From: a virus
IMG/VR virus record: IMGVR_UViG_3300045960_000114
Coordinates: 121,266-185,265 of that record
Strand: one strand, 5' to 3'
Length of the DNA: 64,000 nucleotides
Shown: in pieces, positions 1-64,000 of the stretch
How the letters are laid out: every line of letters starts with the position of its first letter
Position numbering within the stretch: the first letter of the stretch is position 1
The notes under the pieces: generated by a model
Seen by the model: only the letters and a program-made list of their open reading frames with translations
Database searches by the model: none
What the model was told of the DNA's origin: nothing
Translations under genes and position numbers: made by a program

Positions 1-222
1 CACCGCGATACGACCGGCGAGGTGCACACACGGCACGACAACCATGCACGAGCTACCGCCGCGCGGTTCTTGCAGATTGAGAACCGCGTGACGGAACTCG
101 AAGGAAGAGTTGCTAACCTGCCCACGAATCTACCTGGTCGGCTCATTGAGCTGAGAAACAGGATCGAAAGGCTCGAGCCCCGCTCAGAAAGCGGGCAACA
201 AAACGAAGGAGGGACGTCTTAA
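1..222 (+). CDS. Hypothetical protein, 5'-partial, coiled coil
   Basis: The reading frame is open from the first base and stops at 220-222. A GTG at 22 is the only start-like codon in the visible part and has no clear ribosome binding site, so the true start is probably upstream of the window. The visible part has heptad-like spacing of Leu, Ile and Val between charged residues (residues about 15-50 counted from the GTG), suggesting a short coiled coil, then a polar tail. It ends immediately before the ATG of the E2-like gene and may belong to the same transcription unit. No family recognised. Confidence 0.55.
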   Translation, partial: HRDTTGEVHTRHDNHARATAARFLQIENRVTELEGRVANLPTNLPGRLIELRNRIERLEPRSESGQQNEGGTS

Positions 223-936
223 ATGGCGGTTCCCGCACAACAACAGCGGCGTCGGATCGTCGTTCAGAATGGACTCGTTCTGATGGAGCTGGTGACGTTG
301 GAGAAGGTCGGCTCCCTCGGTGACTGGATGAACAAGGTACTGGAGTCGTCGCCCTCGCCCAGCAAGTTGCTTCCGCTCGACTGCGTGGACAACTTCTCCC
401 TGCGGCGCAAGGACACGACGCACCGCCGGATCTACGTGACATACATGCACCCCCGGATGCAGACGTTCCGCTTCCGTGGCGACCGCGCGAACGCGCAGGC
501 ACAGCAGTACGAACTGAGCTGGCCGCACACCCTCTGGTGGTTCGTGTTCTCGAACCAGCAGTTGAACGGCCTGTACCTGACCGCCACGAAGGTCTCACCG
601 TACGAGGTTCCGAACTACATGGACCTCGACTTGTTCTGGCTGCCCTGTCCGAATCAGTACCCTGAGGGTCACTTCTGCCTCGGTAACCTGAGCACGGACA
701 TCTCGTGGCCGGACTGGCGGCGCGTCAATGTCCTGCGCAATGATGTACTGTCGTCGAACTGGAACACCGACCTGATCCCGAATCTGTCCGGGTTCCCGTT
801 CAGCTCCATCCCGGAGTGGGCGGAGCAGTCGAGCCGCAAGCCGGAGCTCTGGAAGGAGCTTCCGTTCAAGCCGTACGTACACCCCACGTACCGGAAGATG
901 TGCGACTACCTGATGGGAGTGGGAGGCCGAGAGTAG
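223..936 (+). CDS. E2-like (UBC-fold) protein, PRTRC protein B type
   Basis: Likely a ubiquitin-conjugating (E2)-like protein that would take an activated ubiquitin-like modifier from the E1-like enzyme encoded downstream. The 237-residue product has a WWFVF strand (about 105-109), then the segment LPCPNQYPEGHFCLGNLS (140-157). This matches the Pro-Asn plus Cys-Leu-Gly pattern around the active-site cysteine of prokaryotic E2 families, including PRTRC system protein B; Cys152 is the candidate catalytic thiol. It starts one base after the preceding stop with GGAGG upstream, and is followed by a small helical gene, a JAMM peptidase and an E1. Assignment is by motif and neighbourhood; no alignment was run. 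An inactive E2 fold is the main alternative. Confidence 0.72.
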   Translation: MAVPAQQQRRRIVVQNGLVLMELVTLEKVGSLGDWMNKVLESSPSPSKLLPLDCVDNFSLRRKDTTHRRIYVTYMHPRMQTFRFRGDRANAQAQQYELSWPHTLWWFVFSNQQLNGLYLTATKVSPYEVPNYMDLDLFWLPCPNQYPEGHFCLGNLSTDISWPDWRRVNVLRNDVLSSNWNTDLIPNLSGFPFSSIPEWAEQSSRKPELWKELPFKPYVHPTYRKMCDYLMGVGGRE

Positions 937-937
937 C

Positions 938-1249
938 ATGGCTACGAAAGTCGAAGACGAGAAGTTGATGCAGCAGCTGATCGACGCGCTGGTGGCTATG
1001 CCTCCGGGCAAGATCCAGAGCATCCCCGAGATCATGGGTCAGTTCATGACCATGTCCCGGGAGAGCCTGGTTACGTGGGCTGGGCGGCCCGAGCAGGTGA
1101 TGGCCGCCCAGTTCATGGCCTATCTCAAAGGCCACGGCATGCTGACGGAAGTGCTGGAGTCGAAGTTCGATTCCTCGTTCAAGGTCATGACGGACGCAAT
1201 GGCGCTGTGTCCGTCAAAGGCGAGCAGAGTCTCGGAGGGAGGCCACTAA
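938..1249 (+). CDS. Small helical protein inside the E2/JAMM/E1 cassette
   Basis: A 103-residue protein encoded one base after the E2-like gene and three bases before the JAMM gene, so almost certainly co-translated with them. The sequence looks all-helical and Met-rich, and does not resemble a beta-grasp ubiquitin-like fold. It ends in Ser-Glu-Gly-Gly-His, so a di-glycine lies one residue from the C-terminus. That is the kind of tail a JAMM peptidase could trim to Gly-Gly, but the match may be chance. It could be a substrate, adaptor or regulator of the cassette. No family recognised. Confidence 0.82.
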   Translation: MATKVEDEKLMQQLIDALVAMPPGKIQSIPEIMGQFMTMSRESLVTWAGRPEQVMAAQFMAYLKGHGMLTEVLESKFDSSFKVMTDAMALCPSKASRVSEGGH

Positions 1250-1252
1250 GGG

Positions 1253-2542
1253 ATGTTTCCCATCATTCAGGTGAGCAAGGAGATGAAGGACTCCGATATC
1301 CCGCAGGAGAATTGTTATCTCATCGGGTCCAACGGGGTCTTCAAGCAGGTCGTCAACGAGTTCTACAGCGTCCGGGTGAAGAACGGATCACTCCCGGATC
1401 TGCAGGAACTCAAGGAAGACGTCGAACTCCACGTGACGCGGCTGCCCCAGCGCATCCTCGACCACGTGCACGCGTTCTTCCGCGCCGTGAACGACAAACA
1501 CAAGGGGGAGGCTGTTGTCCTCCTCATGTACCATCCCACGGACAAAAGGTGGATCGTCAAGATCCCCCCGCAGGACACAAAGGGGATGAGCGTCCACTAC
1601 GATCTGGATAAGGGCGACGCCCTCATCTGGATTCCCTCGAACGGTAAGGAAGAGATGACCTTGGTACATAACCAGCGGGAAGCCCCGCCGGAAGGTATCA
1701 AGGATTTCAGGCTCTTCGGGTCGATACACAGCCACTGTGACGCCGGCGCGTTTCACAGTGGTACGGATGACAAGGACGAGTTCTGTTTCGACGGCCTCCA
1801 CATCACGTTGGGGCACGTCAGCAAGAATCCGCCCGACATCAGTTGCCGGTGGATGTTAGCTGGCCAGTGGTGGAAAGCGGAAGCGAGCGGCTGCATTGCG
1901 TTCGACCACGCGGCACCGAAGGTGGACGACCGCTGGATGGATCGCGTAAGCGAGGTGAAGTATTCGCCCGCTGTCCAGACCTGGGTGTCCCCGCCATCGG
2001 GTACCGGGTTCGATTCGCCCATGAGCAGGCATCCGTACGATGGCAATGGGTACGGGTACAGCGGGTACGAAGGACCTGGGAGTCACGACGACCCAAAATC
2101 ACAAACCCCCACACAGGCGGGCGGCGGAAGCGCAGGAGGAAGCACAAGCGGGACGACAAATCCTGCTACCTCCTCGACTAATACGCCGGATGTGGGGGAA
2201 GATGACACACCGCCGGTGTACGAACTGTTCGCTCGGTACGAGGACGTTACTGAGCACGCAACACTCACCAGTAAGGAACTGTCCATCATCCAGTTGTGCG
2301 AGGACGACCCGCAGCTCCTGTCGTTCATGGAGACGTTGAGTGAGGAGGAACTGAAGCGGTTGCTGACTACTCACGAACTGTTCGACAAGTTCATGGAGGA
2401 GGCGTCGATCGACTTCATCGCACGCAAGCAGGCTGAAGGCGATGGTTCAGGCAAGACGGATATCGACGGCAAGCGGCTTGCCGATCTGATCGAAGAGGAG
2501 AAGGAAGCGCAAAAGGAAGGGGAGGTACTCGGGAGTGTTTGA
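1253..2542 (+). CDS. JAMM/MPN (JAB) metallopeptidase with acidic C-terminal extension
   Basis: Predicted zinc isopeptidase that would process or remove a ubiquitin-like modifier. The JAMM motif HxHx7SxxD is complete: His159-Ser-His161, Ser169 and Asp172. Glu86 on an upstream strand (HKGEAVVLL) is a candidate for the catalytic glutamate. After the MPN domain (about 60-215) come a Gly/Ser/Thr-rich low-complexity linker (about 255-315) and an acidic helical domain (about 325-429), giving 429 residues, much longer than a bare JAB domain. PRTRC modules also carry a JAB-type protein next to E2 and ThiF. The start ATG follows the previous stop closely and the end overlaps the E1-like gene by 8 bases. 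Confidence 0.85.
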   Translation: MFPIIQVSKEMKDSDIPQENCYLIGSNGVFKQVVNEFYSVRVKNGSLPDLQELKEDVELHVTRLPQRILDHVHAFFRAVNDKHKGEAVVLLMYHPTDKRWIVKIPPQDTKGMSVHYDLDKGDALIWIPSNGKEEMTLVHNQREAPPEGIKDFRLFGSIHSHCDAGAFHSGTDDKDEFCFDGLHITLGHVSKNPPDISCRWMLAGQWWKAEASGCIAFDHAAPKVDDRWMDRVSEVKYSPAVQTWVSPPSGTGFDSPMSRHPYDGNGYGYSGYEGPGSHDDPKSQTPTQAGGGSAGGSTSGTTNPATSSTNTPDVGEDDTPPVYELFARYEDVTEHATLTSKELSIIQLCEDDPQLLSFMETLSEEELKRLLTTHELFDKFMEEASIDFIARKQAEGDGSGKTDIDGKRLADLIEEEKEAQKEGEVLGSV

Positions 2543-3311
2543 ACCCAAAACTGTAGCGGTGGTGGGTTGCGGGGGGATCGGCTCATGGCTGATCCCTCCG
2601 CTCGTACGATACTTGGCGTCGGAGGACTACGACGGGGAGATAATCCTCTTCGACGGCGACAAGTACGAGGAAGGGAACGTTTGCAGGCAGGCGTTCCCCA
2701 TGCGCTGTATGGGCATGAACAAGGCGGAAGCCATGCGTGACCGCATCCTCGATGACCTGCCACACGTGCTGGTTACGGCTAACAGCCAGTACATCAGCAA
2801 GGAGACGGCTGGGATGGCCATGCGCGAGCATGGCGTGTGCTTCGCCTGCGTGGACAACCACCCGGCGCGTGCACATCTGGCCCGGCAGTGTGAGTCATTG
2901 AAGAACGGACTGTTGATCTCTCCAGCAAACGAGAAGTATGACGGCAACGTCTGCGCGTACCTGAGAGAGAATGGGAAGGAGTCCACAGAGCACCTCCTCA
3001 ACCGTCACCCGGAAATTGCGGCGAAGACCGAGGGTGACCGTGGAGCGGGCTGTGAGGCTCTTACTGCGGCAGGCGAGACGCAGCTGATGTTGGCCAATCT
3101 GTATGCGGCTACGACTGCGATGGGTGTGTTCTGGAACCTGTACAACCAGGGCATGCGCATGGAGAAGGGTACTAAGCTGACTGAGAAAGCGCAGGAAACC
3201 TTCTTCGACATCCGTACGTTGCAGGCGAATACCGTGTTCGCACCGAAAGGAGGCGTACATGCAGCTAGCCCCGATATGCCTGTCGTCGCTATTCCTGCTG
3301 GATCCGCATAG
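2535..3311 (+). CDS. E1-like / ThiF-family adenylating enzyme
   Basis: ATP-dependent activator of a ubiquitin-like protein. The N-terminal Rossmann motif GCGGIGS is at 11-17. An FDGDKYEEGNVCRQ stretch (39-52) gives the Asp and the Asn..Arg-Gln contacts to ATP, and CVDNHPAR (105-112) carries the adenylation aspartate Asp107. Cys173 in GAGCEALT lies where PRTRC-type ThiF proteins have a cysteine followed by a helical segment, and is a candidate thioester site. At 258 residues it matches single-domain E1-like proteins. The GTG start at 2535 overlaps the JAMM stop; this coupling and the E2-like neighbour argue for protein tagging rather than thiamine or molybdopterin synthesis. Confidence 0.88.
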   Translation: MFEPKTVAVVGCGGIGSWLIPPLVRYLASEDYDGEIILFDGDKYEEGNVCRQAFPMRCMGMNKAEAMRDRILDDLPHVLVTANSQYISKETAGMAMREHGVCFACVDNHPARAHLARQCESLKNGLLISPANEKYDGNVCAYLRENGKESTEHLLNRHPEIAAKTEGDRGAGCEALTAAGETQLMLANLYAATTAMGVFWNLYNQGMRMEKGTKLTEKAQETFFDIRTLQANTVFAPKGGVHAASPDMPVVAIPAGSA

Positions 3312-4113
3312 CCTGCATGAAAGCAAAGAAGTGAGTCGGGACCTGACGTTGACTGTGGCGGATGCAACGGACGACTACAACACGGACGAAGGCGATGGCG
3401 CCTGGATACCAGAGTACCTACGCTGGATTCAGAACATGTGGTTCTCACTGACCCAGGAGGAGATCCACTGGCCGGATTACCACCGGTTCGACGACGATTC
3501 ATTCCGTGAGACGCTGCGGACCGTATACCACAGAAACATGTTCGTGGAGTTCACGAACAGGTTCTACACGGAGTGGCGGGACAACCATATACACATCCCG
3601 TCCATGTATGACGTGGACTCCAGCGTACAGGATCGGGTGTGTTCCGAGTGCGAAAACGACGACGTCTGGGAGGAGGAGTATGACATGACCCAGGCGCCAA
3701 TCAATCCTGATGAGTGGACGGGGTGGGAAGTTAGTCCTCCGCGCTGTTCCGCAGCCGTTCTGTTTGCGGTTGGTGAGCGTAATGCATCACTTCGTCAGCA
3801 CATGGAGAACGCGTGGCAGCAATGGCTCGCCACACGAGAGTCGATTGGGCGCCACAATATCTGCGATGAACGATGCGATTTGTTCTACGATAACCAAGCC
3901 GATCGCATGAGGCGAATGATCGACTTCAACATCCACTGGTTGGACGCGAAGTGGCAAGCCTTTATAGGCACCACTATCCAGATCCCACCGATACCGAAGC
4001 CGATCAACGTGCTTCCTTTCCCTGAGCTGCAGATCGACCCGGCACCAGCCGTGACGATCAGGCCGCTTAGCGAGATCGCAAAGGAAGCACGAAGACTTAG
4101 ACGTGGCTGGTAA
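3259..4113 (+). CDS. Hypothetical protein, acidic and Trp-rich
   Basis: A 284-residue protein starting at an ATG preceded by AAAGGAGG and overlapping the end of the E1-like gene by 53 bases, so probably the last gene of the conjugation operon. It is rich in Trp, Tyr and acidic residues, has a CSEC pair (about 128-131) that could bind metal with later cysteines, and a Pro-rich segment (about 240-265) before a basic C-terminus. The first 14 residues are hydrophobic but short for a signal peptide. No family recognised. A GC-rich hairpin directly follows its stop codon. Confidence 0.82.
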   Translation: MQLAPICLSSLFLLDPHSLHESKEVSRDLTLTVADATDDYNTDEGDGAWIPEYLRWIQNMWFSLTQEEIHWPDYHRFDDDSFRETLRTVYHRNMFVEFTNRFYTEWRDNHIHIPSMYDVDSSVQDRVCSECENDDVWEEEYDMTQAPINPDEWTGWEVSPPRCSAAVLFAVGERNASLRQHMENAWQQWLATRESIGRHNICDERCDLFYDNQADRMRRMIDFNIHWLDAKWQAFIGTTIQIPPIPKPINVLPFPELQIDPAPAVTIRPLSEIAKEARRLRRGW

Positions 4114-4118
4114 ACCTT

Positions 4119-4147
4119 GCGGGGCCGGGCGTGTAACCCGGCCCCGC
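4119..4147 (+). terminator. GC-rich hairpin after the conjugation cassette
   Basis: Perfect 11-bp stem (4119-4129 with 4137-4147) and 7-nt loop immediately after a stop codon. There is no downstream U tract, so it is either a non-canonical terminator or an mRNA end-protecting hairpin. Similar GC hairpins follow other genes at 7248 and 26752. Confidence 0.5.
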
Positions 4148-4179
4148 ACTTGAACCTTTGCCTGCGTAAGGAGACGATT

Positions 4180-4452
4180 GTGGCCATCAAGGTAAAGATG
4201 CTGTTCCTGGACCCCCACTGTGTTGATGTCGCAATCAAATCGGCTGAGTCGGATGGTGTGGGTATGGACTGGGCGCACCGTCACATCAACGAATGCAAAT
4301 GCTGCAGCGAGTACGACAAGCTGGTACGCGCGAATATGAAGGATGTGGCTGACGACCATGAGTCCGGGAATCTGGTACGGATGTGCTCAGCAAACACGAT
4401 GTCCGTCCGCATCCCCAAGGGGATCAAGCACGTGCACTTCGAGGCGCCTTAG
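4180..4452 (+). CDS. Hypothetical protein with Cys/His cluster
   Basis: A GTG at 4180 preceded by TAAGGAGA is the best start; the frame is open further upstream but that part runs through the hairpin. The 90-residue product has HINECKCC around residue 35 and further His/Cys residues near both ends, suggesting metal binding. The stop overlaps the stop of a convergent minus-strand gene. No family recognised. Confidence 0.75.
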   Translation: MAIKVKMLFLDPHCVDVAIKSAESDGVGMDWAHRHINECKCCSEYDKLVRANMKDVADDHESGNLVRMCSANTMSVRIPKGIKHVHFEAP

Positions 4453-4616
4453 TCCCCGGCGATCTTCTTCAGGTGTTCATTCAGTTCCTGGAGTTGCTGA
4501 TTGGTGCCGTGCAGTTCCTGCTGAATGCATGCTGCTCGCCGGTCGAAGATGACAATGCAGGTGGCAACCAGGCTGGCGATTACCAGTACCGTGATCAGGA
4601 ATTCACGCTTGGTCAT
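4449..4616 (-). CDS. Small single-span membrane protein with coiled coil (spanin-like?)
   Basis: A lone minus-strand gene of 55 residues. The ATG is preceded on its own strand by GGGAGGT at good spacing, which makes it more convincing than a shadow frame. Residues 5-25 form one hydrophobic membrane span, followed by a Gln/Glu/Leu-rich amphipathic helix. This N-in, helix-out layout is like Rz-type inner-membrane spanins or other small phage membrane proteins, but there is no partner lipoprotein in an embedded frame, so function is open. Confidence 0.6.
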   Translation of the reverse strand: MTKREFLITVLVIASLVATCIVIFDRRAACIQQELHGTNQQLQELNEHLKKIAGD

Positions 4617-4651
4617 GTCACACCTCCCAACCAAAGGATAAAGGAGAACCG

Positions 4652-5245
4652 ATGTTAAGGCAAGATGTGCCGCTACTTACGTTGTGGCGACATGGCGGGC
4701 AGGACGTGCCGTATCTGGCTCTGGACGTGGAAACGTTGAAGGTAGTCAACCGGTCGCCGCTCTTCAGGTCGTGGGATCCAGGTTGGCAGATGCCGTGTAT
4801 TGATGCTAGTGGAGAGGGAGTGGACGGGCTCTGGCGGCTGAACCAGACAGACCCCGAGAACTCAAACGTCGAATTGATGCGGCCTGATGACCTCGATGAA
4901 ACACAGCGCCGGAACGTTGAAAGATTGGCACGCATTTTAAGGCTACTTGGACTGAAGTTTGAAAGCCTCTACGCAGACCTGACTTGTGGTCGTCAGCATC
5001 TCGTAAAAGAACAGCAGGATTTGAGCGAGCTTTTTCAGGTAGGATTATGGATCATGTTTGAATCTATTGACAGGATGGAAGGGCTGGGCTTTCCGCCTTC
5101 GGATAACCCGGAGGTATTGTCTGACATAAAGATCCGCTTAAGCGCACTGGTAAAATCAGTCCCGGAACAGCACGTGAAAGCGAGCTTTTTTAACAGGCTT
5201 TTGAGACATGGTTTTCGTACCCTCCGCGATCCCGAAAAGAAGTAG
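4652..5245 (+). CDS. Hypothetical protein
   Basis: A 197-residue protein with a good AAAGGAG site before its ATG. The first 75 residues look beta-rich with several Trp residues; residues about 80-190 are predicted mostly helical. No catalytic or metal motif is evident and no family is recognised. The gene sits alone between short intergenic gaps. Confidence 0.82.
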   Translation: MLRQDVPLLTLWRHGGQDVPYLALDVETLKVVNRSPLFRSWDPGWQMPCIDASGEGVDGLWRLNQTDPENSNVELMRPDDLDETQRRNVERLARILRLLGLKFESLYADLTCGRQHLVKEQQDLSELFQVGLWIMFESIDRMEGLGFPPSDNPEVLSDIKIRLSALVKSVPEQHVKASFFNRLLRHGFRTLRDPEKK

Positions 5246-5341
5246 GGTCTCTCCGGTCGACATCTGGGCTGTTGGCGGGTGTCCGCCGAAGCTACCCTCA
5301 AAAAACCGATGTGGGCGATGCACGTAGTGCAGGAGCAGACT

Positions 5342-5773
5342 ATGAGTGACCGATGTTACATCAGGGTTTGGTGTGCCAGGTGTGACGTTAACCTCTTTGA
5401 ACCCATAGGGTTACTTGAGGATGGCGGGGATGAAGCAGTCGCTGAGTTGGTCAATGCGGAGTGCAACTACGCGGCTGGGATGGGTTCTGGTGATGAGGAA
5501 GTAAACGGCTGGCCACTACGTGTTCCGTTCTTCGGCTGGCACTCAGGCGGCGGTGAATACGGTGCTTTGCAGTTCGTGTGCCTGGGTGATCGTAGGGTGA
5601 TTACCGTGGCGGACTACAAGGACCAGGTCGTAGTGGCCTTCAATGGGGCTACGGGTCAGCCTGTCTTTAGTGATGTCGAAAACGCATGTGCGTTCTTTGC
5701 GGCCATGGCGGTCGTACGCAACCACCTGATGATGCGACAGACAGAGGTACCAGGCGGGGCCAGTAGAGCCTGA
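5342..5773 (+). CDS. Hypothetical protein
   Basis: The ATG at 5342 with AGGAG upstream was preferred over an in-frame GTG at 5279 that lacks a site. The 143-residue product starts with a CARC pair (about residues 11-14), then has alternating hydrophobic strands and glycine turns typical of a compact alpha/beta fold. No family recognised. Confidence 0.75.
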   Translation: MSDRCYIRVWCARCDVNLFEPIGLLEDGGDEAVAELVNAECNYAAGMGSGDEEVNGWPLRVPFFGWHSGGGEYGALQFVCLGDRRVITVADYKDQVVVAFNGATGQPVFSDVENACAFFAAMAVVRNHLMMRQTEVPGGASRA

Positions 5774-5844
5774 CTGGTGGGAAGGACATGTAGCCCGGGT
5801 CGAGGCGGCGATGGATCGGCTTGGCTTGAGAAAGGATGTGGTGG

Positions 5845-6087
5845 ATGGAGAAGCGGGAACTGGTGCTGGGCAGCCTGGTAACGGGCCGCCCAGCAATCCT
5901 GTACTTACCGTACGAGATCACGGTAGACGAGGTTACGAAGCTGGAAAATTTTGTTGCGCATATCCGCTACGAAGCGGAGCAACGGGCGAAGGAGAAGTTG
6001 GATAACCTGAAGGCTGCACGGGGGAGTGCGGCCAAGGAAGAGACCAGACGGGTTGAACCCATACGGGTGGCGCCGTCACTGAAATAG
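5845..6087 (+). CDS. Small hypothetical protein, charged helical C-terminus
   Basis: An 80-residue protein. The ATG at 5845 has AAAGGA eight bases upstream; the frame also contains an ATG at 5836 that would overlap the site. It has a short beta-type N-terminus and a long Lys/Glu/Arg/Ala helix. It ends ten bases before the next gene, so the two are probably co-transcribed. No family recognised. Confidence 0.75.
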   Translation: MEKRELVLGSLVTGRPAILYLPYEITVDEVTKLENFVAHIRYEAEQRAKEKLDNLKAARGSAAKEETRRVEPIRVAPSLK

Positions 6088-6097
6088 GAGGCAGTCG

Positions 6098-6985
6098 ATG
6101 CCGAATCTCGAGTCGTTCCCGCTCGGCTATCTGCTCAAGGGTGACGAGGGGGGTGATATCCTGATCAAGGCTTCAGTGAGGATGCTGGGCGAGCTGGCAC
6201 GTGGTGGGGTGATCGACCACAGCGTGGTGGATGAGCCCATGCTGATCAGGTGCATTCGGTTGGAGGAGGGCGGGCGTATCATGCATGTATTTCGGTCTGG
6301 TACGTACCGCGTGCACCTGGCGGAGAGAGAACTGGATCTGACTTGTGAACAGGACGAGGCGTGGTGCCGATTGGTGGAATTCACCTGTCTGCATGGGATG
6401 GCGGGCGAACTGCTGGTCTGTGACAGTGGCGGAATGGTGCCTGTGCGTACGAAGCTGGCCAGTGGCGAGAAGATCTGTGCCGCGGGTCCGTATTCGTCTT
6501 CACTGGTCAAGCAACGCCCGGAGCCGAAGCAGGATGTGGTCAATGAGGCGGTTCGCAGCGCTGCGAAGACGGCGTCCTTCGCGAATAACGAACGCAGGGT
6601 CAAGCTACGCCCGAAGTTGAAGAACCCGTTGGATGAGACGCCGGCATCGTCGCCGAGAGACATTGATGCCGAGTGGGCACATTGGCTGCGGCATGGTGCG
6701 CAGGAACTGGAGGCGAAGCGGGTGAAGGAGATGCTTGCGCGCCGGTATGCCGCGTTGCCTGAGAATGCGGTGACGAAGGCGGACGCGGACAGGATCAGGG
6801 ATCAGGTGAAGCTGCAGGGCGAACTACATTACCAGCTGGATTTGATCCGTGCGGCAGTCGAGTACCTGGAAGACAGGCTGGAGAACGCCAAGCAGCTGGG
6901 TATCCGCAAGGAGCTTACGGACAAGAGCGAGCGGATCATCAAGTTCATCCGCGATGACGATAGGGGGCGCCAGACAAAAGCGTAG
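6098..6985 (+). CDS. Hypothetical protein, beta N-terminus and helical C-terminus
   Basis: A 295-residue protein with AGGAGG seven bases before the ATG. Residues 1-140 are mixed alpha/beta with several Cys residues, 140-190 form a polar linker, and 190-295 are helical with likely coiled-coil content (LEDRLENAKQLGI). The layout suggests a nucleic-acid- or protein-binding head with an oligomerising tail. No family recognised. Confidence 0.82.
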   Translation: MPNLESFPLGYLLKGDEGGDILIKASVRMLGELARGGVIDHSVVDEPMLIRCIRLEEGGRIMHVFRSGTYRVHLAERELDLTCEQDEAWCRLVEFTCLHGMAGELLVCDSGGMVPVRTKLASGEKICAAGPYSSSLVKQRPEPKQDVVNEAVRSAAKTASFANNERRVKLRPKLKNPLDETPASSPRDIDAEWAHWLRHGAQELEAKRVKEMLARRYAALPENAVTKADADRIRDQVKLQGELHYQLDLIRAAVEYLEDRLENAKQLGIRKELTDKSERIIKFIRDDDRGRQTKA

Positions 6986-7095
6986 GCGGTCGCACGTCTA
7001 CGGTGAGGCATCGTAGTCCTCGATACTGGCTGACATGCCTGTGCTTGTCGGTTAGGCTTATGGGGGAAGGAGGGGGGTGTCTATGGAGGTGGAGA

Positions 7096-7242
7096 ATGAG
7101 AGCTCGGTTTGCGGAGTTCACCTTCTGGTTCATCAGGAGTCCGTTCTTGTGGTACGTTGTCTTTGGGTTGATTGTCGTTGCGATGGCAACGGTCATTACG
7201 GGTTGTCGACCGAACCCTGAAGACATCCCGATTTTCAGGTAG
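7096..7242 (+). CDS. Small membrane/lipoprotein-like peptide
   Basis: Forty-eight residues from an ATG at 7096 preceded by TGGAGGTG. An upstream extension of the frame is less likely because it lacks a site. A hydrophobic stretch (about 12-33) ends in VITGC, which fits a lipobox, followed by a short polar tail. Either a lipoprotein or a single-span membrane peptide. A GC-rich hairpin lies directly downstream. Confidence 0.65.
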   Translation: MRARFAEFTFWFIRSPFLWYVVFGLIVVAMATVITGCRPNPEDIPIFR

Positions 7243-7247
7243 CCAAG

Positions 7248-7272
7248 GGGGCGGGGCACACGGCCCCGCCCC
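7248..7272 (+). terminator. GC-rich intergenic hairpin
   Basis: Perfect 10-bp stem of G and C (7248-7257 with 7263-7272), 5-nt loop, between two genes. No U tract follows, as with the hairpins at 4119 and 26752. Confidence 0.45.
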
Positions 7273-7281
7273 TCCTACCTT

Positions 7282-7530
7282 ATGAGGGTGACCGGAATGA
7301 CTGGAGCCGACTGGCGCAGGGTCAGCAAGTGTCCTAAGTGTCATGGCTCCAAGCTGTTTAGTGTGGTAGGTAATCACAAGGTAATCCTGCGTTGTCTCGA
7401 CTGTGATCACCACGTGGTGGGTCGCAACAGCGCACATTGCCTGAAGCTCTGGGTGCACGATAAGCGCCCTAAGAGCGAACGCCGGGCATACACCGACCAG
7501 GTGCGTCGCCCGTTTCAACAATCTTTTTGA
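7282..7530 (+). CDS. Zinc-ribbon protein
   Basis: Eighty-two residues with two CxxC knuckles, CPKC (17-20) and CLDC (38-41), forming a short zinc ribbon, followed by a basic His-rich tail. An internal ATG at 7297 is a possible alternative start because the site before 7282 is weak. Short phage zinc ribbons of this type are common and mostly uncharacterised; this one could bind nucleic acid or a host protein. Confidence 0.7.
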   Translation: MRVTGMTGADWRRVSKCPKCHGSKLFSVVGNHKVILRCLDCDHHVVGRNSAHCLKLWVHDKRPKSERRAYTDQVRRPFQQSF

Positions 7531-7547
7531 GCACACACGGGGAAGAC

Positions 7548-7811
7548 ATGGCGAATAGCGGCTGTTTGGAAGGCATGCGGTGCCCATCTTGTGGTTCGGG
7601 GGGGCCGTTTCGGATCGCTTCGTTGTGCTGGGCGATCGTGCATGATGACGGGGTCAACGAGACATCCGAGCACGAGTGGGATCATTCCAGCAGTTGCCGC
7701 TGCATCAGCTGTGGGCATGCGAGCGATGTTGGCAAGTTCTCGCGCAAGCTGAAGACCAGAAAGGAACTGGCCCATGCAGATGGGGAATCGGCTGGAAAGG
7801 GCGCTGGATAA
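7548..7811 (+). CDS. Zinc-ribbon protein of a recurrent phage type
   Basis: Eighty-seven residues from the ATG at 7548 (GGGGA upstream). CPSC near the N-terminus followed by GPFRI, then an acidic WDHSSSCRCISCGH segment, is a pattern I recognise from small uncharacterised phage zinc-ribbon proteins. The tail is basic. The end overlaps the next gene by 38 bases. Function unknown. Confidence 0.75.
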   Translation: MANSGCLEGMRCPSCGSGGPFRIASLCWAIVHDDGVNETSEHEWDHSSSCRCISCGHASDVGKFSRKLKTRKELAHADGESAGKGAG

Positions 7812-7998
7812 GCTGGCGAGGATGTCGCACCCGTCTGTTGCCGGCTTGTTGAGCAAGTACAGTTTCGACTACGAGGCGGAAGTGGTGGACGAGGTAGTCG
7901 CGGCGTTTGAGGAGTGGCAGAAGGCTGCCAAATGCCCAGGAAGGGCAAAGGAGATGGAATGCGGAAGTTCATCGTCGGAATCATTGTCGTCGGGGTGA
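7774..7998 (+). CDS. Small helical protein
   Basis: Seventy-four residues, helical and acidic for the first 50, with a Ser-rich tail. An AAAGGA lies upstream of the ATG, which sits inside the end of the previous gene, and its own end overlaps the next gene. These nested overlaps fit translational coupling. No family recognised. Confidence 0.6.
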   Translation: MQMGNRLERALDKLARMSHPSVAGLLSKYSFDYEAEVVDEVVAAFEEWQKAAKCPGRAKEMECGSSSSESLSSG

Positions 7999-8111
7999 TG
8001 CTGTTGCCGGGTTGTTTCGGCGACCGTGGGCGTGTCGTTGAGATGGGGCGGATGTGGGAGCTGCAGTTGTCGCCTCAGGGACCGGATGACAGCTACGAGC
8101 CAGTGGGCTAG
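7959..8111 (+). CDS. Small lipoprotein
   Basis: Fifty residues from an ATG at 7959 preceded by AAAGGAG. It has a positively charged start (MRKF), a hydrophobic core (about 4-17) and the lipobox LPGC (Cys19), so the mature product would be a lipidated peptide of about 32 residues. Small phage lipoproteins often act in superinfection exclusion or lysis; nothing here decides between them. Confidence 0.72.
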   Translation: MRKFIVGIIVVGVMLLPGCFGDRGRVVEMGRMWELQLSPQGPDDSYEPVG

Positions 8112-8137
8112 CGCGCTGGAGATAGGGAAGGAGGAGC

Positions 8138-8707
8138 ATGAGTCACAAGGTAAAGCCGGGGCAGGCATGTGTGATCAGAACCATTGAAGTCGCGTTCCCG
8201 GCTGGGACTTCTGAGGGTGACATCGACGACGAACTCAGCGTGATGCTCACGGATCACGGCACGCATAGTCCGAAGAGCAATGTGGCGGACTGGCGGTACA
8301 TACACAACGACAGGAAGGTTGAAGCGCGGGCCACGTTTGAGCCTGTGGAGGGTGAGATCTTCACGGTTGCGCGGACGAATCTGCCCAAGCAGGGCGTGAA
8401 GATGACGTTGGGGCAGAAGGTCAAGGAGAGGACGAAGGACCAGGTGTCGGTGCTGATTGTGAACAGCGAGACTGGTTGGGACTATTACGGGCACGAACCG
8501 TCGGGTCTGTCGCTGACGGTGTGCGTCGTCGATTTTACGGCGATGGGGAAAATGGATATTTGGGATATCAACGACCTGATTCTCTCGCTGACTCGGTTGG
8601 CGCCGTCGGTTCTTCGTGATAGTGCTCTGATACGGTTGCGCAAGGAGTATCGAGCCGCTGTCGCGCGGGCCGCTGCTAATGCGCAGGTACCCGACGACAA
8701 CATTTGA
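8138..8707 (+). CDS. Hypothetical protein
   Basis: A 189-residue protein with AAGGAGGAG before its ATG. Mixed alpha/beta with an acidic first half and a helical, Arg/Ala-rich C-terminus. No motif or family recognised. The end overlaps slightly with an upstream extension of the next frame but not with that gene's best start. Confidence 0.82.
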   Translation: MSHKVKPGQACVIRTIEVAFPAGTSEGDIDDELSVMLTDHGTHSPKSNVADWRYIHNDRKVEARATFEPVEGEIFTVARTNLPKQGVKMTLGQKVKERTKDQVSVLIVNSETGWDYYGHEPSGLSLTVCVVDFTAMGKMDIWDINDLILSLTRLAPSVLRDSALIRLRKEYRAAVARAAANAQVPDDNI

Positions 8708-8754
8708 TATGCACCTTGTGTCCAAGGGCGAAAAACCGACATAGAGGAGGGCCA

Positions 8755-8955
8755 ATGGCGAAGCGTTGGCAGCGTGTTGTGTTTGCGGGCGAGTTGCCCA
8801 GCTGTCCAGACTGTGGGGAGCCATGGTGTCCCAGGCACGGAAAGCATTACTCGGACTGTAGTTGCATTGGTCCGCACGAAGACGGAGTCAGGTTCAAGGA
8901 ACGAAAGGGCGTGCTTTACGCCCAGAGGCTCAGTCGTAGCCGTAACCGTATGTGA
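8755..8955 (+). CDS. Zinc-ribbon protein
   Basis: Sixty-six residues from the ATG at 8755 (GGAGGG upstream). It has CPDC and CPRHGKHYSDCSC clusters, a dense Cys/His arrangement in residues about 19-40, and a basic Arg/Ser-rich tail. Probably a zinc-binding protein; nucleic-acid binding is possible. No family recognised. Confidence 0.72.
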   Translation: MAKRWQRVVFAGELPSCPDCGEPWCPRHGKHYSDCSCIGPHEDGVRFKERKGVLYAQRLSRSRNRM

Positions 8956-9187
8956 GGCGGAGTAGCGCACCAGCCCAGCGGTGCGAGGCAGTGCTGAGTA
9001 GGGATCCGCCCGTTCGGGTTGCTGACCGAACGACTCATAAACCCAAAATCGACCGCAGCGAGTGGACAGGAACTCCGCCTGGGCCGCCCGTGTTACTCAT
9101 GGGGGGCAGTGTGTGTCTTAAAGTCGGGTCGTGTGCTCCTGACTGGCACACACTGCCCTTTAACCTTAGTTCAGTGGAGGACTTACA
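8956..9187. other. Intergenic region with a 12-bp inverted repeat
   Basis: About 230 bases without a convincing gene. A perfect 12-bp inverted repeat (9104-9115 with 9147-9158) encloses a 31-nt loop and is followed by CTTTAACCTT. It may be a terminator, a protein-binding site, or the leader of the gene starting at 9188. Nothing else is evident. Confidence 0.5.
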
Positions 9188-9631
9188 GTGTTTGAGATCG
9201 ATGATTCGGACGAAGGCGTTGCGCGCCGGTGTCATTTCGGGTTGGACGGCAAGACGAACGACGTGGTGCTCACGAAGCCGCTTCCCGACCTTCTGACGGA
9301 TGAGGAGACGTTGCGGTTCTGCATCGCGAAGTGGGAAGTGATCGCGATGTTGGCTGACGAAGGCCACCGCATCGAGTCGGATGGTGCCCACAACACGTGC
9401 GCGCTGTGTCGGTTCTACTTCGACCCCAGCCGCATGATATGCACGAACGCAGCTGGCAAGCGCTGTCCTGTGGCGATGGCTACAGGTGCTGATATGTGTC
9501 GGGACACGCCGTACCAGGCGTTCATTCGGGCGGACAAGGGTGACGACTACGACCGGCAGGTGGCGGCTGAGCGGGAAGTGGCTTTCCTGCGCGGGCTGCT
9601 GGAAGTCGCGATCGAGAAAGAGAACTGCTAG
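9188..9631 (+). CDS. Cys-rich hypothetical protein
   Basis: A 147-residue protein from a GTG start with GGAGGA upstream. The centre has CALC, CTNAAGKRC and a later Cys, spaced like a zinc-binding site, flanked by acidic helices. A strong Rho-independent terminator follows, so this is the last gene of its transcription unit. No named family recognised. Confidence 0.8.
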   Translation: MFEIDDSDEGVARRCHFGLDGKTNDVVLTKPLPDLLTDEETLRFCIAKWEVIAMLADEGHRIESDGAHNTCALCRFYFDPSRMICTNAAGKRCPVAMATGADMCRDTPYQAFIRADKGDDYDRQVAAEREVAFLRGLLEVAIEKENC

Positions 9632-9659
9632 GAGCAGGCGCGAGCCTGTTCGGGCTGGG

Positions 9660-9702
9660 GGGCTGTGGGTATTTCAACCGTTATACCCACAGCCCTTTTT
9701 TT
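9660..9702 (+). terminator. Rho-independent terminator
   Basis: Perfect 13-bp stem (9660-9672 with 9683-9695), 10-nt loop, followed by seven T. The strongest canonical terminator in the first 10 kb. Confidence 0.93.
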
Positions 9703-9720
9703 GCTTACAAGGAGAACGTG

Positions 9721-10308
9721 ATGATCACGCAGATGGTTGTTCTGAAGTGGCGGCACGCGCTGGATCATACGCCGCGCTTCACCGTGGTTGGACCGGGCAC
9801 GACGCTGATGGTCAAGGACAAGGTCTTGTGGGTTAACGACTCGCCGACATGCAATGGCTTCTCCACAGCTGACGAGGCGAATGCGTTCGCTTCCTCCTTG
9901 TTGAACAGCATCAACAAGTGTTCGGGCAGCAACGCCGTGTTTGACTTGGACAAGCTGTCGTATGTGACCACCTATGAGGCCAAGAACAACGAGTTGGATG
10001 CGCGGGTGGCGGAGTTGACACGTCGGGCGCTCGGATATGACCAGTCGATTGCCGATCGTAAAGCGCGCCTGGAGCAGCTGGAGAAGCAGCACACTGAGAT
10101 GTGGTTGAAGTTTTCTGATGCGGAGGGCAAGAACGCCGAGTTGAGCAAGAAGTTGGAGGAGTCGGAAATCCGTATCACAGCGAAGAGGCAGAGGATGCGT
10201 GAGTTGGACGACGAAGCGCAGATCATACAACAGCGGATCAAGGCAACAGAGACCTGGATCAAACGGAATCGGGTGACGCTGAAGCGCCTGAAAGGGAAGC
10301 GTAAGTGA
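9721..10308 (+). CDS. Coiled-coil protein
   Basis: A 195-residue protein. The ATG at 9721 has AAGGAG at good spacing; a GTG just before it is too close to the site. Residues 1-80 are mixed alpha/beta; residues about 85-190 form a long heptad-rich coiled coil ending in a basic tail. Likely an oligomeric structural or DNA-associated protein. It overlaps the next gene by four bases (GTGA). No family recognised. Confidence 0.82.
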   Translation: MITQMVVLKWRHALDHTPRFTVVGPGTTLMVKDKVLWVNDSPTCNGFSTADEANAFASSLLNSINKCSGSNAVFDLDKLSYVTTYEAKNNELDARVAELTRRALGYDQSIADRKARLEQLEKQHTEMWLKFSDAEGKNAELSKKLEESEIRITAKRQRMRELDDEAQIIQQRIKATETWIKRNRVTLKRLKGKRK

Positions 10309-10802
10309 AGTGTAAACTGTGCGAGACCAAGGAAGCCTACAAGGGCACGGAACTGTGCTACCCGTGCTCTGAGTTGCGCAATGCGATTGCCGCCGATCCG
10401 GGGCTGGCTGCGAAGATCCTGCGTAGCCTGTCCCCACCGGTAGCGGACAAGGCCAAATCGGAAGGGTGGCATGGCGTCGACCTGGACGGGACGCTGGCGC
10501 ACTACGACGGCTGGAAGGGCATTGATCACGTCGGCGAGCCGATTCCACGGATGGCGGAACGCGTGTGCCAGTGGCTGCTCCGCGACGAGCAGGTGCGCAT
10601 CTTCACGGCGCGCGTCTGTCCCAATCAGGATGGGCGTGTGCTCGAGGTGGTGCGGTACTGGATCGACAAGTGGTGCCTGGAGCACTTTGGGCGGACGCTG
10701 CCGGTCACGAACGAGAAGGACTTCGGGATGATTGACCTTTGGGATGATAGGTGTGTCCAGGTCATCCCCAACACAGGAATCAGAGCGGATGGAAAGGAGT
10801 AA
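10305..10802 (+). CDS. HAD-like phosphatase with N-terminal zinc knuckle
   Basis: The core has the HAD motif GVDLDGTLAHYDGW (residues about 57-70), with the nucleophile in DLDGT, then IFTAR (motif II region) and a C-terminal MIDLWDDR (motif IV), all in about 110 residues. This resembles short phage or bacterial HAD proteins acting on phosphorylated sugars or nucleotides. In front lies an unusual domain with CKLC and CYPC (about 3-22), likely a zinc knuckle. It uses a GTG start overlapping the previous stop. The substrate cannot be read from the sequence. Confidence 0.82.
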   Translation: MKCKLCETKEAYKGTELCYPCSELRNAIAADPGLAAKILRSLSPPVADKAKSEGWHGVDLDGTLAHYDGWKGIDHVGEPIPRMAERVCQWLLRDEQVRIFTARVCPNQDGRVLEVVRYWIDKWCLEHFGRTLPVTNEKDFGMIDLWDDRCVQVIPNTGIRADGKE

Positions 10803-10882
10803 CCATAATCAGTCGGACGGATCCGACAGACGAGAAGAAAGTGCTTGATCCGGAGTTCTCATTCAGGGAACAGGAGAGAAAC

Positions 10883-11173
10883 GTGCGTAACGCTTTTTGT
10901 GTCGGTACTTTGTTGGTGTTGTTGTCTTTGTCCGCATGTAGCGCTGGTGGGCAAAGAGGAAACAGTCCTGCTTTCAAGGCGGGGTACATAGATGGTTTCA
11001 GTGTGGGTGAGTCAGCGCGGGGTACGTTGTTGATTTCGCGGGAGGCCAAGCAGCGCGTAGCGGAGCTCGATCTTTACCGCAATCTACGCATGTTGGGTGC
11101 CGAGTCGGAGCAGGTCCGGCAGGAGTACACTTCGGGATTCTGGGCTGGATATGCGGCTGGTGAGGGAGGGTAG
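10883..11173 (+). CDS. Small lipoprotein
   Basis: Ninety-six residues from a GTG at 10883 with AGGAGAG upstream; the longer open frame to the left lacks a site. A hydrophobic signal (about 4-17) ends in the lipobox LSAC. The mature part contains two glycine-aromatic motifs (AGYIDGF and SGFWAGYAAG) that resemble each other, suggesting membrane association or a small repeat. Function unknown. Confidence 0.75.
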   Translation: MRNAFCVGTLLVLLSLSACSAGGQRGNSPAFKAGYIDGFSVGESARGTLLISREAKQRVAELDLYRNLRMLGAESEQVRQEYTSGFWAGYAAGEGG

Positions 11174-11177
11174 GCTG

Positions 11178-11702
11178 ATGGAGGCGAATGTGAAACTGTC
11201 GCAGGCGCAGGTCGACAAGCGTAAGAAGCCTATCATCAGGGCGAAGCTGACGCCCATGGGCAAGGCGCAGGTGAAGTTCCTGCAGGTGCGTGATGCCGGC
11301 ATGAAGGCGACGGAGTGGACACCGTCGTGGCAGCTCAGGGGCCGGCTGCTCGACATTGGTGGTCGGTTCGTGATCCTGCCGGTATGTGAGCCTGATGCGG
11401 GGAAGATCATTGCCAGGGGTGAGCTGATCTATGGCAGGCCGATCATGAAGCGCGGCGAGCCCTGTCGCTGTCATGCGAATGCGGCGCATCTGTGGGATGA
11501 GCGCGCGGTCTTAAAGGGAGGGGACCTGGAGTTGATGACCGGCTACGGACTGAGCCGGGATGGCATCTGGCGCCAGCACAGCTGGTGTTGGTGGCCGCGC
11601 AAGAAGAAGGTGGTGGAGACGACGGAAGCACGTATCGCCTATTACGGATTCCGGCTGTCGGAGCCCGAGGCGGAGGTGTTCCTGGACAACAATTTTCTGT
11701 AG
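11178..11702 (+). CDS. Hypothetical protein
   Basis: A 174-residue protein from the ATG at 11178, five bases after the previous stop. It has a basic first half, a beta-rich middle (RGRLLDIGGRFVILPV) and a CRCHANAAH segment with potential metal ligands, then a Trp-rich stretch. No family recognised. Upstream in-frame codons were excluded because they overlap the lipoprotein gene. Confidence 0.75.
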   Translation: MEANVKLSQAQVDKRKKPIIRAKLTPMGKAQVKFLQVRDAGMKATEWTPSWQLRGRLLDIGGRFVILPVCEPDAGKIIARGELIYGRPIMKRGEPCRCHANAAHLWDERAVLKGGDLELMTGYGLSRDGIWRQHSWCWWPRKKKVVETTEARIAYYGFRLSEPEAEVFLDNNFL

Positions 11703-11711
11703 GAGGATGAG

Positions 11712-11924
11712 ATGGGTTGCCCGAAGAAAGTCTACATCATCGTGACTGATGACAACCATGAGTTGCAGCATGACGTTACCTACACCACGCTGGAGGAGGC
11801 GAAGGCTGCCATCATGGAGTGTGTCGAGAACGGTGAGTACGAGATCAACGACGTTGAGATTTGGGCTGCTACGCCTTGTCTCAAACCGAAGAAGCTCGAG
11901 ACGGTCTGGGAGGAGATAACATGA
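11712..11924 (+). CDS. Small alpha/beta protein
   Basis: Seventy residues with a strong TAGGAGG site. The order strand, acidic helix (LEEAKAAIMECVENG), strand (EINDVEIWAA) suggests a compact alpha/beta fold of the type seen in many small phage proteins. Its stop overlaps the next ATG (ATGA). No family recognised. Confidence 0.82.
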   Translation: MGCPKKVYIIVTDDNHELQHDVTYTTLEEAKAAIMECVENGEYEINDVEIWAATPCLKPKKLETVWEEIT

Positions 11925-12349
11925 GGCCGCTGCTTATAACGGCGGACTTGCTGCGGAGGATGCGTGCGTGTTATCCGTCGATCGAGAAGTTCGAACAGCT
12001 CTGGCCGGATGGGTGTCCGCTTACGGTGGAGAATGTCAGGCGCGCGTACACGCAGCAGTCTCTTCCGCCTGACTGGTTTTGTCGGCATTATGTGCAGCGT
12101 GATCCGGTGGTCATGCGCTGGTATTGCAATCGGCTGGATATTGCCTGGAACAAGCGTGGCGTGGCGTTGAATCGGTCGTGGTTGTACACATACAAACTGT
12201 GTGTGGACACCAGGAACAAGCTTGCTGCGCAGGTGGCGCAGGCCAGGCATGACCGGCTGACTGAGGAGTTGAATCACGCCTATGACGAGGCGCATATCCG
12301 GGCGGTTGTCATGGCTGTCAACAGGTTCAGAAGGAGGAACGGAGAGTGA
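11921..12349 (+). CDS. Hypothetical helical protein
   Basis: A 142-residue protein starting in an ATGA overlap with GGGAGGAG upstream. Predicted helical throughout and rich in Arg, Trp and Tyr, with basic patches that could contact nucleic acid. It overlaps the next gene by four bases. No family recognised. Confidence 0.82.
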   Translation: MRPLLITADLLRRMRACYPSIEKFEQLWPDGCPLTVENVRRAYTQQSLPPDWFCRHYVQRDPVVMRWYCNRLDIAWNKRGVALNRSWLYTYKLCVDTRNKLAAQVAQARHDRLTEELNHAYDEAHIRAVVMAVNRFRRRNGE

Positions 12350-12690
12350 ACGCAGAGGTGTTAGCGGACTACAAGATGGAGCCGGACGGATACTTCACGG
12401 TATCGCGAACGCTCAGTCTGCCCTTTACGCCGGTGGTGGGGATGTGTCTGGAGTGGGGCGAGGATTTGTTTACCATTCAGAGTGTGACATGGGACGCGAT
12501 TGGTGACAAGTTCATGTTGGAAGGCATTTTGGAGTACACGCCCTGCAAGTACGAAGAGGCGATGGACACGATTGAGGGGCTGTGGGAGGACGGCTGGAAG
12601 TTTGAGATTGCCACCAGTGAGTTCTTTGAATCCAAGCATGCGGACAAGGCGGAGCTGGAGCGGTTCATGAAGACTTGTCCTGCGGGATAG
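12346..12690 (+). CDS. Hypothetical protein
   Basis: A 114-residue protein from a GTG start that overlaps the preceding stop (GTGA) and has GGAGG upstream. An acidic alpha/beta protein with several Trp and Phe residues. No recognisable motif. Confidence 0.8.
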   Translation: MNAEVLADYKMEPDGYFTVSRTLSLPFTPVVGMCLEWGEDLFTIQSVTWDAIGDKFMLEGILEYTPCKYEEAMDTIEGLWEDGWKFEIATSEFFESKHADKAELERFMKTCPAG

Positions 12691-12716
12691 TGCATTCAGA
12701 TAGGGAGGACTGCGGG

Positions 12717-12902
12717 ATGAGGCGTCTGAAGAGTGTCGAGACGGACCAGTACAGTCTCGAGGTGATCGAGTGTGACTGTGGGTATCACATGGGGATAGAC
12801 TCCAGTTTCCTGGATCAGGTGGGTGATTTTGAGACCACATGTCCTTCGTGTGAGAGGGCTATCCGGACGGAGGATATTGTTCCGGAGGACATTGACGGAT
12901 AG
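12717..12902 (+). CDS. Zinc-ribbon protein
   Basis: Sixty-one residues from the ATG at 12717 with GGGAGGAC upstream. CDCGYH (about 19-24) and CPSC (about 42-45) supply ligands for a four-cysteine zinc ribbon between acidic segments. The last gene before a terminator and a gene-poor region. Confidence 0.75.
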   Translation: MRRLKSVETDQYSLEVIECDCGYHMGIDSSFLDQVGDFETTCPSCERAIRTEDIVPEDIDG

Positions 12903-12907
12903 CTAAG

Positions 12908-12931
12908 GAAAAGGCGTAGTGCCTTTTCTTT
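12908..12931 (+). terminator. Rho-independent terminator
   Basis: Eight-bp stem (12908-12915 with 12921-12928), 5-nt loop, then TTT. Directly after the stop codon of the zinc-ribbon gene. Confidence 0.8.
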
Positions 12932-12934
12932 GTG

Positions 12935-13009
12935 CCCCCTGCGGCGTAAACGGCCTGGCCTGATCAACCAGGACATCCAGGATGATCTCCTGGTTAGCGC
13001 TGTTGGGGG
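12935..13009 (+). ncRNA. Structured RNA candidate
   Basis: Closed by CCCCC/GGGGG (12935-12939 with 13005-13009), with a perfect 8-bp inner stem AACCAGGA/TCCTGGTT (12966-12973 with 12988-12995). It lies between a terminator and the tRNA-like element and contains no convincing open frame. It could be a small RNA or part of a longer structured transcript with the next element. Prediction by eye only. Confidence 0.35.
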
Positions 13010-13019
13010 TATCAGTTTT

Positions 13020-13172
13020 GCCGCGATAGCTCAGAGCGAGCCCGTACCCTGCAAGTACGGTGTGTAGCCGGCGCGCATGCGACCGGTGAAAGTCTGGATC
13101 CGACTGGGAGAGTCACGTGCTCCCTGCCAGTTGGCCGAGCCAGGCGAAGGGGGTGCGACTCCCTCGCGCGGC
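13020..13172 (+). ncRNA. tRNA-like element, about 153 nt
   Basis: Begins with GCCGCGATAGCTC, as tRNAs often do, followed by a GCTC/GAGC D-type stem and a 6-bp hairpin CCGTAC/GTACGG with the 7-nt loop CCTGCAA. It ends with CGCGGC, which pairs with the start to close an acceptor-like stem. The D loop is too short, U33 is missing in the anticodon-like loop, and about 100 nt separate the anticodon-like arm from the end. It could be a degenerate or interrupted tRNA, or a tRNA mimic. Not a standard functional tRNA. Confidence 0.3.
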
Positions 13173-13209
13173 ACTTCAAAGCAACTTCAATTACCTTGGA
13201 GGATGAAGC

Positions 13210-13473
13210 ATGGCAGAAATCATCGCTACGTATTCCCCGTGCTGCGGGATCTTTCACACAGGAGACGCAGAGCAGGGAATCATGCACTGCGCACTGCCGC
13301 ATGAGCGGCAAGTCATAAAACTGGTGGATGAGAAGGAGCTAGGGATACTTGCGATACTTGAAGAAGAGAATCGCAGGCTGAAGCAGATGAACAAGCGTTT
13401 TGAAATAGCGCTTCGCGGCCTTGGCTACACGTCGGATAGCTCGATTTTCATTCAGGTGACTAGGCTTGCGTGA
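13210..13473 (+). CDS. Small protein, Cys-rich start and leucine-zipper-like helix
   Basis: Eighty-seven residues with TTGGAGGA before the ATG. The N-terminus has CCGIFH and a later HCALPH, potential zinc ligands, followed by an acidic helix with heptad spacing (about 40-70). Two intergenic stretches here share CAATTACCTTG just upstream of the ribosome binding site (13188 and 13746). No family recognised. Confidence 0.72.
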   Translation: MAEIIATYSPCCGIFHTGDAEQGIMHCALPHERQVIKLVDEKELGILAILEEENRRLKQMNKRFEIALRGLGYTSDSSIFIQVTRLA

Positions 13474-13545
13474 GTGTAAGGCAATAGGAGGATTCTGCTG
13501 TGAGTGCAGCAGAGGCACAAACAGGATTATCTTGGAGGTAGCCCG

Positions 13546-13716
13546 ATGGACCCAGTATGCGTACGACACCGAGACGGATGGTGTGCTACTCGGTTAAAGA
13601 AAGCCAGATACCGCGACTCAATTAGGACGTTGTGTAATCATTATGTGGTACTTCCGCTTGGAGTTGAGCGTAGGCAACCGACCTGTGCTTGGTGCCTGGC
13701 GCTAAAGGCAAAGTGA
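13546..13716 (+). CDS. Small Cys-rich protein
   Basis: Fifty-six residues from the ATG at 13546 with TTGGAGGT upstream. Cys5, Cys13, a Cys in TLCNH and a final CAWC could form a zinc site; the rest is basic. It is flanked by non-coding stretches. No family recognised. Confidence 0.65.
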   Translation: MDPVCVRHRDGWCATRLKKARYRDSIRTLCNHYVVLPLGVERRQPTCAWCLALKAK

Positions 13717-13769
13717 GGAGCCCCAGCGGGTTCCTTGAACAGATCCAATTACCTTGAGAGGAAACGACC

Positions 13770-14033
13770 ATGCCAGAGATAAAAGATACGCACACCGTCT
13801 ACGGGCCAAGTCCAAAGTACGAAGTCAAGAGTAGTAAGGTCGTCACTTACAAGATTCGACCATGCCCGTTCTGTCACAAAGCTCCGAAGGAAATTATGCA
13901 TATGACCACAGGGGCGATCCTCAAGGACGGATCGATAGAAGAGTCGCGTGCCGTGACGTGCCAGTGCGGAATTTACGGACCAATTCGTGATAGCGCGGCC
14001 AGTGCCGTCGCTGCGTGGAACGGGATCGAGTGA
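13770..14033 (+). CDS. Lar-like restriction-alleviation family protein
   Basis: Eighty-seven residues with the layout of the Lar family of small phage zinc ribbons: RPCPFCHKAP (about 31-40), a spacer, CQCGIYGP (about 66-73) and the C-terminal A..AVAAWN. In Rac prophage, Lar eases type I restriction; most phage relatives are only related by fold and untested. The start has GAGAGGAA upstream. Confident for the family fold, not for the activity. Confidence 0.7.
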   Translation: MPEIKDTHTVYGPSPKYEVKSSKVVTYKIRPCPFCHKAPKEIMHMTTGAILKDGSIEESRAVTCQCGIYGPIRDSAASAVAAWNGIE

Positions 14034-14048
14034 AGGCAAAACGAGGAG

Positions 14049-14194
14049 TTGGCGCGGTGTCGTAGTGTCGGCGGCCCGTGATTAAAGTGGCTTGCCGTTG
14101 AGCGTGCATCGACTTTGGCCGAGGTCTGGACGCATCTCGGCACGCGCCAAAGTAAAGGCAAATCTAGCAACTGTCCGGGGATGCCGGAGAGTTG
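14049..14194 (+). ncRNA. Structured RNA candidate, multibranched
   Basis: In a 190-base gap, a perfect 8-bp stem TTGGCGCG/CGCGCCAA (14049-14056 with 14143-14150) encloses hairpins at 14069-14097 (CGGC/GCCG plus GCC/GGC) and 14119-14140 (CCGAG/CTCGG). A nested hairpin follows at 14168-14194 (CAACT/AGTTG around TCCGG/CCGGA). The pattern suggests a three-way junction plus a 3' hairpin. No coding potential is seen here. Not matched to a known RNA class. Confidence 0.4.
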
Positions 14195-14225
14195 AACAGG
14201 CCGAAGACTTTTTACAGGAGGAACG

Positions 14226-14465
14226 ATGAAGAACTGGCGTGGGCCGTTGATTAAGCTGACAAACGTACACAATCGTCCAGTTAGCCCAGTATACGTTCGT
14301 GCGTTTGACGTGAGGGAGATCTGGGCACGGATGGGTTCTGGCAATTCACGCTTGCTGCTCCGGTCTTCGAGGGAGAATCTTCTGGACGTTGCGGAGATGC
14401 CGGAGGAGGTGGCGGAGCTGATTGCTGCTGCTGAAGCCAGGTACATCATTCGATCGGGGGGCTGA
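14226..14465 (+). CDS. FlbD-like small protein
   Basis: Seventy-nine residues with a strong AGGAGGA site. LIKLTNVHN at the start, a middle strand region and SRENLLDVAEMPEEVAELI at the end follow the FlbD family pattern (short beta barrel then a helix with a conserved PEEV). FlbD proteins are linked to flagellar loci in bacteria; phage and prophage copies are of unknown role. The assignment is to the fold. Confidence 0.5.
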   Translation: MKNWRGPLIKLTNVHNRPVSPVYVRAFDVREIWARMGSGNSRLLLRSSRENLLDVAEMPEEVAELIAAAEARYIIRSGG

Positions 14466-14467
14466 CG

Positions 14468-14698
14468 ATGGACACTGGCGAGATGTGGCGTGGTGTTCAG
14501 CGGGCTGCGGACCAGAAGGAGATTGATGCGTTGGCATGTGAGCTTGCCCGGCTGGCTGGGCGTAACGAGCGTCTTGAGGTTGTGATTCACGGGATACGGC
14601 GCATGGCGGAGAGCGGGTGTTCCTTGAAGGACATCATTGATGCTTGTGAGGCGGAGCTGCCTGAGTCGTTGCCGGGGGAGTTGGGGGGACTACCTTAA
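14468..14698 (+). CDS. Small helical protein
   Basis: Seventy-six residues starting three bases after the previous stop, mostly helical with an acidic C-terminus. Its stop codon overlaps the stem of a strong terminator, so it is the last gene of the unit. No family recognised. Confidence 0.72.
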   Translation: MDTGEMWRGVQRAADQKEIDALACELARLAGRNERLEVVIHGIRRMAESGCSLKDIIDACEAELPESLPGELGGLP

Positions 14699-14724
14699 AG
14701 CGCCCTTTGCGGGGCGCTTTTTTT
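14697..14724 (+). terminator. Rho-independent terminator
   Basis: Nine-bp stem AAAGCGCCC/GGGCGCTTT (14697-14705 with 14712-14720) followed by a run of T to 14724. Canonical. Confidence 0.95.
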
Positions 14725-14760
14725 AGCTATCAGGCAGGTGGTGTAAAATACCCCCCAGTA

Positions 14761-14772
14761 TGCGTTAGCATA
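14761..14772 (+). promoter_or_regulatory. Promoter-like motif TGCGTTAGCATA
   Basis: Shares CGTTAG(A/C)ATA with sites at 15595, 32879 and 45125, all in intergenic DNA upstream of plus-strand gene blocks. TAGCAT could be a -10 element, but no -35 is evident. It directly follows a terminator, as expected for a new transcription start. Confidence 0.45.
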
Positions 14773-14826
14773 TATTAAGGAGCGTTCCGTTAATCCCCCA
14801 TAACCCTTTTCTACGGAGAGAGTTGC

Positions 14827-15159
14827 ATGAGTCAGTTCCCAAAGAACCAGCATGACCGGGACGCGTTGTTGAATCCTGGTGAGCTGAAGAGATGGGTGGC
14901 CGACATAGTAGACAACAAGTTCGCTGTGTGCCATGTCTGTCTGCGCGCTTGGCGGCGTGTGGATGGTAAACGGTATTTCGAGACGTCGCCGCAGATCTTC
15001 AAGCATCACAGGTCGGTCTCAGCGATGCATACGGTTATATGCCCGGAGTGTGCCGCGAGCGAGGAAGACAGATGGAAGCGGCAGTGTGTTAGTGCGAGGG
15101 TAAACCGTAAGTCGCGCATAGCCATGGTGAAGATCCTAAAGTCGGAGAGGGATTTGTAG
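14827..15159 (+). CDS. Hypothetical protein with zinc-ribbon
   Basis: A 110-residue protein, ATG preceded by ACGGAGAG. CHVC (about 35-38) and CPEC (about 76-79) form a two-knuckle zinc site with a basic strand-rich insert between; the C-terminus is basic. First gene after the promoter-like motif at 14761. The next gene follows closely. Confidence 0.8.
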   Translation: MSQFPKNQHDRDALLNPGELKRWVADIVDNKFAVCHVCLRAWRRVDGKRYFETSPQIFKHHRSVSAMHTVICPECAASEEDRWKRQCVSARVNRKSRIAMVKILKSERDL

Positions 15160-15176
15160 TGAGAAAGGAGGAGCAA

Positions 15177-15419
15177 GTGGGACACGAAGTCATCTGCCCG
15201 ATCTGTCATAGGGTTTGGGTGTGGCAAGGCGATGATGCGCTGTATAACGTGGCTGGGTACATGGTAGTTGTGTATGGAAAGCCCACCAAGTTGGACAGAT
15301 GTACTTGCCCTACGTGCAGCCATATACCAGCTCCCAGGCATATCCCACCTAATGGGCCAGGTAATGTGCCCGAGGTAAACCCCTGGCAGGAGAATGCCAT
15401 CAGGGCACTAGAGGGATAG
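15177..15419 (+). CDS. Zinc-ribbon protein
   Basis: Eighty residues from a GTG at 15177 placed just after AAGGAGGA; an earlier in-frame GTG at 15159 overlaps the previous stop. CPIC (6-9) and CTCPTC (about 43-48) give a four-Cys zinc site; the tail is Pro/Asn-rich. No family recognised. Confidence 0.72.
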   Translation: MGHEVICPICHRVWVWQGDDALYNVAGYMVVVYGKPTKLDRCTCPTCSHIPAPRHIPPNGPGNVPEVNPWQENAIRALEG

Positions 15420-15523
15420 GTTGAGAGCCCACCCAAAGCCGTTCCCTGCCACGAATATTGCCCGCTGCGAGTAGGATGCATCTATACGCAAGCTGGTAGC
15501 TGCACTAGCTTTACATGGTGCAG

Positions 15524-15554
15524 TGAGATTCTGACGTAACCTAACAGAATCTCA
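15524..15554. repeat. Palindromic element, GATTCTG family (copy A)
   Basis: Perfect 10-bp inverted repeat (15524-15533 with 15545-15554), 11-nt loop. Its right arm contains CCTAACAGAATC, the reverse complement of a 12-mer found exactly at 24784 and 49464. Located just upstream of the promoter-like motif, so a candidate operator or RNA hairpin. Confidence 0.65.
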
Positions 15555-15565
15555 GCCGTACGGGT

Positions 15566-15604
15566 TAACCCCTTATTAAATAGGGGGTTACCTGCGTTAG
15601 CATA
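15566..15604 (+). promoter_or_regulatory. Hairpin plus promoter-like motif TGCGTTAGCATA
   Basis: A TAACCCC/GGGGTTA hairpin (15566-15572 with 15584-15590) lies immediately upstream of the second copy of TGCGTTAGCATA (15593-15604), identical over 12 bases to the site at 14761. Probable transcription start for the gene at 15716. Confidence 0.45.
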
Positions 15605-15715
15605 CCATGGCCGAGAGTTGTGCTTGTCCAGAGGGTAACCCGGGGGCTTGATGCGATACGTCAGGACCGGGCTGTGCCTGAGGCTTGCGCGACTCTCACT
15701 CGCGAGGAGAAACAC

Positions 15716-16054
15716 ATGAGTTGGATGACCTACGGACTGATCGGCGCTGCGGCACTGGTGGGCGGGTTGGGCATCTACGCCTGCTGCAAGCGCAAGAAGG
15801 GCGGCTCGAGCAAGGTCAGCGGCAGGCGCCACACGTCGGAGCCCAAGTTCAAAGCGTCCAAGGACAAACGCTTTGACAAGCACCGCCGCTTGGCGTTGGC
15901 CGCGCTGAAGCAGGCGAACAGCTTGCAGAAGAAGTTGGCGATGGCCATCGCCAAGAACGACAAGTCCTTGGCGAAGAAGGTCACGAAGCGCCTCGAGGCG
16001 CTGAAGACCCAGATGGAGCGTCTGCACCTGAAAGGGGCAGCTGTGGCGGCCTGA
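15716..16054 (+). CDS. Small membrane-anchored basic protein
   Basis: A 112-residue protein from the ATG at 15716 with GAGGAG upstream. One N-terminal membrane span (about 5-22) with two glycine motifs is followed by CC and a very Lys/Arg/Ala-rich helical domain. Such a protein could tether nucleic acid or a virion component to the membrane. No family recognised. It has its own promoter-like region and a downstream terminator. Confidence 0.78.
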   Translation: MSWMTYGLIGAAALVGGLGIYACCKRKKGGSSKVSGRRHTSEPKFKASKDKRFDKHRRLALAALKQANSLQKKLAMAIAKNDKSLAKKVTKRLEALKTQMERLHLKGAAVAA

Positions 16055-16094
16055 ACCGCCCTGCCGCCGGCTCCTCCGGGAGCTGGTGGCGGAA

Positions 16095-16128
16095 GAAACG
16101 CGCGCGATCATCGCGGGCGTTTTCTTTT
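16095..16128. terminator. Bidirectional terminator between convergent genes
   Basis: Stem AAACGC/GCGTTT (16096-16101 with 16117-16122) continued after one mismatch by CGCGA/TCGCG, followed by T-rich sequence on the plus strand and preceded by A-rich sequence serving the minus strand. Confidence 0.7.
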
Positions 16129-16136
16129 GATATGGC

Positions 16137-17009
16137 TTAAAGGAGTCGCTTGACTACGGCTGCTCCGGTGGCGGAAGAGCCGTTCAGCGGGATATGGCGT
16201 ACAGGCTTCTCGAACTGCATGGGCCGGCAATCCATCGGGAAGTGGCCGCCGGTGTCGCCCCAGTGGATATAAACGGCTGCCGTGGGGATGTTGAGGATAG
16301 GTGCCCACAGCGTAGTGCCGGTCTCACCCCCGACGTGCACAGCGGCCATGCTGATCAGGGCCAGGCTGTCCATCGGGTCCAGATCCTCATTCCAAAGGGG
16401 ATAACAGTTTTTGGGCGTCCGCATCTTCGCCGCCGAGTCCTTGGTGCCGATCAGCACGACTGGGCAGATTTTGCCGATCTCCTCACACAGCTCAGCCCAC
16501 CAGCCGGGCGGTGCGTTGCGGTGTTGATTGTAGGCAGCGTCGTAGAGTGGTTGGATGGTAATGAAGCCGCTGTACAGCTTGTGCTTATCCAGCAGGGCGC
16601 GAACCTTCGTGCAGTTCTCCGGTTTGGGCTGGATGCTCGGCCTGCAGATCTTGTTCTTCCGTAGCCAGAGCCAGATCCGCCACATGTTCGTGTGGTACAT
16701 GACGTAGGCGGCGGGCTTGGGGATTTCCTCTGTGGAGGACTCGGCGATCCACAGTTCATCGGCGATGCCCCGGAACATCCATTCGATGTCCAGGTGCTTG
16801 GCCCAGCTCACTTCTTCGCGGTTTGGGTCATCGACGACGATGATGTGGTCGTGGGGATTGCGTGTGCGCCAGTCCAGCAGCCAGACGTAGGCTGCCGCCC
16901 GGTCGCCCATGCGGAATGCCCCGCCGTGCAGCTTGGGCTTATGGCGCCCAGAGAGGTCCATGAATGCCCGGCGCCCGTGGTGCTCTGACAGCAGTAGCTT
17001 CTTCATCAT
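16137..17009 (-). CDS. Glycosyltransferase family 9-like (heptosyltransferase fold)
   Basis: A 290-residue protein with a C-terminal VHVGGETGTTLWAPILNIPTAAVY-type segment (about 235-257; nucleotide-sugar binding GGETG) typical of ADP-heptose:LPS heptosyltransferases and other GT9 or GT-B enzymes. The N-terminal half has a Rossmann-like FRMGDRAAAYVW start. It overlaps the upstream methyltransferase gene by four bases on the same strand, so they form an operon. It may add a sugar to a surface glycan or phage component; donor and acceptor unknown. Confidence 0.72.
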   Translation of the reverse strand: MMKKLLLSEHHGRRAFMDLSGRHKPKLHGGAFRMGDRAAAYVWLLDWRTRNPHDHIIVVDDPNREEVSWAKHLDIEWMFRGIADELWIAESSTEEIPKPAAYVMYHTNMWRIWLWLRKNKICRPSIQPKPENCTKVRALLDKHKLYSGFITIQPLYDAAYNQHRNAPPGWWAELCEEIGKICPVVLIGTKDSAAKMRTPKNCYPLWNEDLDPMDSLALISMAAVHVGGETGTTLWAPILNIPTAAVYIHWGDTGGHFPMDCRPMQFEKPVRHIPLNGSSATGAAVVKRLL

Positions 17010-17653
17010 TTGCCCTTGAGTAGTGCCGTCTGGATGTTCTGTTCGCCGCTGGGCAGTGTGCCGCGAATGGCGTCCTCCAGATCAGCGCACGTGTACATGG
17101 TATGGCCATAGAAGAGTGTGGCCAGTGAACACAGGGTGAAGTAGTGAAGATGCTCGCCGGGCCGGTAGTGCTTCCATTCGCGCTTGTAGGGGAACCAGCG
17201 CGGCCTGGCCGGGAAGGACACCAGGATCCACTTGGCTCGCTTGGCCAGGTGGGTGACGGCCTTGAAATCGGGGAAGTGTTCGAGCGAGTCGAAGAAGGTC
17301 ACGACGTCCCAATGCTCGTGGCCTTCCAGTGGCATTTCGCGGACGCCGTAGTCCGCGTGGTGGACGTCGTTGCCATATGCGTCGAAGCCGGCCTTCAGCG
17401 CCGCCTTCACGAAAGCACCATTCCCGTACCCGACGTCAAGCAGCTTGCCCTTCGGGCAGAATGACTTGAGGTAGCCCAGCCGAAGGTAGCTCATGGCCTC
17501 GGTGGTTGGGTACATGTCGTAGCGATTGTGGATGTAGTCTTTGTCGTAATGTGCGGTGACAGCCAGCGTGGACTGGTAGATGTGGTCACAGGCGCAACGC
17601 GACAGCCCGTCCAGCTCTTCAATGGGATGAGTGTGGCATACGGGGCAGATCAT
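17006..17653 (-). CDS. Class I SAM methyltransferase with N-terminal zinc ribbon
   Basis: A 215-residue protein. The ATG at 17653 has GGAGGG upstream; a longer frame starts in a region without a site. CPVC and a CAC pair form a zinc ribbon at the N-terminus. LLDVGYGNGAFVKAALKAGF (about 70-89) is SAM motif I, and DVVTFFDSLEHFPD fits motif IV of methyltransferases acting on sugars or small molecules. First gene of a minus-strand pair with the GT9-like gene, so a joint role in glycan methylation is plausible. Confidence 0.83.
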   Translation of the reverse strand: MICPVCHTHPIEELDGLSRCACDHIYQSTLAVTAHYDKDYIHNRYDMYPTTEAMSYLRLGYLKSFCPKGKLLDVGYGNGAFVKAALKAGFDAYGNDVHHADYGVREMPLEGHEHWDVVTFFDSLEHFPDFKAVTHLAKRAKWILVSFPARPRWFPYKREWKHYRPGEHLHYFTLCSLATLFYGHTMYTCADLEDAIRGTLPSGEQNIQTALLKGK

Positions 17654-17739
17654 CAGACAAACCCTCCAGTTCGGGACCATCATACAGAGTATTGATAGCC
17701 CCGTCCACACCTGGAGCCAGAAAAGAAACGGAGAGACAG

Positions 17740-18024
17740 ATGAGTCATTGTGCTTGGCATGTAAAGTTCCTCGAGGGTTCACCTGACTGTGATGACAAGC
17801 CAATTCGCATTCCAGGGGGTGTACGTGTTGTGTACGGGGGGAATTATATTGATCATACGCTTGCTGGAGAGACTGTTCGCCAGGTGGCGAAGCGGTGGCG
17901 TTGTTTCTTTTCTATACGCAGACGTTCGAGGTGTTTTGTAAATGAGCAGCCTTCCAACCGTAATTACAGACTTGAACCTGGGGACCGTTTGGAGTTCGTT
18001 CCACCTGGCGATTGTTGCCGATAA
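17740..18024 (+). CDS. ThiS/MoaD-like beta-grasp (ubiquitin-like) protein
   Basis: Ninety-four residues from the ATG at 17740. The order is that of sulfur-carrier and ubiquitin-like beta-grasp proteins: a hairpin (VRVVYGGNYIDHTL), a helix (GETVRQVAKRWRCFF), then CFVNEQPSNRNYRLEPGDRL, matching the ThiS/MoaD pattern VNG..V.....L..GDRLEF. The tail is VPPGDCCR, without terminal Gly-Gly, so it would need trimming or would act non-covalently. It is the only candidate modifier in the window for the E1/E2/JAMM set at 0.2-3.3 kb. Family by pattern; link to the cassette is inference. Confidence 0.6.
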   Translation: MSHCAWHVKFLEGSPDCDDKPIRIPGGVRVVYGGNYIDHTLAGETVRQVAKRWRCFFSIRRRSRCFVNEQPSNRNYRLEPGDRLEFVPPGDCCR

Positions 18025-18045
18025 CTCTTGATAACGGAGGTGATC

Positions 18046-18342
18046 ATGCGAGTTAGGTTCAATGTGCAGTTTGAAGGGGACTGGTTATATTTGGATTTAG
18101 AGATTCCTATTACTCCTTTCCCAGGGTTGGTTGTTTGGGAACTGCCGGGCTTTCCAGGCGAGCCGTTTTTTGTAAAGTCGGTCGACTACATGTTTAAGGG
18201 TGGTTACTCGACTGTTATGTACGGTCACGGTGACGATGAAGACGACGTCGAGTATCCCCCGTTATACGGCGAGTTTGCCAAGCGGCTGATTAACGCTGGC
18301 TGGCGATCTGGTATTGATACGGATCGGATAGAAATAACGTAA
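18046..18342 (+). CDS. Hypothetical protein, beta-rich
   Basis: Ninety-eight residues from the ATG at 18046 with ACGGAGGTGA upstream, 21 bases after the ThiS-like gene and so probably co-transcribed. Strand-rich first 60 residues, an acidic loop (GDDEDDVEYPP) and a short helix. It could be a partner of the ThiS-like protein, but nothing in the sequence shows this. Confidence 0.8.
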   Translation: MRVRFNVQFEGDWLYLDLEIPITPFPGLVVWELPGFPGEPFFVKSVDYMFKGGYSTVMYGHGDDEDDVEYPPLYGEFAKRLINAGWRSGIDTDRIEIT

Positions 18343-18407
18343 CAGCCATTACCAACCAATCTGTCGTTTCGTAGTTCAAACCCAACACAACGATAACGGA
18401 GGTGCCA

Positions 18408-18647
18408 GTGAGAAAGAATGCAGCATCAGCGGGACAGTGGAAGCGGCGATCGTCGGCGAGAGCCGAGGCGCCAAGCAAAGTGAAGTCTCCTGCTACGGTT
18501 CTGAAGGAGGTTTCCGCCTATGTACGGGAGGTGGATCCGCCCAAGCGAAGGTGTGAGCTCTGCAGGGCGTTCCTGCGGAGTGGAAACAACACCAATAGGT
18601 GTGCGCTGTGTGTGCGGAAGCTGAAACCGAAGGAGTTGGAGGAGTGA
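18408..18647 (+). CDS. Basic protein with C-terminal zinc finger
   Basis: Seventy-nine residues. The GTG at 18408 sits six bases after CGGAGG; another GTG six bases earlier is too close. The N-terminal half is basic and disordered (Ser/Ala/Lys/Arg). CELC (about 49-52) and CALC (about 67-70) form a zinc finger near the C-terminus. Possibly nucleic-acid binding. Confidence 0.72.
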   Translation: MRKNAASAGQWKRRSSARAEAPSKVKSPATVLKEVSAYVREVDPPKRRCELCRAFLRSGNNTNRCALCVRKLKPKELEE

Positions 18648-18648
18648 G

Positions 18649-19038
18649 ATGATAAGGAAAAGAAGTGAGCTGTTGCGCGGTACGATCTGGAATCACATAA
18701 TGCAGGGGAGTGACGCACTGTATATCGCCTTGTCAGTCGATGACAGTAATTCTCTCGGTAGACGGTCCAGTGAACACCAACTGTGGTCGATCACATTATC
18801 GCCCTTAAACTGTTGTGGATTGGTGTGGTCACGCACAACTGACAACTGCGTTGTCTTCCCACCTCATACGTGGAGTCCTGCTACATATGATGCTGTCATA
18901 CGGGGGACTGATTGGGCGGCACAGCGTGGCGTGTTTCTGACGCCGCTGTGTTGGCGACTTTACGCAGGAGATCAGGATGCAGGCGGACAAGCGGTGCAAG
19001 GACTGTCACAGGGGGGTGCTGGAGCACAGGTCCGGTGA
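18649..19038 (+). CDS. Hypothetical protein
   Basis: A 129-residue protein, ATG one base after the previous stop with GGAGGAG upstream. Contains several Trp and Cys residues without a clear motif. The last 20 codons overlap an embedded zinc-ribbon gene in another frame (18977-19114), and the Gly/Gln-rich C-terminus looks like overlap-dictated sequence. No family recognised. Confidence 0.7.
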   Translation: MIRKRSELLRGTIWNHIMQGSDALYIALSVDDSNSLGRRSSEHQLWSITLSPLNCCGLVWSRTTDNCVVFPPHTWSPATYDAVIRGTDWAAQRGVFLTPLCWRLYAGDQDAGGQAVQGLSQGGAGAQVR

Positions 19039-19114
19039 CCTGTGGGCATGCCGCCGCTGTGGTGCGAAGTGGTACAGGAACTTTCACGGGAAGATGCTTC
19101 CAGTAAAGGAGTAG
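18977..19114 (+). CDS. Very small zinc-ribbon protein
   Basis: Forty-five residues from an ATG preceded by GCAGGAG. CKDC (7-10) and CRRC (25-28) with CxxC-x14-CxxC spacing form a textbook minimal zinc ribbon ending in a basic Trp/Tyr/Phe strand. It overlaps the end of the previous gene in another frame and stops two bases before the next ATG. The clean motif in a short frame makes it convincing. Confidence 0.7.
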   Translation: MQADKRCKDCHRGVLEHRSGDLWACRRCGAKWYRNFHGKMLPVKE

Positions 19115-19116
19115 GA

Positions 19117-19479
19117 ATGATTCACGTTGATTTGGGGAATGGCCGCTCCATCAAGATCGAGTGGCACCACAGGCCGAAGGAGCGGTACAGCATTGCCACG
19201 GCGTTGATGATCACGAAGGAGGGGACGGTCGGCGACGCGGTCAGCACCATGTCCAAGTGCCACCCGAATGATCCCTGGAGCAAGGAGCAGGGCAGGCGCG
19301 TGTCGTTGACGCGGTTGCTCGAGGTGTTGACGTACCACGGGGTGGATGACCTGGCGTACATGCTGCCTAACAAGCTGACGAAGATGGACCGGACGTTGAT
19401 CTGGGCGGCATACTTCGGCAGGAAAGCTGCAGCATTACAGCAGCCTTCCAGCAGCATTTCCGCAGCAATTCAGCAGTAA
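19117..19479 (+). CDS. Hypothetical protein
   Basis: A 120-residue protein from the ATG at 19117 with AAAGGAG upstream. A beta hairpin start (HVDLGNGRSIKIEW) is followed by helices; the C-terminus is Gln/Ser-rich and low complexity. No family recognised. Confidence 0.8.
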   Translation: MIHVDLGNGRSIKIEWHHRPKERYSIATALMITKEGTVGDAVSTMSKCHPNDPWSKEQGRRVSLTRLLEVLTYHGVDDLAYMLPNKLTKMDRTLIWAAYFGRKAAALQQPSSSISAAIQQ

Positions 19480-19504
19480 TCCTGCAGTCTTCTGAGGAGG
19501 AGTC

Positions 19505-19948
19505 ATGAGTACAACATACACGGCGTACACCGTGATCGGTGTGCGCCTGCATGAGAACCAGCTGGTTCGGTACAGGAAGGTGAAGGGTTGTAACTGCTTC
19601 GATGTGGACCCACGCAACAAGTTCTGTCCGCACTGCGCGGCGCCGGTCAGCAAGTCGCACAAGTATTATGTTGGCGTGTTCAACGGCGAGCGCGATCAGC
19701 TGGAGCGTGAATTGGACAACGGGCTCAAACTGGTCCGGCCTTACCACGACAGCGAAGATGTGTTCCTTGGTAGTGTGTTTGGGGTGGATCACGACGTCGG
19801 CTCAGGCGACTTCACTTGGAACTTTCTCCACTGGCCGGACATGGAGTTCGTCATGTCGACCAAGGAGAAACTGCGGCATATGTTGGAGCTGCATGAGCTA
19901 TGGGATGAGCGTGATTTTGGGATTTACACATTCCTTGGCATCCGTTGA
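19505..19948 (+). CDS. Hypothetical protein with zinc knuckle
   Basis: A 147-residue protein with GAGGAG before the ATG. A beta-rich N-terminus contains CNCFDVDPRNKFCPHC (about 29-44), a plausible zinc-binding cluster, then an acidic alpha/beta region. No family recognised. A mini reading frame lies between it and the next gene. Confidence 0.82.
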   Translation: MSTTYTAYTVIGVRLHENQLVRYRKVKGCNCFDVDPRNKFCPHCAAPVSKSHKYYVGVFNGERDQLERELDNGLKLVRPYHDSEDVFLGSVFGVDHDVGSGDFTWNFLHWPDMEFVMSTKEKLRHMLELHELWDERDFGIYTFLGIR

Positions 19949-19958
19949 GGAGGAAACA

Positions 19959-19994
19959 TGAACCTGTGCACAAAGCAGAAACGGAGGAGCTGAT
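19959..19994 (+). CDS. Eleven-codon reading frame (possible leader)
   Basis: ATG preceded by GAGGAGGAAAC, then eleven codons ending in Arg-Arg-Ser, with its TGA overlapping the ATG of the next gene (TGATG). It contains that gene's ribosome binding site. Either a translated coupling leader or a decayed remnant; the same AAACGGAGGAGCTGA end recurs at 20369. Confidence 0.35.
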
Positions 19995-20382
19995 GGGTAA
20001 GCAGAAGGTAACAGCGCAGCCGCTAGAGGTTCTTCATCAGTTGGCAAAGGACATCGTACACGGGCATATATTCACGCATCGGCATCTCGAGGACGTGAAG
20101 CTGGTCATCCACGTGTTCCTGCCTATCGGACTTGGGGGACTGGATGACATTGATTACAGCTCCCTGGGCATGATCTATGCACGCCGGGACTCGGCCATCA
20201 GGCTGAGTATTAATGGTCACCCCGTCTTCAGGGAGTGTTCATTGCTGAACAAGAAAGATGCGAAGGCCGTATGGAAGATGGCCAACGAGATGCACGAGGC
20301 GGTTGAGCGGGTGCAGATACCGGCGAAGAAGAAAGTTACCGGTCGTAGACGGCAGGTCTTCAAGCGTAAACGGAGGAGCTGA
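19993..20382 (+). CDS. Hypothetical protein
   Basis: A 129-residue protein from the ATG at 19993 with GGAGGAG upstream. An alpha/beta protein with an early helical segment, a central strand region and a strongly basic tail (KKKVTGRRRQVFKRKRRS) suited to nucleic-acid binding. No family recognised. Confidence 0.78.
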   Translation: MGKQKVTAQPLEVLHQLAKDIVHGHIFTHRHLEDVKLVIHVFLPIGLGGLDDIDYSSLGMIYARRDSAIRLSINGHPVFRECSLLNKKDAKAVWKMANEMHEAVERVQIPAKKKVTGRRRQVFKRKRRS

Positions 20383-20386
20383 AGGG

Positions 20387-20836
20387 ATGGATCGGGAATT
20401 GGAGATATCGGTCATGCGGGCGGTTTTCGGCGAGAAGAGAGTGGAGCCGTGGATTCCTGCGCTGGAAGCCGCCTTGGATACGGCGGATGAGGACCGGCGG
20501 GGGTCTGTTTCGGAGTTGTTCAAGCAGATCTTCGCTCAGAATGCGAAGTTCAATGCCTTGACCGGAAGACAGAAAGAGCTCGCGGAAGAGGCGGAGGAAA
20601 TCCGCAGGTTGGTTAATGGGGACGGTGGTGCGCCAGCACTCGACACGGTCATGCGGACTGAAGAGCGCGTTAACAGGCTACACGATAACGCGGTCCGTAT
20701 TGAGCGAGAGTCGGCGTGGTCGTTCATCCAACTGATGGTCAGCGTCCGTAAGCTGCGGAAGCTGATGGAGGACGCGGAGCCTGGTTCGTCCATCAGGCTT
20801 GAGGCGCAGATCAAGCGGGAGGCCGGATTGGAATAG
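20387..20836 (+). CDS. Helical coiled-coil protein
   Basis: A 149-residue protein from the ATG at 20387 with GGAGGAG upstream, almost wholly helical and acidic, with heptad-like segments at about 50-75 and 90-140. Belongs to a run of helical proteins (20.4-21.8 kb). No family recognised. Confidence 0.8.
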   Translation: MDRELEISVMRAVFGEKRVEPWIPALEAALDTADEDRRGSVSELFKQIFAQNAKFNALTGRQKELAEEAEEIRRLVNGDGGAPALDTVMRTEERVNRLHDNAVRIERESAWSFIQLMVSVRKLRKLMEDAEPGSSIRLEAQIKREAGLE

Positions 20837-20850
20837 GAGGGAGATCTAAG

Positions 20851-21351
20851 ATGCCCTGTCAGGATCCGTGGCCGGAGGGAACGCGCGCCGCTGAGGAGGA
20901 AGGGTGTCGCGCGCGGTTGGATAAAGTCACGCAGTTCCTCTGCTGGCTCTGCGGTGAGCTGGAGGAGGATAAGCTTCTGGATAAGTACACCCGGAACCAC
21001 GAAGAGCTGCGGAAGTGGAAGGACGAGCATGACAACGCAGACATGAATCGCGTCTATCTCGAGATGTACCGGTTCGTCTGTAGTGGTAGGTGTGACCCAG
21101 ATGAGTGGGAATTGCTGGGTGGCCACTTTATCAATCTTGCGCTCAAGGTCCATCCCGTGAGCCGTTCCCATCGGAAGTGGTTCTTGCGGATGGCGCATCA
21201 GGTGTGTCTTGCGCGCAGGAACGAGCTGCGCGCCCATACCAAGAAGATGTCGTTGAAGGCAAAAGTGTTGAAGCGGCTGTCCCCCGAGGAACGCGAAGCG
21301 CTGGGGTTCAGCAACAGAAAACCCAAACCCAAGAAACGGAGGAAGAAGTGA
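20851..21351 (+). CDS. Hypothetical helical protein
   Basis: A 166-residue protein with GGAGGGAG before the ATG. An acidic helical body with several Cys and Trp residues ends in an extremely basic tail (KPKPKKRRKK). Overlaps the next GTG start by four bases. No family recognised. Confidence 0.82.
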   Translation: MPCQDPWPEGTRAAEEEGCRARLDKVTQFLCWLCGELEEDKLLDKYTRNHEELRKWKDEHDNADMNRVYLEMYRFVCSGRCDPDEWELLGGHFINLALKVHPVSRSHRKWFLRMAHQVCLARRNELRAHTKKMSLKAKVLKRLSPEEREALGFSNRKPKPKKRRKK

Positions 21352-21803
21352 CTGAGGCGATGAAGGAAGCGGCGGATAGGTTGAACATGGCGATGAGGAC
21401 CGCCCTGACGACGTTTGCCGGCGAGCTGGACATCACCGAGATCGAGCGCAAGCACTGGCAGGAGTTGACGGCGCAACTGAAGGCCAAGGAGGCGGAGTTG
21501 GCCCAGCGCGAGAAGAATGTCAAGAACCGGGAGGAGTCGGCGAAGGACGTGCACAAGATCGCGGCTGACAGACTGCTCCGGGAGAAGATCGCGAAGGAAA
21601 GCGCCGATCAGTCGAATGCGAAGTGCAAGAAGGCTGAAAAAGAGAGGGACGAGGCGCGGGCTGACAAGAAGCGTCTTGAAGACGTGATCGAGGCGCTCAT
21701 CAAGGAGAAGAAAGAGTTGGCTGCACGCGTGGCCGACTTGACGCGGGCGTGTGCTGAACTGGAGGCGCAGGTGCCTGTGAAGGGAGGCGCTGATGTCGGA
21801 TGA
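21348..21803 (+). CDS. Long coiled-coil protein
   Basis: A 151-residue protein from a GTG overlapping the previous stop, with ACGGAGGAA upstream. Nearly continuous coiled coil of Lys/Glu/Ala/Leu heptads (about 30-145), likely an elongated oligomer such as a scaffold, tether or structural rod. A longer frame to the left is a shadow of the preceding gene. Confidence 0.75.
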   Translation: MTEAMKEAADRLNMAMRTALTTFAGELDITEIERKHWQELTAQLKAKEAELAQREKNVKNREESAKDVHKIAADRLLREKIAKESADQSNAKCKKAEKERDEARADKKRLEDVIEALIKEKKELAARVADLTRACAELEAQVPVKGGADVG

Positions 21804-22221
21804 AGTCTGTGCCAAGCCGACCCCCGTGGGGCCGAGCTGGCATTCGCAGGTGCAGGTGAAGGAGATGCCCAAGCCCTCGGCGCCGGCGCAGTCGCAGCCG
21901 GCTGAGGTGAGCACGTTCATTCCCGGCGGCTCGATCGTCAAGCCGGAGACGAGTGCCGGGATCACGCACAAGAACGCGCTGCATCAGCAGGATGTGCATC
22001 GGCTGATGTACGTGCTTGAGGGTACGGTACGCACGATCACGTATTCGTTGACGATGCTTGGCATTCGTGGGGTAGACTTTGCGATAGCCGAGAAGCAGCT
22101 CCATCTGGCCGGCATGGACCGGTGTCCGTACTGTGATCGGTGGTTCAGGGAGGAGTACCGGCAGGGCCGTGGCAGGGCTGGCGCGTGTTACCTGTGCCAG
22201 ATCGGAGACGACGCCTACTAG
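21793..22221 (+). CDS. Hypothetical protein with C-terminal zinc ribbon
   Basis: A 142-residue protein. The first 55 residues are Pro/Ala/Gln-rich and probably disordered, the middle is helical, and CPYC (about 112-115) with CYLC (about 133-136) makes a C-terminal zinc ribbon. GGGAGG lies before the ATG. No family recognised. Confidence 0.8.
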   Translation: MSDEVCAKPTPVGPSWHSQVQVKEMPKPSAPAQSQPAEVSTFIPGGSIVKPETSAGITHKNALHQQDVHRLMYVLEGTVRTITYSLTMLGIRGVDFAIAEKQLHLAGMDRCPYCDRWFREEYRQGRGRAGACYLCQIGDDAY

Positions 22222-22230
22222 GAGGGCTTC

Positions 22231-22713
22231 ATGCGAGTCTACGTTGCTGTTGTCCATCATCGGCATGGTGAGGATATGTATCTCAGTTGTTCGATGAATG
22301 ATCTGTTCAGGCAGTTGTACGGGTACGTCACTCAATGGTGGGGTGAATTCAAGGACGACGAACCGATCCCAGCGGACCACAAGGAGGCCGTCAAGGCGTA
22401 CTTCGAGGAGGCCGAGGGCTATGACAGCGACGAGCACGAGTGGTACACGGTGGACTCGCACGACTTGAAGGAACCGAGCCCGATGTCGCCGCCCATCTAC
22501 GACATCCTGGACGTGGTCGCGGGGCACATCGGTCGAACTGGTCCGATCAACTTCATGGACCATGGGACTGAGAACATCTTGGTGGTCGATGCGAATCTCA
22601 CCCGGAAGGAGTTCATCCTGACAGTGGACAAGGCGGGTGACGGCAATGAGGAGTCGTACGAGATGCACTTCCGGCTGAAGAAGGTCAAGCGAACAAGGAC
22701 GGACCGCGAATGA
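22231..22713 (+). CDS. Hypothetical acidic protein
   Basis: A 160-residue protein with AGGAGG before the ATG. A strand-rich start (RVYVAVVHHRHG) is followed by an acidic helical middle and a basic end. Overlaps the membrane protein gene by four bases (ATGA), suggesting they are made together. No family recognised. Confidence 0.82.
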   Translation: MRVYVAVVHHRHGEDMYLSCSMNDLFRQLYGYVTQWWGEFKDDEPIPADHKEAVKAYFEEAEGYDSDEHEWYTVDSHDLKEPSPMSPPIYDILDVVAGHIGRTGPINFMDHGTENILVVDANLTRKEFILTVDKAGDGNEESYEMHFRLKKVKRTRTDRE

Positions 22714-23021
22714 ACCCTACCCTGTGGGTGCTTGTATCGTTGCTCTTCTTCGCCGTGGGTGAGGCAGCGTCGAAGCTGTGGTCGGAAGGGTGTACGGACT
22801 GGTGGGCGATCGCTGCGGTGGCCGCTTACATCACCTGCGAGGTGCCGTGGCTGGTGGCCATACGCGAGCACGGGCACCTGACGTCGTTGGGGACGTTCTG
22901 GTCAGTTGGGGCGGTTGTGGTCACCATCCTTGTAGGCATGGTGGCCTTCGGGGAGTCCATTACCATGCGGCAGGGTATTGGGCTGGCGATCGCCTTTGTG
23001 GCCTGCTGGCTTCTGAGCTGA
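22710..23021 (+). CDS. Four-TM small membrane protein, SMR/EamA-like
   Basis: A 103-residue protein with four hydrophobic spans in the length and order of small multidrug resistance (EmrE-type) transporters. The C-terminal half (GTFWSVGAVVVTILVG, then FGESITMRQGIGLAIAF) matches the SMR GEx5xxGI pattern. A Glu is present in the first span (VGEAASK) but shifted relative to EmrE Glu14. Could be a quaternary-cation exporter, a lipid or undecaprenyl-linked sugar flippase-like half-unit, or a holin-like repurposed protein. Family by pattern only. Confidence 0.6.
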   Translation: MNPTLWVLVSLLFFAVGEAASKLWSEGCTDWWAIAAVAAYITCEVPWLVAIREHGHLTSLGTFWSVGAVVVTILVGMVAFGESITMRQGIGLAIAFVACWLLS

Positions 23022-23031
23022 GGAGTTGATC

Positions 23032-23316
23032 GTGAAGAGATTCCACCCTTTGGGGTTCATAACACAGGTGGAAGCGCATCTGATGCGCGCGCCAGACTCA
23101 GAAGAGGTCCGGTGTGCGCTGGACCTGATCGCCGTCTGGAAGCAACGGTTCGTGGTGATGCTGGAGAAGAAGAGGAGGAAGGAGCGTTTGCTGAGTTTAC
23201 AGGAAGCCAGGGACTTGTTTCTCGTCAAGAAGGAGGGTGAGGATGTTCATACCGTACAACGGATTAGTACACGAAGTGCATCAGATCATGCGGGCGAGCC
23301 GGGAGCGTCGGGATGA
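23032..23316 (+). CDS. Small helical protein
   Basis: Ninety-four residues from a GTG at 23032 with GAGGAG upstream. Helical and basic in the middle (EKKRRKERLL). The last 70 bases overlap the next gene, whose ribosome binding site lies within it. No family recognised. Confidence 0.68.
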   Translation: MKRFHPLGFITQVEAHLMRAPDSEEVRCALDLIAVWKQRFVVMLEKKRRKERLLSLQEARDLFLVKKEGEDVHTVQRISTRSASDHAGEPGASG

Positions 23317-24220
23317 GTCGTTCGTAGAGAAACTGCTGTTCGAGACGGGCGCGCGACTACTGGTCAATCAGAACGGCAACAGTTCCAATACGGTGACGCA
23401 CTGCATGTTGGAAAGCGCACATTACTTCCTGAGCCATCGCGTACTCTACGTGAGCAACGTGCTGGCAGAGGAGCTGGATGAAACCCGGGTGGAGATACCC
23501 CCGGATGAACTCCGGCTGCCATACCATCTGTTTGAGGTGTGCTTCAACGACAACCTGCGGATCAGGGGTCGACGCATACCTTCAGCGCTCGTCCTCATCA
23601 AGCCGGACGATAGCACCTTCAACGTGATGGCTGAGCGCTTCCAGAAGATCTCGAACACCGCCATCGACAAGGCGAATGAGGTCTTGCGGAAGGCGGGCAG
23701 GCATCCCCTCCCATACAACCAGACGGAAGTTGCGCCCAAGCTGCGCCAGTCGTTCTACCTGCTGTTCCGGTTGGATGGTCAGTTGGACACCTGCCAGCTC
23801 CACTTCAGCATGGAGGAGTACAAGGGTGTCAAGACGGATGACGCCATTGAGCGGCTCCTGGCCCAGGGGCCGATCGAGGGGTTCTCCGCCCTTACGCCTG
23901 ACGAGGTGGACGTCGAGCGGGCGTTGTGTCGGATCATCTTTGGGGCGCTGTGTTACCTCAATGTGAAGGATCCGGAAGTTGAGGAAGGATGGAAGGATCG
24001 CAACCGACCGAACATGGGCGTGAAGCCTGCGGGTGTCATGCTGGGCCGGACGATGCGTGCGTCGCCTGATCGGCACATGCGTAAGGGCAGCATGCACACG
24101 CTGATTCATCCGCGCTACGTGAACGTCAGGTGTGCCTGGCATCGCCCGTGTGAGGTGAACCCGAAGGCCAAGTCGGGTGGCCATCGGGAGAAAGTCGAGG
24201 AGCTGAATGGCCAAGCGTAA
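23243..24220 (+). CDS. AcrVA2-like family protein
   Basis: A 325-residue protein; the ATG at 23243 is six bases after AAGGAGG. The C-terminal block HMRKGSMH...RCAWHRPCEVNP (about 272-300) parallels the H.RRG..H...W..P..VN ending of the anti-CRISPR AcrVA2 and its many phage and plasmid relatives; the preceding helical ALCYLNVKDPEVEE also fits. AcrVA2 blocks Cas12a production by targeting its mRNA during translation; most relatives are untested. I recognise the pattern from memory without alignment, so the family is tentative and anti-CRISPR activity is unproven. Confidence 0.5.
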   Translation: MFIPYNGLVHEVHQIMRASRERRDESFVEKLLFETGARLLVNQNGNSSNTVTHCMLESAHYFLSHRVLYVSNVLAEELDETRVEIPPDELRLPYHLFEVCFNDNLRIRGRRIPSALVLIKPDDSTFNVMAERFQKISNTAIDKANEVLRKAGRHPLPYNQTEVAPKLRQSFYLLFRLDGQLDTCQLHFSMEEYKGVKTDDAIERLLAQGPIEGFSALTPDEVDVERALCRIIFGALCYLNVKDPEVEEGWKDRNRPNMGVKPAGVMLGRTMRASPDRHMRKGSMHTLIHPRYVNVRCAWHRPCEVNPKAKSGGHREKVEELNGQA

Positions 24221-24500
24221 GGACTTGACGGTGGCGGACATCGTCGAGATGTGGCTCATCGAGAATGGGTACGATGGGCTGTACCAGGAGGAGTCCTGCG
24301 CCTGTCTGGCGACCGATCTGGCGCCATGCTGCGATAACGGCTGGAATTGCTTCCCTGGCGTGTTGGTCAGGTGCAATCCGGAGACATGTGAGCAGGGTGG
24401 GGAGTGTCGGTTCCACATCGGACCGAAGGACGACCCGGACAAGATGACCTGCGGGGAGCGGCAGGCCATCCTTAATGACGAAAGGGGAAGCACTCCATGA
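24207..24500 (+). CDS. Cys-rich zinc-binding protein, recurrent phage type
   Basis: Ninety-seven residues. The pattern ENGYDGLYQEE, then CACLATDLAPC and clusters of Cys, is shared with small phage proteins that carry NGYDGL and a CxC...C metal site. Eight or more Cys residues suggest bound zinc or an Fe-S-like site. It overlaps the previous gene by 14 bases and the next by four. Role unknown. Confidence 0.8.
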   Translation: MAKRKDLTVADIVEMWLIENGYDGLYQEESCACLATDLAPCCDNGWNCFPGVLVRCNPETCEQGGECRFHIGPKDDPDKMTCGERQAILNDERGSTP

Positions 24501-24661
24501 AGTGCGAGAGGTGTGGGAGGGAGGCGCAGGAACTGAAAACCTGCGTTTGTTGCCGGGCGAATGCTTGCAGCAAGTGCGCGCGGGAGAGCAAGTATGGACC
24601 TTCATGTTCCGCCGCGTGTACACGCCAGTTGCGGAAGACTGGCGGCAAGCACCATGTTTGA
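24497..24661 (+). CDS. Small Cys-rich zinc protein
   Basis: Fifty-four residues starting in an ATGA overlap. CERC (3-6), CVCC (16-19), CSKC (24-27) and two more Cys residues resemble a B-box or double zinc finger. The frame is better supported by its cysteine pattern and coupling than a competing longer frame on the same stretch. It overlaps the next gene by eight bases. Confidence 0.68.
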   Translation: MKCERCGREAQELKTCVCCRANACSKCARESKYGPSCSAACTRQLRKTGGKHHV

Positions 24662-24794
24662 CGTGCTGTTCGGGTGGGCAGCCGATGCGTGGCGTCAGAA
24701 GGAGACGCGAGGTTGCCTGACAGAATTCATGTTCATTTCCGCAGGGTTCGCGTTGATCGCGCTGTTGGCGTGGTTGGCGCACAGATTCTGTTAG
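24654..24794 (+). CDS. Small membrane protein
   Basis: Forty-six residues from the ATG at 24654, with a single C-terminal membrane span (about 24-43). It starts inside the end of the zinc protein gene and its stop codon lies within the GATTCTGTTAGG element. Function unknown. Confidence 0.55.
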   Translation: MFDVLFGWAADAWRQKETRGCLTEFMFISAGFALIALLAWLAHRFC

Positions 24795-24806
24795 GAGCGT
24801 ACAGAA
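24784..24806. repeat. GATTCTGTTAGG element (copy D)
   Basis: Exact 12-mer GATTCTGTTAGG (24784-24795) followed by GTACAGAA, forming a 6-bp stem TTCTGT/ACAGAA. It overlaps the end of one gene and ends at the ATG of the next. Same 12-mer as at 49464 and, inverted, at 15540. Confidence 0.55.
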
Positions 24807-25157
24807 ATGAGTAAGCAACGGAAGTCGAAGGCCAAGGACCCGCTGGTTGAGGAGCTGAACAGATGTGCCAAGTGGTTCATCTGTGGGTTCCTGCTGTCGG
24901 CGCTAATTCCGGTGATTGTGGTGGCCATGAGTGCTGGCCTCTTATTCGGCATGGACTGGCTGAATGCGCCGGGAAAGGTCGAACGCGCGCCGATCATCGC
25001 GAATGAGGTGCCTACAACGCCGGCTGACAGGGGGGCGTATGCGGCTGCGCACTACGTGCCGCCGGACCCTCGCCAGCCCATCAAGCCCGGCAGGTTGCCC
25101 ACGGCAGCCGAGCTTCGTAATCAAAGAACTGTTGTTGTTCAGGAGCTGGACTTCTGA
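24807..25157 (+). CDS. Single-span membrane protein
   Basis: A 116-residue protein with a basic cytoplasmic start, one membrane span (about 25-50) and a Pro-rich outer domain. AGGAGC lies upstream of the ATG. Overlaps the first of the tandem paralogues by one base. No family recognised. Confidence 0.8.
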   Translation: MSKQRKSKAKDPLVEELNRCAKWFICGFLLSALIPVIVVAMSAGLLFGMDWLNAPGKVERAPIIANEVPTTPADRGAYAAAHYVPPDPRQPIKPGRLPTAAELRNQRTVVVQELDF

Positions 25158-25426
25158 TGGTCAAGATTGGTGACGTGGTGAAGCTTCGACCGCACATTAC
25201 GTCTGAGCATCTTTTGACGATCTTGTTGCGGTTCGATAAGAGGCAGGTGGAATTCTTACGCCAAGCGAAATTCAGGGCGGATCATATCTTCTGGCATAGT
25301 AGGTTCGGCCTGATGACGAGAGCCTCAATGTACTGGTGTCCCCCGTTCCAGCCCGGCTTGTGGCTGGAGTGGTGCGACGAGAACTATGTTAAACTCGGCT
25401 ACCTGGAGGTGGTGGATGGCTCTTGA
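25157..25426 (+). CDS. Tandem paralogue 1, small barrel-like protein
   Basis: Eighty-nine residues. It shares with the genes at 25416, 25654 and 26808 an initial glycine-containing strand (KIGDVVKLRPHIT), a conserved xxEHLxxL helix, a Trp-containing centre and a final Val-rich strand. This suggests a small SH3/KOW-like barrel family duplicated in the phage. Role unknown. Confidence 0.75.
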   Translation: MVKIGDVVKLRPHITSEHLLTILLRFDKRQVEFLRQAKFRADHIFWHSRFGLMTRASMYWCPPFQPGLWLEWCDENYVKLGYLEVVDGS

Positions 25427-25673
25427 TCAGTTTGCTGTAGGTGACAGGGTACGGATGGCTGAGTGGGTAAAGCCCGAGCATCTGCGTGTGTTGGGTATTT
25501 CTGAGAGGAATACTATTATATGGCTTCTCTCTGCTGAGTTGGTGGTGGTCTGCGGAGAGGACGGGGCTTACCGGTCCTGCGGGAGGGTGATTCAAGTTGA
25601 TAACGGAATCCGTATGCCGTTGTTCGTTAAGTGCTGTTACCTAAGGAGGGTCGATGGGCGATCTATATCCTGA
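25416..25673 (+). CDS. Tandem paralogue 2, small barrel-like protein
   Basis: Eighty-five residues from the ATG at 25416, with GGAGGTG upstream inside the end of paralogue 1. FAVGDRVRMAEWVKPEHLRVLGI aligns by eye with the start of its neighbours (positions 6-28), and C..LRRVDG ends like them. Clearly related to the genes on both sides. Confidence 0.7.
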   Translation: MALDQFAVGDRVRMAEWVKPEHLRVLGISERNTIIWLLSAELVVVCGEDGAYRSCGRVIQVDNGIRMPLFVKCCYLRRVDGRSIS

Positions 25674-26040
25674 GTTGAATGGGTCGTATGTACGGATTGG
25701 TAAGTGGGTGACGGTCGAACACGTAAGACGGCTTGGGCTCATGACGACTACTAGACAAAACGTTTACGAATTGTGGCGTGACTGCTCATTTTTTCAGGTG
25801 GTGCGTAGTTACGCACATGATGACGTTGGAAGAGTGGCTGAGCTGGACCTGATCAGGCATTCAGGTACCGGTTTGATTTGGTGGAACGGGGCGATCGTGA
25901 AGTGGTGCTGGCTCGAACTCGTGGCGGAGAGCGAGTTGCCTGTCACATCTCCAGTAGTATTTACTTCTGGATATGTCACAGGCTACGCCACTGGAGTGAC
26001 GTCGACTTTGTCGTCGTACACGTCATACGTGATTACATAG
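25654..26040 (+). CDS. Tandem paralogue 3 with Ser/Thr-rich tail
   Basis: A 128-residue protein with GGAGGG before its ATG. YVRIGKWVTVEHVRRLGL (12-29) matches the paralogue signature, and the centre has the shared W.....W spacing. Beyond residue 95 it has an added Ser/Thr/Tyr/Val-rich, repeat-like tail absent from the other copies. Confidence 0.75.
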   Translation: MGDLYPELNGSYVRIGKWVTVEHVRRLGLMTTTRQNVYELWRDCSFFQVVRSYAHDDVGRVAELDLIRHSGTGLIWWNGAIVKWCWLELVAESELPVTSPVVFTSGYVTGYATGVTSTLSSYTSYVIT

Positions 26041-26112
26041 GTGCCGCGTGAGCTGGACCATGCCTGTCATTGTGACGGGAAGGCCGGTGCGGCAGAAGCA
26101 AGGAGGCACTCA

Positions 26113-26748
26113 ATGCTGAGTGTGGTCGAGAAGATGTCGTTCAGCTGTCATACCCCGGAGGCGAGGAAGGCAGTCGCTGAGCTGTTCCGGTTCCTGGGTA
26201 CGCTTTCCCGTACGGAGCGCGTGGCCCTGGACAATGTCGTTGGCTCTTGGTACGGCGCCACCATGGACTGCGGTCCGTTGATGGCCGCGTCGGAGAAGAA
26301 CGAGGACTTCGCGTTGGCTGCGAGGCTCCTGGACCGGCTGGCTCAGTCGAATGGGCACGAAGTGAAGCTGGAACCGTCGGCGGCTGTCCTGCCCGCGACC
26401 ATCGCTTCACCCGAGGATGGGAACGGTAAGGCGCTGATTCGCAGGATGGCCCGGTTGTCGACGATCCGACCCAGCAGAATCAACTCGATCCGGAGGTGGC
26501 TGCTTACGCTGCCGAAGGGGTCGGTTGTTACCTACGAGCAGGTGGCTTCCCGATTCTACGGTGACCATCCTGCCCGTGCTGGCAGCTGCTTCACACAGTT
26601 GTGCGGTCTCGATAAGGTGTTGAAGAAGGTTGGGCATGCCAAGTACCAACTGACTCGAAACGCTGCTACCAAACTCCGCAAGGGTCTGACGTACTTCGAC
26701 GGGGATAAGTATGCTAAGAAGGCACCTGACAAAACACTCTTTGACTGA
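26113..26748 (+). CDS. Hypothetical protein, possible winged helix
   Basis: A 211-residue protein from the ATG at 26113 with AAGGAGG upstream; the open frame to the left lacks a site. Two helical regions are joined by a disordered linker (about 105-130). The C-terminal part (SINSIRRWLLTLPKGSVVTYEQVASRF then a basic helix) looks like a DNA-binding helix-turn-helix or winged helix. No family recognised. A GC-rich hairpin follows. Confidence 0.75.
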   Translation: MLSVVEKMSFSCHTPEARKAVAELFRFLGTLSRTERVALDNVVGSWYGATMDCGPLMAASEKNEDFALAARLLDRLAQSNGHEVKLEPSAAVLPATIASPEDGNGKALIRRMARLSTIRPSRINSIRRWLLTLPKGSVVTYEQVASRFYGDHPARAGSCFTQLCGLDKVLKKVGHAKYQLTRNAATKLRKGLTYFDGDKYAKKAPDKTLFD

Positions 26749-26751
26749 TGC

Positions 26752-26789
26752 CGTGGGGCGGGGAACGAGTGGCCACTTCCCCGCCCACG
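26752..26789 (+). terminator. GC-rich hairpin
   Basis: Thirteen-bp stem with one bulged G (26752-26765 with 26777-26789), 11-nt loop, three bases after the stop codon. Lacks a U tract, like the hairpins at 4119 and 7248. Confidence 0.5.
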
Positions 26790-26807
26790 CTCTTGGAGGT
26801 GATGCCA

Positions 26808-27080
26808 GTGAATAGCGGCGCAGTAACAATGGTCAAGTCTGGTGCTGTGGTGCTCATCTGCCCGTGGGTTACTGTAGACCAAGCGAGACGCTATTGGGAC
26901 AATGTAGACCGCGACATGTTGCAGCATTACAAAGGGAAATTCTTGCGGGTAGAACGGATGGAGCATGACGTGACGTTTGGAACGTGGGCACAGGTTTCAG
27001 CGATACCGAACGGTAATGGTGGTGTTTTCTGGTTAAAGACCTGTCTTCTCATGCTTGCCAGTGATTCACCACTGATATAG
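26808..27080 (+). CDS. Paralogue 4 of the tandem barrel-like family
   Basis: Ninety residues. The GTG at 26808 is eight bases after GGAGG; an ATG at 26802 is too close. VKSGAVVLICPWVTVDQARRYW (9-30) repeats the signature of the three genes at 25.2-26.0 kb, and a Trp-rich centre and Cys-Leu end follow. The copy is separated from the tandem block by one gene. Confidence 0.68.
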   Translation: MNSGAVTMVKSGAVVLICPWVTVDQARRYWDNVDRDMLQHYKGKFLRVERMEHDVTFGTWAQVSAIPNGNGGVFWLKTCLLMLASDSPLI

Positions 27081-27081
27081 T
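27055..27081 (+). promoter_or_regulatory. Sigma70-like promoter, leaderless
   Basis: TTGCCA (27055-27060), 15-nt spacer, TATAGT (27076-27081). The predicted start would fall at or next to the ATG at 27090, which lacks a good ribosome binding site, so the transcript may be leaderless. Confidence 0.4.
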
Positions 27082-27089
27082 ATAGGTTG

Positions 27090-27746
27090 ATGAGGTTCTG
27101 CAACCTATGCAAATGGGAAGGCGCTGCCTTCGAGTTGGATGGGGTTATCCAACGGTGCCCGGCTTGTGGCAGCTCAGAGGGCAATCGTTCGATGTTCCAC
27201 GAGATGGGCAATCGGGGCTTGCGCCCACCCCCATATAGCGGTTTACCGATGCTGGCGATGAATGTCGGGGACCGTATGGGCAGTCATCTGCGCGGCCACT
27301 TCAACGTGGCCACATTCGACCTGAAGGGATACGACCTTGGCAACCGAGAGTTGCCATACTCAGACGAGCTCTTTCATCTGGTTGTTCAAGGTCGTCCCTT
27401 CGATTACTTCTACTACGACGCCGATCTGGTTCACGAAATCTACCGTGTCACAGCAAAAAGTGGCCGATACATCTCATACGTGAACCCGAAGCCGGCAGGT
27501 GCTTCCTACAAGAAGCGTACTCCTGACGGTCGGTGGCGTGAGTACAGCATACAGACATACCTGGACCTGGTGCGTGGTGCCGGGTTCAGACCAATCTTCA
27601 GGGACATGTCAGCTTCAGATGATTTTGGGGCGACAGTGGTCATAGGAGTAAAGGAGGAGCATGCCTCAGATCCTGCAATTCCCGCCAAAGACTCAGCCAG
27701 AGGCGGGAACGAAGTTCATTTACACCATCCTGACCAGGTACGGTGA
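27090..27746 (+). CDS. Methyltransferase-like protein with N-terminal zinc ribbon
   Basis: A 218-residue protein. CNLC (4-7) and CPAC (about 23-26) followed by SSEGNRSMF form the zinc-ribbon start seen in a family of phage and bacterial SAM-dependent methyltransferases. The body has ATFDLKGYD and a DLVHEIYRVTAKSGRYISYV stretch typical of the late class I methyltransferase motifs, but motif I is weak. No strong ribosome binding site; see the promoter just upstream. The last 86 bases overlap the next gene. Confidence 0.65.
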   Translation: MRFCNLCKWEGAAFELDGVIQRCPACGSSEGNRSMFHEMGNRGLRPPPYSGLPMLAMNVGDRMGSHLRGHFNVATFDLKGYDLGNRELPYSDELFHLVVQGRPFDYFYYDADLVHEIYRVTAKSGRYISYVNPKPAGASYKKRTPDGRWREYSIQTYLDLVRGAGFRPIFRDMSASDDFGATVVIGVKEEHASDPAIPAKDSARGGNEVHLHHPDQVR

Positions 27747-27957
27747 CGGTAACGCGACGTACTGGAGCCACAACTGCACGATCGAATACGCACGCGGCAT
27801 TCTAAAGAACCTGACCAGTGCCAAGTACCGCGTGCGCTACTTCAAGCAGAAGAAGCATCACGAAACGGCGTTAGCGAGCAAATGCCCGGATTGCATCAAG
27901 GAGGGTGCCCGGATTGCGCGCCTGATGGCGCTCATTGACAACAGCAGAGAGGACTAA
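27661..27957 (+). CDS. Hypothetical protein
   Basis: Ninety-eight residues with a very strong AAAGGAGGAGC site, starting inside the end of the methyltransferase gene. A basic alpha/beta protein with CPDC near residue 80 and an aromatic middle. No family recognised. Confidence 0.75.
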   Translation: MPQILQFPPKTQPEAGTKFIYTILTRYGDGNATYWSHNCTIEYARGILKNLTSAKYRVRYFKQKKHHETALASKCPDCIKEGARIARLMALIDNSRED

Positions 27958-27970
27958 GGGGTAAGACTGA

Positions 27971-28025
27971 CCCCGGGATGTACGGATGGGTTTCCCTGTC
28001 CAAGTTGCCCAACGGCATCCCGGGG
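27971..28025. repeat. Inverted repeat
   Basis: Perfect 10-bp inverted repeat CCCCGGGATG/CATCCCGGGG (27971-27980 with 28016-28025) with a 35-nt loop, between two genes. Its left arm contains an ATG that could otherwise be taken as the next gene's start, which argues for the downstream ATG at 28047. Confidence 0.5.
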
Positions 28026-28046
28026 TTGGATTTAAGCGGAGAAGAT

Positions 28047-28358
28047 ATGCAGAGAATCCGACGTGCCTGTAAACGGTTGCTGCTCGTGCGTGAAGATTTC
28101 AAGTCTGACAAGGCGGAAGTGTTGGCCAGCGGGCGCTGCATGCTGCTGGAGGTGTCGGCGCTGCTGACGGAGCTGGCCGATGAGTTGGCAGGTAACGGTA
28201 GTATAGAGGCGCAGAGTGAGCGTCGGCTGTATGAGTTTATGTCACTCAAGCTGTCCGTTGCGAATGAAGTCGCGGATTCAGAAGAGGTGGGGGAAGTTTA
28301 CGCGTTGCTCTGCGAGCTACGTGATGTAGAGGGGAAAGGGAATTTAAGTGCAGGATAG
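28047..28358 (+). CDS. Helical hypothetical protein
   Basis: A 103-residue protein from the ATG at 28047 with GCGGAGAA upstream. Helical and acidic with a Leu-rich core. The in-frame ATG at 27978 lies in an inverted repeat and has no good site. Overlaps the next small gene by 11 bases. Confidence 0.65.
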   Translation: MQRIRRACKRLLLVREDFKSDKAEVLASGRCMLLEVSALLTELADELAGNGSIEAQSERRLYEFMSLKLSVANEVADSEEVGEVYALLCELRDVEGKGNLSAG

Positions 28359-28503
28359 GTGGCCGGACGTCGTACATACAGAAGAGGAAACGGAAAAGAA
28401 GATGCACGAGTGCCTTAAGGTGAGAACAAGCTGGGCGCAGCGTGAGCTGCGCGAGCTGCTCGATGCGCTGCTCGGGGAGGAAGTCATGGAGGAGGCGGTA
28501 TAG
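28348..28503 (+). CDS. Small acidic helical protein
   Basis: Fifty-one residues from a GTG with GGGGAAAGGG upstream, overlapping the previous stop. Glu/Leu-rich helix with one Cys. The short frame is supported by its position, close packing and charge pattern. No family recognised. Confidence 0.55.
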   Translation: MQDRWPDVVHTEEETEKKMHECLKVRTSWAQRELRELLDALLGEEVMEEAV

Positions 28504-28526
28504 GAACCCGCCTGAAAGGGGAACCG

Positions 28527-29066
28527 ATGGAACTGGCTGACTTTCGCGAAGCTCGTAAGCTGATGATTACCAGGCTTGGCAAGTTCACGAAGCTGTTAAG
28601 GAAGGGTGCAGCGCCTGAGGTCATGGCGTTTGCGTTCGTCCTGGTGGAGCAGGCAGCATACTGGTGCTACGGCAAGGCGGTCAACGAGGCCGTATTAGCT
28701 GCTCACTCGCGTAGGTCTTCGGGCGCCAGTTGCCGCATAGACCACGCCAATCTACGCTCGCTCAGGCGGGCAGCCATCATTCTGCGTAAGCGAATCGTGA
28801 TCCGCTGTGAACCCCGCGACATTGCGGAGCAGTTCCTGCTCATCGAATCGCTTGCATTGCTCTTCTTTGGGAAGGAGGTTCTGGACTTCAGACTTCTTGA
28901 GCATGTGCAGTTCGCCAGGTTGCAGCATGGGCGTTGTCCAGGCTGCGGCCTGTCCGTGAATCACGTGCATGAGGAGCTCTGGTTGTGCGATCGGTGCACA
29001 ACGATCGCGCAGGATCAGGCTGCCGTAGACGGCGAGGCGATCCTACATGCTGTAGCGCAGGGTTGA
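28527..29066 (+). CDS. Hypothetical helical protein with C-terminal zinc ribbon
   Basis: A 179-residue protein with AAAGGGGA before the ATG. A basic helical body (about 1-130) is followed by CPGC and CDRC (about 137-156), a four-Cys zinc ribbon. Last gene before a long regulatory gap. No family recognised. Confidence 0.8.
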   Translation: MELADFREARKLMITRLGKFTKLLRKGAAPEVMAFAFVLVEQAAYWCYGKAVNEAVLAAHSRRSSGASCRIDHANLRSLRRAAIILRKRIVIRCEPRDIAEQFLLIESLALLFFGKEVLDFRLLEHVQFARLQHGRCPGCGLSVNHVHEELWLCDRCTTIAQDQAAVDGEAILHAVAQG

Positions 29067-29128
29067 TTCTGTGCGGTTCTAACAGAATACCTAATTAGTA
29101 TCCGGAAACGTGCTTTAATTAGTCCCGG
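29066..29128. promoter_or_regulatory. Hairpin plus direct repeats upstream of nrdJ
   Basis: A GATTCTG-type hairpin (copy C; ATTCTGT/ACAGAAT, 29066-29072 with 29082-29088) is followed by two direct copies of TAATTAGT..CCGG (29092-29105 and 29116-29128) spaced 24 bases apart. AT-rich sequence with promoter character follows. A candidate regulator-binding region for the ribonucleotide reductase gene. Confidence 0.45.
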
Positions 29129-29253
29129 TTTCATAGGGAAATGGTATCTTTTTCTGTAATATTTGCACAGGAAAATTAAGGCGCAGGCGTGTAAGGGTTT
29201 GTGAGAAAAACTTTTTGGTTTCACGCATACTCTTTCATCTGGACGAGGTTCTA

Positions 29254-29337
29254 CCTTCGAATAAGATGGATGGTCTCGCGGCGAGTGCCGACGAACGCCA
29301 ACCAAAGCGGACTACCTGGGTCCGCTCCATTCGAAGG
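29254..29337 (+). promoter_or_regulatory. Structured leader that can hide the nrdJ ribosome binding site
   Basis: A perfect 9-bp stem CCTTCGAAT/ATTCGAAGG (29254-29262 with 29329-29337) encloses CTCG/CGAG and a perfect 7-bp hairpin AGCGGAC/GTCCGCT (29306-29312 with 29320-29326). The 3' arm of the closing stem includes the AAGG of the ribosome binding site before the ATG at 29347, so folding would block translation. Riboswitch-like; no B12-box sequence was recognised. Confidence 0.45.
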
Positions 29338-29346
29338 GGGTCTCAA

Positions 29347-31002
29347 ATGCAAACGCTGGAAGCCGCTCCGTCAGTATCGACATGTGAATTCGGAGCGCTG
29401 GCCAAGGGTATCTATGAGCACAAATACTCTTGGTTGAAAGATGACCAAACGAAGGAAAGCTGGCCTGAAACGTGTCGGAGAGTGGTAACCCACGTAGTAC
29501 ATCCGTACCTGCCCGCCTTGGCCGATCCCATCTACGAGTTGCTGGTCCAACGGAAGTTCATGCCGGGCGGTCGCTATCTTTACGCCGCCGGAAGGAAGTT
29601 CCATCAGGTCAACAACTGCTTCTTATTCGACGTGGAGGACAGCAGGGAAGGCTGGGCCGGCTTGATGTTCCGCGCCACGCAGGCGCTGATGACGGGCGGT
29701 GGCATTGGGACGGTGTACAGCAAGTTGAGGGCTGAAGGCGAACCAGTGAAGGGCATGGGCGGGCAGTCGACGGGTCCAATTTCGCTGATGAACATGGTCA
29801 ACGAAGCCGGACGACACATCATGCAGGGCGGCTCGCGGCGTGCAGCGGTATGGGCTGGACTCCACTGGAACCACAAGGACTGCCACAAGTTCGTCCACCT
29901 GAAGGACTGGCCGGAATTCGTCAAGGCGCGCAAGTCAGAGGACTTCAACTTCCCAGCTGCCATGGACGGCACGAACATCAGTGTCATTCTGGATGATGCC
30001 TTCTTCACCGCCTACAACGACAAATCGAACCCACAACACCAACAGGCGTACGACATTTATTGGGACGTGGTGTGGCAGATGTGTCGTTCAGGTGAGCCTG
30101 GATTCTCAGTCGACGTCGGCCCGAATGCTGGTGAACATCTTCGCAACGCATGCACGGAAATAACCAGTTCGGATGACAATGACGTCTGCAACCTAGGCAG
30201 TATTAACCTGGCCCGGATTGAGAGCAAAGAAGAGATGGCAAGGGCGGTCGAGCTCTCGACCGCCTTTCTCATTTGCGGCACCCTCTATTCGAAGGTGCCA
30301 TTCCCCGAAGTGGCCGACGCGCGTGAGCGCAACCGCCGGCTCGGCCTTGGCCTCATGGGCATCCATGAGTGGTTGCTTGTCCGCGGAAAGCGCTACGGCG
30401 CCGATGAGGAGTTGGGCACGTGGATGTCTGAGTACGTCAAGTCGGATGAATATGCCGCTAACTACTGCAAGCAGCTGAACATCTCCGTCCCGAAGAAGAC
30501 GCGTGCGATCGCCCCGACAGGCACCATCAGCATCCTGGCTGAGACCACGTCCGGAATCGAGCCGATCTTCTGCGTGGCGTACCTGCGTCGTTACCTCAAG
30601 GGACGCCAGTGGCACGCGCAGTACGCCATTGATAACACGGCCCGCCGCCTGATCGAACGCGGTATCCCGGTCGAGCAGATCGAGGATGCGTACGAGCTGG
30701 CAAAGGACGTGGAGCGCCGGGTGTCGTTCCAGGCGTGGATGCAGCGGTATGTCGACCACGCGATCAGCAGCACCATCAACCTGCCGGAGTGGGGCTCCGA
30801 GTACAATAACGGCGACACGGTTCGGCCCTTCGGCGAGATGCTGGTCAAGTACCTGCCGGGGCTTCGCGGCGTGACGGCATACCCGGATGGGTCGCGTGGT
30901 GGCCAGCCTTTGACGCCCGTGAGCTACAAGGCAGCCATTAAGAAGGAAGGCGTGGAGTTTGTGGAAAATACGAACTGCACGTCAGGGTCGTGCGGCGTTT
31001 GA
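29347..31002 (+). CDS. nrdJ: Class II (adenosylcobalamin-dependent) ribonucleotide reductase
   Basis: Converts ribonucleotides to deoxyribonucleotides for phage DNA synthesis without oxygen dependence. Using the ATG at 29347 (AAGGGGG upstream) the protein has 551 residues. VNNCFLF holds one redox cysteine (about Cys91). NACTEI gives the active-site Asn267, Cys269 and Glu271, CNLGSINLA the partner cysteine (about 281), and APTGTISILAETTSGIEP the phosphate-binding loop. The C-terminal CTSGSCGV supplies the swinging cysteine pair. No NrdB-like gene is nearby, consistent with a B12 enzyme, so the host must supply cobalamin. The leader suggests translational control, and a terminator closes the unit. 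Confidence 0.93.
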   Translation: MQTLEAAPSVSTCEFGALAKGIYEHKYSWLKDDQTKESWPETCRRVVTHVVHPYLPALADPIYELLVQRKFMPGGRYLYAAGRKFHQVNNCFLFDVEDSREGWAGLMFRATQALMTGGGIGTVYSKLRAEGEPVKGMGGQSTGPISLMNMVNEAGRHIMQGGSRRAAVWAGLHWNHKDCHKFVHLKDWPEFVKARKSEDFNFPAAMDGTNISVILDDAFFTAYNDKSNPQHQQAYDIYWDVVWQMCRSGEPGFSVDVGPNAGEHLRNACTEITSSDDNDVCNLGSINLARIESKEEMARAVELSTAFLICGTLYSKVPFPEVADARERNRRLGLGLMGIHEWLLVRGKRYGADEELGTWMSEYVKSDEYAANYCKQLNISVPKKTRAIAPTGTISILAETTSGIEPIFCVAYLRRYLKGRQWHAQYAIDNTARRLIERGIPVEQIEDAYELAKDVERRVSFQAWMQRYVDHAISSTINLPEWGSEYNNGDTVRPFGEMLVKYLPGLRGVTAYPDGSRGGQPLTPVSYKAAIKKEGVEFVENTNCTSGSCGV

Positions 31003-31030
31003 ACGTCGTACGAAAAACCAAGGTAACAGA

Positions 31031-31059
31031 AAGCCGCAGCGATGAGCTGCGGCTTTTTT
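31031..31059 (+). terminator. Rho-independent terminator after nrdJ
   Basis: Perfect 10-bp stem (31031-31040 with 31046-31055), 5-nt loop and a T run to 31059. Confidence 0.95.
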
Positions 31060-31076
31060 GTTTTGAGGAGATTGTA

Positions 31077-31397
31077 ATGGCGAAGGACAGGGAAGACTCA
31101 ACGTCAGCATCAGCAACCAACCTTACGTGGACTCCGTTTGATGTGAAGAATGCTCCACGGCACCGGCTGTACAAGGTGAATTACGCACTCGAGCTGGCGC
31201 TAAACCCGGAGCTGGCGATTGATCACGTCGCTGATATAGCTTTCAGCTGGGGTAACATGGATCACGGTCAGTTGGAAGACGAAGTTAACCGTCGGTTGCA
31301 CATCTGCCGCTGCCGTAAGCTGGTTGTCAAGCTGCCTGATCCTCCGCCGTTCCCATCGTACATTTCCAGGGACGATTGGCGTGCTCTGGTGAGTTAA
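31077..31397 (+). CDS. Hypothetical protein
   Basis: A 106-residue protein from the ATG at 31077 with GAGGAG upstream. Mixed alpha/beta with CRCRK near residue 80 and a Pro-rich segment. No family recognised. Upstream in-frame sequence runs through the nrdJ terminator and was excluded. Confidence 0.78.
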   Translation: MAKDREDSTSASATNLTWTPFDVKNAPRHRLYKVNYALELALNPELAIDHVADIAFSWGNMDHGQLEDEVNRRLHICRCRKLVVKLPDPPPFPSYISRDDWRALVS

Positions 31398-31410
31398 CAA
31401 GGAGAGTGGG

Positions 31411-31758
31411 ATGTCATCCATCGAGAACCTACTGGGTGTGCGATTCACCTCATACAGGGGTGTATCGACGATTGAGGTTAGCAACGCGTTGTTAAAGCGC
31501 TGGATGCCCTTGGGGATGTACTTCTTTGGGGTGATCATCCTGCGCGGTCGGCAGTCGAGAAACACCAGGGCACACGAGTATTGTCACTACCTTCAGGCGA
31601 AGGAGGACTCGTTGTTCTGGTTTAAGTATTTGTTTGAGTATGCCCGGGTAGGTTACTGGGCCAACAAATACGAACGGGCAGCGCGGATTTTCGCGTTGCG
31701 ATCCCGTTGTTCCTCTCTCTTTCGGCGAAGCCAGTATATGCCTTTTGCCAAACCGTAG
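31411..31758 (+). CDS. HExxH metallopeptidase-like protein
   Basis: A 115-residue protein with AAGGAGAG before the ATG. RAHEYCHYLQ (53-62) gives a zinc-binding HExxH (His55, Glu56, His59), and KYERAARIF about 30 residues later could supply the third ligand (Glu88). A short hydrophobic stretch precedes it. Resembles minimal metallopeptidase-like phage proteins; substrate unknown. Its last 106 bases overlap the convergent minus-strand gene. Confidence 0.68.
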   Translation: MSSIENLLGVRFTSYRGVSTIEVSNALLKRWMPLGMYFFGVIILRGRQSRNTRAHEYCHYLQAKEDSLFWFKYLFEYARVGYWANKYERAARIFALRSRCSSLFRRSQYMPFAKP

Positions 31759-32792
31759 GCGCCTAACCCGCCACCTACGAGTCCTGCGACTGATGGGGTT
31801 AGTGAGGCTTTGGCGGGTATCTTCTTTAGCCACTTGTTGACTAACTTTTGGCGGCTTCCCATTGTGGCCTGCCAGCCTGGCCAGTGTTTGGCTATGTATT
31901 TTGCTGGGTTCCGTTCCCCGGCAGCCTGTTCGAGTTTCCAGCCGCCGTACATACCACCGGCGGCGCCGAGAAGCGCAGCCAGTGGTGCCATTCCTTCTCC
32001 TTCGCGGATGTCTTTAACACCCTTGTAGACACTTCCACCCAGCGCGGATCCCATCGCCAGCCTGATCAGGGGGTTGTACAACCTGTCCCATTTTGGGAGA
32101 TTGAACTTGGTTCCGTAATAACCGACTGGCTCATACTTATCTGAGCGCAGGTAGTCGGAAGCCAGTTCATAGCCTTTTGGGGCTTTAAGGCCGGGATCGA
32201 CGCCAGAACGACGCATAACGTCAGCAGGTCCTGTTGAGCAGACGTTACCTTTGCAATTTGGTAATGGTACGCTGGGTGGAAGGAAGATTCGCCCTGCCGC
32301 TGTTGCGAGCAGTTTGTTTGGTGAGTATTCCTCTTTCGCCAATTCGATGGCATTTCGTGCGATACCTTTCTGTTGTGTGGCTGTCAGCTTTTTTGGTCTG
32401 AGTAGCACACCCCCGCGCTGGTTCTTCAGTAGGGTATATAGCGGGTCAGCACCACCAGCCATATGGGACATACCCTCATTTCCGAGGATTTCTGCATGAT
32501 AGTATGGGGCGCCGCTCAGTATCGGTGTGACTGCTCGCCAGGCCGAGTAGGGAGCTTTGTTGTGGGTGAGAACGACATCCCCTGGCCGACTCTCCATGAA
32601 CAGGTCGTGTGCACCCATTCGTTTGACTTTACCAAGATCCATCATTGGTTTCTGTCCGATTAGGGGCGACATCACGGATAAGCCAGTTCCCAGCCCTAAT
32701 ACGTGCTCTAGCCGCAGTTTTTGTTTATTCTCTTCCTCTGCCTGGTTGGAGTACCGGGCAGCTGCGATGATCGCTTGTTTTAGCAGTGACAT
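31653..32792 (-). CDS. Permuted papain-like (NlpC/P60 or YiiX-type) protein
   Basis: A 379-residue minus-strand protein. SRPGDVVLTHNKAPYSAW (68-85) and PYYHAEIL (96-103, His99), then NVCSTGPADVMRRSG (183-197, Cys185), follow the circularly permuted papain-fold pattern in which the His precedes the Cys. It could be a peptidase, amidase or acyltransferase. The C-terminal 150 residues carry glycine-rich hydrophobic segments (LGAAGGMYGGW, VAGLVGGGLGAYGLA) suited to membrane insertion, which is unusual for the family and hints at a virion or injected protein. It overlaps the plus-strand metallopeptidase-like gene tail to tail. Confidence 0.75.
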   Translation of the reverse strand: MSLLKQAIIAAARYSNQAEEENKQKLRLEHVLGLGTGLSVMSPLIGQKPMMDLGKVKRMGAHDLFMESRPGDVVLTHNKAPYSAWRAVTPILSGAPYYHAEILGNEGMSHMAGGADPLYTLLKNQRGGVLLRPKKLTATQQKGIARNAIELAKEEYSPNKLLATAAGRIFLPPSVPLPNCKGNVCSTGPADVMRRSGVDPGLKAPKGYELASDYLRSDKYEPVGYYGTKFNLPKWDRLYNPLIRLAMGSALGGSVYKGVKDIREGEGMAPLAALLGAAGGMYGGWKLEQAAGERNPAKYIAKHWPGWQATMGSRQKLVNKWLKKIPAKASLTPSVAGLVGGGLGAYGLAKGIYWLRRKREEQRDRNAKIRAARSYLLAQ

Positions 32793-32925
32793 ATTTGTTT
32801 GATCTCCTGGGATAAGTTTATGTGTCCCCAGGCGTCAGTCAATAGCTGCTCAGGGCATCAAAACGGGGTGCCTGCAGGCGTTAGAATACATTGTGGCCCT
32901 TTTCATTCACCTAAAGGAGGATCAG
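32793..32925. promoter_or_regulatory. Divergent intergenic region with CGTTAGAATA motif
   Basis: Lies between the minus-strand papain-like gene and the plus-strand gene at 32926. CGTTAGAATACATTGTG (32879-32895) is nearly identical to CGTTAGAATAGATTGTG at 45125. TAGAAT fits a -10 element for the rightward gene block. Confidence 0.5.
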
Positions 32926-33237
32926 ATGAGAGACGACGTTGGATGCAACGAGGTCGTTACGCTCAAGGCGAAGGATGTGCCTTTGGTCAGCCGGCTCATC
33001 CAGCTGGGGCGGAAGTGGACGGTCTTTTCCCTGAAAAGCAATCCGGAGGAGTTTTATGTCATCAAGACTCCGATGGGGCAGGTGGTCCATGAACACCTGA
33101 AGGCCAAGTACGGCGACGATCTCGGGATCATATACCAGCCCGACGCCGAGAACTGCGATTTGTGTCCGCATCCGCACGGCTGTCCGCGCGACCAGGCGAA
33201 GCTCCGGCAGATCACGAAGATCGGGTTGCCAGCCTGA
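32926..33237 (+). CDS. Hypothetical protein with Cys/His cluster
   Basis: A 103-residue protein from the ATG at 32926 with AAAGGAGG upstream. Beta-rich first 65 residues, then CDLCPHPHGCPRD (about 77-89), a likely zinc site. First gene downstream of the CGTTAGAATA motif. No family recognised. Confidence 0.82.
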   Translation: MRDDVGCNEVVTLKAKDVPLVSRLIQLGRKWTVFSLKSNPEEFYVIKTPMGQVVHEHLKAKYGDDLGIIYQPDAENCDLCPHPHGCPRDQAKLRQITKIGLPA

Positions 33238-33269
33238 CGGGTCTTTGCTAATCTGGATCAGGGTGATCA

Positions 33270-33479
33270 ATGGCGCGAAAGAAGAGTAAACAGACGACCG
33301 CCATGACGTTCATCGGGGGACCGATGGACGGCTCTGAGGTCACCCTCAAACTTGAAGAGAGTGCCGACATCACGCTGCAGCCGTCGGAAGTTCCAGCTTC
33401 GGTGATGGTTCTCTTCCGGGCTTGCACCTACCGCGTGAACGTCGACAAGAAACGGCTGTACCACATTCCCCTGAAGTAA
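33270..33479 (+). CDS. Small beta-rich protein
   Basis: Sixty-nine residues. TFIGGPMDGSEV after a basic start, followed by strands and a final YRVNVDKKRLYHIPL, recalls a common small phage protein with an FxGGPxDG motif whose role is unknown. A strong terminator follows. Confidence 0.75.
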   Translation: MARKKSKQTTAMTFIGGPMDGSEVTLKLEESADITLQPSEVPASVMVLFRACTYRVNVDKKRLYHIPLK

Positions 33480-33517
33480 GTTTCCTGCCCGTCAGCGAGT
33501 GCTGGCGGCGTTCCCCG

Positions 33518-33551
33518 CGCCTGGGTTGGTTCCCGCCGCCCAGGCGTTTTT
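33518..33551 (+). terminator. Rho-independent terminator
   Basis: Eight-bp stem CGCCTGGG/CCCAGGCG (33518-33525 with 33539-33546), 13-nt loop, then TTTTT. Confidence 0.9.
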
Positions 33552-33570
33552 CTTTAGCTAGGAGGACAGG

Positions 33571-34059
33571 ATGGTCATCAAGTTGATAGCGGTTCATAAC
33601 AAAGCTGTTGCACCAAGGCGTGCCACCAAGCGGTCGTCAGGTGCTGACGTGTACGCCGTCGAGGACTTTGTCATCCCACCGAAGGACTGGGTCACGGCTG
33701 ACCTGGGGCTTCAGGTTGCCGACATGCCGGAGATTGCAGGGTATCTATCCGGCCCTTGGAGAGACACGGACCCTCGGGTAGAGGTCGGGCTCGAGTTGCA
33801 GGTGCGCGCGCGGTCTGGCGAGGCGCGCAAGCGCGGTGTCTTCGTCCTGAATGAGCCAGGCACCATCGACCAGGACTACCGTGGAATGATGGGTGTGATC
33901 CTGGCCAACTTCAGCAATCAGCCGGTTGAGTTCAAGGCTGGCGAACGCATTGCTCAGGTCGTGTGCAGCCTGGTGCTATATGTCGACTACGAACTGGTTG
34001 GGGAGGTTAGCGAGACGGAGCGGGGCGCTGGCGGCTTCGGCTCGACAGGGAGGGTGTGA
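33571..34059 (+). CDS. dut: dUTP diphosphatase
   Basis: Hydrolyses dUTP to dUMP and diphosphate, keeping uracil out of DNA and supplying dTMP synthesis. The 162-residue trimeric-type dUTPase has all five motifs: SSGADVYA (22-29), RARSG (79-83), GTIDQDYRGMMGV (97-109) with the catalytic Asp, KAGERIAQVV (122-131) and the C-terminal GGFGSTG (154-160). AGGAGG lies before the ATG. About 20-25 residues longer than the E. coli-type core owing to an insert near 55-72. Its stop overlaps the cupin gene, so the two are co-translated. Confidence 0.95.
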   Translation: MVIKLIAVHNKAVAPRRATKRSSGADVYAVEDFVIPPKDWVTADLGLQVADMPEIAGYLSGPWRDTDPRVEVGLELQVRARSGEARKRGVFVLNEPGTIDQDYRGMMGVILANFSNQPVEFKAGERIAQVVCSLVLYVDYELVGEVSETERGAGGFGSTGRV

Positions 34060-34478
34060 TGGGCTTCGTAATTGAGACTGTGGGGCTTGCGGCGAAGAAG
34101 TGGGGAATGGAAGAGGTCTTCGTAAACAACTCCATGTACTGCGGTAAGCGGATGACCGTGATGCCTGGTGTTGCCTGCTCCATTCACTACCACACCGACA
34201 AGGTTGAGACGTTCGTCGTGCTGGATGGTCGGCTGATCCTCGAGATCTATGAGGAAGTCAGTCTGATGGCACCGAAGCGCCGGCGGCTACTGGAATGCAG
34301 GCCGCTGTTGCCGGGCAGGCCATTGACGATCCTCAAGCACACACCGCATCGGTTTTGGGCGGAGCACGCGCCGGTACGGTTCCTGGAGTTCTCGAGTCAT
34401 GACAGTCTGGACGATTCGATCCGGATCACCAAGGCGGGTCCGGTCACTTGGAAATATTCTTTAGGAGGGCCGTGGTAA
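34059..34478 (+). CDS. Cupin, sugar-isomerase-like
   Basis: A 139-residue single cupin domain. VACSIHYHTDKVETFVVLDG (about 39-58) is the first cupin motif with His/His/Glu metal ligands and HTPHRFWA (about 104-111) carries the second. KKWGMEEVF near the start and a SSHDSLDD-type ending are like D-lyxose ketol-isomerase or mannose-6-phosphate-isomerase-type cupins. A role in making a nucleotide-sugar precursor for the phage-encoded transferases is plausible. Start ATG overlaps the dut stop. Confidence 0.75.
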   Translation: MGFVIETVGLAAKKWGMEEVFVNNSMYCGKRMTVMPGVACSIHYHTDKVETFVVLDGRLILEIYEEVSLMAPKRRRLLECRPLLPGRPLTILKHTPHRFWAEHAPVRFLEFSSHDSLDDSIRITKAGPVTWKYSLGGPW

Positions 34479-34906
34479 TGGCGTATGACTGTCAGGTATT
34501 CTTCCTGGAAATCAAGGTGGCCAGGGAGAACGAGACGTTCTTGTGTGCCTCGGAAGAGGTGGCGATGAAGATCGTCCGGGCTTACGCCCGGCTTGTGGCG
34601 ATCCAGCTCATGTCGAAGAACAAAGCGTTAAAACTGGATTTGTCGGACAGTAACAATCTGCCCGATATGTTGGTGGCATCTAAGGATCTCGCGTATAGTA
34701 TAGATGCGCGAGATGTCATCACCGATGACGTCGAGTTTGTAGAGGAAACGCGCCAAATCCAGGAGGAGATCGAGGCAGAGGAGGATGAAGTGGAGGAGGA
34801 GATGGCTGCGGATGCTGCAGCCGTCGAAGCTGAGCGAACTGGTATGCCCAGCTCGGTGTTGAACGACGCTGACGATACCCTTTTCGGGAGGATGGACGAG
34901 GTATGA
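34478..34906 (+). CDS. Hypothetical protein with very acidic C-terminal region
   Basis: A 142-residue protein starting in a TAATG overlap with AGGAGGG upstream. Residues 1-75 form an alpha/beta domain; 85-125 is a run of Glu/Asp/Ala, possibly a DNA mimic or charged coiled coil. No family recognised. Confidence 0.8.
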   Translation: MAYDCQVFFLEIKVARENETFLCASEEVAMKIVRAYARLVAIQLMSKNKALKLDLSDSNNLPDMLVASKDLAYSIDARDVITDDVEFVEETRQIQEEIEAEEDEVEEEMAADAAAVEAERTGMPSSVLNDADDTLFGRMDEV

Positions 34907-35214
34907 AGATCATCAACATACAGGTTGAGCTCGGGCCGGGGAAGGAACTGCTGATCAACGGCAGACCCTGGCAGACGTCGAACATCGCCCAGGAAGTGGA
35001 TGAGAAGGTCTTCCTGAAGCAGACGAACTTGGAGCAGAAGTGGGCGGTTCTCTGCGAGCTGCAGAAGCTGCTTGCGATGCTGTCGTACCAGTACCAGGTT
35101 CAGCGGGTGATGTCTGGCGACTTGCCTGCAACCGACTTTGAACGGATGCAGCGCAATGTCGGGTACTCGGTGGGCTGGGGTCCGCAGTTGCCTCCGCCCC
35201 CGAAGCGGGAGTGA
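34903..35214 (+). CDS. Hypothetical protein
   Basis: A 103-residue protein in an ATGA overlap, GGGAGGA upstream. A strand-rich start (KIINIQVELGPG), a helical middle and a Pro-rich basic tail (LPPPPKRE). No family recognised. Confidence 0.8.
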   Translation: MKIINIQVELGPGKELLINGRPWQTSNIAQEVDEKVFLKQTNLEQKWAVLCELQKLLAMLSYQYQVQRVMSGDLPATDFERMQRNVGYSVGWGPQLPPPPKRE

Positions 35215-35217
35215 ACC

Positions 35218-35988
35218 ATGAGCAGTTGGTCTAGCTACAGGTTCGATCAGGTACGGTGGTGTGTGCTTTCCGGTGTTCCTAACAATAAGTTCGAGACAGA
35301 GGCGCGGGCGTTTGCAATGGAGCATCCATCTGTAATGGAGGCGTTCGCGGAAGAGTGTCAGGTACTAGTGGATGGCGACAGTCGGTTCTCGTTCAAGGAT
35401 GTCGTCGCGCGGGTCAGGTTTGTACGTGGGGTCAAACTCAGCAACAACCTGACTGCACCTCTGGGTCAGTTGATAATGCGTCTGTTCAGCCACGAAGGCA
35501 TCAGTGTGCGTCTGTTCAGCTTACCTGGGCGGCGCATGCGCACGAACTGGATAGACAGGACGCGGCACCTGCGGACGGCTTCCATCACGCTTGAGGCATT
35601 CCAGCGCAGGTACGGGCCGGTCGTGAGCAACAAGGATCGTGATGCGCGGGCGAAGTTGTACTTCGACCAGGACCTGCACCTGATGTTCATCCAGGCGTGC
35701 AAGGATGCGATCAAGTGGTACGAAGACAACGGGGCTGACTGGAAGGTGTCTGTGAAGGACATTCTTCAGGCTTCGCGTCTTAACTACAAGATCAAGGTGA
35801 CAGGACGGATTGCTGGTGAGCGTATGTACAACCCGATCTTCAGCAACACGGACGTGACGTACTACGCCCGCATGATGCTGGTGGATGTGCCAGAGCTGAA
35901 GCAGCTGGTGAATGGGGTGAAGCGGATCAAGCACGAGTTGGACAAGGAGGCCATGGTGGTAGCGCCTGAGGCTTTCCTGGAGGTATAA
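35218..35988 (+). CDS. Hypothetical protein
   Basis: A 256-residue protein whose ATG follows the previous stop by three bases. Mostly helical, basic in the centre (SLPGRRMRTNWIDRTRHLR), consistent with nucleic-acid binding. A helix-turn-helix-like stretch lies around residues 60-95. No family recognised. Confidence 0.82.
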   Translation: MSSWSSYRFDQVRWCVLSGVPNNKFETEARAFAMEHPSVMEAFAEECQVLVDGDSRFSFKDVVARVRFVRGVKLSNNLTAPLGQLIMRLFSHEGISVRLFSLPGRRMRTNWIDRTRHLRTASITLEAFQRRYGPVVSNKDRDARAKLYFDQDLHLMFIQACKDAIKWYEDNGADWKVSVKDILQASRLNYKIKVTGRIAGERMYNPIFSNTDVTYYARMMLVDVPELKQLVNGVKRIKHELDKEAMVVAPEAFLEV

Positions 35989-35990
35989 AG

Positions 35991-36674
35991 ATGAAGATAG
36001 CTGTGTTTGCTCTCTTCTACGGTGACTACCCGGACCTGCACGCCCGTTTGATCAATGGGCTGGTTGGCTCCCTCAAGTTGCCGGACGTGAAGTTGACAGT
36101 CTGGTTGAACAGTGTCAGCGATCGCTGCGTCGATCTGATTTCCAAAGGCGTGGCAGAGTTGGGTGGTGACATCGCGTACAGGGGCGACAACGTGCCCAAG
36201 TACGAGGCAATGCGCACGATGTTCCAGCCGCTCAAGGTCGTATCGAACACCGATTGGGTGGTGTGGTTCGACGATGATACCCTGATTGAGAAGCAGGACT
36301 GGGTTTCTGTAACGTCTAACTACATTCTGGCCAACCCTAGCGCTGTCTACATGGGAGAACGGTGGTTCATCCACTGGATGAACGGGCAGTGGGAGTTCGT
36401 CCAGAAGTCGAAGTGGTTCCAGGGAAAGCCGCCTGAGATGATCAAGGGCAAGCCCGGTATCAACTTCGCGCAGGGTGCATACTGGTGGCTGAAGTCGTCA
36501 GCCATGTGCGACCTGGATTGGCCCGACTCGCGGCTGAGCCACAATGGAGGCGATACCCTGCTGGGGGAGGCAATCCGCCAGCAGGGGTGGCCGTTCCATA
36601 AGTTCAGCTACGGGGTAAAACCTAACAAGGCGCCACGGCGAGGGCTTTCACAGCGGCCTGCCGGGGCGAAGTGA
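35991..36674 (+). CDS. Glycosyltransferase, GT-A/family 2-like
   Basis: A 227-residue protein. A Rossmann-like N-terminus (KIAVFALFYGDYPD), WVVWFDDDTLIE (about 88-99) with the DxD-type metal site and QGAYWWLKSSAM ... HNGGDTLLGEAI in the acceptor region resemble family 2 and beta-1,4-galactosyltransferase-type enzymes. Possibly adds a hexose to DNA bases, a capsid protein or a surface glycan. The acceptor is unknown. It overlaps the next frame by four bases (GTGA). Confidence 0.72.
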   Translation: MKIAVFALFYGDYPDLHARLINGLVGSLKLPDVKLTVWLNSVSDRCVDLISKGVAELGGDIAYRGDNVPKYEAMRTMFQPLKVVSNTDWVVWFDDDTLIEKQDWVSVTSNYILANPSAVYMGERWFIHWMNGQWEFVQKSKWFQGKPPEMIKGKPGINFAQGAYWWLKSSAMCDLDWPDSRLSHNGGDTLLGEAIRQQGWPFHKFSYGVKPNKAPRRGLSQRPAGAK

Positions 36675-36949
36675 GGATCATGGGATACAAAGATGAGGTT
36701 AGTGGCTCGGGCGGAGAAGTGAAGGAGGATGTGACGGAAGCGCTGAAGTTCTGCGACTTGATCCTTCGACGGATCGAGGACCTGCCGGAGCGGGCGTTTG
36801 AGTTCGGCGCGTCAGTCGAGGAGAAAGTGACCGGCATGCGGAAGTGGATTGACGAGAAGAAGCACGTCACTCCTAAGATGCAGGCGGCGCTGGAGAACAT
36901 CTACTCGGGGATGAAGAAGTGGTTACGGGAGGCCGACGATGACGACTAA
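36671..36949 (+). CDS. Small helical protein
   Basis: Ninety-two residues if started at the GTG that overlaps the previous stop; an ATG at 36680 is possible but its site is too close. An amphipathic helical protein with an acidic C-terminus. No family recognised. Confidence 0.72.
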   Translation: MRIMGYKDEVSGSGGEVKEDVTEALKFCDLILRRIEDLPERAFEFGASVEEKVTGMRKWIDEKKHVTPKMQAALENIYSGMKKWLREADDDD

Positions 36950-37259
36950 AGAGCCGATTGTCTGGACGTGGTTCACCACGGTGCGCTGCTCTCTGGCGCT
37001 CTCGGCTTGCAAGCTGTGCGGCAAGCGTGAGACGTCACCAGGACCGATGGTCATCATTGAGGCCGAGGCGAACGACAAATCGGTTCGATCGCAAAACCGG
37101 TACTGTCTGGCCTGCTACGAGGCGCAGGTCAAGCTGGCGCACATCGACGGTGAGCTCAGGGATTTGCCGGAGAAAATCAAACCGGATGAATACTTGAGCC
37201 TGATCGTCCCCGCCTATATAGTTCAAAAGGGTGACGTTCTGTCATACTTCAAGGCATAG
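36939..37259 (+). CDS. Zinc-binding hypothetical protein
   Basis: A 106-residue protein. CKLC (about 24-27) and CLAC (about 56-59) form a four-Cys zinc site around a beta insert, with a helical tail. It starts inside the end of the previous gene. No family recognised. Confidence 0.78.
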   Translation: MTTKEPIVWTWFTTVRCSLALSACKLCGKRETSPGPMVIIEAEANDKSVRSQNRYCLACYEAQVKLAHIDGELRDLPEKIKPDEYLSLIVPAYIVQKGDVLSYFKA

Positions 37260-37271
37260 GAGGAACGAGTC

Positions 37272-37706
37272 ATGCTGAAGTTGCTGATGGTGTTGCCGTT
37301 GCTGTTGATGTGTACCAACTGCGGTGAGACGGTCGACAAGCTGAAGGTTGCCAAGGACGCGGGGCAAGTCGCTGCGCTCGCCTGGCAGGCTGCAGCCAAG
37401 CCGACGCCTGACCAGGTGAAGGCGGTCAAGTTCGTTGTGGATGACATCCGGAAGTCCATGACGGACTGGAAGGAAGGCGGGTTCACGGGCACGCTTCCCG
37501 ACATCTACAAGGGGATCGACAAAGCCTTGCCGCCCGATACGAAGGCCGCTGAAAACAAGTTGGCACGGAAGCTGGCTGAGCTGCTGGTTGCTGAACTGGA
37601 TAACCAATTCAAGAAGCGTCCGGATTGGCAAAAGGCCGGTGGCGAGGTTGCTTCGATCGTGGGTGCCTTCTGTGACGGCGCGTCCGGCGTGTTGACGACT
37701 CCGTAG
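37272..37706 (+). CDS. Lipoprotein or secreted helical protein
   Basis: A 144-residue protein with AGGAGGA upstream. A hydrophobic N-terminus (MLKLLMVLPLLLMCTNC) ends in LMC or TNC, either of which could serve as lipidation Cys. The mature part is helical and basic. A strong terminator follows about 85 bases downstream. Role unknown; lysis or exclusion are possibilities. Confidence 0.78.
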   Translation: MLKLLMVLPLLLMCTNCGETVDKLKVAKDAGQVAALAWQAAAKPTPDQVKAVKFVVDDIRKSMTDWKEGGFTGTLPDIYKGIDKALPPDTKAAENKLARKLAELLVAELDNQFKKRPDWQKAGGEVASIVGAFCDGASGVLTTP

Positions 37707-37790
37707 GAATGTGGGGAGCAGGTAGGGCGGAAACTACTCTGATGGCGGTGTAGGCATCTTTCCGCGCCACGCACCGTCCGGCCCCCATTA

Positions 37791-37823
37791 AGGGGCGGCC
37801 AGTAAAATGGCCGCCCCTTTTTT
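37791..37823 (+). terminator. Rho-independent terminator
   Basis: Perfect 11-bp GC-rich stem (37791-37801 with 37808-37818), 6-nt loop, then a T run. One of the strongest in the window. Confidence 0.96.
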
Positions 37824-37878
37824 GTTTGCGTTTGACTTATTAGCTCAGTTGTTTTAATCTTGGGAACTGGAGGAAACG

Positions 37879-38865
37879 ATGCCCCCGCCTGCTGGGATGA
37901 GATTCGAGATGCGCCGCATCGAAGCGATCCACCAGGAGCTCTTCGAGCAGACATTGTCTTTCGTGAATGCGGACGTACTGGAAGGTGATCTGTTTGACCG
38001 GGCGGTTAATGCGGTTCTGGGCGTTCTCTTCAACCACGCCGAGCGCAGGCCGGAAGGCGCTGAGGACATTACGCAGGAAAAGGTCTCGACGGACCATACC
38101 GCGGAAGGAACACGCGGTACGTCGAAGCTGTGGTCGAAGCGCGCCAACATCCTTGAGGCGCTGCTTGCTGGGTTCCAGGGCAAGACCATGTCGCCTGACG
38201 TGCTGAGCGAATGTGCGTGGCGCTGCGCGGCCAGCCTCGACTGCGTGATGAAGTTCAAGTCGATGAAGGCGGCATTCGAACCTGGCGAACCGGAATGGGT
38301 CTCGCTGCGCATTGAGGATGTCCGCTGGGGCAGGCCGACCATGGCCGGCAAGCCAACGTTCAACATCACGTTTCGCATCTTCTCCGGGCCGTTTGGTGGA
38401 CTGACCTTCGACCAGCGGTTTCCGTACAAGTTCTGGATGTACGTCGTGAAGCGGGATCTGGGCTTTCCGGCCTACAAGCATGTCCACAAGAATGAGTTTG
38501 TGTTGGGCAGGCTGGCAGGGCTGCTGGAGACGCGGGGGCTGACTGACACGCGCGATAAGGCGCAGATCAGCGAGTTCTACGCGTCTGGCGGTATGCGGAC
38601 CTGGAACAGCGGTTTGAGGAAATGGCGGGCGGATGATTGCCGGTTGGGATACGGATGGGCGTGCCATGAGTGCACGATGGGCCATTCGCCGGCGACTAAG
38701 AACCTCTCTTGCCTGCGTGGGACGCATACGAACACGTACCATCAGGGAACCTGCATACGCTGCAAGGATGACGCGGCGTGGTTGGATGGGGCTGCCCGAG
38801 TGTGCGTGTCCTGTGAGGCTGATGCCAACAGGAAAATGGTACGGTTGTCGAGCTACGGAGGATGA
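37879..38865 (+). CDS. Hypothetical protein with C-terminal zinc ribbon
   Basis: A 328-residue protein with CTGGAGG upstream, the first gene after a strong terminator and head of a DNA-metabolism-like block. Residues 20-120 are helical and 130-235 strand-rich. The C-terminus has CHEC, CLRG, CIRC and CVSC clusters (about 260-315), probably two zinc ribbons. Position beside an exonuclease and a resolvase suggests a replication or recombination role. No family recognised. Confidence 0.82.
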   Translation: MPPPAGMRFEMRRIEAIHQELFEQTLSFVNADVLEGDLFDRAVNAVLGVLFNHAERRPEGAEDITQEKVSTDHTAEGTRGTSKLWSKRANILEALLAGFQGKTMSPDVLSECAWRCAASLDCVMKFKSMKAAFEPGEPEWVSLRIEDVRWGRPTMAGKPTFNITFRIFSGPFGGLTFDQRFPYKFWMYVVKRDLGFPAYKHVHKNEFVLGRLAGLLETRGLTDTRDKAQISEFYASGGMRTWNSGLRKWRADDCRLGYGWACHECTMGHSPATKNLSCLRGTHTNTYHQGTCIRCKDDAAWLDGAARVCVSCEADANRKMVRLSSYGG

Positions 38866-38866
38866 C

Positions 38867-39421
38867 ATGCTGCAGATCCGACTGAAAGAGGGTGGCGACA
38901 AGAAGTGGTTCAATCCGGCCCGCGACATCACCAACATCATGCCTGGGTTGGTACGCGCGGCCTTGCGGTCGTTTGACGAGTTTGATGGCACATCGGACTG
39001 TTCCACGGAGGAGCTGACCACGACGGCTGGCGAACTTGGCCAGATGTTCAAGTGGATCATTGACGAGCCTGTCGACCATGAGGAAGCTAAGAACCGGGTC
39101 ACGGAGATAATGAAGGCACATCCGGCTGCCTCCAAGCTGATCTCTCAAAAATTCCTGACTGTTCTAACGGGCATGTACGCGGTGTGGGTCGCCGATGTAA
39201 AGCCGAAGTCAGAGGACGACGCGAAGATTCCGACGATGGGGTTGGCTGACATCGTGGACTACCTGCTGGCCGACAAGGTGTACATGGCTTGCGGTTGCGG
39301 CTGTCAGCGTTTCCACATGTCGATGCGTTACCCCCCGTACGGTGATCTGGTCTGCGACCAGTGTGGCAAGCCGGTTCAAAGGGTTAGGGTGCCCGATGGA
39401 GTTGAAGCAAGGAAGTCTTGA
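38867..39421 (+). CDS. Hypothetical protein with zinc cluster
   Basis: A 184-residue protein from the ATG at 38867 (CGGAGGATG upstream, one base after the previous stop). A helical body is followed by CGCGCQRFH (about 143-151) and CDQC (about 166-169), probably a zinc ribbon. Frames extending further left overlap the previous gene and were excluded. No family recognised. Confidence 0.78.
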   Translation: MLQIRLKEGGDKKWFNPARDITNIMPGLVRAALRSFDEFDGTSDCSTEELTTTAGELGQMFKWIIDEPVDHEEAKNRVTEIMKAHPAASKLISQKFLTVLTGMYAVWVADVKPKSEDDAKIPTMGLADIVDYLLADKVYMACGCGCQRFHMSMRYPPYGDLVCDQCGKPVQRVRVPDGVEARKS

Positions 39422-39425
39422 GTAC

Positions 39426-40103
39426 ATGGCCATAACGCGACTGATAAAAGAGGTTGCCGCGCGCTTGCCTGGTGGGAAGCTGCCCGACAACTACGTGGTC
39501 TTCGACACGGAGACCAACGGTGTCCACGTCGCTACGGCCAAGATACTTCAGTATGGGTTCTGTGTGGTGGTTGGGCGCAAGGTTGCAGCATGTTTCTCCC
39601 AGCTGGTTCACCGCCCTAATCTGGTGATTCCAAAGGAGGCGGCGGATGTTCACGGTATAACGCTGGAGAAGCTGGCCCAGGAAGGCATCCCGGCCAGGGA
39701 GTACGTGCCGAGTGTGGCCGACATGATGCATGACTGGGTGAAGAACGGCATGATCGTGGTGGGGCATAACCTCCATAAGTTTGACATTCCACTCTTCGAG
39801 ATTGAATCAGCGGAGTTCGGCAAGCCCTTCAAGTTCACTTCAGACAGCATCATCGACACCGGGATGCTGGTGAAGGGATCTCAGCTGGGGATGTTCATGC
39901 GGGAGCGGGAAACGCTGCGCAGCTTCTACGACCGGGTGTCCAGCGTGCGGGCGCGCGTGAAGTGGTCGCTCGACAGGCACTGTTACGCGGCTTACGGGCT
40001 TGGTAGCTCTGGGGTGCGGTTGGATGACGCACACGATGCAGCGGCTGACTGCCGGCTCACTCATTGGTTGTTGGAGACATTGCGCAAGGAGGCTGGTGTG
40101 TGA
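39426..40103 (+). CDS. DnaQ-like DEDDh 3'-5' exonuclease
   Basis: A 225-residue protein from the ATG at 39426; an ATG at 39396 inside the previous gene is an alternative. Exo I VVFDTET (Asp27, Glu29), Exo II HNLHKFD (Asp120) and Exo III HDAAAD (His203, Asp208) give the complete DEDDh set of DnaQ/epsilon-type proofreading or RNase T-like nucleases. It overlaps the RuvC-like gene by four bases, so both are made together. Probably trims 3' ends in replication or recombination; no polymerase gene is in the window. Confidence 0.88.
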   Translation: MAITRLIKEVAARLPGGKLPDNYVVFDTETNGVHVATAKILQYGFCVVVGRKVAACFSQLVHRPNLVIPKEAADVHGITLEKLAQEGIPAREYVPSVADMMHDWVKNGMIVVGHNLHKFDIPLFEIESAEFGKPFKFTSDSIIDTGMLVKGSQLGMFMRERETLRSFYDRVSSVRARVKWSLDRHCYAAYGLGSSGVRLDDAHDAAADCRLTHWLLETLRKEAGV

Positions 40104-40759
40104 GCAAAGCGAAAATGGACGGTAAGAGCACGCTGATGTTGGCCTTCGACGTAGGCTTCAGCAAGACAGGCACCGCGCTCTTCGAGATAGGTCCTGAGAA
40201 GGATACGCTGATCCGGGCGTTCACCTACCAGAACGAGTTGGACAAGAGCATGGGTTCGGTGGTTCACCAGGATTACCAGGCGATCACCACGCTGTTCAGC
40301 AAGCTGTACGACTTAACCGACAGCCTGCCCGTTTCCGGCATCGTGGCTGAGTTGCCCAGCGGTGGCGCGCAGGGTGCGCGCGCCAACCGCTGTATGGGGA
40401 TAGCCACGGGCATGTTTGCCTGCCTGACATACGTCTTTCCCAACGTCCCATTCGAGATCTACTCCCCGCATGAAGTCGAGGTAGCGCTGGGGATCGCACT
40501 GAAAGCCGGCGATGCGAAGGGGATGAAGAAGGGCGAGAAGACGGCGTGGAAGAAGGCGCGTATGCAGGCGATGGTGCTTGAAGACCAGCCGGAGTTTCGC
40601 GGCTGGCAGCCGCAGAAGTACCTGGTGGAGGACTCCTACGATGCGGCTGCCGCTTTCATTGCCTCGCGGCGCACCAAGAATGGGATCTACTGGAAGCTGA
40701 AGAACCGGGTGATCGAGGAACACAGGGCGCAGCCGATGCTGCCCCTGGACGCGACTTGA
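40100..40759 (+). CDS. RuvC-like Holliday junction resolvase / RNase H-fold nuclease
   Basis: A 219-residue protein from a GTG in a GTGA overlap with AAGGAGG upstream. MLAFDVGFSKTGTALFEI (13-30; Asp17), VAELPSG (82-88; Glu84) and VEDSYDAAAAF (176-186; Asp178, Asp181) place the four acidic residues of RuvC-type nucleases in order. It would resolve branched DNA from replication or packaging. Ends just before the tRNA-like gene. Confidence 0.78.
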   Translation: MSKAKMDGKSTLMLAFDVGFSKTGTALFEIGPEKDTLIRAFTYQNELDKSMGSVVHQDYQAITTLFSKLYDLTDSLPVSGIVAELPSGGAQGARANRCMGIATGMFACLTYVFPNVPFEIYSPHEVEVALGIALKAGDAKGMKKGEKTAWKKARMQAMVLEDQPEFRGWQPQKYLVEDSYDAAAAFIASRRTKNGIYWKLKNRVIEEHRAQPMLPLDAT

Positions 40760-40760
40760 G

Positions 40761-40832
40761 GTCACGGTAGCTCATAATGGCAGAGCAGCGGCCTTCGGGC
40801 TGTATGCGTGGGTTCGATTCCCACTCGTGACC
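40761..40832 (+). tRNA. tRNA-like gene with abnormal anticodon arm
   Basis: The acceptor stem (40761-40767 with 40825-40831, one G-U), D arm (GCTC/GAGC) and T arm (GTGGG-TTCGATT-CCCAC) are textbook, with no encoded CCA. The anticodon arm is not: the best fold is CGGCC-TTCG-GGCTG, a UUCG tetraloop instead of a 7-base loop. If a standard loop is forced, CTTCGGG would read anticodon TCG (Arg), but its stem does not pair. A degenerate tRNA or tRNA mimic between two coding genes. Confidence 0.55.
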
Positions 40833-40850
40833 TCATTACAAGGAGAACGC

Positions 40851-42032
40851 ATGGACCCCATCGAAGCGGATCGTAAACGGATGACCGAGAACGCCACTCG
40901 TGCTGATGGTGAGAGGCTGTTGGCGCAGGTCGCCAAGATGAAGGAGGAGAAGGACGCTCCTTCGATCATCGGCCCTGACGGTCAGCCAATGGCCAAGCCG
41001 GAGCCTGAAGCGCCCGGCATGGCTGCCGGGGACATCCGTACGCACATGGGGTTGCTGCATGAGCAGATGGAGCGCCGGCGCATCAAGAGCGCCCGTGGGT
41101 TTTCCGAATTACTGACCAAGTATGAGAACTTGGCCAAGGTGTATGACGTATTCTATTCGGCGTGGGAGCTGATCTGGTGGTGCCGCATGGAGATGTCGAC
41201 CAACCCGGACATCTCCGACGAGATGATTGAGGATCTCGACCACATCGTTCAGGCCAAGCTCTACAACAATAAGGGCTACAACCTGAAGGAAGCCTACGCT
41301 CACATGCGCACGAAGGCACTGCCGATCGTCAACGATTACATTCAGCAGTACAGCCAGGCCGCCAAGGTGCGCAAGGTCCGCTTCGATTCCATCAAGAAGC
41401 GCACCGGAGGCAAGTGGCTGCAGCTGCCGTTCGACATTCCCAAGTCCGAGCGCGAGAACAAGCCGAGCGAACTGAAGCCGGGCCAGGTGCTTGTTCTGCA
41501 GGGCACGGCGGAGGCGAATCGTGCGGCGCTGACGGCCACGGCCATCGCCACCGTGGCGCAGAAGGAGCGGTTCGTGTACTTCGGCGAGGTGAACCCGTCG
41601 GACACGTCCGGCTTCGAGAAGCATGCCTGTACGTTTGTACCGAAGGCTTGGTGGGGCGACATCGCGTCGAACAACGCCAAGCTGCTTGATGGTTTGGATG
41701 CCACGGTCAAGGAGACTCACTTGGCCTTGTTCGTAGAAGACCTCGGCGCGCTGTTCGTGTCGGACACTGAGAAGCTGAATGAGAACCAGCGCAAAGGCTT
41801 TGCGCTAAAGCGTTTGTTCGCCTGGGCGGTGGACAACCTTGTGTCGGTCGTCGTATGCGACAATGTCGAAACTCACACCACCGAGCGCGGCGTCTACGGG
41901 TTCATCCCGTACTTACGCACGTCGCTCGATAAAGGTGTCTTGAAAGTTGAAGGAAGGCCGGTGCTCGGATGGCAAAAACCCTCATCGTCGTTGGATGGAC
42001 CAAGCGACTCGCCGGCGGATGGGAAGAGTTAG
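40851..42032 (+). CDS. Degenerate RecA-fold (DnaB/KaiC-like) protein
   Basis: A 393-residue protein from the ATG at 40851 with AAGGAGA upstream. A charged, Pro-rich N-terminus and helical region (about 60-190) precede GQVLVLQGTAEANRAALTATAIA (about 212-234), where a Walker A loop would be but without GK(S/T). LALFVEDLG follows like a Walker B strand, and VSVVVCDNVETHTTE resembles motif H3 of replicative helicases. Suggests a RecA-like ATPase that has lost nucleotide hydrolysis, perhaps a helicase loader or accessory subunit. Fold assignment is tentative. Confidence 0.75.
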   Translation: MDPIEADRKRMTENATRADGERLLAQVAKMKEEKDAPSIIGPDGQPMAKPEPEAPGMAAGDIRTHMGLLHEQMERRRIKSARGFSELLTKYENLAKVYDVFYSAWELIWWCRMEMSTNPDISDEMIEDLDHIVQAKLYNNKGYNLKEAYAHMRTKALPIVNDYIQQYSQAAKVRKVRFDSIKKRTGGKWLQLPFDIPKSERENKPSELKPGQVLVLQGTAEANRAALTATAIATVAQKERFVYFGEVNPSDTSGFEKHACTFVPKAWWGDIASNNAKLLDGLDATVKETHLALFVEDLGALFVSDTEKLNENQRKGFALKRLFAWAVDNLVSVVVCDNVETHTTERGVYGFIPYLRTSLDKGVLKVEGRPVLGWQKPSSSLDGPSDSPADGKS

Positions 42033-42559
42033 TCCCGCCCGTCAAGGCGCCGTCGAATTGGAAGGACAAAGACAAGATAGCTGCGTACATGGCCGAAGCG
42101 CGTGCCGGCCAGGAGCAGAAGGCGCTGGAGTTGACGATCGCAACCACGGTTGATCAGATCGTGATGATCTCTGACACTTTCCAGGGCCAGCAGTACATCT
42201 CGAAGGATCCGCTCGACGCATTGAGCATGCTGTCCGGGCGCGCCGACATCGTGGCTGGGTTGGAGATCTTTGACCTGCTCGGCATCCTGTTCCGGGAGGC
42301 GGCGATCCAAGGAAAGCTGGACAAGCAGCATCTCTGGGCCAAGTACAGCACCATCAACAAGGTGCCGTATCTGGTGCAGGGCATCTGCGACGCCAAGCTG
42401 GTGATCGATCCGATCGAGACCCTGATGGGCTCGTCGGCGTGGGAGAACACTGAACCTGGGCGCGTGCTGAAGCTGTTCAACATGAAGATGGCTTACGGCA
42501 CGGCGCTGGAGCGCGCGATGGTGGCACAGGCGCTCATGGATAGGATACCGCTGAAATGA
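41969..42559 (+). CDS. Hypothetical protein
   Basis: A 196-residue protein whose ATG lies 64 bases inside the previous gene with AAGGAAGG upstream. Helical with hydrophobic patches and a Gln/Lys-rich middle. Tight coupling suggests it acts with the RecA-fold protein. No family recognised. Confidence 0.82.
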   Translation: MAKTLIVVGWTKRLAGGWEELVPPVKAPSNWKDKDKIAAYMAEARAGQEQKALELTIATTVDQIVMISDTFQGQQYISKDPLDALSMLSGRADIVAGLEIFDLLGILFREAAIQGKLDKQHLWAKYSTINKVPYLVQGICDAKLVIDPIETLMGSSAWENTEPGRVLKLFNMKMAYGTALERAMVAQALMDRIPLK

Positions 42560-43155
42560 TCGAACTCGTGGGAGATGGGAAGCGGCCAGAAGAGAAGTCG
42601 GTGGAAAAGCCCGACTTCAAGGTGCAGCCGGAGAATCTGGCCAAGCTGGCGGAGGCTGGTTATACAGCCTACTCGCTGGCGCCGCTCTACTCCCACGTTG
42701 GGGTGGAGAACTACATCCCAGGTCGGTTCGCGGCAGAAGACGACCTGAAGGGTCATCCCGGCAAGATTCGCGGGATGATCCTTCAGTTCAAACATCCGGT
42801 GGTGGCGCGCTGCGGCAAGTGGGGGCTGTGGCTCGACGTGATCGAGACATCCTCCTACGCGGCGTTTAGGGACTGGTTGATGTCTCAGTTCTTCGTGGAC
42901 CGGGTGAAGCAGTTGGTGTATTCCCCGCTGTGCTGCAAGGCATCAATACTGGATCCATTGGCCTACTCGCAGGGGAAGCGCGAGCCGGCGTCGTTGGACA
43001 TCTTCACGTACACATCGACGAGGGGTCGGCTGGTTCCGGTAGACGTTGCCATCGACAAGACGGATGCTAAGCCGTATGCCGACTTGAAGATGGACCCACC
43101 TGACTACAGCATCGGCATTTTGTCGAAGGCTGTCTTGGAGCAAACCCATGATTAA
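42556..43155 (+). CDS. Hypothetical protein
   Basis: A 199-residue protein in an ATGA overlap. Acidic linker-like start, then an alpha/beta domain with several Trp and Cys residues (WGLWLDVIETSSY). Shares a coupled unit with the genes on both sides. No family recognised. Confidence 0.82.
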   Translation: MIELVGDGKRPEEKSVEKPDFKVQPENLAKLAEAGYTAYSLAPLYSHVGVENYIPGRFAAEDDLKGHPGKIRGMILQFKHPVVARCGKWGLWLDVIETSSYAAFRDWLMSQFFVDRVKQLVYSPLCCKASILDPLAYSQGKREPASLDIFTYTSTRGRLVPVDVAIDKTDAKPYADLKMDPPDYSIGILSKAVLEQTHD

Positions 43156-44068
43156 GAAAGCGATTGAGGATCTGGCGCAGACCGAGAAGCCGCACATCCT
43201 GGTCATCGGTGATGTGATGCTGGACCGGTATTTGTTCTGCAACGTCACGGGTATCTCGCCTGAGGACGACCTCGCGCCGAAGCTGAAGGTGCAGTCGGAG
43301 ACATGGAAGCCCGGGGGTGCGGCTAATGTCTTTGAGAACTTGCGGGCCATGGGGGCGAACACAAGCCTCTTAGGCGTGGTTGGTGATGACGCGGAGGCGT
43401 TGGTACTTCGGCGGATATTGGATAGCGCTTCCTTGATCTCTGATCCTGAGCGCAGGACCACCACGAAGACTAGGGTCATCACGTCGCGTGGCCGGCATGT
43501 GTCACGGATCGATCGGGAGAATGTGTGGCGGATTGGTGGTCCCCTGCTACATGAGGCGATTTACATTTTGCGTGGCTGGCTGAAGGCGCACCCGGGTGGG
43601 ATTGTGGTGGTTTCGGATTACGACAAGGGGATGATCTGCCCGGAGCTCGTGGCTGATGTGGTGGCTTCCCAGCGTGCCTACCTGGTGGGCGCAAAGCAAA
43701 GTGATTTCAGCTACTACGGGCCAGCGAAGGCCATACTCTGTAACGAGTTTGAACATTCGCGGAGGACCGTCGAGGGCAAGGCTGACGTGCTCGTCGTGAC
43801 ACATGGCGCCAAGGGCTGTTGGATCATGCGGAATGACGCGGCGCAGGGAATGGTCAAGATTGAGACCAATCCGCGAGAGGTAGGGGATCCCACTGGTTGC
43901 GGCGACGCATTCCTGGCTGCCTTCTCCTTTGCGTTTGCCTCAGGCTGGTCGATCGATGACGCTGCCAGACTGGGTAATGCTGCCGGGGCGATCACGTACG
44001 ATCATGTTGGAGTGCACAGCGTAACCCTTTTGGAGCTGAAGCATGAGCTCGAACGGTTTGACTACTGA
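43148..44068 (+). CDS. PfkB-family sugar kinase, HldE/RfaE kinase-domain type
   Basis: A 306-residue kinase like the first domain of HldE, which phosphorylates D-glycero-D-manno-heptose 7-phosphate. VIGDVMLDRYLF (19-30), KPGGAANVFENLRAMGA (54-70), SDYDKGM (156-162) and the signature GDPTGCGDAFLAAF (246-259) with catalytic Asp253 are present. The nucleotidyltransferase domain of full HldE is absent. Together with GT9-like transferases and the cupin it points to phage-directed heptose-type sugar metabolism; another PfkB substrate such as a ribose derivative cannot be excluded. Confidence 0.85.
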   Translation: MIKKAIEDLAQTEKPHILVIGDVMLDRYLFCNVTGISPEDDLAPKLKVQSETWKPGGAANVFENLRAMGANTSLLGVVGDDAEALVLRRILDSASLISDPERRTTTKTRVITSRGRHVSRIDRENVWRIGGPLLHEAIYILRGWLKAHPGGIVVVSDYDKGMICPELVADVVASQRAYLVGAKQSDFSYYGPAKAILCNEFEHSRRTVEGKADVLVVTHGAKGCWIMRNDAAQGMVKIETNPREVGDPTGCGDAFLAAFSFAFASGWSIDDAARLGNAAGAITYDHVGVHSVTLLELKHELERFDY

Positions 44069-44135
44069 GTTAATCAACGACTACGTTCGGGCGCGCATCC
44101 GGGAGGCTCCCTTACTGCTCGGATTGTTACGCTGA
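44043..44135 (+). CDS. Thirty-residue reading frame, translationally coupled
   Basis: ATG inside the end of the kinase gene with GGAG eight bases upstream. Thirty residues with a hydrophobic Leu-rich end. Small but well placed; could be a short membrane-active peptide or chance. Confidence 0.35.
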   Translation: MSSNGLTTELINDYVRARIREAPLLLGLLR

Positions 44136-44167
44136 TTTTTGCCGTAGGCACAGTTAGGAGTCGAATC

Positions 44168-44533
44168 ATGGATCAACCGAACCCGATGGAAGCGAATACC
44201 GCCGTATGCGTGCGGACGCTGGAGGAGATGGGTCGGCGCCTTAATGAGTTGAGGGGGGATGTTAATAAGGCGACTGACGGTCAGATGTTCAGTCTGCTAC
44301 AGGATATTTCGATGTCCGGTGTGGAACTGGATGATCCACACCTGCCGTACGTGACCGTGCAGATCGACCGACACACTTGGCAGAGGTTACAGGGGTATAA
44401 ACCGGGAGAGCCGGAATGTGACGATGCGTACGAATGTTTCGAGTGCGGAAGTCCGATCGTAAACAACACGTGTGCGTACTGTGAGTCGGAGGAGAAGGTG
44501 GAACAGGAGAAGAGGAGGAAGTCATGCGAGTAA
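44168..44533 (+). CDS. Hypothetical protein with zinc ribbon
   Basis: A 121-residue protein with TTAGGAG upstream. Helical first half; CFECGSP (about 91-97) and CAYCESEE (about 102-109) form a compact zinc ribbon before a charged tail. Overlaps the next gene by 10 bases. No family recognised. Confidence 0.8.
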   Translation: MDQPNPMEANTAVCVRTLEEMGRRLNELRGDVNKATDGQMFSLLQDISMSGVELDDPHLPYVTVQIDRHTWQRLQGYKPGEPECDDAYECFECGSPIVNNTCAYCESEEKVEQEKRRKSCE

Positions 44534-44808
44534 CAGTGGGGATCGTCTCAACGACGGAGGTCGATGAGATCACGGTGGCGGACAACACCATCAAGGTCAA
44601 GCCGCTCTTCTACGGCAATGGCCGTGAGGGTATGGTGTTCGTTCTCAAGTCGTTCAGGGAAGACGGAACGCTTCTGAGCGCGCAGCTCGTCCGCGTGGAT
44701 GGCCGCTCCGGGAAGCTGTCGGTGGTCGACCGCACGCGGCCTGTGGCGCCCGCGTTGGAGCGCCCGCCTGTCGAGAAAAAGAAGAAGCCTGTCGTACAGG
44801 CCAAGTGA
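44524..44808 (+). CDS. Hypothetical beta-rich protein
   Basis: Ninety-four residues with GAGGAGGAAG upstream. Short strands and turns (VTVGIVSTTEVDEITVADN) suggest a small barrel, ending in a Pro/Lys-rich tail. No family recognised. Confidence 0.8.
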   Translation: MRVTVGIVSTTEVDEITVADNTIKVKPLFYGNGREGMVFVLKSFREDGTLLSAQLVRVDGRSGKLSVVDRTRPVAPALERPPVEKKKKPVVQAK

Positions 44809-44816
44809 GGTGAGTG

Positions 44817-45104
44817 ATGGCAGAAGCCAAGCAGTTCAGCGCGGTCATAGTGCCGCATTCATCTGACGTGCCCCCGGCTTGCATCAATTCCACGGACGAG
44901 GCTGCCTTCTTTGAAGAGGTCAGCAAGCGGATGGCGGAGGTGCGTAAGGGCTGGTGTTTCCCCATGGTTAATGGTGTGAAGTGTGAGATCTCGGCGTCGA
45001 GGGTCGTCTTCGACGTTAAGTTCCCTGACGGGACGATCCGCACATTCGGCAGTTCTGCTGCTGCGGCCTTCACGGCAGATGGTTCTTTCGTCATTCCACA
45101 GTAG
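44817..45104 (+). CDS. Hypothetical protein
   Basis: Ninety-five residues from the ATG at 44817 (a GTG just before it is an alternative). Compact alpha/beta with two Cys residues. Last gene of its unit before the CGTTAGAATA motif and terminator. No family recognised. Confidence 0.78.
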   Translation: MAEAKQFSAVIVPHSSDVPPACINSTDEAAFFEEVSKRMAEVRKGWCFPMVNGVKCEISASRVVFDVKFPDGTIRTFGSSAAAAFTADGSFVIPQ

Positions 45105-45124
45105 TAAACCCGGTACCTTAAACA

Positions 45125-45176
45125 CGTTAGAATAGATTGTGACGTGGCTTGCTGCGCGCGCAGCAAGCCTTTTTTT
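45125..45176 (+). promoter_or_regulatory. CGTTAGAATA motif directly followed by a terminator
   Basis: CGTTAGAATAGATTGTG (45125-45141) matches the site at 32879. Five bases later a perfect 10-bp stem (45146-45155 with 45160-45169) and a T run to 45176 form a strong Rho-independent terminator. If the motif is a promoter, its transcript would end within about 40 nt unless anti-terminated. Confidence 0.6.
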
Positions 45177-45233
45177 ATGTCCCGGTATTAACCGGGGCAT
45201 TGGGGACGGATGTGGGGGAAGGAGAGACAGAAG

Positions 45234-46475
45234 ATGGATCACAGGCGGAGTGCGTGCAAGTTGGCGGAGACGATGGGGAGCCAGGTTGCCCTGGTGGCGT
45301 GGATCCCCAAGGGGCGTGTGATGGAGCACGTTCCGGACGACAAGGACATCTGGGTCAAAGCGAGCCAGGTCCAGATGTTGTTGGTGAAGAATGGCAACCG
45401 GGAGTTCGTTTACTCCCACCGGAGCGTGCTCGGCGAGAAGCGCGCGAAGCCGAACCTCGTGAACCTGAATGCGGGACATGCCAAGGACGGCGTGTTCCAT
45501 CTTGGGGGATCAGGGCCGTGGTACGTCGATTCGCGGGGCGCCATCTCGGCGTCACCTGGTCGTGGCAAACGGCTGGAGGGTGCGGTGGTCGATCTCAGGG
45601 AAGGCGGCAGTCGTTCCAGGCTTGCGTATCAGAGCTGGAACGGCGAGCACGTCAACCTCGTCAACTGGGCGTATCAAGCGCTCAAGTTGATGGTCCAGAA
45701 CGGGAAGATGGCCTCCATACCGGACGACGAGATCGATGCTCCGCTGCTCTATGCGGGATGCAGTGGAAAGACCTTCCTTACTGTCAGGGAAGGCAACGAC
45801 GAAGCGATTACTCACCGCATCAACCTGCGGCGGTATGATCTACCCGGCGTGAGCGATCTGTCCTCGGCGGAAAACGGGTTCATCACCTTCGACTTCAAAA
45901 CCGGAGGCTACCTGTTCGAACCTGCCGATAAGGATTCCGAGCCGTACACGATCGAGAATCCCCACCTGAAGGTGCAGCATGCGCTCCAGGCGGCATTCGG
46001 GACTGACAACCCCGTGGATCTTCATCCGCTTTTCCCCAAGGCGAAGAAGAAGATCGTCGTACAGGATCAGGCACTGTGGTCCCCGCTGAAGGAACAGGCA
46101 GTAACCACGGGTAGGTCCACGAAGGACGAGCTCTCTGCAATGGAGGGCTACGAGGTGGCCAAGCAACTGGTCATCATGGGTGCCGGTGTGCGTCACGGTT
46201 CCCATACATACGTGCCTATGGAGTTTGCCTACTCCGATGATGTCTGGGTCCGGTTCCAAGCCGGTACCAGGCTGGTTAAGTTCATTCATAACAACCCGCG
46301 CGGGCTGAAGTCTTATGGTCCCACGCACAGCGTCGACATCTGCGATACCCCCATCCGGGCGCAAATGTGGAAGGATCGGCAAGCCCGGATGAAGAAGGAG
46401 GCCGGGGATAAGGTCAAGTCGAAGGCGCCGGGGACGGCCCCTAAGCTGGCTGCATTCACGGCAGCAGCGCTGTAA
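45234..46475 (+). CDS. Hypothetical protein, large, virion-module neighbour
   Basis: A 413-residue protein from the ATG at 45234 with AAGGAGAG upstream. The N-terminal 190 residues are mixed alpha/beta, the centre is strand-rich, and the C-terminus is Lys/Ala-rich and disordered. It is preceded by a terminator and followed by one, so it is its own unit just upstream of the portal region. Possibly structural or packaging-related; no family recognised. Confidence 0.82.
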   Translation: MDHRRSACKLAETMGSQVALVAWIPKGRVMEHVPDDKDIWVKASQVQMLLVKNGNREFVYSHRSVLGEKRAKPNLVNLNAGHAKDGVFHLGGSGPWYVDSRGAISASPGRGKRLEGAVVDLREGGSRSRLAYQSWNGEHVNLVNWAYQALKLMVQNGKMASIPDDEIDAPLLYAGCSGKTFLTVREGNDEAITHRINLRRYDLPGVSDLSSAENGFITFDFKTGGYLFEPADKDSEPYTIENPHLKVQHALQAAFGTDNPVDLHPLFPKAKKKIVVQDQALWSPLKEQAVTTGRSTKDELSAMEGYEVAKQLVIMGAGVRHGSHTYVPMEFAYSDDVWVRFQAGTRLVKFIHNNPRGLKSYGPTHSVDICDTPIRAQMWKDRQARMKKEAGDKVKSKAPGTAPKLAAFTAAAL

Positions 46476-46489
46476 AAGAATTCACCGCG

Positions 46490-46526
46490 CCGGCGGCCCC
46501 GTGCTGGGGCCGCCGGTCGTGGTTGA
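46490..46526 (+). terminator. Terminator-like hairpin
   Basis: Perfect 11-bp GC stem (46490-46500 with 46506-46516), 5-nt loop. A T-rich stretch appears only about 10 bases later, so termination may be partial. Confidence 0.65.
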
Positions 46527-46572
46527 TTTTCTTTTGCTATCGGCTAGATTGAATGTCAGGGAGGAACCTGCG

Positions 46573-47394
46573 ATGGCCAAAGAGACGCGTTACAACGCTT
46601 ACGACGACGGAATGAAGACTGATCACCACATGGAGGGTACAGTCATACCTAAGGCCGCTTCGCGCGGATATTGGGATAGCAAGACGCTTCCGCAGATTAA
46701 GGCTGACACGGTCGGTGCTGACATCGACGTGCAGCAGCCACTGGCACAGAACCTGGTCGAGGTCATGGAAGATGGGTCGGTAAGGACTGTCCATCTCACG
46801 CAGGAAGACGTCAAGAAGCTCGTGGAGGCCAATCGTGTGAAAGGAAAGGACGTTCTGTCAGACCACCCGCCAGTTGCCATTACGTACGACCAGATCATGC
46901 CACCGAAGCCGCTGCCGGGCACCGTCAAGATGGCTGAGCCGGCTCAGCCAATTCAGCCGGCTCAACCGTCCATACCGGTATTTCGAACTATGCCGATCGA
47001 TCAAATCCCCCCGATGGCAGTGCCACCGGATGTGGCTGCCTACGCGGCTACTGGATCCCTGGTTCCGCCTGTCCCCGGGTACACGCAGCCGAAACCGCGC
47101 AAGAAGATTCAGTTCGTTGGTGAGTTCGGCTCGATCACCTACCATTACGAAGACGTGCACATCTACAACATCTACTTCATCATGGTGCAGCATTCCCGCG
47201 AGCGGGAGTTCTTCGAGGCGCCTTCGGGCGAGAAGCCGGTCGTCATAAACTTCGGGTCGGCTAGGTACATTTGCTACCCTGGCCCCCAGTTCCCCTTAAT
47301 TCCCAATGGCGAACTGTTCGTGACCGTGTATCTTATTGACGAGGAAGCAACCTCGCAGTTGAATGGCCAGCGGGGCAACGATGGAAAAGCGTAA
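46573..47394 (+). CDS. Hypothetical virion-module protein with Pro-rich linker
   Basis: A 273-residue protein from the ATG at 46573 with GGGAGGA upstream. The N-terminal domain (1-110) is alpha/beta, a Pro/Ala/Gln-rich linker spans about 115-190, and a strand-rich C-terminal domain follows. Overlaps the next small gene by 14 bases and sits just ahead of the portal. Could be a head or neck decoration protein. Confidence 0.8.
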   Translation: MAKETRYNAYDDGMKTDHHMEGTVIPKAASRGYWDSKTLPQIKADTVGADIDVQQPLAQNLVEVMEDGSVRTVHLTQEDVKKLVEANRVKGKDVLSDHPPVAITYDQIMPPKPLPGTVKMAEPAQPIQPAQPSIPVFRTMPIDQIPPMAVPPDVAAYAATGSLVPPVPGYTQPKPRKKIQFVGEFGSITYHYEDVHIYNIYFIMVQHSREREFFEAPSGEKPVVINFGSARYICYPGPQFPLIPNGELFVTVYLIDEEATSQLNGQRGNDGKA

Positions 47395-47557
47395 TGTTGT
47401 TCAGCCCGGGCGTACACGTTGTGACTTCTGCTCGCTACCTGCGGTAGTGACGCGGAGAGGGAAGTCGCTGTGTGTGGATCACGACGGCACGAAGCGAGCT
47501 GTTGAGGACGCTACGTTGAAGTCCGCCCCTGAGCGGCTTTCTCGACACCACAAGTAG
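47381..47557 (+). CDS. Small zinc-binding protein
   Basis: Fifty-eight residues from the ATG at 47381 inside the end of the previous gene. CDFCSLPAVVT and CVDHDG supply three Cys and a His for a zinc knuckle, with a basic tail. Encoded directly before the portal gene. No family recognised. Confidence 0.7.
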   Translation: MEKRNVVQPGRTRCDFCSLPAVVTRRGKSLCVDHDGTKRAVEDATLKSAPERLSRHHK

Positions 47558-47566
47558 GATCAAACA

Positions 47567-49465
47567 ATGGCCAGTTTTGACGCTACTGCATCATACCCGC
47601 CGTTCGGACCCACCATCCAAGGCTCAAGCACCACCAATCGTTTCCAGGGCGCGTTCCCCGATCCTTACCTCGATTACGCCTCAACTCAGATGCCTCGCAG
47701 CATCTATGACGTGCTGCGCTGGTGTGAGTTCGTCTGGATCACCACAGGCACGTACCGCATGGCTGCTCAGCGAGTCGTGCGCTACTTCCTCACTCAGATC
47801 GAACTGACTGACGCTGACGATACTGAGAAGAAGAAGTACCAGGATTTCTTGGAAGACGAAATTAATATGATGGAAGTCCTTGCTACGGCAGGGGATAACT
47901 ATATGTGCTACGGGCAGGACTTCATGTCGATCTCCGTACCGTTCAGGCGAAATATCCGCTGCCCGAAGTGTTCGCTCGAGCGTCCGCTGGAAAATGCCAA
48001 CTACTCGTTCGACAACTACGAATTTACGGCCAAGTGTCCTAAGTGCGATTTCCAGGGGAAGTTTGTTCGTGTCGACCGGCGATCGCTTGAAAGCGACCCG
48101 GTGCGTATCGTCCACTGGTCCCCATACGAGATGCGCATCCAATACTTCCCGATCTCCGGCGAGACTGCGTACTACTGGGAGATCCCCGGCTACTTCAAGA
48201 ACTACATCAAGACCGGGAACAAGTTCTACATCGAGAACACGCCGTGGGAAGTGATCGAGGCGATCAAAGAGAACAAGCTCTTCAAGTTTGGTAAGGACGT
48301 TATCTTCCATCTGCGTGACGAGCCGCTGGCCGGCATCCGTAACTTCGGCTGGGGCTTGCCGCTGATCATGTCCAACTTCAAGTTGGCATGGTACATCCAG
48401 GTGCTGCGCCGCTACAACGAAGCCATTGCGCTCGACTACATCATCCCATTCCGCGTCATGGTTCCGGTACCAGGCAGCTCGCGCGAGGCTGATCCAGTCC
48501 TCCACATCAACCTGCAACAGTTCTACTCCCGCGTCATGAGCATGTACAAGCAGCACCGCAAAGACCCCACGATGATCCATGCACTGCCTTTCCCCATCGA
48601 CATCAAGTCCATTGGCGGTGATGGCAAGAACCTCGCCCCATGGGAACTGATCGACAAGGCGACTGACGAGTTCCTGAATGCACAAGGCGTTCCTGCCGAG
48701 CTTTACCGTGGCACCCTGCAGGTCAATGCTGCGCCAGTAGCCATCCGTCTGTTTGAGCGGACGTGGGTCCACATGGTTGGCGGGTTCAACTCGTTCCTTA
48801 AGTGGTCGCTCAAGCGCATCTCCGATCTCCGCAACTGGGAACAGGTCAAGGCGCGGCTGCAGCCGGTCATGCTGGCCGACAGCCTCGAAGACCGCCAGAT
48901 GCGCGTGCAGCTGGCCCAGGCGCAGCAGATCAGCGCCCAGACGGCCTACGCGCCCTTTGGCATCAACATCAGGGACGAGATCAGGAAGCAGATGGAGGAG
49001 GAGAAGTTCCGGCAGGAGGAGATGGCCAAGTTCCAGGAAGACCAGGCGAAGAAGCAGGAGCTGGAAGACAAGATGCAGGCTGGCGCGCAAGGCCAGCTTC
49101 CGTACGCGGCCCCAGGCATGCCAATGCCGCCCGGGGGTGGCATGCCGCCCGGTGGCGGCGGGATGCCGCCTGGTGGCGGGATGCCGCCCGGAATGCCGCC
49201 CGGCGGTGGCATGCCCATGGGTGGCGGCGGTGGTGGAGGCGGCGTGACACCGGCTGACATGACCTCGCAGGCCGAGCAGATCGCTTACCAGATGCTGGGG
49301 ATGCCTGCCGAGCTGCGGCGCAGCGAGCTGCTGAAGCTGAAGAAGTCGGATGAGACGCTGCATGCCATCGTCATCTCCAAGATGAACAAGATCAGGCAGG
49401 ATGCTCAAACGCAGGGAGGCTACCAGATGCTCCAGCAGCAGGTTGCTGGCGGTGGTCAGATGTGA
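47567..49465 (+). CDS. Putative portal protein with zinc-ribbon insert
   Basis: A 632-residue protein proposed as the portal, the dodecameric ring through which DNA is packaged. The layout fits: an N-terminal wing, a long central region, AQGVPAELYRG (about 370-380) preceding a helical stem/crown (about 385-470), and a coiled-coil C-terminus. Unusual features are a four-Cys zinc ribbon (Cys132, Cys135, Cys157, Cys160) inside the N-terminal part and about 40 residues of MPPGGG-type repeats (515-560). No terminase or capsid gene is visible in this window, so the call rests on architecture and on the following virion genes. Confidence 0.65.
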   Translation: MASFDATASYPPFGPTIQGSSTTNRFQGAFPDPYLDYASTQMPRSIYDVLRWCEFVWITTGTYRMAAQRVVRYFLTQIELTDADDTEKKKYQDFLEDEINMMEVLATAGDNYMCYGQDFMSISVPFRRNIRCPKCSLERPLENANYSFDNYEFTAKCPKCDFQGKFVRVDRRSLESDPVRIVHWSPYEMRIQYFPISGETAYYWEIPGYFKNYIKTGNKFYIENTPWEVIEAIKENKLFKFGKDVIFHLRDEPLAGIRNFGWGLPLIMSNFKLAWYIQVLRRYNEAIALDYIIPFRVMVPVPGSSREADPVLHINLQQFYSRVMSMYKQHRKDPTMIHALPFPIDIKSIGGDGKNLAPWELIDKATDEFLNAQGVPAELYRGTLQVNAAPVAIRLFERTWVHMVGGFNSFLKWSLKRISDLRNWEQVKARLQPVMLADSLEDRQMRVQLAQAQQISAQTAYAPFGINIRDEIRKQMEEEKFRQEEMAKFQEDQAKKQELEDKMQAGAQGQLPYAAPGMPMPPGGGMPPGGGGMPPGGGMPPGMPPGGGMPMGGGGGGGGVTPADMTSQAEQIAYQMLGMPAELRRSELLKLKKSDETLHAIVISKMNKIRQDAQTQGGYQMLQQQVAGGGQM

Positions 49466-49489
49466 TTCTGTTAGGTCCTTGCAGAATCA
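49463..49489. repeat. GATTCTGTTAGG palindrome (copy B)
   Basis: Eight-bp inverted repeat TGATTCTG/CAGAATCA (49463-49470 with 49482-49489), 11-nt loop, overlapping the portal stop codon. Contains the exact 12-mer GATTCTGTTAGG shared with 24784 and, inverted, 15540. Confidence 0.6.
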
Positions 49490-49529
49490 GTCTACCTAAA
49501 GAGGGGGTGCAAGGATAGCCAGCTGACGG

Positions 49530-49535
49530 TATACT
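49530..49535 (+). promoter_or_regulatory. Possible -10 element TATACT
   Basis: TATACT lies 45 bases upstream of the gene at 49580 and downstream of the GATTCTGTTAGG palindrome. No good -35 hexamer is seen at the usual distance, so weak support. Confidence 0.3.
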
Positions 49536-49579
49536 TTGAGTAGGTAGACACCTGGGTTTGACAAGGAGAGGCTACTTAG

Positions 49580-49846
49580 ATGCAGATTTCTCTAAGCGAC
49601 CTTCTGACCATCGCTGCTCTGTTAGTTGGTATCTTCGGCGCGCTGCTTGGAACAGTGTGGGCAATGCTGAACGGTAAGATAAACCGGATGCAGCAAGAGC
49701 TCGACATGGCGAGGTCGGAGATTAAGGAATTTCATAAGGTTGAAATTACCGTCGCGGAATTCGGGGCAGTCTACATTCCACGTGAGGAGGCTGACCGCAG
49801 GTTCGCGGAAGTCTTCACCCGTGTGAATGATTTGAGAGGAGGATAG
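49580..49846 (+). CDS. Small membrane protein with coiled coil
   Basis: Eighty-eight residues with AAGGAGAG before the ATG. One hydrophobic span (about 7-29) then a Met/Gln/Glu-rich coiled coil (about 33-55). Layout is like small phage holins or tail-associated anchors. No family recognised. Confidence 0.78.
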   Translation: MQISLSDLLTIAALLVGIFGALLGTVWAMLNGKINRMQQELDMARSEIKEFHKVEITVAEFGAVYIPREEADRRFAEVFTRVNDLRGG

Positions 49847-49849
49847 ATC

Positions 49850-50218
49850 GTGCGGATCCTCTTGGTCGAGTCCAACTCTGTGTTGGCTGGCCATCTCGTT
49901 ACCACTTTGAGTAGACATTTACTTGGCGTCGAGATTGACCACGCGCGGAACCCCATGATCCTGATGGATTACCTCAGAAATAACTCGTACGACCTGATCC
50001 TGGCTGACGTGGATAGCATGGTCGGGAGCAAAATGGTCCTTCGCGAGTTGAACAACGTGGACAGCGTAGTGATCGTTTGGACATTCGCAAACCGGATTGA
50101 CGCGCTGCGCAAGCTGGCCGGATCCAAGGTCAGGGTGATACCAAAGATGGTTTCTAACGAGGAGATTGAGGAAGTCGCAGACATACTGCGTTCCACAGTC
50201 TGCCCTCAGGCGGTGTAA
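49850..50218 (+). CDS. CheY-like receiver-domain protein
   Basis: A 122-residue protein from a GTG three bases after the previous stop, GAGGAGG upstream. The alternating strand/helix order, acidic start (LLVESN, Glu7), phospho-acceptor position LADVD (Asp53), VWTFA with Thr78 and VIPK with Lys99 correspond to the receiver-domain triad. It has no output domain and no kinase nearby, so it may titrate or mimic a host response regulator. Fold by pattern. Confidence 0.65.
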   Translation: MRILLVESNSVLAGHLVTTLSRHLLGVEIDHARNPMILMDYLRNNSYDLILADVDSMVGSKMVLRELNNVDSVVIVWTFANRIDALRKLAGSKVRVIPKMVSNEEIEEVADILRSTVCPQAV

Positions 50219-50220
50219 CC

Positions 50221-51018
50221 ATGAGCATTCAATCTGAGATAGCAGCCATTGGTGGTAATACCTGGGCTTCCAGTAAGATACTAGCCATCTGGCCTTGGCC
50301 GGCAGTTATGGTCGGCGAGTACGAGTACAAGTTCACCGAGGATGACTACCGCGCTTTCACGGCGCTGCTGAAGCCGGGTGACATCCTGCTGTCACAGACG
50401 TACCCAGCCAAGCTGTCAAATTTCTTCATTGGTAAGACAGTCTTCAAGCATGGTGCCGTCTACACGGGTGACGTGAAGGGTATTAAGAACCGGGAGCACG
50501 GGTTCATCGACAGGCCGACATCACTCGGTGTTGACCATCTGCACGGCTGCACGCGAGACAAGGGCATCTACACGAGAACGATCACCCATGCCATCAGCGA
50601 GGGCGTCGTTTGCCAGGACATCCTGCGGTTGACCAAGCATGCTGACTACGTGATTGCTGTCAGGCCGTGGAAATCGGCTTACCAGCAGCAAGTGATTGTG
50701 GACTATGCGCTCAAGCAGGTAGGCTTGGGCTACAACTTTGATTTCACTCCTTCGGGTCCGAAGGAGTTTTATTGCACGGAGCTGTGTGTTGCGGCCATCA
50801 GGGCTGCGGATCTACCACTTCCAGCTACCACCAAGAAGGGCGTGTCACTGTTCAAGCCGTGGGTCAAGGCTGACGTCACGCTCTCAGATTCGATACTCCT
50901 CAAGTACGCTCCGGTTTGTTGCTCTGTGTCCTGCTTGGACCCGAAGTTCTACAAGAAGAGCATGTTTGGTGATGGGGTCCGGATGAAGATTGTGGGGGCG
51001 GATAATGCTGAGTCTTAA
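50221..51018 (+). CDS. Permuted papain-like (YiiX-type) protein
   Basis: A 265-residue protein. LKPGDILLSQTYPAKLSNFF (50-69), KHGAVYTGD (76-84; His77) and FYCTELCVAAI (183-193; Cys185) match the YiiX/YebB-like permuted NlpC/P60 pattern and resemble the minus-strand protein at 31653. Probably a cysteine hydrolase acting on peptide or lipid amides. In a virion module it might process the cell envelope at infection or release. It starts two bases after the receiver gene. Confidence 0.78.
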   Translation: MSIQSEIAAIGGNTWASSKILAIWPWPAVMVGEYEYKFTEDDYRAFTALLKPGDILLSQTYPAKLSNFFIGKTVFKHGAVYTGDVKGIKNREHGFIDRPTSLGVDHLHGCTRDKGIYTRTITHAISEGVVCQDILRLTKHADYVIAVRPWKSAYQQQVIVDYALKQVGLGYNFDFTPSGPKEFYCTELCVAAIRAADLPLPATTKKGVSLFKPWVKADVTLSDSILLKYAPVCCSVSCLDPKFYKKSMFGDGVRMKIVGADNAES

Positions 51019-51220
51019 GGAGCTGTTAATCAAGTTGGCCAAGGATTCTCCGGCGCGCCCGGACAAGGCCATCGTGCGGGATCACAAACCTTCCATTTCC
51101 AAGAGCCCTATCAAGCCCACGAGCGCGTTCATTCCCCCGTTGAACGCCCGAATTGGCCGTCGGATCCCTGGAAGGTGGGGGAAGAGTGCGGAGTACCTGA
51201 TGGCGTCGGCGCTGAAGTAG
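51005..51220 (+). CDS. Small basic protein
   Basis: Seventy-one residues from the ATG at 51005, overlapping the previous gene by 14 bases with TGGGGGCGG upstream. Basic and Pro/Ser-rich, probably disordered. No family recognised. Confidence 0.7.
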   Translation: MLSLKELLIKLAKDSPARPDKAIVRDHKPSISKSPIKPTSAFIPPLNARIGRRIPGRWGKSAEYLMASALK

Positions 51221-51233
51221 GTGGAGAGCATGG

Positions 51234-52049
51234 ATGCTGGAACCCATAGTCGCCGGACCCTGGATCGGGGAGTTTGGCTGGGAACTCATGTCTTGGCAGG
51301 GGGCATTACGTAAACTCGCCGAGTCGAGGTCTGTGATCGTTTGTTGTCCGCGTGGGCACGGTGATCTGTACAAAGACTTTGCCAGCCGCGTTATTGAGCA
51401 TGACATTGATATACGTCGGCCTGATTGTTGGCGCGGAACCATTGTTGACCGCGTTGCAGCCAACGAGTTGATAGGGGAATTGGCTGTCCTCGGCAAGCTG
51501 TTAAACCCATCGGGGCTCATTCCTGTTGAAGTGCAGAAGTTCATAAAGTACGGAACGCCTGACCGTACCCCTGAGAACCGTTTCGACGTTATTATCCACG
51601 CGCGGGCACCCATCAACGACCCGAGGCGCGCGTGGCCGACCGACAAGTGGGAGAAGCTCACGGAAATACTGATGGACAATGAACTTAAAATGGCGTCCAT
51701 TGGTACGCAGGCGTACTACCCCAAGATCACTGCAGACCTTCGCAACATACCGTTGGGTGAAACCATGGATCTGATGGCTGGCGCCACTATGGTCATTGGT
51801 CCGTCCAGTGGGCCAATGCATCTCGCCAGCCTATGTGGGACTCCACATGTCGTGTGGACGGACGACAAGTTATGGTCGGCGGCTAAGATGACCAACAGAA
51901 CTCGGTACGAAAAGGCATGGAACCCTCTGCATACGCCATGTAAAGTGTTGGATGCGGACGGTTGGGATCCACCGGTTGAAGTTGTCGCAAGTCATGTTCT
52001 GCAGGGGATAAAGGAATGGTCGAACAGGCTGAAACCACCACAGCCGTGA
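51234..52049 (+). CDS. Glycosyltransferase family 9-like (heptosyltransferase fold)
   Basis: A 271-residue GT-B-like protein. It begins with WIGEFGWELMSW and has the donor-site segment VIGPSSGPMHLASLCGTPHVVW (about 187-208), the standard GT9 motif (usually GpDSGpxHlA) with Ser replacing Asp. That substitution may alter donor binding. A second GT9-like gene lies at 16137. Possibly transfers heptose or another sugar onto host or virion structures. Overlaps the next methyltransferase gene by 34 bases. Confidence 0.75.
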   Translation: MLEPIVAGPWIGEFGWELMSWQGALRKLAESRSVIVCCPRGHGDLYKDFASRVIEHDIDIRRPDCWRGTIVDRVAANELIGELAVLGKLLNPSGLIPVEVQKFIKYGTPDRTPENRFDVIIHARAPINDPRRAWPTDKWEKLTEILMDNELKMASIGTQAYYPKITADLRNIPLGETMDLMAGATMVIGPSSGPMHLASLCGTPHVVWTDDKLWSAAKMTNRTRYEKAWNPLHTPCKVLDADGWDPPVEVVASHVLQGIKEWSNRLKPPQP

Positions 52050-52645
52050 AGCATGCCAAGTGGCGCGCTTTTTGGGATAGCCGAGCCAAAGCAGGCTCTG
52101 AGTATGTAGGCAGATTGGGAGAGCCGGTGAATGCTCAGACGCTCAAGATCGAAAGTCTGCTTAAGGCTAAGCTGAGTCCCGTGGAATACTATGCTGAGGG
52201 AATGGACTTCGGTTGTGGCCCTGGGCGTTTTCTTCCTTTCCTCTCCAATCACTGTGGGCACCTTTGGGCTGTTGACCTCGTCCCGTTCGCGTTGCAGCAG
52301 GCGAAGCAGCGCGCACTGAATGTGTCCACGATCGAAGCTGGTTGCCCGCTGAAGTTCCCGTGGGATAACCCGAGAATCAGCTTCCTGTGGGCATGTCTGG
52401 TATTCCAGCATGTAGTTGACGATGATATTTTCTCCAGGACGGTTTCGGAGATTGGTAGGGTGCTGGTCCCCGGCGCGCGAGTGTTAATCCTGGATAACGC
52501 GATCGACAAGGCCAATCACGTTAAGCCGCGCGGTCCTGAGCTGTTGGCCAACGTATTCAGATTGCGCCCCGGATGGACATCGACGCGTGTCACGATCAAC
52601 AGTCGACCTAACGATCACTGGTTGATCGATGGGCGCACGTCCTGA
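52016..52645 (+). CDS. Class I SAM methyltransferase
   Basis: A 209-residue protein with AAAGGA upstream. MDFGCGPGRFLPFLS (about 63-77) is SAM motif I, WAVDLVP motif II and FLWACLVFQHV motif IV-like. Coupled to the GT9-like gene, paralleling the transferase/methyltransferase pair at 16-17.7 kb, which suggests sugar methylation. The N-terminal FWDSRA motif is typical of small-molecule or glycan methyltransferases. Confidence 0.82.
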   Translation: MVEQAETTTAVKHAKWRAFWDSRAKAGSEYVGRLGEPVNAQTLKIESLLKAKLSPVEYYAEGMDFGCGPGRFLPFLSNHCGHLWAVDLVPFALQQAKQRALNVSTIEAGCPLKFPWDNPRISFLWACLVFQHVVDDDIFSRTVSEIGRVLVPGARVLILDNAIDKANHVKPRGPELLANVFRLRPGWTSTRVTINSRPNDHWLIDGRTS

Positions 52646-52660
52646 TTTGGAGGGACGTTT

Positions 52661-52990
52661 GTGATCACTATCGAGATCAACCTCGGCGGCGTGATCGATG
52701 CCGTTGCTACCGATTACACGAAGGTCGTGCTGGGTCCGCGTGACTTCACAGCCATGAGCAATGTGGAGCGGCGCGGTACCATCGTAAACCTTGGTCCTGT
52801 TGAGGTTTTCCTTGGCTGGAACAAAGAATATCTCGACGCTGTCGACGAGTCCATGGAGGCTGATAAGGCGTTTCTGATGCCGGTTGGGTCAGCTACGGGG
52901 ATTACAGCTATCCGTGTACCGTTATTCTGCGAGTATTACGTTTGTCGCACGGCGGCTGGTACGACCAAGCTGATTTACGTTGAGGATTAA
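52661..52990 (+). CDS. Virion-module hypothetical protein
   Basis: A 109-residue strand-rich protein from a GTG with GGAGGGACG upstream. Compact beta sandwich-like (alternating strands, few charges), typical of small decoration or tail proteins. Lies directly before the beta-repeat proteins. No family recognised. Confidence 0.78.
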   Translation: MITIEINLGGVIDAVATDYTKVVLGPRDFTAMSNVERRGTIVNLGPVEVFLGWNKEYLDAVDESMEADKAFLMPVGSATGITAIRVPLFCEYYVCRTAAGTTKLIYVED

Positions 52991-52992
52991 CC

Positions 52993-53760
52993 ATGTCCAT
53001 GCTTCCGGGCATCGGTGTCATGCCTGCAATCCAGGGTGGTGGCGGCGGTGGTGGCGGCACTGGCACGGGCAGTGGAAGCGAGTGTAGTGGCAGCGCCATA
53101 GCCACGTACTACGACGGGGTGTATCACACAATCGCTACTTTGCCTACTGTCCGTAACCCCACTATCATCGAAGCGCGGGCGCTCGGGCGTCGAACGGATG
53201 CAGCTGGCCACGGCGTGTACATCAGGCGGGCTGTTGTTTACAGGGGTGTCGGCGGAGCTGCAACGTTACTGAACGTGTTTGATTCGCCGCTTACGCGGGA
53301 GTCTGTTTCTGGTTGGGACATGCGGATTGCGGTAAGTGGGTCGTCCGTGCTTATCCAGGTCCGTGGTTCTGCCGGCGCCACAGTCAACTGGCGTTCGAGC
53401 TGGGTCTTCAGTTCCATCTCCGGTTACGGGCTGATTACCACTGATGGCGTGTACCACACGATACAGACGGTCCCGATTCCTGACAGGACGGTTTGTTTGC
53501 TTGAGGTGCCTGTTGTTGGCATCCGCGCAGATGCTGATGGCTGCAGCGGGTACATCCACCGGGCTGTGGTGTATCGCACGGCTGGCGGGAATGCGACACT
53601 GATAACCGTGCCTGATTCGAATCTGACTCGCGAGACTGTGGCTGCCTGGGACTCAACCATCGATGTATCCGGCGATAGCGCACTCATACAGGTGCGTGGC
53701 GCGGCTGGTCAGACTGTCAGTTGGAAGTCCGATTATGCCTTTACGGAGTTGACGATATGA
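52993..53760 (+). CDS. Beta-repeat structural protein, two copies of a 100-residue domain
   Basis: A 255-residue protein. After a Gly-rich linker (about 14-28) come two similar domains (about 38-140 and 145-255), each with GVYHTI..(L/V)P, a (S/G)GYIHRAVVYR or GVYIRRAVVYR strand, a TRE(S/T)V..WD turn and VLIQVRG.AG..V.W. A third copy is the next gene. Likely a trimeric tail or baseplate-associated beta protein. No named family recognised. Confidence 0.8.
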   Translation: MSMLPGIGVMPAIQGGGGGGGGTGTGSGSECSGSAIATYYDGVYHTIATLPTVRNPTIIEARALGRRTDAAGHGVYIRRAVVYRGVGGAATLLNVFDSPLTRESVSGWDMRIAVSGSSVLIQVRGSAGATVNWRSSWVFSSISGYGLITTDGVYHTIQTVPIPDRTVCLLEVPVVGIRADADGCSGYIHRAVVYRTAGGNATLITVPDSNLTRETVAAWDSTIDVSGDSALIQVRGAAGQTVSWKSDYAFTELTI

Positions 53761-54128
53761 TTGCCAACGCGCCTTGTTCCGGGCCAGTTAAGTTCATTCT
53801 CGACACGGTGGATGCCGCTTACCACCCTATCGAGATCATACCCATACCAGACAACACGGTGTTTTTGCTGGAAGTCCAGGCGCTTGGTATTTGTGAAGGT
53901 GTGGGTGCGGATCGGGCTGGATACAATCGGCGAGCTGTGATCTACCGCGAGTCTGGCGGTCCGGCGATCATCGAGGGTCCTGTAAACACTGACCTTACAA
54001 GGGAATCCGATACTACATGGGACGTGACAATCCTGGTCACAGGCGTTAATGTGGAGATAATGGTCAAAGGCGCGCTTGGCCAGACCGTCAGTTGGAAGGT
54101 GTCCTACACGTTTGAAGAGGTGAGCTGA
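53757..54128 (+). CDS. Beta-repeat structural protein, single domain
   Basis: A 123-residue protein in an ATGA overlap. AAYHPIEIIPIPDN, YNRRAVIYRESGG, LTRESDTTWD and IMVKGALGQTVSWK align with both domains of the preceding protein, so it is a split-off third copy. Same neighbourhood as the giant fibre. Confidence 0.8.
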   Translation: MIANAPCSGPVKFILDTVDAAYHPIEIIPIPDNTVFLLEVQALGICEGVGADRAGYNRRAVIYRESGGPAIIEGPVNTDLTRESDTTWDVTILVTGVNVEIMVKGALGQTVSWKVSYTFEEVS

Positions 54129-54129
54129 C

Positions 54130-57100
54130 GTGGCAATCATTGGCTCTACTGATCTGGGTGATGGGCGTCGTGCATTATCCGTCGACGTCGATCCCGTTAT
54201 TACGCCGCCAGTTGAGGCGGTAGTCGGCGACCTCGTCGAATACAATGGCCTGTGGTACTACTTCAATGGGTCGATTTGCGTCCCTGAGCTCAATATCCAT
54301 GGTTATCTTCATGCCCCTGGGGGCGCTGATCCGCTGCCCAGTGGTTCCATTGGATCTGGGATGTTGGGCGATGGGGTTGTGCTCTCTGCGAATATCGCTT
54401 CCGGCCAGATTGGTGCGAACCATCTGGCTTCCGGTGTGCTTTCTGATATCGATCTGACGTCGGGTTCAGTTCAGTCTGGGCTACTGGGTAACGGGGCTGT
54501 CGTTTCAGCCAATATCGCTTCTGGGCAGATCGGCGCTTCCCACCTGGCTTCCGGCGTCCTGACTGCGTTCAGCTTCACGTCAGGGATTGTTCAGTCTGGG
54601 CTGCTCGGCAATGGTGCCGTCTTGTCCGGGAACATTGCGTCGGGTCAAGTCTCATCAGCTCATTTTGCAAGCGGTACCATCCTTCCGCCCGCAAGCGGTT
54701 CAATTCATTCCGGAATGCTTGGCAACGGCGCGGTTGTTTCTGGCAGCATTGCATCGGGTCAGATCTCCTCAGCTCACTTTGCGAGCGGCACCATCTTGCC
54801 ACCGGCGAGTGGCTCGATCAAGAGCGGCATGTTGGCAAATGGCGCCGTTGTTTCTGGTTCCATTGCCAGCGGTCAGATCGCTTCGGCTCACTTTGCGAGC
54901 GGCACCATCCTCCCCCCGGCTTCCGGCGCAATAACGAGCGGTATGCTGGGCAATGCGGCAGTCGTTTCGGGAAGTATCGCTTCGGGTCAGATCGGGCTGA
55001 ATCACCTGGCCAGCGGAGTCCTCACGAACGTTTCGTCTGGCTCGATACAGTCTGGTGATCTGGGTGCGGGTTCAGTTCTTAGCGCAAACTTCGCGTCGGG
55101 CCAGATCAGCAGCGCTCATTTCGCTTCGGGAACCATTCTTCCTCCTGCCAGCGGTTCCATCGTCAGTGGAATGCTTGGCAACGGAGCCGTCACTTCCGGC
55201 TCCATAGCGAGTGGCCAGATCTCTTCGGCTCACTTTGCTTCAGGAACCGTGCTCCCGAACAATCTCACAAGCGGCGGTGTTACCAGCGGTGACATTGGAA
55301 ATAGCGCTGTTGTATCTGGTTCGATCGCTTCTGGTCAGATCAGTTCGGCTCACTTTGCTTCCGGTACGATCCTGCCCAACAACATCACCAGCGGCGGTGT
55401 GACGAGCGGGATGCTGGGTAATGGGGCAGTCGTATCTGGTTCCATTGCTTCTGGCTCGGTCGGGTTGTACGCCTTGGCCTCCGGGCTGCTGACAAACCTT
55501 CTTTCCGGTTACGTGACCTCGGGCGACCTGGCTGATGGCGTTGTGTTCAGCTCCAACATCGCCAGTGGGCAGGTATCGTCTGCGCATTTTGCTTCAGGCA
55601 CGCTTCTTCCCAATCAGATCACCAGTGGCGGGATCACCAGCGGCGACCTGGGCAACGCTTCTGTGGTTTCCGGTTCCATTGCCAGCGGTCAGATCTCCAG
55701 CGCTCACTTCGCTTCCGGCACGATCCTTCCGCCGGCCTCCGGCTCTATCAAGAGCGGCATGCTGGCGGATGGGTCTGTGGTCAGCGGGTCGATCGCCTCT
55801 GGCTCGATCGGGCAGTACCAGCTGGCTTCCGGCGTTACAGCCCAAGTCACATCCGGGGCGATCACGTCGGGCGACCTGGGCAATGCTTCCGTCACTTCTG
55901 GAAACATTGCTTCGGGGCAGATCAGCTCGGCACATTTCGCTTCAGGGACGATTCTTCCCCCGGGCAGCGGGTCGATTACCAGCTCAATGCTGGCATCCGG
56001 CACAGTCATTCCATTCACACTGACCTCTGGCATCGTTACCTCTGGCCTGATTGGAAATGGCGCAGTCGTAAGCGGCAGTATTGCGTCTGGGCAGATCTCT
56101 TCGGCGCATTTTGCCAGCGGTACGATCCTGCCGCCGCAGAGCGGGTCGATCACCAGCGGCATGCTCGGCGATGCTGCTGTTCTTTCGGGCTCCATCGGCA
56201 GCGGTCAGATCAGTAAGGAGCACCTGGCTTCCGGCGTCATCCCGCCGCTGATCACCTCAGGCATCGTGGCGTCAGGCGACCTGGATGCTGGCTCTGTTCT
56301 TAGTGGCAACATCGCTTCTGGCCAGATCAGCTCCGCCCATTTCGCTTCTGGTACGATCCTTCCGCCTGGAAGTGGGTCGATCACGAGTTCGATGCTGGCT
56401 TCGGGTACTGTCATCCCGTTCGCCCTGACTTCCGGCATCATCACGTCTGGAATGCTTGGGAATGGATCAGTCGTATCGGGAAGCATCGCCAGCGGCTCGA
56501 TCGGGCCGACGCATCTTGCCTCCGGTGCTGTTCCACCGTCACTGACATCTGGCTTTGTGACGTCCGGTTACTTGGGCGACGGCGCTGTGGTCAGTGGTTC
56601 GATCGCCAGCGGCCAGATCGGCGCCAGCCATCTGGCTTCCGGGGTTCTGTCCAGCTTCACGTTGACTTCAGGTGTGGTACGGTCCGGACACATTGGCGAT
56701 GGCGCCGTGGTCAGTGGCTCGATCGCCAGTGGACAGGTGTCGTCCGCGCATTTTGCCAGCGGTACGATCCTTCCTAATCAGATTACCTCCGGCGGCATTA
56801 CCAGTGGGATGCTGGGCAATGGGTCGGTCGTGTCCGGTTCCGTGGCTTCCGGTTCCATCGGTGCGTCTCATCTGGCATCAGGGACCATTACGGCCTTCTC
56901 GCTTTCGTCTGGCTCTGTCCAATCGGGTCACCTGGGCAACGGGTCGGTTGTTTCGGGCAGCATTGCAAGCGGGCAAGTCAGCAGCGCACATTTTGCTTCG
57001 GGTACGATCCTTCCCAACAACATCACCAGTGGCGGTATCACCTCTGGCATGATTGGGAACGGTGCCACTGCTTCCGCCAACATTGCTTCCGGATTCATCT

Positions 57101-60100
57101 GTTACGGTACGCACTTGCAGTCTGGGGCTGTTGTATCTGCGCATTACGCATCCGGCAGCATCAGTTACTTCAAGATCGCTTCCGGCCAGGTGCAGGCGCA
57201 GACGATCGGTTCGGGTGCAGTCACTTCCGGTAAATACGCCTCTGGTTCAATCTCTGCATTCAAGTTGGCCAGTGGTATTCTTGACTCATCGATCTACCTC
57301 GGCAGCGGCGTGGTCACGTCTGGTGCCATCGCGTCAGGTCAGATCGGCGAGTTCCACCTGGCTTCTGGGCAGCGCATCACGTCCGGGGCGATCGGTTCCG
57401 GTATCCTTGCGAACAACTCCGTGGTATCCGGCTCCATTGCTTCTGGGCAGATTGGCGAGTTCCACCTGGCTTCTGGGCAGCGCATCGCGTCTGGATCGAT
57501 CGGCTCAGGCATCCTTGCAAACAACTCTGTTGTGTCTGGTTCCATTGCCTCAGGGCAGGTGAGCAGCGCTCACTTCGCCTCGGGTACCATTCTCCCGAAC
57601 CAGATCACATCTGGTGGTGTCACGAGTGGCATGCTCGGCAATGGTTCGGTGGTCTCCGGCTCCGTTGCCTCAGGCTCCATTGGCGCTTCCCATCTGGCTT
57701 CAGGGACCATTACGGCTTTCTCGCTATCGTCTGGCTCTGTACAGTCCGGACACATCGGTAACGGTGCTGTGGTCAGCGGAAGTATTGCCAGCGGCCAGAT
57801 CAGCAGCGCGCACTTCGCTTCCGGCACGATCCTTCCCCCTGCTTCGGGTTCGATCACTTCCGGGATGCTGGGCAACTCCTCGATCATGTCGGGAAGTGTT
57901 GCCAGCGGTCAGCTCAGCTGGCCTCACTTCTCCAGCGGTTCCATCACCTCCGGTCATTTCCTGTATAACAATCTGGCCGGTACGGGCATCGAGTACGGTG
58001 GCATTCTCGGCACCAGCGTTGATCCGATGAAGTTCAACATCGGTTCTGGCGCGGGCTGGGTGATCGATAATGTCACTGACCCAGTTCACCCGGTCGTCAC
58101 ATACGTCCAATGGCCATTCATGTCTGGATTGACTGATGACTGGCTGTCTTCGGGTAACCAGACTCAGATCGCCATCACGGCCAGTGGTACGGTTTACCAG
58201 CAAGCTGGCGACCCGTTTACGGTAGCGCAGACGCGCAGTCTCATCTTGCTGGGAAAGACGGTCCATCCGATCGCGGCGTCCGGCATCATTCGAGTCAACA
58301 TTGCGCCTCGCCCGCTAATCAATGCTGCATTGGATTCGGATGACTTGTCGACTGCGTTGGGCATCATCACAGTCAATGGCAGCGTTTATGGACCTAATGG
58401 CGCGAACCTGAACATCGACCGCACGCTTGGCACGCAGTATCGCGTCGGTGGCGGTTATGCGTCTGGTTTGCTTACGCCGAATTTTGTGGTCATGGGCGCG
58501 GCGACTGCGCTGTCGCTCAACTACCGCTACCAGAATGGAATCGGCGGGTTCAACACAGGCGCAACCCGTACGACGATCGATCCAGATAACTACGATGATG
58601 GTGATGGCACGCTGGCGGCAGTTCCGTCTAATCAATGGACTATCCAGCGTATTTACCTGTTCAGCACGGGTGCCACGTATGTCACGTACGGCCAGAAGAC
58701 CTACAACAAGTACGATGACGCGATTGTCGGCCTTCGCACTGAGATGCCGGTCATCGATCCGAATTTCTCTTCTGACGCGGCGTTGCGCTGTTTCCTGATC
58801 GTGCAGCAAGGCACCACCAACCTCACCAATGCCACGTTTGTTGCCGCAGGCAAGCTGGGCGAGATTACTGGCGCCGGCGCCACAACTCTTCCGCTTGGGT
58901 CTGGTTCGGTCACGAGCGGTATGCTGGGCAATGCTGTCGTAGTTAGCAGTTCGATTGCCAGCGGCCAGATTGGTCAGTACCACGTAGCCAGCGGATTCAT
59001 AATCTCGCTGAGAGTTTCCGGTTACCTGACTTCTGGCTACCTTGGGGATGGTGCTGTTGTCAGTGGATCGATTGCCAGCGGCCAGGTCAGCTCGGCCCAC
59101 TTCGCGTCAGGAACGATCCTGCCGCCTGCCAGTGGAAGTATCACCAGCGGAATGCTCGGTAACGGGGCGGTAATCTCCAGTTCGATAGCTTCCGGGCAGA
59201 TCGCAGGTGCTCACTTAGCTGCTGGCGCAGTTTTGAGCGCTAACATTGCCAGCGGCCAGGTCGGCGCTACTCATCTGGCATCTGGCACCGTCTTCTCCTT
59301 GACCTCTGGCATCATACAGTCGGGATACTTGGGTAACCGGTCTGTGGTGTCGGGCAGTATTGGCAGCGGCCAGATCTGGCGGTCACACTTCGCTTCTGGT
59401 CTTCAGTCTGTCTCGCAGTTTGTCACGGTTGCTCAGTCTGGTAATGCGGACTTCTCCACGATTCAGGGCGCCATTGACTCGATCACGGATGCCACGGGCG
59501 TCAAGAACTACGTCGTCATGGTCCACCCAGGTATCTACAGGGAAAGTCCGGTCCTGAAGCCGTACGTCTCGCTTGTTGGAGTATGTCCCCCCAGCGCTTT
59601 CGGGACAAACGGGACGAATGGGAATGTATCCATAGAAGGGTACGTAGGTAGCGGCGTTGTGGTAACACTTTCAGATGATACGCTTATTGCGAATCTGGCG
59701 CTCAATGGGCGTGTTCGAGATGGATACAACAGCGGTGGCGCATTCCTTAATACTGCCAGTGGTACTAAGTTTACGGTTGTCCACGCTCCTGGTGTCACAG
59801 ACGGATACGATGGACAGGTCATTGATAACTGTACGATTACCGCGTACGGAGACGTTGAGGGTACAGGTCATGACTTCTCAGCGATCTTACTTCCGGTATC
59901 CGGATACGCGCTGGCTATACGAAACACGAAAATGTCCCTGTTCGGCTTCCCGGGCGGGAAGATGCGTGGTATTGAGATTCAAGGTGAGGATGCGTCGGTT
60001 GAGCTGACCCACTGTGAAGTTTTGCGCTTCGATGACGCCAGTTCTGGTACGATATTCTACGATCGAGCGATGTCCGGTTATGGTGAGGATTTTATTCAAG

Positions 60101-61986
60101 ATCTATCTTTTGCCAGAGTTCCTCAATCCGGCGCGGTTATGTTCAATACTCCCGGAGCCCTTTGGGTGAAGGAACTGAAACGCAGTCTTGGGGATTTAGA
60201 TCCTTATATCGATCCCTACGTAATTCTTGCCAGCGGGGATCTCATTCGTTTTGATGCAACGAGCCCGGCGTGGGGTATGGGCATCGGCTCTGGCCGCGTA
60301 TTCTCGGGAGCGCTCGGTAACGGTTCTGTTGTTTCCGGGTCGATCGCTTCTGGTCAGATTGCTAGTCCTCACCTGGCCGCGGAAGCAGTTCGTAGTGCAA
60401 ACATTGCCAGTGGGCAGGTGGGCACGTTACACCTTGCCAGTGGGATAGCCATCACCTCCGGTACGATCATCGCGTTCGATCTGGCCGACAATGTGGTGCT
60501 CTCGGCCAACATTGCCAGCGGGCAGGTGGGTGGCTTCCAGCTGGCATCCGGTGGAGTCACCTCGGCGGCCTACGCCTCGGGCTCAGTCTCCACGTTCAAG
60601 CTGGCGCTGGGGGCTGTCACTTCTTCGATCATTGCAAGCGGGCAGGTTGGCACGACGCACATCGGTGCTGGTGCTGTGCGGAGTTCCAACATCGGAAGCG
60701 GGCAGATCAGCAGCGCCCATTTCGCTTCCGGCACGATCATGCCCAACCAGATCACGTCTGGAGGCATCACCAGCGGCATGCTGGGGAACGGGTCGGTCGT
60801 TTCCGGTTCCGTCGCTTCCGGTTCAATCGGCGCTTCCCATCTGGCTTCCGGCACGATCACGGCCTTCTCGCTGTCTTCGGGCTCCGTGCAGTCCGGACAT
60901 CTTGGAAATGGTTCGGTAGTCAGCGGTTCGATCGCCAGCGGCCAGGTATCGTCTGCGCACTTTGCCTCCGGCACCATCCTGCCGCCGGCGTCGGGCTCGA
61001 TCACTTCCGGCATGCTTGGCAACGGGTCCGTGATTTCGAGTTCGATTGCTTCGGGACAGATTGGTCTTACTCATCTCGCGTCCGGTGTGATTCCCACAGG
61101 TAGCCTGTCTTCCGGTTCAGTTACCAGTGGGTATCTCGGCAACGGCTCGGTGGTCAGCGGCTCGATCGCCAGCGGGCAGATCGGTTACGTCCATCTGGCT
61201 TCGGGCACCATCCCTCCGGTATGGCTGACGAAGACGTCGGCTTACACGGCGAACCCCAGGGAAGCCATCGCAGCCGACACGTTGACCATCGGCGCCTGGT
61301 CGCTGACTCTTCCGCCATCGCCAAGCCTTGGCGACTGGGTGAAGATCGCCGACTGCAAGAGCAACTTCGCGAACGCGAACCTTACTCTGCTGCGTAACGG
61401 CTCATTGCTGCAGGGGCTGGCTGAGGACATGACGCTGTCCATCAACAGCCTTGACATCACCTTCGAGTTCGCTGGCGCTACGCTGGGCTGGCAGATCGCG
61501 AACTACCTGACTTCCCCGACGGCCCTCCCGATGCCGGCTGGCGTGGTGGCGGCCAAGGATTTGGGGCAGACCAACTACTGGTCGGGGTCCATCTCCAGGG
61601 AGAACATCATCTACGGTCCGTCGATGAACTTCCTGAGCGGGGCCGCGAACGTCACTTGTCCAGTGCCGCCAAATACTCAAATCTGGCTATCGGAAGTGGG
61701 CTGGATCCAGACGCAGTGCACGCTGGTCAGCGGCAGCTCCATTGCTACACAGCCGACGATCCAGGCAGGCATCTCGGGAACGCTGGCTAAGTATCTGGCG
61801 CCGGTGCAGACGACTTTGCTGCTGGCCTCCGGCAAGCGTGAACGGTTCGCGACGTTGCTGCAGGACGACGCGGAGGTCACGATGGCAGCTGGGTTCGTGT
61901 CAGGCGCGGTGATCGCCAGCGGCGGCGCAGGGCAGCTGTACGCTGGCCGACCGTTCTGGGTGTTCAGAGCTGTGGAGAACCAGTAG
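54130..61986 (+). CDS. Giant repetitive fibre protein with pectin-lyase-like domain
   Basis: A 2618-residue protein from a GTG just after the previous stop. After about 80 residues it is built from dozens of roughly 38-residue repeats with the core SGSIASGQISSAHFASGT and SGMLGNG. Non-repeat inserts lie at about 1277-1587 (a mixed domain) and 1763-2054, where FSTIQGAIDSI and VVMVHPGIYRE...YVSLVGV match pectin-lyase-like beta helices. The last 260 residues contain a common phage-fibre beta domain (LPPSPSLGDWVKIAD). Probably a long tail fibre or host-surface-binding, glycan-degrading appendage. The same peptides are encoded by varied synonymous codons. Confidence 0.88.
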   Translation: MAIIGSTDLGDGRRALSVDVDPVITPPVEAVVGDLVEYNGLWYYFNGSICVPELNIHGYLHAPGGADPLPSGSIGSGMLGDGVVLSANIASGQIGANHLASGVLSDIDLTSGSVQSGLLGNGAVVSANIASGQIGASHLASGVLTAFSFTSGIVQSGLLGNGAVLSGNIASGQVSSAHFASGTILPPASGSIHSGMLGNGAVVSGSIASGQISSAHFASGTILPPASGSIKSGMLANGAVVSGSIASGQIASAHFASGTILPPASGAITSGMLGNAAVVSGSIASGQIGLNHLASGVLTNVSSGSIQSGDLGAGSVLSANFASGQISSAHFASGTILPPASGSIVSGMLGNGAVTSGSIASGQISSAHFASGTVLPNNLTSGGVTSGDIGNSAVVSGSIASGQISSAHFASGTILPNNITSGGVTSGMLGNGAVVSGSIASGSVGLYALASGLLTNLLSGYVTSGDLADGVVFSSNIASGQVSSAHFASGTLLPNQITSGGITSGDLGNASVVSGSIASGQISSAHFASGTILPPASGSIKSGMLADGSVVSGSIASGSIGQYQLASGVTAQVTSGAITSGDLGNASVTSGNIASGQISSAHFASGTILPPGSGSITSSMLASGTVIPFTLTSGIVTSGLIGNGAVVSGSIASGQISSAHFASGTILPPQSGSITSGMLGDAAVLSGSIGSGQISKEHLASGVIPPLITSGIVASGDLDAGSVLSGNIASGQISSAHFASGTILPPGSGSITSSMLASGTVIPFALTSGIITSGMLGNGSVVSGSIASGSIGPTHLASGAVPPSLTSGFVTSGYLGDGAVVSGSIASGQIGASHLASGVLSSFTLTSGVVRSGHIGDGAVVSGSIASGQVSSAHFASGTILPNQITSGGITSGMLGNGSVVSGSVASGSIGASHLASGTITAFSLSSGSVQSGHLGNGSVVSGSIASGQVSSAHFASGTILPNNITSGGITSGMIGNGATASANIASGFICYGTHLQSGAVVSAHYASGSISYFKIASGQVQAQTIGSGAVTSGKYASGSISAFKLASGILDSSIYLGSGVVTSGAIASGQIGEFHLASGQRITSGAIGSGILANNSVVSGSIASGQIGEFHLASGQRIASGSIGSGILANNSVVSGSIASGQVSSAHFASGTILPNQITSGGVTSGMLGNGSVVSGSVASGSIGASHLASGTITAFSLSSGSVQSGHIGNGAVVSGSIASGQISSAHFASGTILPPASGSITSGMLGNSSIMSGSVASGQLSWPHFSSGSITSGHFLYNNLAGTGIEYGGILGTSVDPMKFNIGSGAGWVIDNVTDPVHPVVTYVQWPFMSGLTDDWLSSGNQTQIAITASGTVYQQAGDPFTVAQTRSLILLGKTVHPIAASGIIRVNIAPRPLINAALDSDDLSTALGIITVNGSVYGPNGANLNIDRTLGTQYRVGGGYASGLLTPNFVVMGAATALSLNYRYQNGIGGFNTGATRTTIDPDNYDDGDGTLAAVPSNQWTIQRIYLFSTGATYVTYGQKTYNKYDDAIVGLRTEMPVIDPNFSSDAALRCFLIVQQGTTNLTNATFVAAGKLGEITGAGATTLPLGSGSVTSGMLGNAVVVSSSIASGQIGQYHVASGFIISLRVSGYLTSGYLGDGAVVSGSIASGQVSSAHFASGTILPPASGSITSGMLGNGAVISSSIASGQIAGAHLAAGAVLSANIASGQVGATHLASGTVFSLTSGIIQSGYLGNRSVVSGSIGSGQIWRSHFASGLQSVSQFVTVAQSGNADFSTIQGAIDSITDATGVKNYVVMVHPGIYRESPVLKPYVSLVGVCPPSAFGTNGTNGNVSIEGYVGSGVVVTLSDDTLIANLALNGRVRDGYNSGGAFLNTASGTKFTVVHAPGVTDGYDGQVIDNCTITAYGDVEGTGHDFSAILLPVSGYALAIRNTKMSLFGFPGGKMRGIEIQGEDASVELTHCEVLRFDDASSGTIFYDRAMSGYGEDFIQDLSFARVPQSGAVMFNTPGALWVKELKRSLGDLDPYIDPYVILASGDLIRFDATSPAWGMGIGSGRVFSGALGNGSVVSGSIASGQIASPHLAAEAVRSANIASGQVGTLHLASGIAITSGTIIAFDLADNVVLSANIASGQVGGFQLASGGVTSAAYASGSVSTFKLALGAVTSSIIASGQVGTTHIGAGAVRSSNIGSGQISSAHFASGTIMPNQITSGGITSGMLGNGSVVSGSVASGSIGASHLASGTITAFSLSSGSVQSGHLGNGSVVSGSIASGQVSSAHFASGTILPPASGSITSGMLGNGSVISSSIASGQIGLTHLASGVIPTGSLSSGSVTSGYLGNGSVVSGSIASGQIGYVHLASGTIPPVWLTKTSAYTANPREAIAADTLTIGAWSLTLPPSPSLGDWVKIADCKSNFANANLTLLRNGSLLQGLAEDMTLSINSLDITFEFAGATLGWQIANYLTSPTALPMPAGVVAAKDLGQTNYWSGSISRENIIYGPSMNFLSGAANVTCPVPPNTQIWLSEVGWIQTQCTLVSGSSIATQPTIQAGISGTLAKYLAPVQTTLLLASGKRERFATLLQDDAEVTMAAGFVSGAVIASGGAGQLYAGRPFWVFRAVENQ

Positions 61987-62028
61987 CCATGATCCTGCGT
62001 AATTTGCCGGGCGTAAGGAGGAAGTGAA

Positions 62029-64000
62029 GTGTCTGACATAAAACAGTTTCTCCTGACCACGCCCCCGAGCGGCTCTATTCAGAGTGGCATGCTTGGCGAT
62101 GGCTCGGTCGTCAGTGGCTCTATTGCCGCTGGGGCGGTTGGTCCAGGGGCGCTGGCTTCTGGCGCCGTGGTATCGGGTCGCATTGGCAATGCAGCAGTTG
62201 TATCGGGGTCGATCGCCAGTGGTCAGATCGGTCAGTACCATCTGGCTTCTGGTGTCGGCGGCTCTGCGACGCTGACTTCTGGAGCTGTTCAGTCTGGTCA
62301 GCTCGGCAACGGTGCCGTGGTCAGTGGGTCCATTGCTTCCGGCCAGGTAAGCAGCGCTCACTTTGCGAGCGGTACGATTCTTCCGCCCGCAAGCGGGGCA
62401 ATCGTGTCTGGTATGCTGGGCAATGGCTCTGTGGTTAGCGGTTCGATTGCCAGCGGTCAGATCGGATGGCAGCATCTGCGCTCCGGGCTGCTCAACCTGA
62501 ACTCTGGAATTGGCTACGTGTCGTCCGGCCAGATCGGCTCGGGCCAGGTCAGCAACTTCCATCTGGCCAGCGGTGCGGTCCTGGCCAGCAATTCTGTGGT
62601 CGATACAGCACGGTTCGGTTACTGGCTGGCTTCCGGCGACTTCACGACTCAACGTGCGATGGAGACGCTGGACAAGAAGGGCATCACCGGCGAGCCGATG
62701 GGCTTCCCGAACCAGACCGATTCGCAGCTCGGCAGCGGTGGCGTCCTGTTCGACAACAGCAAGTACACGTTCACGATTCAGCCGAATTCCGGCAGATCGT
62801 CGTTCGATGTCTGGGTGCTTGGCCGGCAGTACATCTTCAGCGGCGCGCAGTCGATCAACATCTCCGGCTCGATCGCTTCTGGTGGCGAGGGGATGTGGTA
62901 TTTCTATTTCGGATCTGGCGGCGTTCTCGTTGCGCAGAGTTCGATTTGGGCGCTCAACGACGGTGCGCCCGCCATGGCTGGCTACTGGAACGCGGCCAGC
63001 GGCCTGATGGACCCGGTCAACGAAGAACGCCACGGCGTGGTGATGCCGTGGGCTGACCATGGGTATGCGCATGATACCTTCGGCATGCGGTACCAGGCTG
63101 GTCTGACGCTGACTGGTACAGTCACGGGAACTGGCGTCGCTGACTCGGATGCTCAGGTTGCGTTGACAGGCGGGTCTCTACACGACGAAGACAATGAAGT
63201 TACGGTCGTCAGCGGTGTCACCGGAACGACGCGCTACGCCCAGACTATTGCGCCAATCGCCAAGCTGCCGATATTCTTCCGAATGGGCTTAAATGGACCA
63301 TGGCGCAGTAAAGTGGCTAACAATTTCCCGCTCTACGAGAACGCTGGCTCGCGTATCAGCTACAACTTGGACACCGCGGGTACGTGGTCAGTTCCGGCGG
63401 CTACCAACGGCAACTATGTCGCCATGTGGATTCTGGGAACCACAGATTACTACGAACCAATTATCGCGGTCATGGGCCAGCGGCAGGATACGTCGTTGCC
63501 GAATGCGGTGGCCAACAACACCTACGAAACCATGGCGCTTGGCACATTCCCGGCCACAGAAACAAAGGTACTCTATCGTCTGATCTTCCAGACAGGCGAC
63601 GGGCCACCAACAAACTTCACCAATACGCCCCATGCGCGTTTAGTGAACATTACGGACTACCGTTCGATCAGCAATGCGCCGAATGGTACTTACGTTGCAA
63701 CGGACCACAACAGTTTGGCTGGTTTGTCCACGTACCCCGCTCATCCGGCTGCTGCGCTGAGCATGGATACGACGGCGTTCAGCGGCACGTTGCTCAATGC
63801 TTCGGGCACGATCCAGGCGGCGTTGAATCAGTTGGATCAGATCGTCATTCGGTCCAGCAACTACGCTTCTGGCTCGATCGGCTCGTTCCCGTTGGGTAAC
63901 GGGGCTGTTCTGAGTGCCAATGTTGGAAGCGGTCAGCTCGCGTTCATTCACATGCGTTCCGGTGCTATCGGTAACCTGGCTTCAGGTTTCGGGGCACTGC
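62029..64000 (+). CDS. Second repetitive fibre protein, 3'-partial
   Basis: GTG at 62029 with AAGGAGGAAG upstream; the frame stays open to the end of the window (about 657 codons). It begins with the same SGSIASGQ repeat, IQSGMLGDG and SSAHFASGT, and has further repeats near 63840-63990. Between them, at about 62600-63800, is a globular strand-rich region that may be the receptor- or carbohydrate-binding part. Clearly a paralogue of the preceding fibre. Confidence 0.88.
   Translation, partial: MSDIKQFLLTTPPSGSIQSGMLGDGSVVSGSIAAGAVGPGALASGAVVSGRIGNAAVVSGSIASGQIGQYHLASGVGGSATLTSGAVQSGQLGNGAVVSGSIASGQVSSAHFASGTILPPASGAIVSGMLGNGSVVSGSIASGQIGWQHLRSGLLNLNSGIGYVSSGQIGSGQVSNFHLASGAVLASNSVVDTARFGYWLASGDFTTQRAMETLDKKGITGEPMGFPNQTDSQLGSGGVLFDNSKYTFTIQPNSGRSSFDVWVLGRQYIFSGAQSINISGSIASGGEGMWYFYFGSGGVLVAQSSIWALNDGAPAMAGYWNAASGLMDPVNEERHGVVMPWADHGYAHDTFGMRYQAGLTLTGTVTGTGVADSDAQVALTGGSLHDEDNEVTVVSGVTGTTRYAQTIAPIAKLPIFFRMGLNGPWRSKVANNFPLYENAGSRISYNLDTAGTWSVPAATNGNYVAMWILGTTDYYEPIIAVMGQRQDTSLPNAVANNTYETMALGTFPATETKVLYRLIFQTGDGPPTNFTNTPHARLVNITDYRSISNAPNGTYVATDHNSLAGLSTYPAHPAAALSMDTTAFSGTLLNASGTIQAALNQLDQIVIRSSNYASGSIGSFPLGNGAVLSANVGSGQLAFIHMRSGAIGNLASGFGAL

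Follow-up and report, generated by a model that had tools for sequence, protein, structure and literature searches.

A phage gene cassette predicted to encode a self-contained ubiquitin-like conjugation pathway

The window, a stretch of 64,000 nucleotides (positions 121,266 to 185,265 of IMG/VR virus record IMGVR_UViG_3300045960_000114), came from a 185-kb phage record in which genes for a terminase large subunit, a tail sheath and tail-fibre-like proteins were present. Four coupled genes had been predicted at its left end, and an ORF check bore out their coordinates and common direction: the ORFs were tightly spaced on one strand. The original prediction of an E1/E2/JAMM set was correct for the enzymes and incomplete as a set, since the gene of the ubiquitin-like modifier (Ubl) sits beyond the left edge of the window. 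The features were as follows.

1..222, plus strand: 3' part of the gene for a 244-aa coiled-coil protein (whole gene L001:15754-16488), which separates the E2 gene from that of the Ubl
223..936, plus strand: putative E2-like conjugating enzyme, 237 aa, with Cys152 in PNQYPEGHFCLG; relatives match Prok-E2_D
938..1249, plus strand: small protein, 103 aa, its position kept in near relatives
1253..2542, plus strand: predicted JAMM/JAB metallopeptidase, 429 aa, with a PRTRC_A match and an invariant motif
2535..3311, plus strand: predicted minimal E1 (ThiF-like), 258 aa, assigned by ThiF and PRTRC_ThiF matches, invariant residues and the E1 tree
3259..4113, plus strand: 284-aa CxxC...CxxxC protein after E1, with blastp relatives; start codon uncertain
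17740..18024, plus strand: second Ubl-like protein, 94 aa (Ubl profile E=1.6e-10)
G000:120435-120644 (L001:15436-15645), beyond the left edge, 621-830 bases from base 1 of the window: core Ubl, 69 aa
L001:15674-15708: 15-pair terminator-like hairpin after the Ubl gene

Family scans with the E2 candidate as a single query gave no family match. Among its relatives, 15 of the 22 members of the E2 alignment matched Prok-E2_D (PF14460), the best at 1e-25, and Cys152, which the original prediction had named as the E2 cysteine, was invariant in all 22 sequences together with Asn144 and Gly154. The canonical E2 signature is HPN-x7-C; the PN-x7-C signature was kept here (Asn144-8-Cys152, with Gly at Cys-3), and the His of HPN was absent. 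The AlphaFold model was fairly confident (pLDDT 83). The UBC-fold comparison suggested with the original prediction, made with this model against the PDB, gave no match below 1e-3, eukaryotic E2s recurring among the weak matches, and an E2 profile search of the PDB returned nothing useful. Because the PDB search of the model was non-significant, the assignment is based on homology to the family and on the active-site signature; by these, the 237-aa protein is E2-like and its predicted active site is intact.

The JAMM protein matched PF14464 (E=0.0011) and TIGR03735 PRTRC_A (E=8.3e-9; 35.3 bits vs a cut-off of 101.8), in both cases below the curated cut-off, and searching the PDB with a JAMM profile yielded nothing of use. 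Alignment of five sequences showed that Glu86 and the four residues of the predicted motif (His159, His161, Ser169 and Asp172) were invariant. The acidic tail, earlier singled out as unusual, was not conserved, and the C-terminal regions varied widely among the aligned JAMMs. The E1 matched ThiF (PF00899) above the cut-off (E=2.6e-18) and PRTRC_ThiF below it (E=1.1e-17; 64.3 bits vs a cut-off of 144.75). The GxGGxG motif (here GCGGIG) and the residues proposed for adenylation and thioester formation, Asp107 and Cys173, were invariant in six diverse sequences, in agreement with the predicted E1-like enzyme. The protein was of ThiF/MoeB-like size, and the extra domains of eukaryotic E1s were absent. 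Its profile had its best PDB matches in ThiF and also reached Cap2 and BubCD.

The core Ubl ended in SGEKGC, with one Cys after Lys67-Gly68, and this Lys-Gly pair was invariant in 20 sequences. The AlphaFold model was a beta-grasp fold (pLDDT 88.9), and MoaD, NEDD8 and ubiquitin were among its nearest folds in the PDB (probability 1.00), with the best TM-score for MoaD; a Pfam scan gave a weak ThiS match. Both marks of a beta-grasp modifier, the fold and a C-terminal Gly (exposed only after the predicted processing), were present. The second Ubl-like protein ended in PPGDCCR, without Lys-Gly, and was similar to the Ubl of L019; it is possibly a paralogue of the core Ubl, to which no role was assigned.

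Ubl polyproteins of two to four head-to-tail units were present in several phages. Tandem Ubls with the junction directly after K-G were found in L019 (three units) and L053 (two units); Vibrio D69 had three units with linkers and K-G at the junctions. In Bacillus KLEB27-3, four units, likewise joined directly after K-G, were 79-84% identical in DNA and 89-100% in protein. In addition, dN was well under dS in Ubl, E2, JAMM and E1 of the Arash group. Eukaryotic polyubiquitin genes likewise consist of head-to-tail units with Gly at every junction, and their protein stays near constant while the DNA drifts; the phage units differ in their length (about 57-90 aa), in the Lys-Gly end and in being presumably processed by a linked JAMM. 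A phage genome with tandem Ubl genes whose units are under protein-level constraint offers a clear counterpart of polyubiquitin.

The original prediction had also listed a small helical protein. It is present, and its position is kept in near relatives; its sequence conservation is weak (28.6% identity with the L066 protein, 29.2% with that of L018), and L019 had a protein in the same place that gave no sequence match to it. The gene after E1 had blastp relatives in L018 and L066, and its CxxC...CxxxC pattern was also seen in the downstream protein of contig L017, so that a zinc-binding accessory is possible. No relative of the 244-aa coiled-coil gene was found in other cassettes, and it was therefore not counted as core.

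Recurrence was investigated in viral contigs and phage genomes. Near the JAMM genes of 38 distinct viral contigs found through JAMM, E1 was present in 38/38, E2 in 35/38 and a Ubl ending in x-K-G plus 0-8 residues in 32/38; this co-occurrence of E1, E2 and JAMM is far beyond chance. The E1 as a single query found no IMG/VR relative, and alignment-based searches, rather than single-protein ones, recovered the E1 relatives and the E2 family. In a second viral scan, matches with low scores (below about 100 bits for E1) were mostly without E2 and were not counted as cassettes. Among 50,697 phage records, five carried the cassette: Salmonella Arash, Vibrio D69, D148 and D181, and Bacillus KLEB27-3. 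The same gene order, which the original prediction had proposed to look for in phage databases, was found: order and active sites recurred both in phage isolates and in viral contigs from metagenomes. Three candidates were rejected. The H5 phage match (L011) had ABC-transporter and molybdopterin-type neighbours and looks like an ordinary MoeB; H6 was an annotated bacterial YgdL amid host genes; and the human fecal record MT835919 (L010) grouped with contigs of Bacillota in the E1 tree and was left out of the phage cases.

The surroundings of the cassette varied. In Arash it abuts the structural block and the terminase, and a terminase homologue is encoded about 2 kb upstream of it in L066, which is a hint on the target; as a counter to that hint, the source-phage cassette has replication genes (DNA polymerase, RecA) as neighbours and lies about 25 kb from the terminase. 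The Arash annotation calls E1 and E2, and not JAMM, 'structural protein'; the label has no stated basis, and scattered other genes carry it too.

The sequences show the parts with their predicted active sites, that these parts occur together, and a C-terminus common to the Ubls. The parts probably make up a self-contained phage ubiquitin-like conjugation pathway, a judgement on the mechanism and not on its target. The processing site, the thioester relay and the conjugation itself are what we infer from them. The Ubl would start out as a precursor that carries a short tail behind the conserved Lys-Gly (here one Cys) or, in other phages, is a head-to-tail polyprotein. The JAMM would cleave after the Gly of Lys-Gly and may also strip the tag from targets. 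With ATP, the E1 would adenylate the exposed Gly and then load the Ubl on Cys173; the E2 would take it on Cys152 and transfer it to target-protein amino groups, perhaps with help from the CxxC...CxxxC protein and the small protein.

The same enzymes could instead serve a sulfur-carrier pathway, in which a ThiS/MoaD/QbsE-like Ubl is trimmed by JAMM and thiocarboxylated by E1, the E2-like protein acts as a scaffold and the sulfur ends in a nucleotide, tRNA or small molecule. The best TM-score of the Ubl (MoaD), its weak ThiS match, and an E1 of ThiF size with ThiF as its best PDB profile matches are in line with it, and there is precedent in QbsE, a siderophore carrier from which a JAMM removes a Cys-Phe tail. 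We nevertheless regard it as unlikely: an E2 with the invariant Cys and E2 signature occurs in 35 of the 38 contigs, the Ubl terminus is Lys-Gly and not Gly-Gly, and gene maps and family scans revealed no sulfurtransferase or rhodanese beside the cassette.

For the conjugation pathway, the leading guess, and a tentative one, is that it modifies virion or assembly proteins of the phage itself. Conjugation might equally be aimed at the host or rival phages in a Bil-like manner, disabling defence or metabolism or blocking superinfection; this reading, which is also put forward with reserve, overlaps the likelihood given to the pathway itself. The four activities are those of Bil, and the gene order of BilABCD (Ubl-E2-DUB-E1) is that of the phage cassette. 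Long retention across several phage lineages speaks against such a target, as does the place of the cassette, which adjoins structural or replication genes and not an obvious accessory block. The wider proposal that several large-phage lineages modify their own virion proteins through polyubiquitin-style precursors, with virion-borne E1 and E2, is rather doubtful. If it is true, bacteria would harbour a self-sufficient pathway of ubiquitin type that a virus encodes and directs at its own particle.

Until now, discussion of ubiquitin-like conjugation in bacteria has centred mainly on immunity against phages (CBASS Cap2, Bil) or on plasmid modules that lack an explanation. With the whole set of modifier, E1, E2 and JAMM on the side of the phages, the roles are reversed, and the question arises what a phage gains by tagging. 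Since cultured Salmonella, Vibrio and Bacillus phages carry the set, this question is open to knock-out and mass spectrometry. Such kits are already known on plasmids and in bacterial defence; the recurrent phage set appears undescribed, as a literature search of sources other than the primary Bil and Bub papers found no description of a recurrent phage-borne cassette.

Compared with known systems, the cassette has PRTRC-like logic and is, by sequence, not a plain PRTRC module. PRTRC modules have homologous E1, E2 and JAMM in the order Ubl-E2-JAMM-E1, and their Ubls often end in (A)GxKG, with or without a tail; in a small sample of 11 PRTRC plasmids, 5/7 Ubls had a tail beyond the terminus where a JAMM was present and 0/4 where it was absent. 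The modules are represented by the families TIGR03734-TIGR03738 together with Prok-E2_D, Prok-JAB and ThiF. The PRTRC family logic of the original prediction stood in that PRTRC_ThiF and PRTRC_A were the best specialised families. The plain-module assignment failed, because the cut-offs were not reached, PRTRC_C and PRTRC ParB had no match in the source record at E<=10, and the E1 lay outside the PRTRC clade; the L060 Ubl scored 20.2 bits against PRTRC_C (cut-off 45.95). A 240-aa upstream gene considered as PRTRC ParB was rejected and resembles DUF1016_N. The E2 motif is SxFTHPN in PRTRC and FNxDL in the phages (WNTDL in the source phage), and tandem Ubls occurred in several phages and in 0 of the PRTRC plasmids examined.

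In the E1 tree, with the H5 and H6 E1-like sequences as outgroups, the source E1 fell in a clade of 21 members made up of viral contigs and two metagenome-bin contigs, and ten PRTRC plasmid E1s formed a separate clade (100/100 support). Some IMG/VR E1s branched with plasmids and bacterial contigs, which, like the PRTRC family matches, would suit a PRTRC plasmid module recently acquired by one phage or a plasmid misfiled as viral. That explanation is very improbable in view of the E1 clades, the terminase, tail sheath and tail-fibre-like genes of the record, the block syntenic with L017 from DNA polymerase through E1, and the isolated phages with the cassette.

Operon type 6d, described from bacteria by Iyer, Burroughs and Aravind in 2006 (PMC1779556), resembles the phage set in its side-by-side C-terminal-Gly Ubl, JAB, E1-like and E2-like genes, and may do so in its JAB N-terminal domain and its helical protein; the source-phage Ubl has one Cys after the Gly. 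The 6d JAB has an N-terminal alpha+beta domain with conserved Arg and Trp, and its helical partner has conserved charged residues (PMC1779556); the N-terminal region of the phage JAMM was present and alignable. In the 6d E2s, a His that follows the Cys is absolutely conserved (PMC1779556); in that region the source-phage E2 reads WNTDL, nearly all 22 phage E2s have Asp, and PRTRC E2s show F-x-H.

Bil (BilA-D), Bub and type II CBASS (Cap2/Cap3) share E1, E2 and JAB activities in defence or mobile operons, and they are described as pathways of immunity, or of putative immunity, that use enzymes of this kind (PMC13373217; PMC10097602). The phage set differs, in a comparison by activities and family matches, in being phage-borne, in its separate minimal E1 and E2 proteins and in PRTRC as its best family match. 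PADLOC matches of the E1 were to generic E1-E2 models, and NCBIfam gave no Bil-named match. Lambda-type TAPI (Ubl) and TAPK (JAB plus NlpC) also pair a phage Ubl with a JAB and are linked to virion assembly; they are without E1 or E2, whereas the cassette described here has the predicted parts of a full conjugation kit.

The record that holds the window (bases 121266-185265) is an IMG/VR virus of 185,265 bases. The four cassette genes of the original prediction were present, in the same direction and closely packed:

223-936 (+), E2-like protein of 237 aa
938-1249 (+), protein of 103 aa
1253-2542 (+), JAMM protein of 429 aa
2535-3311 (+), E1-like protein of 258 aa

The E1-like identity was upheld by a ThiF match over the cut-off (2.6e-18), with PRTRC_ThiF as the top specialised family (1.1e-17), and the JAMM identity by matches to PRTRC_A (8.3e-9) and Prok-JAB (0.0011). 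The 237-aa protein as a single query had no family match. The proposed phage setting agreed with a terminase large subunit (1.2e-44) and a tail sheath (1.6e-10) in the record. Also encoded there were a giant tail-fibre-like protein, ribonucleotide reductase and, in pieces, a multi-subunit phage RNA polymerase:

locus L005, 3-2609, RNA polymerase piece
locus L005, 5183-7027, RNA polymerase piece
locus L006, 16109-19999, RNA polymerase piece

One stretch of the long L006 ORF matched a 'thymidylate synthase' PHROG and perhaps represents an inserted intein or homing endonuclease. In the family A DNA polymerase (5818-8754 of L001, the locus of the window's own record), a uracil-DNA-glycosylase-like domain (4.2e-17) was N-terminal, ahead of the exonuclease domain. 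A tRNA-like gene was found at window 40760-40834 (+) (Rfam tRNA, 46.8 bits), with no anticodon assigned by ARAGORN, and many stretches of a 2618-aa protein (window 54130-61986, +) matched tail fibre and virion structural PHROGs.

A 69-aa ubiquitin-like modifier (Ubl; MVKIV...VVEFIKQSGEKGC) was encoded beyond the left edge of the window, at a distance of 621-830 bases, and was missed originally because its gene lies outside the window. Its AlphaFold model, built with 19 related sequences as input, was a compact beta-grasp (beta-beta-alpha-beta-beta-beta; mean pLDDT 88.9) with a loose C-terminus. Foldseek searches against the PDB matched MoaD (TM 0.78), NEDD8, archaeal ubiquitin, ubiquitin, SUMO and ThiS with a probability of 1.00; E was <0.001 for the top match alone, an RNF complex subunit. 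A 15-pair hairpin and seven T lay directly 3' of the gene, so the Ubl may be transcribed apart from the enzymes and more strongly. A second Ubl-like protein of 94 aa (window 17740-18024, +; Ubl profile E=1.6e-10) ended in PPGDCCR without Lys-Gly, and is perhaps a paralogue that is non-conjugated or processed differently.

Three lines of evidence point to the JAMM protein as the putative maturation peptidase of the Ubl. The Lys-Gly was followed by Cys in the Ubls of the window's phage, its relative L017 and L026, L031, L032 and L044, and elsewhere by Ala, Asp-Gly, TDSVA, SCR, Phe or Val-Tyr. Tandem Ubls occurred in L019 (3), L053 (2), Vibrio phage D69 (3, with linkers), L047 (at least 3) and Bacillus phage KLEB27-3 (4), every junction falling directly after Lys-Gly:

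KLEB27-3 (L077), 3180-3887, tetra-Ubl gene of four 57-aa units, all with AGVKG at the C-terminal end; its sole annotation is hypothetical protein

The KLEB27-3 units shared 79-84% DNA identity and 51-57 of 57 identical residues; being more alike as protein than as DNA, each unit is under protein-level constraint. Among 11 PRTRC plasmids, the Ubl was without an extension in all four lacking a JAMM and had one in 5 of the 7 with a JAMM, an association that, in so small a sample of related plasmids, is no more than suggestive of JAMM trimming.

The 237-aa protein was aligned in a set of 22 E2-like sequences, 15 of which matched Prok-E2_D (best 1e-25), and because of these matches it is placed by alignment in that superfamily. 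Only Asn144, Cys152 and Gly154, besides the start Met, were invariant. The eukaryotic E2 signature is HPN-x7-C; the phage register was PN-x7-C with Gly at Cys-3, with the spacing of eukaryotic E2s, and the loop was longer by two residues in L017-L019 and L059 and by one in L044. In structure comparison for a candidate UBC fold, the model reached pLDDT 83, but no PDB match fell under 1e-3, and E2s (UbcH5, UbcH8, Ube2T and others) appeared repeatedly among weak matches only. Three viral structure models matched significantly, all without a functional name. Where PRTRC E2s have F-x-His, phage E2s have FNxDL (WNTDL in the window's phage). This His was proposed as an active-site residue of operon type 6d (Iyer et al. 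2006, PMC1779556), so the Asp at that place is probably used instead in the phage enzymes.

The JAMM alignment, used as a query, brought up 48 viral loci. Census profiles came from the initial alignments and were then refined by iteration over those 48, so the counts are partly circular, later rounds including earlier matches. JAMM and E1 were present in all of the 38 contigs that differed in E1 protein; 35 had a recognisable E2, and in 32 there was a Ubl-like gene close by whose product ends in x-K-G with 0-8 residues after it, recognised by profile in 22 and from its motif and position in 10. A second scan with E1 added further contigs of the window's type, among them four with Ubls ending AGQKG (L092), AGVKG (L093), AGEKG (L094) and AGEKG (L096). 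Many cassette contigs were 120-260 kb. Only 5 of 50,697 phage records (Salmonella phage Arash; Vibrio phages D69, D148 and D181; KLEB27-3) contained the cassette, its genes being annotated 'hypothetical', 'structural protein', 'PRTRC_A domain-containing' or 'ThiF'; it is therefore a rarity among cultured phages that recurs in metagenomes. The Arash Ubl (OQ632216, gp251c, L009:107-307) was annotated in the wrong frame, the true product being 66 aa and ending RRTGTKG. The annotated start (6193) of the D69 E1 (L008:5989-6948) removes the nucleotide-binding loop; the open frame continues upstream, with no obvious ATG there. A literature search, with the central Bil and Bub papers outside its reach, found no published account of the cassette as a recurrent phage system.

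The gene order of L017 (192 kb) was that of the window's phage (DNA polymerase, SSB-like, RecA, HTH, 145-aa, 240-aa, Ubl, E2, JAMM, E1), at 25-50% identity. The contig L066, assigned to a Planctomycetota genome bin yet carrying a terminase homologue, retained Ubl, E2, the 103-aa protein, JAMM, E1 and the 284-aa protein encoded after E1. The 284-aa protein and its relatives in L017, L018 and L066 had a common CxxC...CxxxC pattern, a possible zinc site; a role as E3 would be speculation. The 244-aa coiled coil between Ubl and E2 was not shared by relatives in the window's lineage. A variant cassette architecture is seen in the IMG/VR relatives L023-L035, L038 and L043: the E2 domain lies inside an 820-1228 aa protein, the Ubl follows E1 and has an N-terminal extension, and in most a second ThiF-like protein (~290 aa) is next.

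The parsimonious reading of these genes is a conjugation cascade, in which the Ubl would be trimmed by JAMM, activated by E1 and conjugated to a target by E2. Three ideas were weighed, one of them being sulfur transfer in place of any protein target. The other two, the phage's own virion or assembly proteins and, as in Bil, the host or rival phages, stand about level, with position as the only reason for a slight preference for the former. In Arash the structural block and the terminase on the opposite strand flank the cassette, whose E1 and E2 are labelled 'structural protein'; the record does not state the basis of this label, which is also found on scattered genes, a pattern as expected from proteomics. 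The terminase is close to the cassette in L066 too, but not in the window's phage.

In the E1 tree, which had long outgroup branches, the window's E1 grouped with L017, L018 and L066 (100/94), inside a larger clade (97/93) whose 21 members include 18 from IMG/VR contigs. Arash and D69 belonged to a different viral clade, and KLEB27-3 branched at a third position, close to Bacillota plasmids. The predicted system is therefore carried by several separate phage lineages. In the Arash group, dN was well below dS for cassette genes.

The PRTRC-like logic first proposed stood in that the cassette is part of the wide superfamily of operon type 6d / PRTRC. It is not itself a PRTRC member, however, as judged by the curated PRTRC cut-offs, which it fell below, and by the ParB and PRTRC_C tests, which it failed. 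The phage cassette differs from PRTRC in its E2 motif and in its E1, ten PRTRC plasmid E1s forming one clade (100/100) apart from the window's. As predicted from its genes, it would work like ubiquitin-type pathways.

Follow-up and report, generated by a model that had tools for sequence, protein, structure and literature searches.

A tail-less ThiS/MoaD-like ubiquitin-like paralog in a virus whose E1/E2/JAMM cassette has its own modifier

The stretch of DNA analysed here (henceforth the window) comprises 64,000 nucleotides, positions 121,266 to 185,265 of a 185,265-base virus record, and its edge cuts an operon encoding an E1/E2/JAMM cassette (Table 1). About 14.4 kb from the cassette (window 223-3311), and in the same element as first described, a small gene beginning at position 17740 stands alone. 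The initial annotation had proposed its product as the missing ubiquitin-like (Ubl) modifier of the cassette. The 17740 open reading frame is a genuine gene: it is intact, has a Shine-Dalgarno sequence and is closely followed by a co-directional gene whose ATG, 25 bases past the 17740 stop codon, has its own GGAGGTGATC. It belongs to a series of small genes that have no family match. A methyltransferase gene on the opposite strand (Methyltransf_23 match, E = 8e-14) has its most likely start at 17653, so that about 86 bases would separate it from the divergent 17740 gene. The minus-strand segment 16137-17653 holds this methyltransferase gene and a 290-aa gene without identification, in a window where 65 of the 68 predicted genes lie on the plus strand. 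This minus-strand pair, together with the low-GC3 genes at 17740-18342, may constitute a small foreign insert.

Table 1. Features of the cassette operon and of the 17740 locus (window coordinates unless marked as record coordinates)
Feature	Position	Strand	Remarks
In-operon Ubl, 69 aa	record 120435-120644 (window about -830 to -621)	+	outside the window
Coiled-coil gene, 244 aa	record 120753-121487; 3' end at window 1-222	+	between in-operon Ubl and E2
E2-like protein (Prok-E2_D relatives)	223-936	+	candidate active Cys152 in PNQYPEGHFCLG
103-aa cassette protein	938-1249	+	no family match
JAMM/Prok-JAB peptidase	1253-2542	+	E86, HSH 159-161, S169, D172
ThiF-type E1, 258-aa ORF	2535-3311	+	Cys173
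Shine-Dalgarno-like GGAGAG	17727-17736	+	just 5' of ATG 17740; read from sequence
Tail-less ThiS/MoaD-like Ubl paralog gene, 94 aa	17740-18024	+	ATG to stop; protein with disordered N-terminus 1-25, beta-grasp 28-90 and tail VPPGDCCR
Next co-directional gene, 97 aa	18049-18342	+	no family match; GC3 0.53

The 94-residue 17740 protein is a ThiS/MoaD-like beta-grasp protein, as its layout had led the initial annotation to propose, and by sequence it is a member of the Ubl family found with such cassettes. Pfam ThiS aligns with residues 53-89 at E = 0.0013, narrowly missing its curated cut-off, and a profile made from eight cassette Ubl domains, with 17740 excluded from the seed, recovers the protein at E = 2.8e-11 over profile positions 2-61 of 68, that is, all but the tail. 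Cassette Ubls from 13 further phage records match it at 26-37% identity in frame (E = 1e-5 to 1e-3), its domain identity to members of the family is 25-36%, and it is closer in sequence to these Ubls than to ThiS. An AlphaFold model, for which 15 cassette domains served as the input alignment, has a beta-grasp core with block-mean pLDDT of 85-94 across residues 31 to 90. The top structural match of this model is MoaD (1nvi; Z 9.3, rmsd 2.0, 66 residues), and its other neighbours include TtuB (Z 8.4) and Ras-binding domains (Z about 8). A sequence search against solved structures gave no significant match, and a PHROGs search gave none for either the 17740 protein or the in-operon Ubl. In the VNG motif, the Gly that nearly all family members keep is missing from the 17740 protein, a loss that is as compatible with decay as with repurposing.

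When the complete record was queried with the 17740 protein, a second locus emerged at 120438-120620 (E = 3e-5). It lies within a gene 0.6 kb upstream of the first base of the window that encodes a Ubl (MVKIVFGGNS...VRVNGVTAGEDTTLRPNDVVEFIKQSGEKGC) with the C-terminus SGEKGC, and this gene is followed on the same strand by those for the coiled-coil protein, the E2-like protein, the 103-aa protein, the JAMM and the E1. Since this Ubl has a GEKG(C) tail and stands in line with E2, JAMM and E1, the cassette has its own modifier, and the in-operon protein is that modifier. Thus, the 17740 protein is related to the modifiers that E1/E2/JAMM cassettes use, as the initial annotation had sensed, but it is not the missing modifier of this one.

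The cassette E1, the only ThiF-type match in the whole record (E = 2.6e-18), has PRTRC_ThiF as its best match (E = 1e-17, below the NCBIfam curated cut-off). Cys173 is kept in 65 or 66 of 66 viral E1s, as are a D, N, R, Q, K and D that we take to be the residues expected of ThiF/MoeB-type adenylation sites. The JAMM protein matches Prok-JAB (E = 1e-3) and PRTRC_A (E = 8e-9, likewise below the NCBIfam curated cut-off), and its motif E86, H159-S-H161, S169 and D172 is invariant in the first alignment. The E2-like protein itself has no Pfam match, while 15 of its 21 relatives match Prok-E2_D and the position of Cys152 is invariant in all 21. Its AlphaFold model (mean pLDDT 80) aligns mostly with ubiquitin E2s at modest Z (best 5.8). 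Foldseek returned nothing significant for this model, and E2 enzymes were top-ranked only by a second aligner that was confined to Foldseek's own candidates.

The phage cassette is a variant of the PRTRC/type-6d E1-E2-JAMM operons. As described by Iyer et al. (2006; PMC1779556), type 6d operons encode an E1, an E2, a JAB peptidase and an alpha-helical protein together with a small Ubl whose C-terminal Gly is conserved. The phage cassette likewise has separate E1, E2, JAB and small Ubl genes in one operon, its Ubl too having a conserved C-terminal Gly, and the best NCBIfam matches of its E1 and JAMM are PRTRC proteins, but it is phage-borne and carries the extra coiled-coil and 103-aa genes. 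Its Ubl has a terminal KG but matches no PRTRC model, and the Ubl family scores as ThiS-like. The E1 domain also matches PADLOC E1-E2 models (E = 3e-13), a likeness to type II CBASS Cap2/Cap3 and other anti-phage Ub-like systems. Unlike Cap2, an E1-E2 fusion, the E1 and E2 here are separate, phage-carried genes, and no cassette protein other than the E1 matches a PADLOC model.

In viral contigs, the family of the in-operon Ubl accompanies the cassette. Searching such contigs directly with the E1 gave no match; many of the cassette contigs were instead reached by alignments of distant E1 and JAMM proteins. A scan for the Ubl alone, which used alignment subset A7 because the diversity of Ubl alignment A4 precluded a pattern scan, yielded 45 viral loci. 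An E1 lies within the fetched flank of all 45 and a JAMM within that of 44, the lone exception (L211) starting at a contig end. The tail motif E[FY]x4-GxKG is found in 51 of 53 distinct Ubl domains, the exceptions being 17740 and the distant L044. At L044 8463-8921, two tandem Ubl domains that end in SQKAA rather than GxKG are encoded next to an E1 and a JAMM. Most family members have no residue after KG, 11 sequences have a Cys, and others have DG, F, YK, LL, VILTK, FEKMCFFY or 67 residues, the last being a Lys-rich extension in the cassette Ubl of L204. The L029 protein has three tandem Ubl domains, each with an SGxKG end, and SGRKG occurs internally among tandem Ubls. These variable post-KG residues and internal SGRKG motifs fit a cleavage step that would free a terminal KG, most simply carried out by the JAMM.

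Several loci depart from this layout. In L031-L042 and most of L169-L213 the Ubl directly follows the E1, and an E2 profile finds no E2 except in L037 and L207; these contigs have either a very different E2 or none. An E1-alignment scan of genome contigs gave mostly E1 or E1/E2/JAMM loci (Oscillospiraceae and others), without a hit to the cassette Ubl family within 6 kb. Vibrio phage D69 (OZ195729.1; L004 5391-6182) encodes a Ubl-like protein of three tandem repeats, each with a TGTKG tail; the repeats appear unlike the ThiS-like family. Genes for E2, JAMM and E1 come next, and all carry the annotation hypothetical. Salmonella phage Arash (OQ632216.1; L005 1519-4539), an isolated phage and hence a possible laboratory model, carries genes for an E2, a JAMM and an E1 of this type. 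The annotation of its E2 and E1 reads structural protein, and no Ubl was identified in that stretch.

Against this family rule, the 17740 protein stands out by its tail. It ends in LEFVPPGDCCR, with neither Gly-Gly, whose lack the initial annotation had correctly noted, nor GxKG, nor any KG dipeptide. Counted ungapped from the shared EF, its tail has eight residues, the same length as other family tails (VPPGDCCR versus IKQSGEKG or LKPAGKKG), with Arg in place of the terminal Gly and Cys in place of Lys. In this register DCCR, shifted by one, stands where other tails have GEKG, and the sole Gly lies four residues ahead of the terminal-Gly position. A frameshift concealing a GxKG tail was considered and rejected, as the other reading frames at the 3' end give no GxKG. 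Beyond the beta-grasp domain that it has in common with the cassette Ubls, the 17740 protein also differs from them in its missing VNG Gly, its place outside the operon, its Cys/Arg-rich body and its N-terminal extension. With no terminal Gly that can be aligned, the protein should not be activated by the E1, and any role that it has is probably non-covalent; among the alternatives raised in the initial annotation, a non-covalent role is the best supported, and the thiol-based linkage via CC finds no support.

The explanation that we favour, tentatively and at somewhat less than even chances, is that the 17740 protein is a diverged, tail-less and non-conjugatable Ubl paralog that docks non-covalently, serving as decoy, adaptor or regulator. 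Within the cassette, the in-operon Ubl would be trimmed after KG by the JAMM and activated at the exposed Gly by the E1, and the E2 would then pass it to its targets. The 17740 protein, having kept the beta-grasp body and lost the conjugation tail, should not normally be adenylated by the E1, and may instead dock on the Ubl-binding surface of the E1, E2 or JAMM, be it those of the phage itself or those of a host defence system.

The strongest rival, unlikely in our estimate yet to be taken seriously, is that 17740 is a decaying or passenger gene, a laterally acquired Ubl domain whose tail has degenerated and which now serves no purpose. Its composition points this way: GC3 is 0.43, whereas the 68 predicted genes of the window average 0.73 (sd 0.067) and the in-operon Ubl reaches 0.93, and the codon score of 17740 in frame is negative. 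Because this codon composition is foreign, it suggests that the gene was acquired rather than recently copied within the phage genome. A recent local duplication is unsupported, given the GC3 difference from the in-operon copy and a family tree that does not place 17740 (its join with the in-operon Ubl, 89/82, unites two long branches). Direct searches of phages and viral contigs gave no close relatives of 17740. When 50 other viral records were searched in full with a 17-row profile, 34 carried a cassette-type Ubl and one a possible second Ubl locus; a second copy is absent from the other 49, which is weak evidence as the records may be fragments. That single second locus (G001:19359-19550, within L101 5231-5698, that is, G001:19230-19697) is a weak match (E = 1.7e-4). 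It reads VNG...LRPLDVLVFIPPTAKR without GxKG; the cassette Ubl of that contig, a three-domain protein, is encoded about 20 kb away. The rarity of second copies and the joint loss of the GxKG tail and the VNG Gly fit a gene in decay. Against decay stand the intact reading frame with its good Shine-Dalgarno sequence and tightly following gene, and a beta-grasp core that is still confidently predicted; phages rarely keep useless genes for long.

It is improbable, though less so than the two readings that follow, that 17740 encodes a beta-grasp protein-binding domain whose job lies outside Ubl chemistry, host takeover being one example. Wide reuse of the fold, the alignment of the model with Ras-binding domains and the surrounding series of small genes that match no family would suit such a role, but the sequence similarity is specific to the cassette Ubl family. 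Another phage-encoded Ub-like protein is the lambda tail assembly protein I (PMC1779556), which like the 17740 protein has no thiamine or molybdopterin role. The lambda protein, however, is encoded beside tail genes and a JAB/NlpC peptidase and has retained a conserved Gly, and 17740 has neither.

We give slightly less credence to 17740 as a second conjugatable modifier, from which the JAMM or another peptidase would trim DCCR to leave ...FVPPG for activation by the cassette E1. The one Gly left in the tail, the post-Gly residues of other family members that need trimming and the single ThiF-type E1 of the record would allow this. Yet maturation by the JAMM, which the initial annotation had entertained, is unlikely to help: the Gly comes four residues too early in the ungapped register, Arg occupies the terminal position, the KG dipeptide is missing and the operon already has a dedicated Ubl.

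A role as a sulfur carrier for thiolation, in the manner of ThiS, MoaD or TtuB, is very improbable: MoaD and TtuB are the best structural neighbours, and VPPGDCC can be likened to the MoaD end (FPPVAGG) with Cys-Cys where Gly-Gly would be, but the protein as encoded has no C-terminal Gly to bear a thiocarboxylate, its sequence is nearer the cassette Ubls than ThiS, and it lacks partner synthase genes, with no MoaE or ThiG match anywhere in the 185-kb record although controls were detected (the host could supply both), in keeping with the earlier remark that no thiamine or molybdopterin genes lie nearby. Together with the single ThiF-type E1 of the record, this lends no support to a sulfur-carrier pathway distinct from the cassette.

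A phage that carries a full Ubl conjugation system and a dedicated tail-less docking Ubl would possess a natural competitive inhibitor, a speculative reading to which we assign a rather low probability. Were it true, the 17740 protein would tune the phage's own system or disarm a host E1/E2/JAMM defence. Binding of the 17740 protein to cassette enzymes would make it a natural phage Ubl decoy and a handle on regulation within, or conflict between, phage and bacterial Ubl systems. Of the two results, the firmer is the family of phage cassettes with its GxKG rule; the 17740 paralog by itself is a lead. The picture of the element is corrected: its cassette comes with a modifier of its own and belongs to a phage cassette family with a common GxKG-tailed, ThiS-like Ubl, and the rule tells experimenters which Ubl to purify and where processing is likely. 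An overview of jumbo phages (PMC7824862) makes no mention of an E1/E2/JAMM/Ubl cassette. Among the papers searched, largely those available without subscription, none pairs PRTRC with ubiquitin and phage, which is not proof of novelty.

Two further genes of the window have recognisable products. A ribonucleotide reductase large subunit with the C-terminal end TNCTSGSCGV is encoded at 29215-31002, and a 2618-aa protein encoded at 54130-61986 matches tail fibre and virion structural PHROGs.
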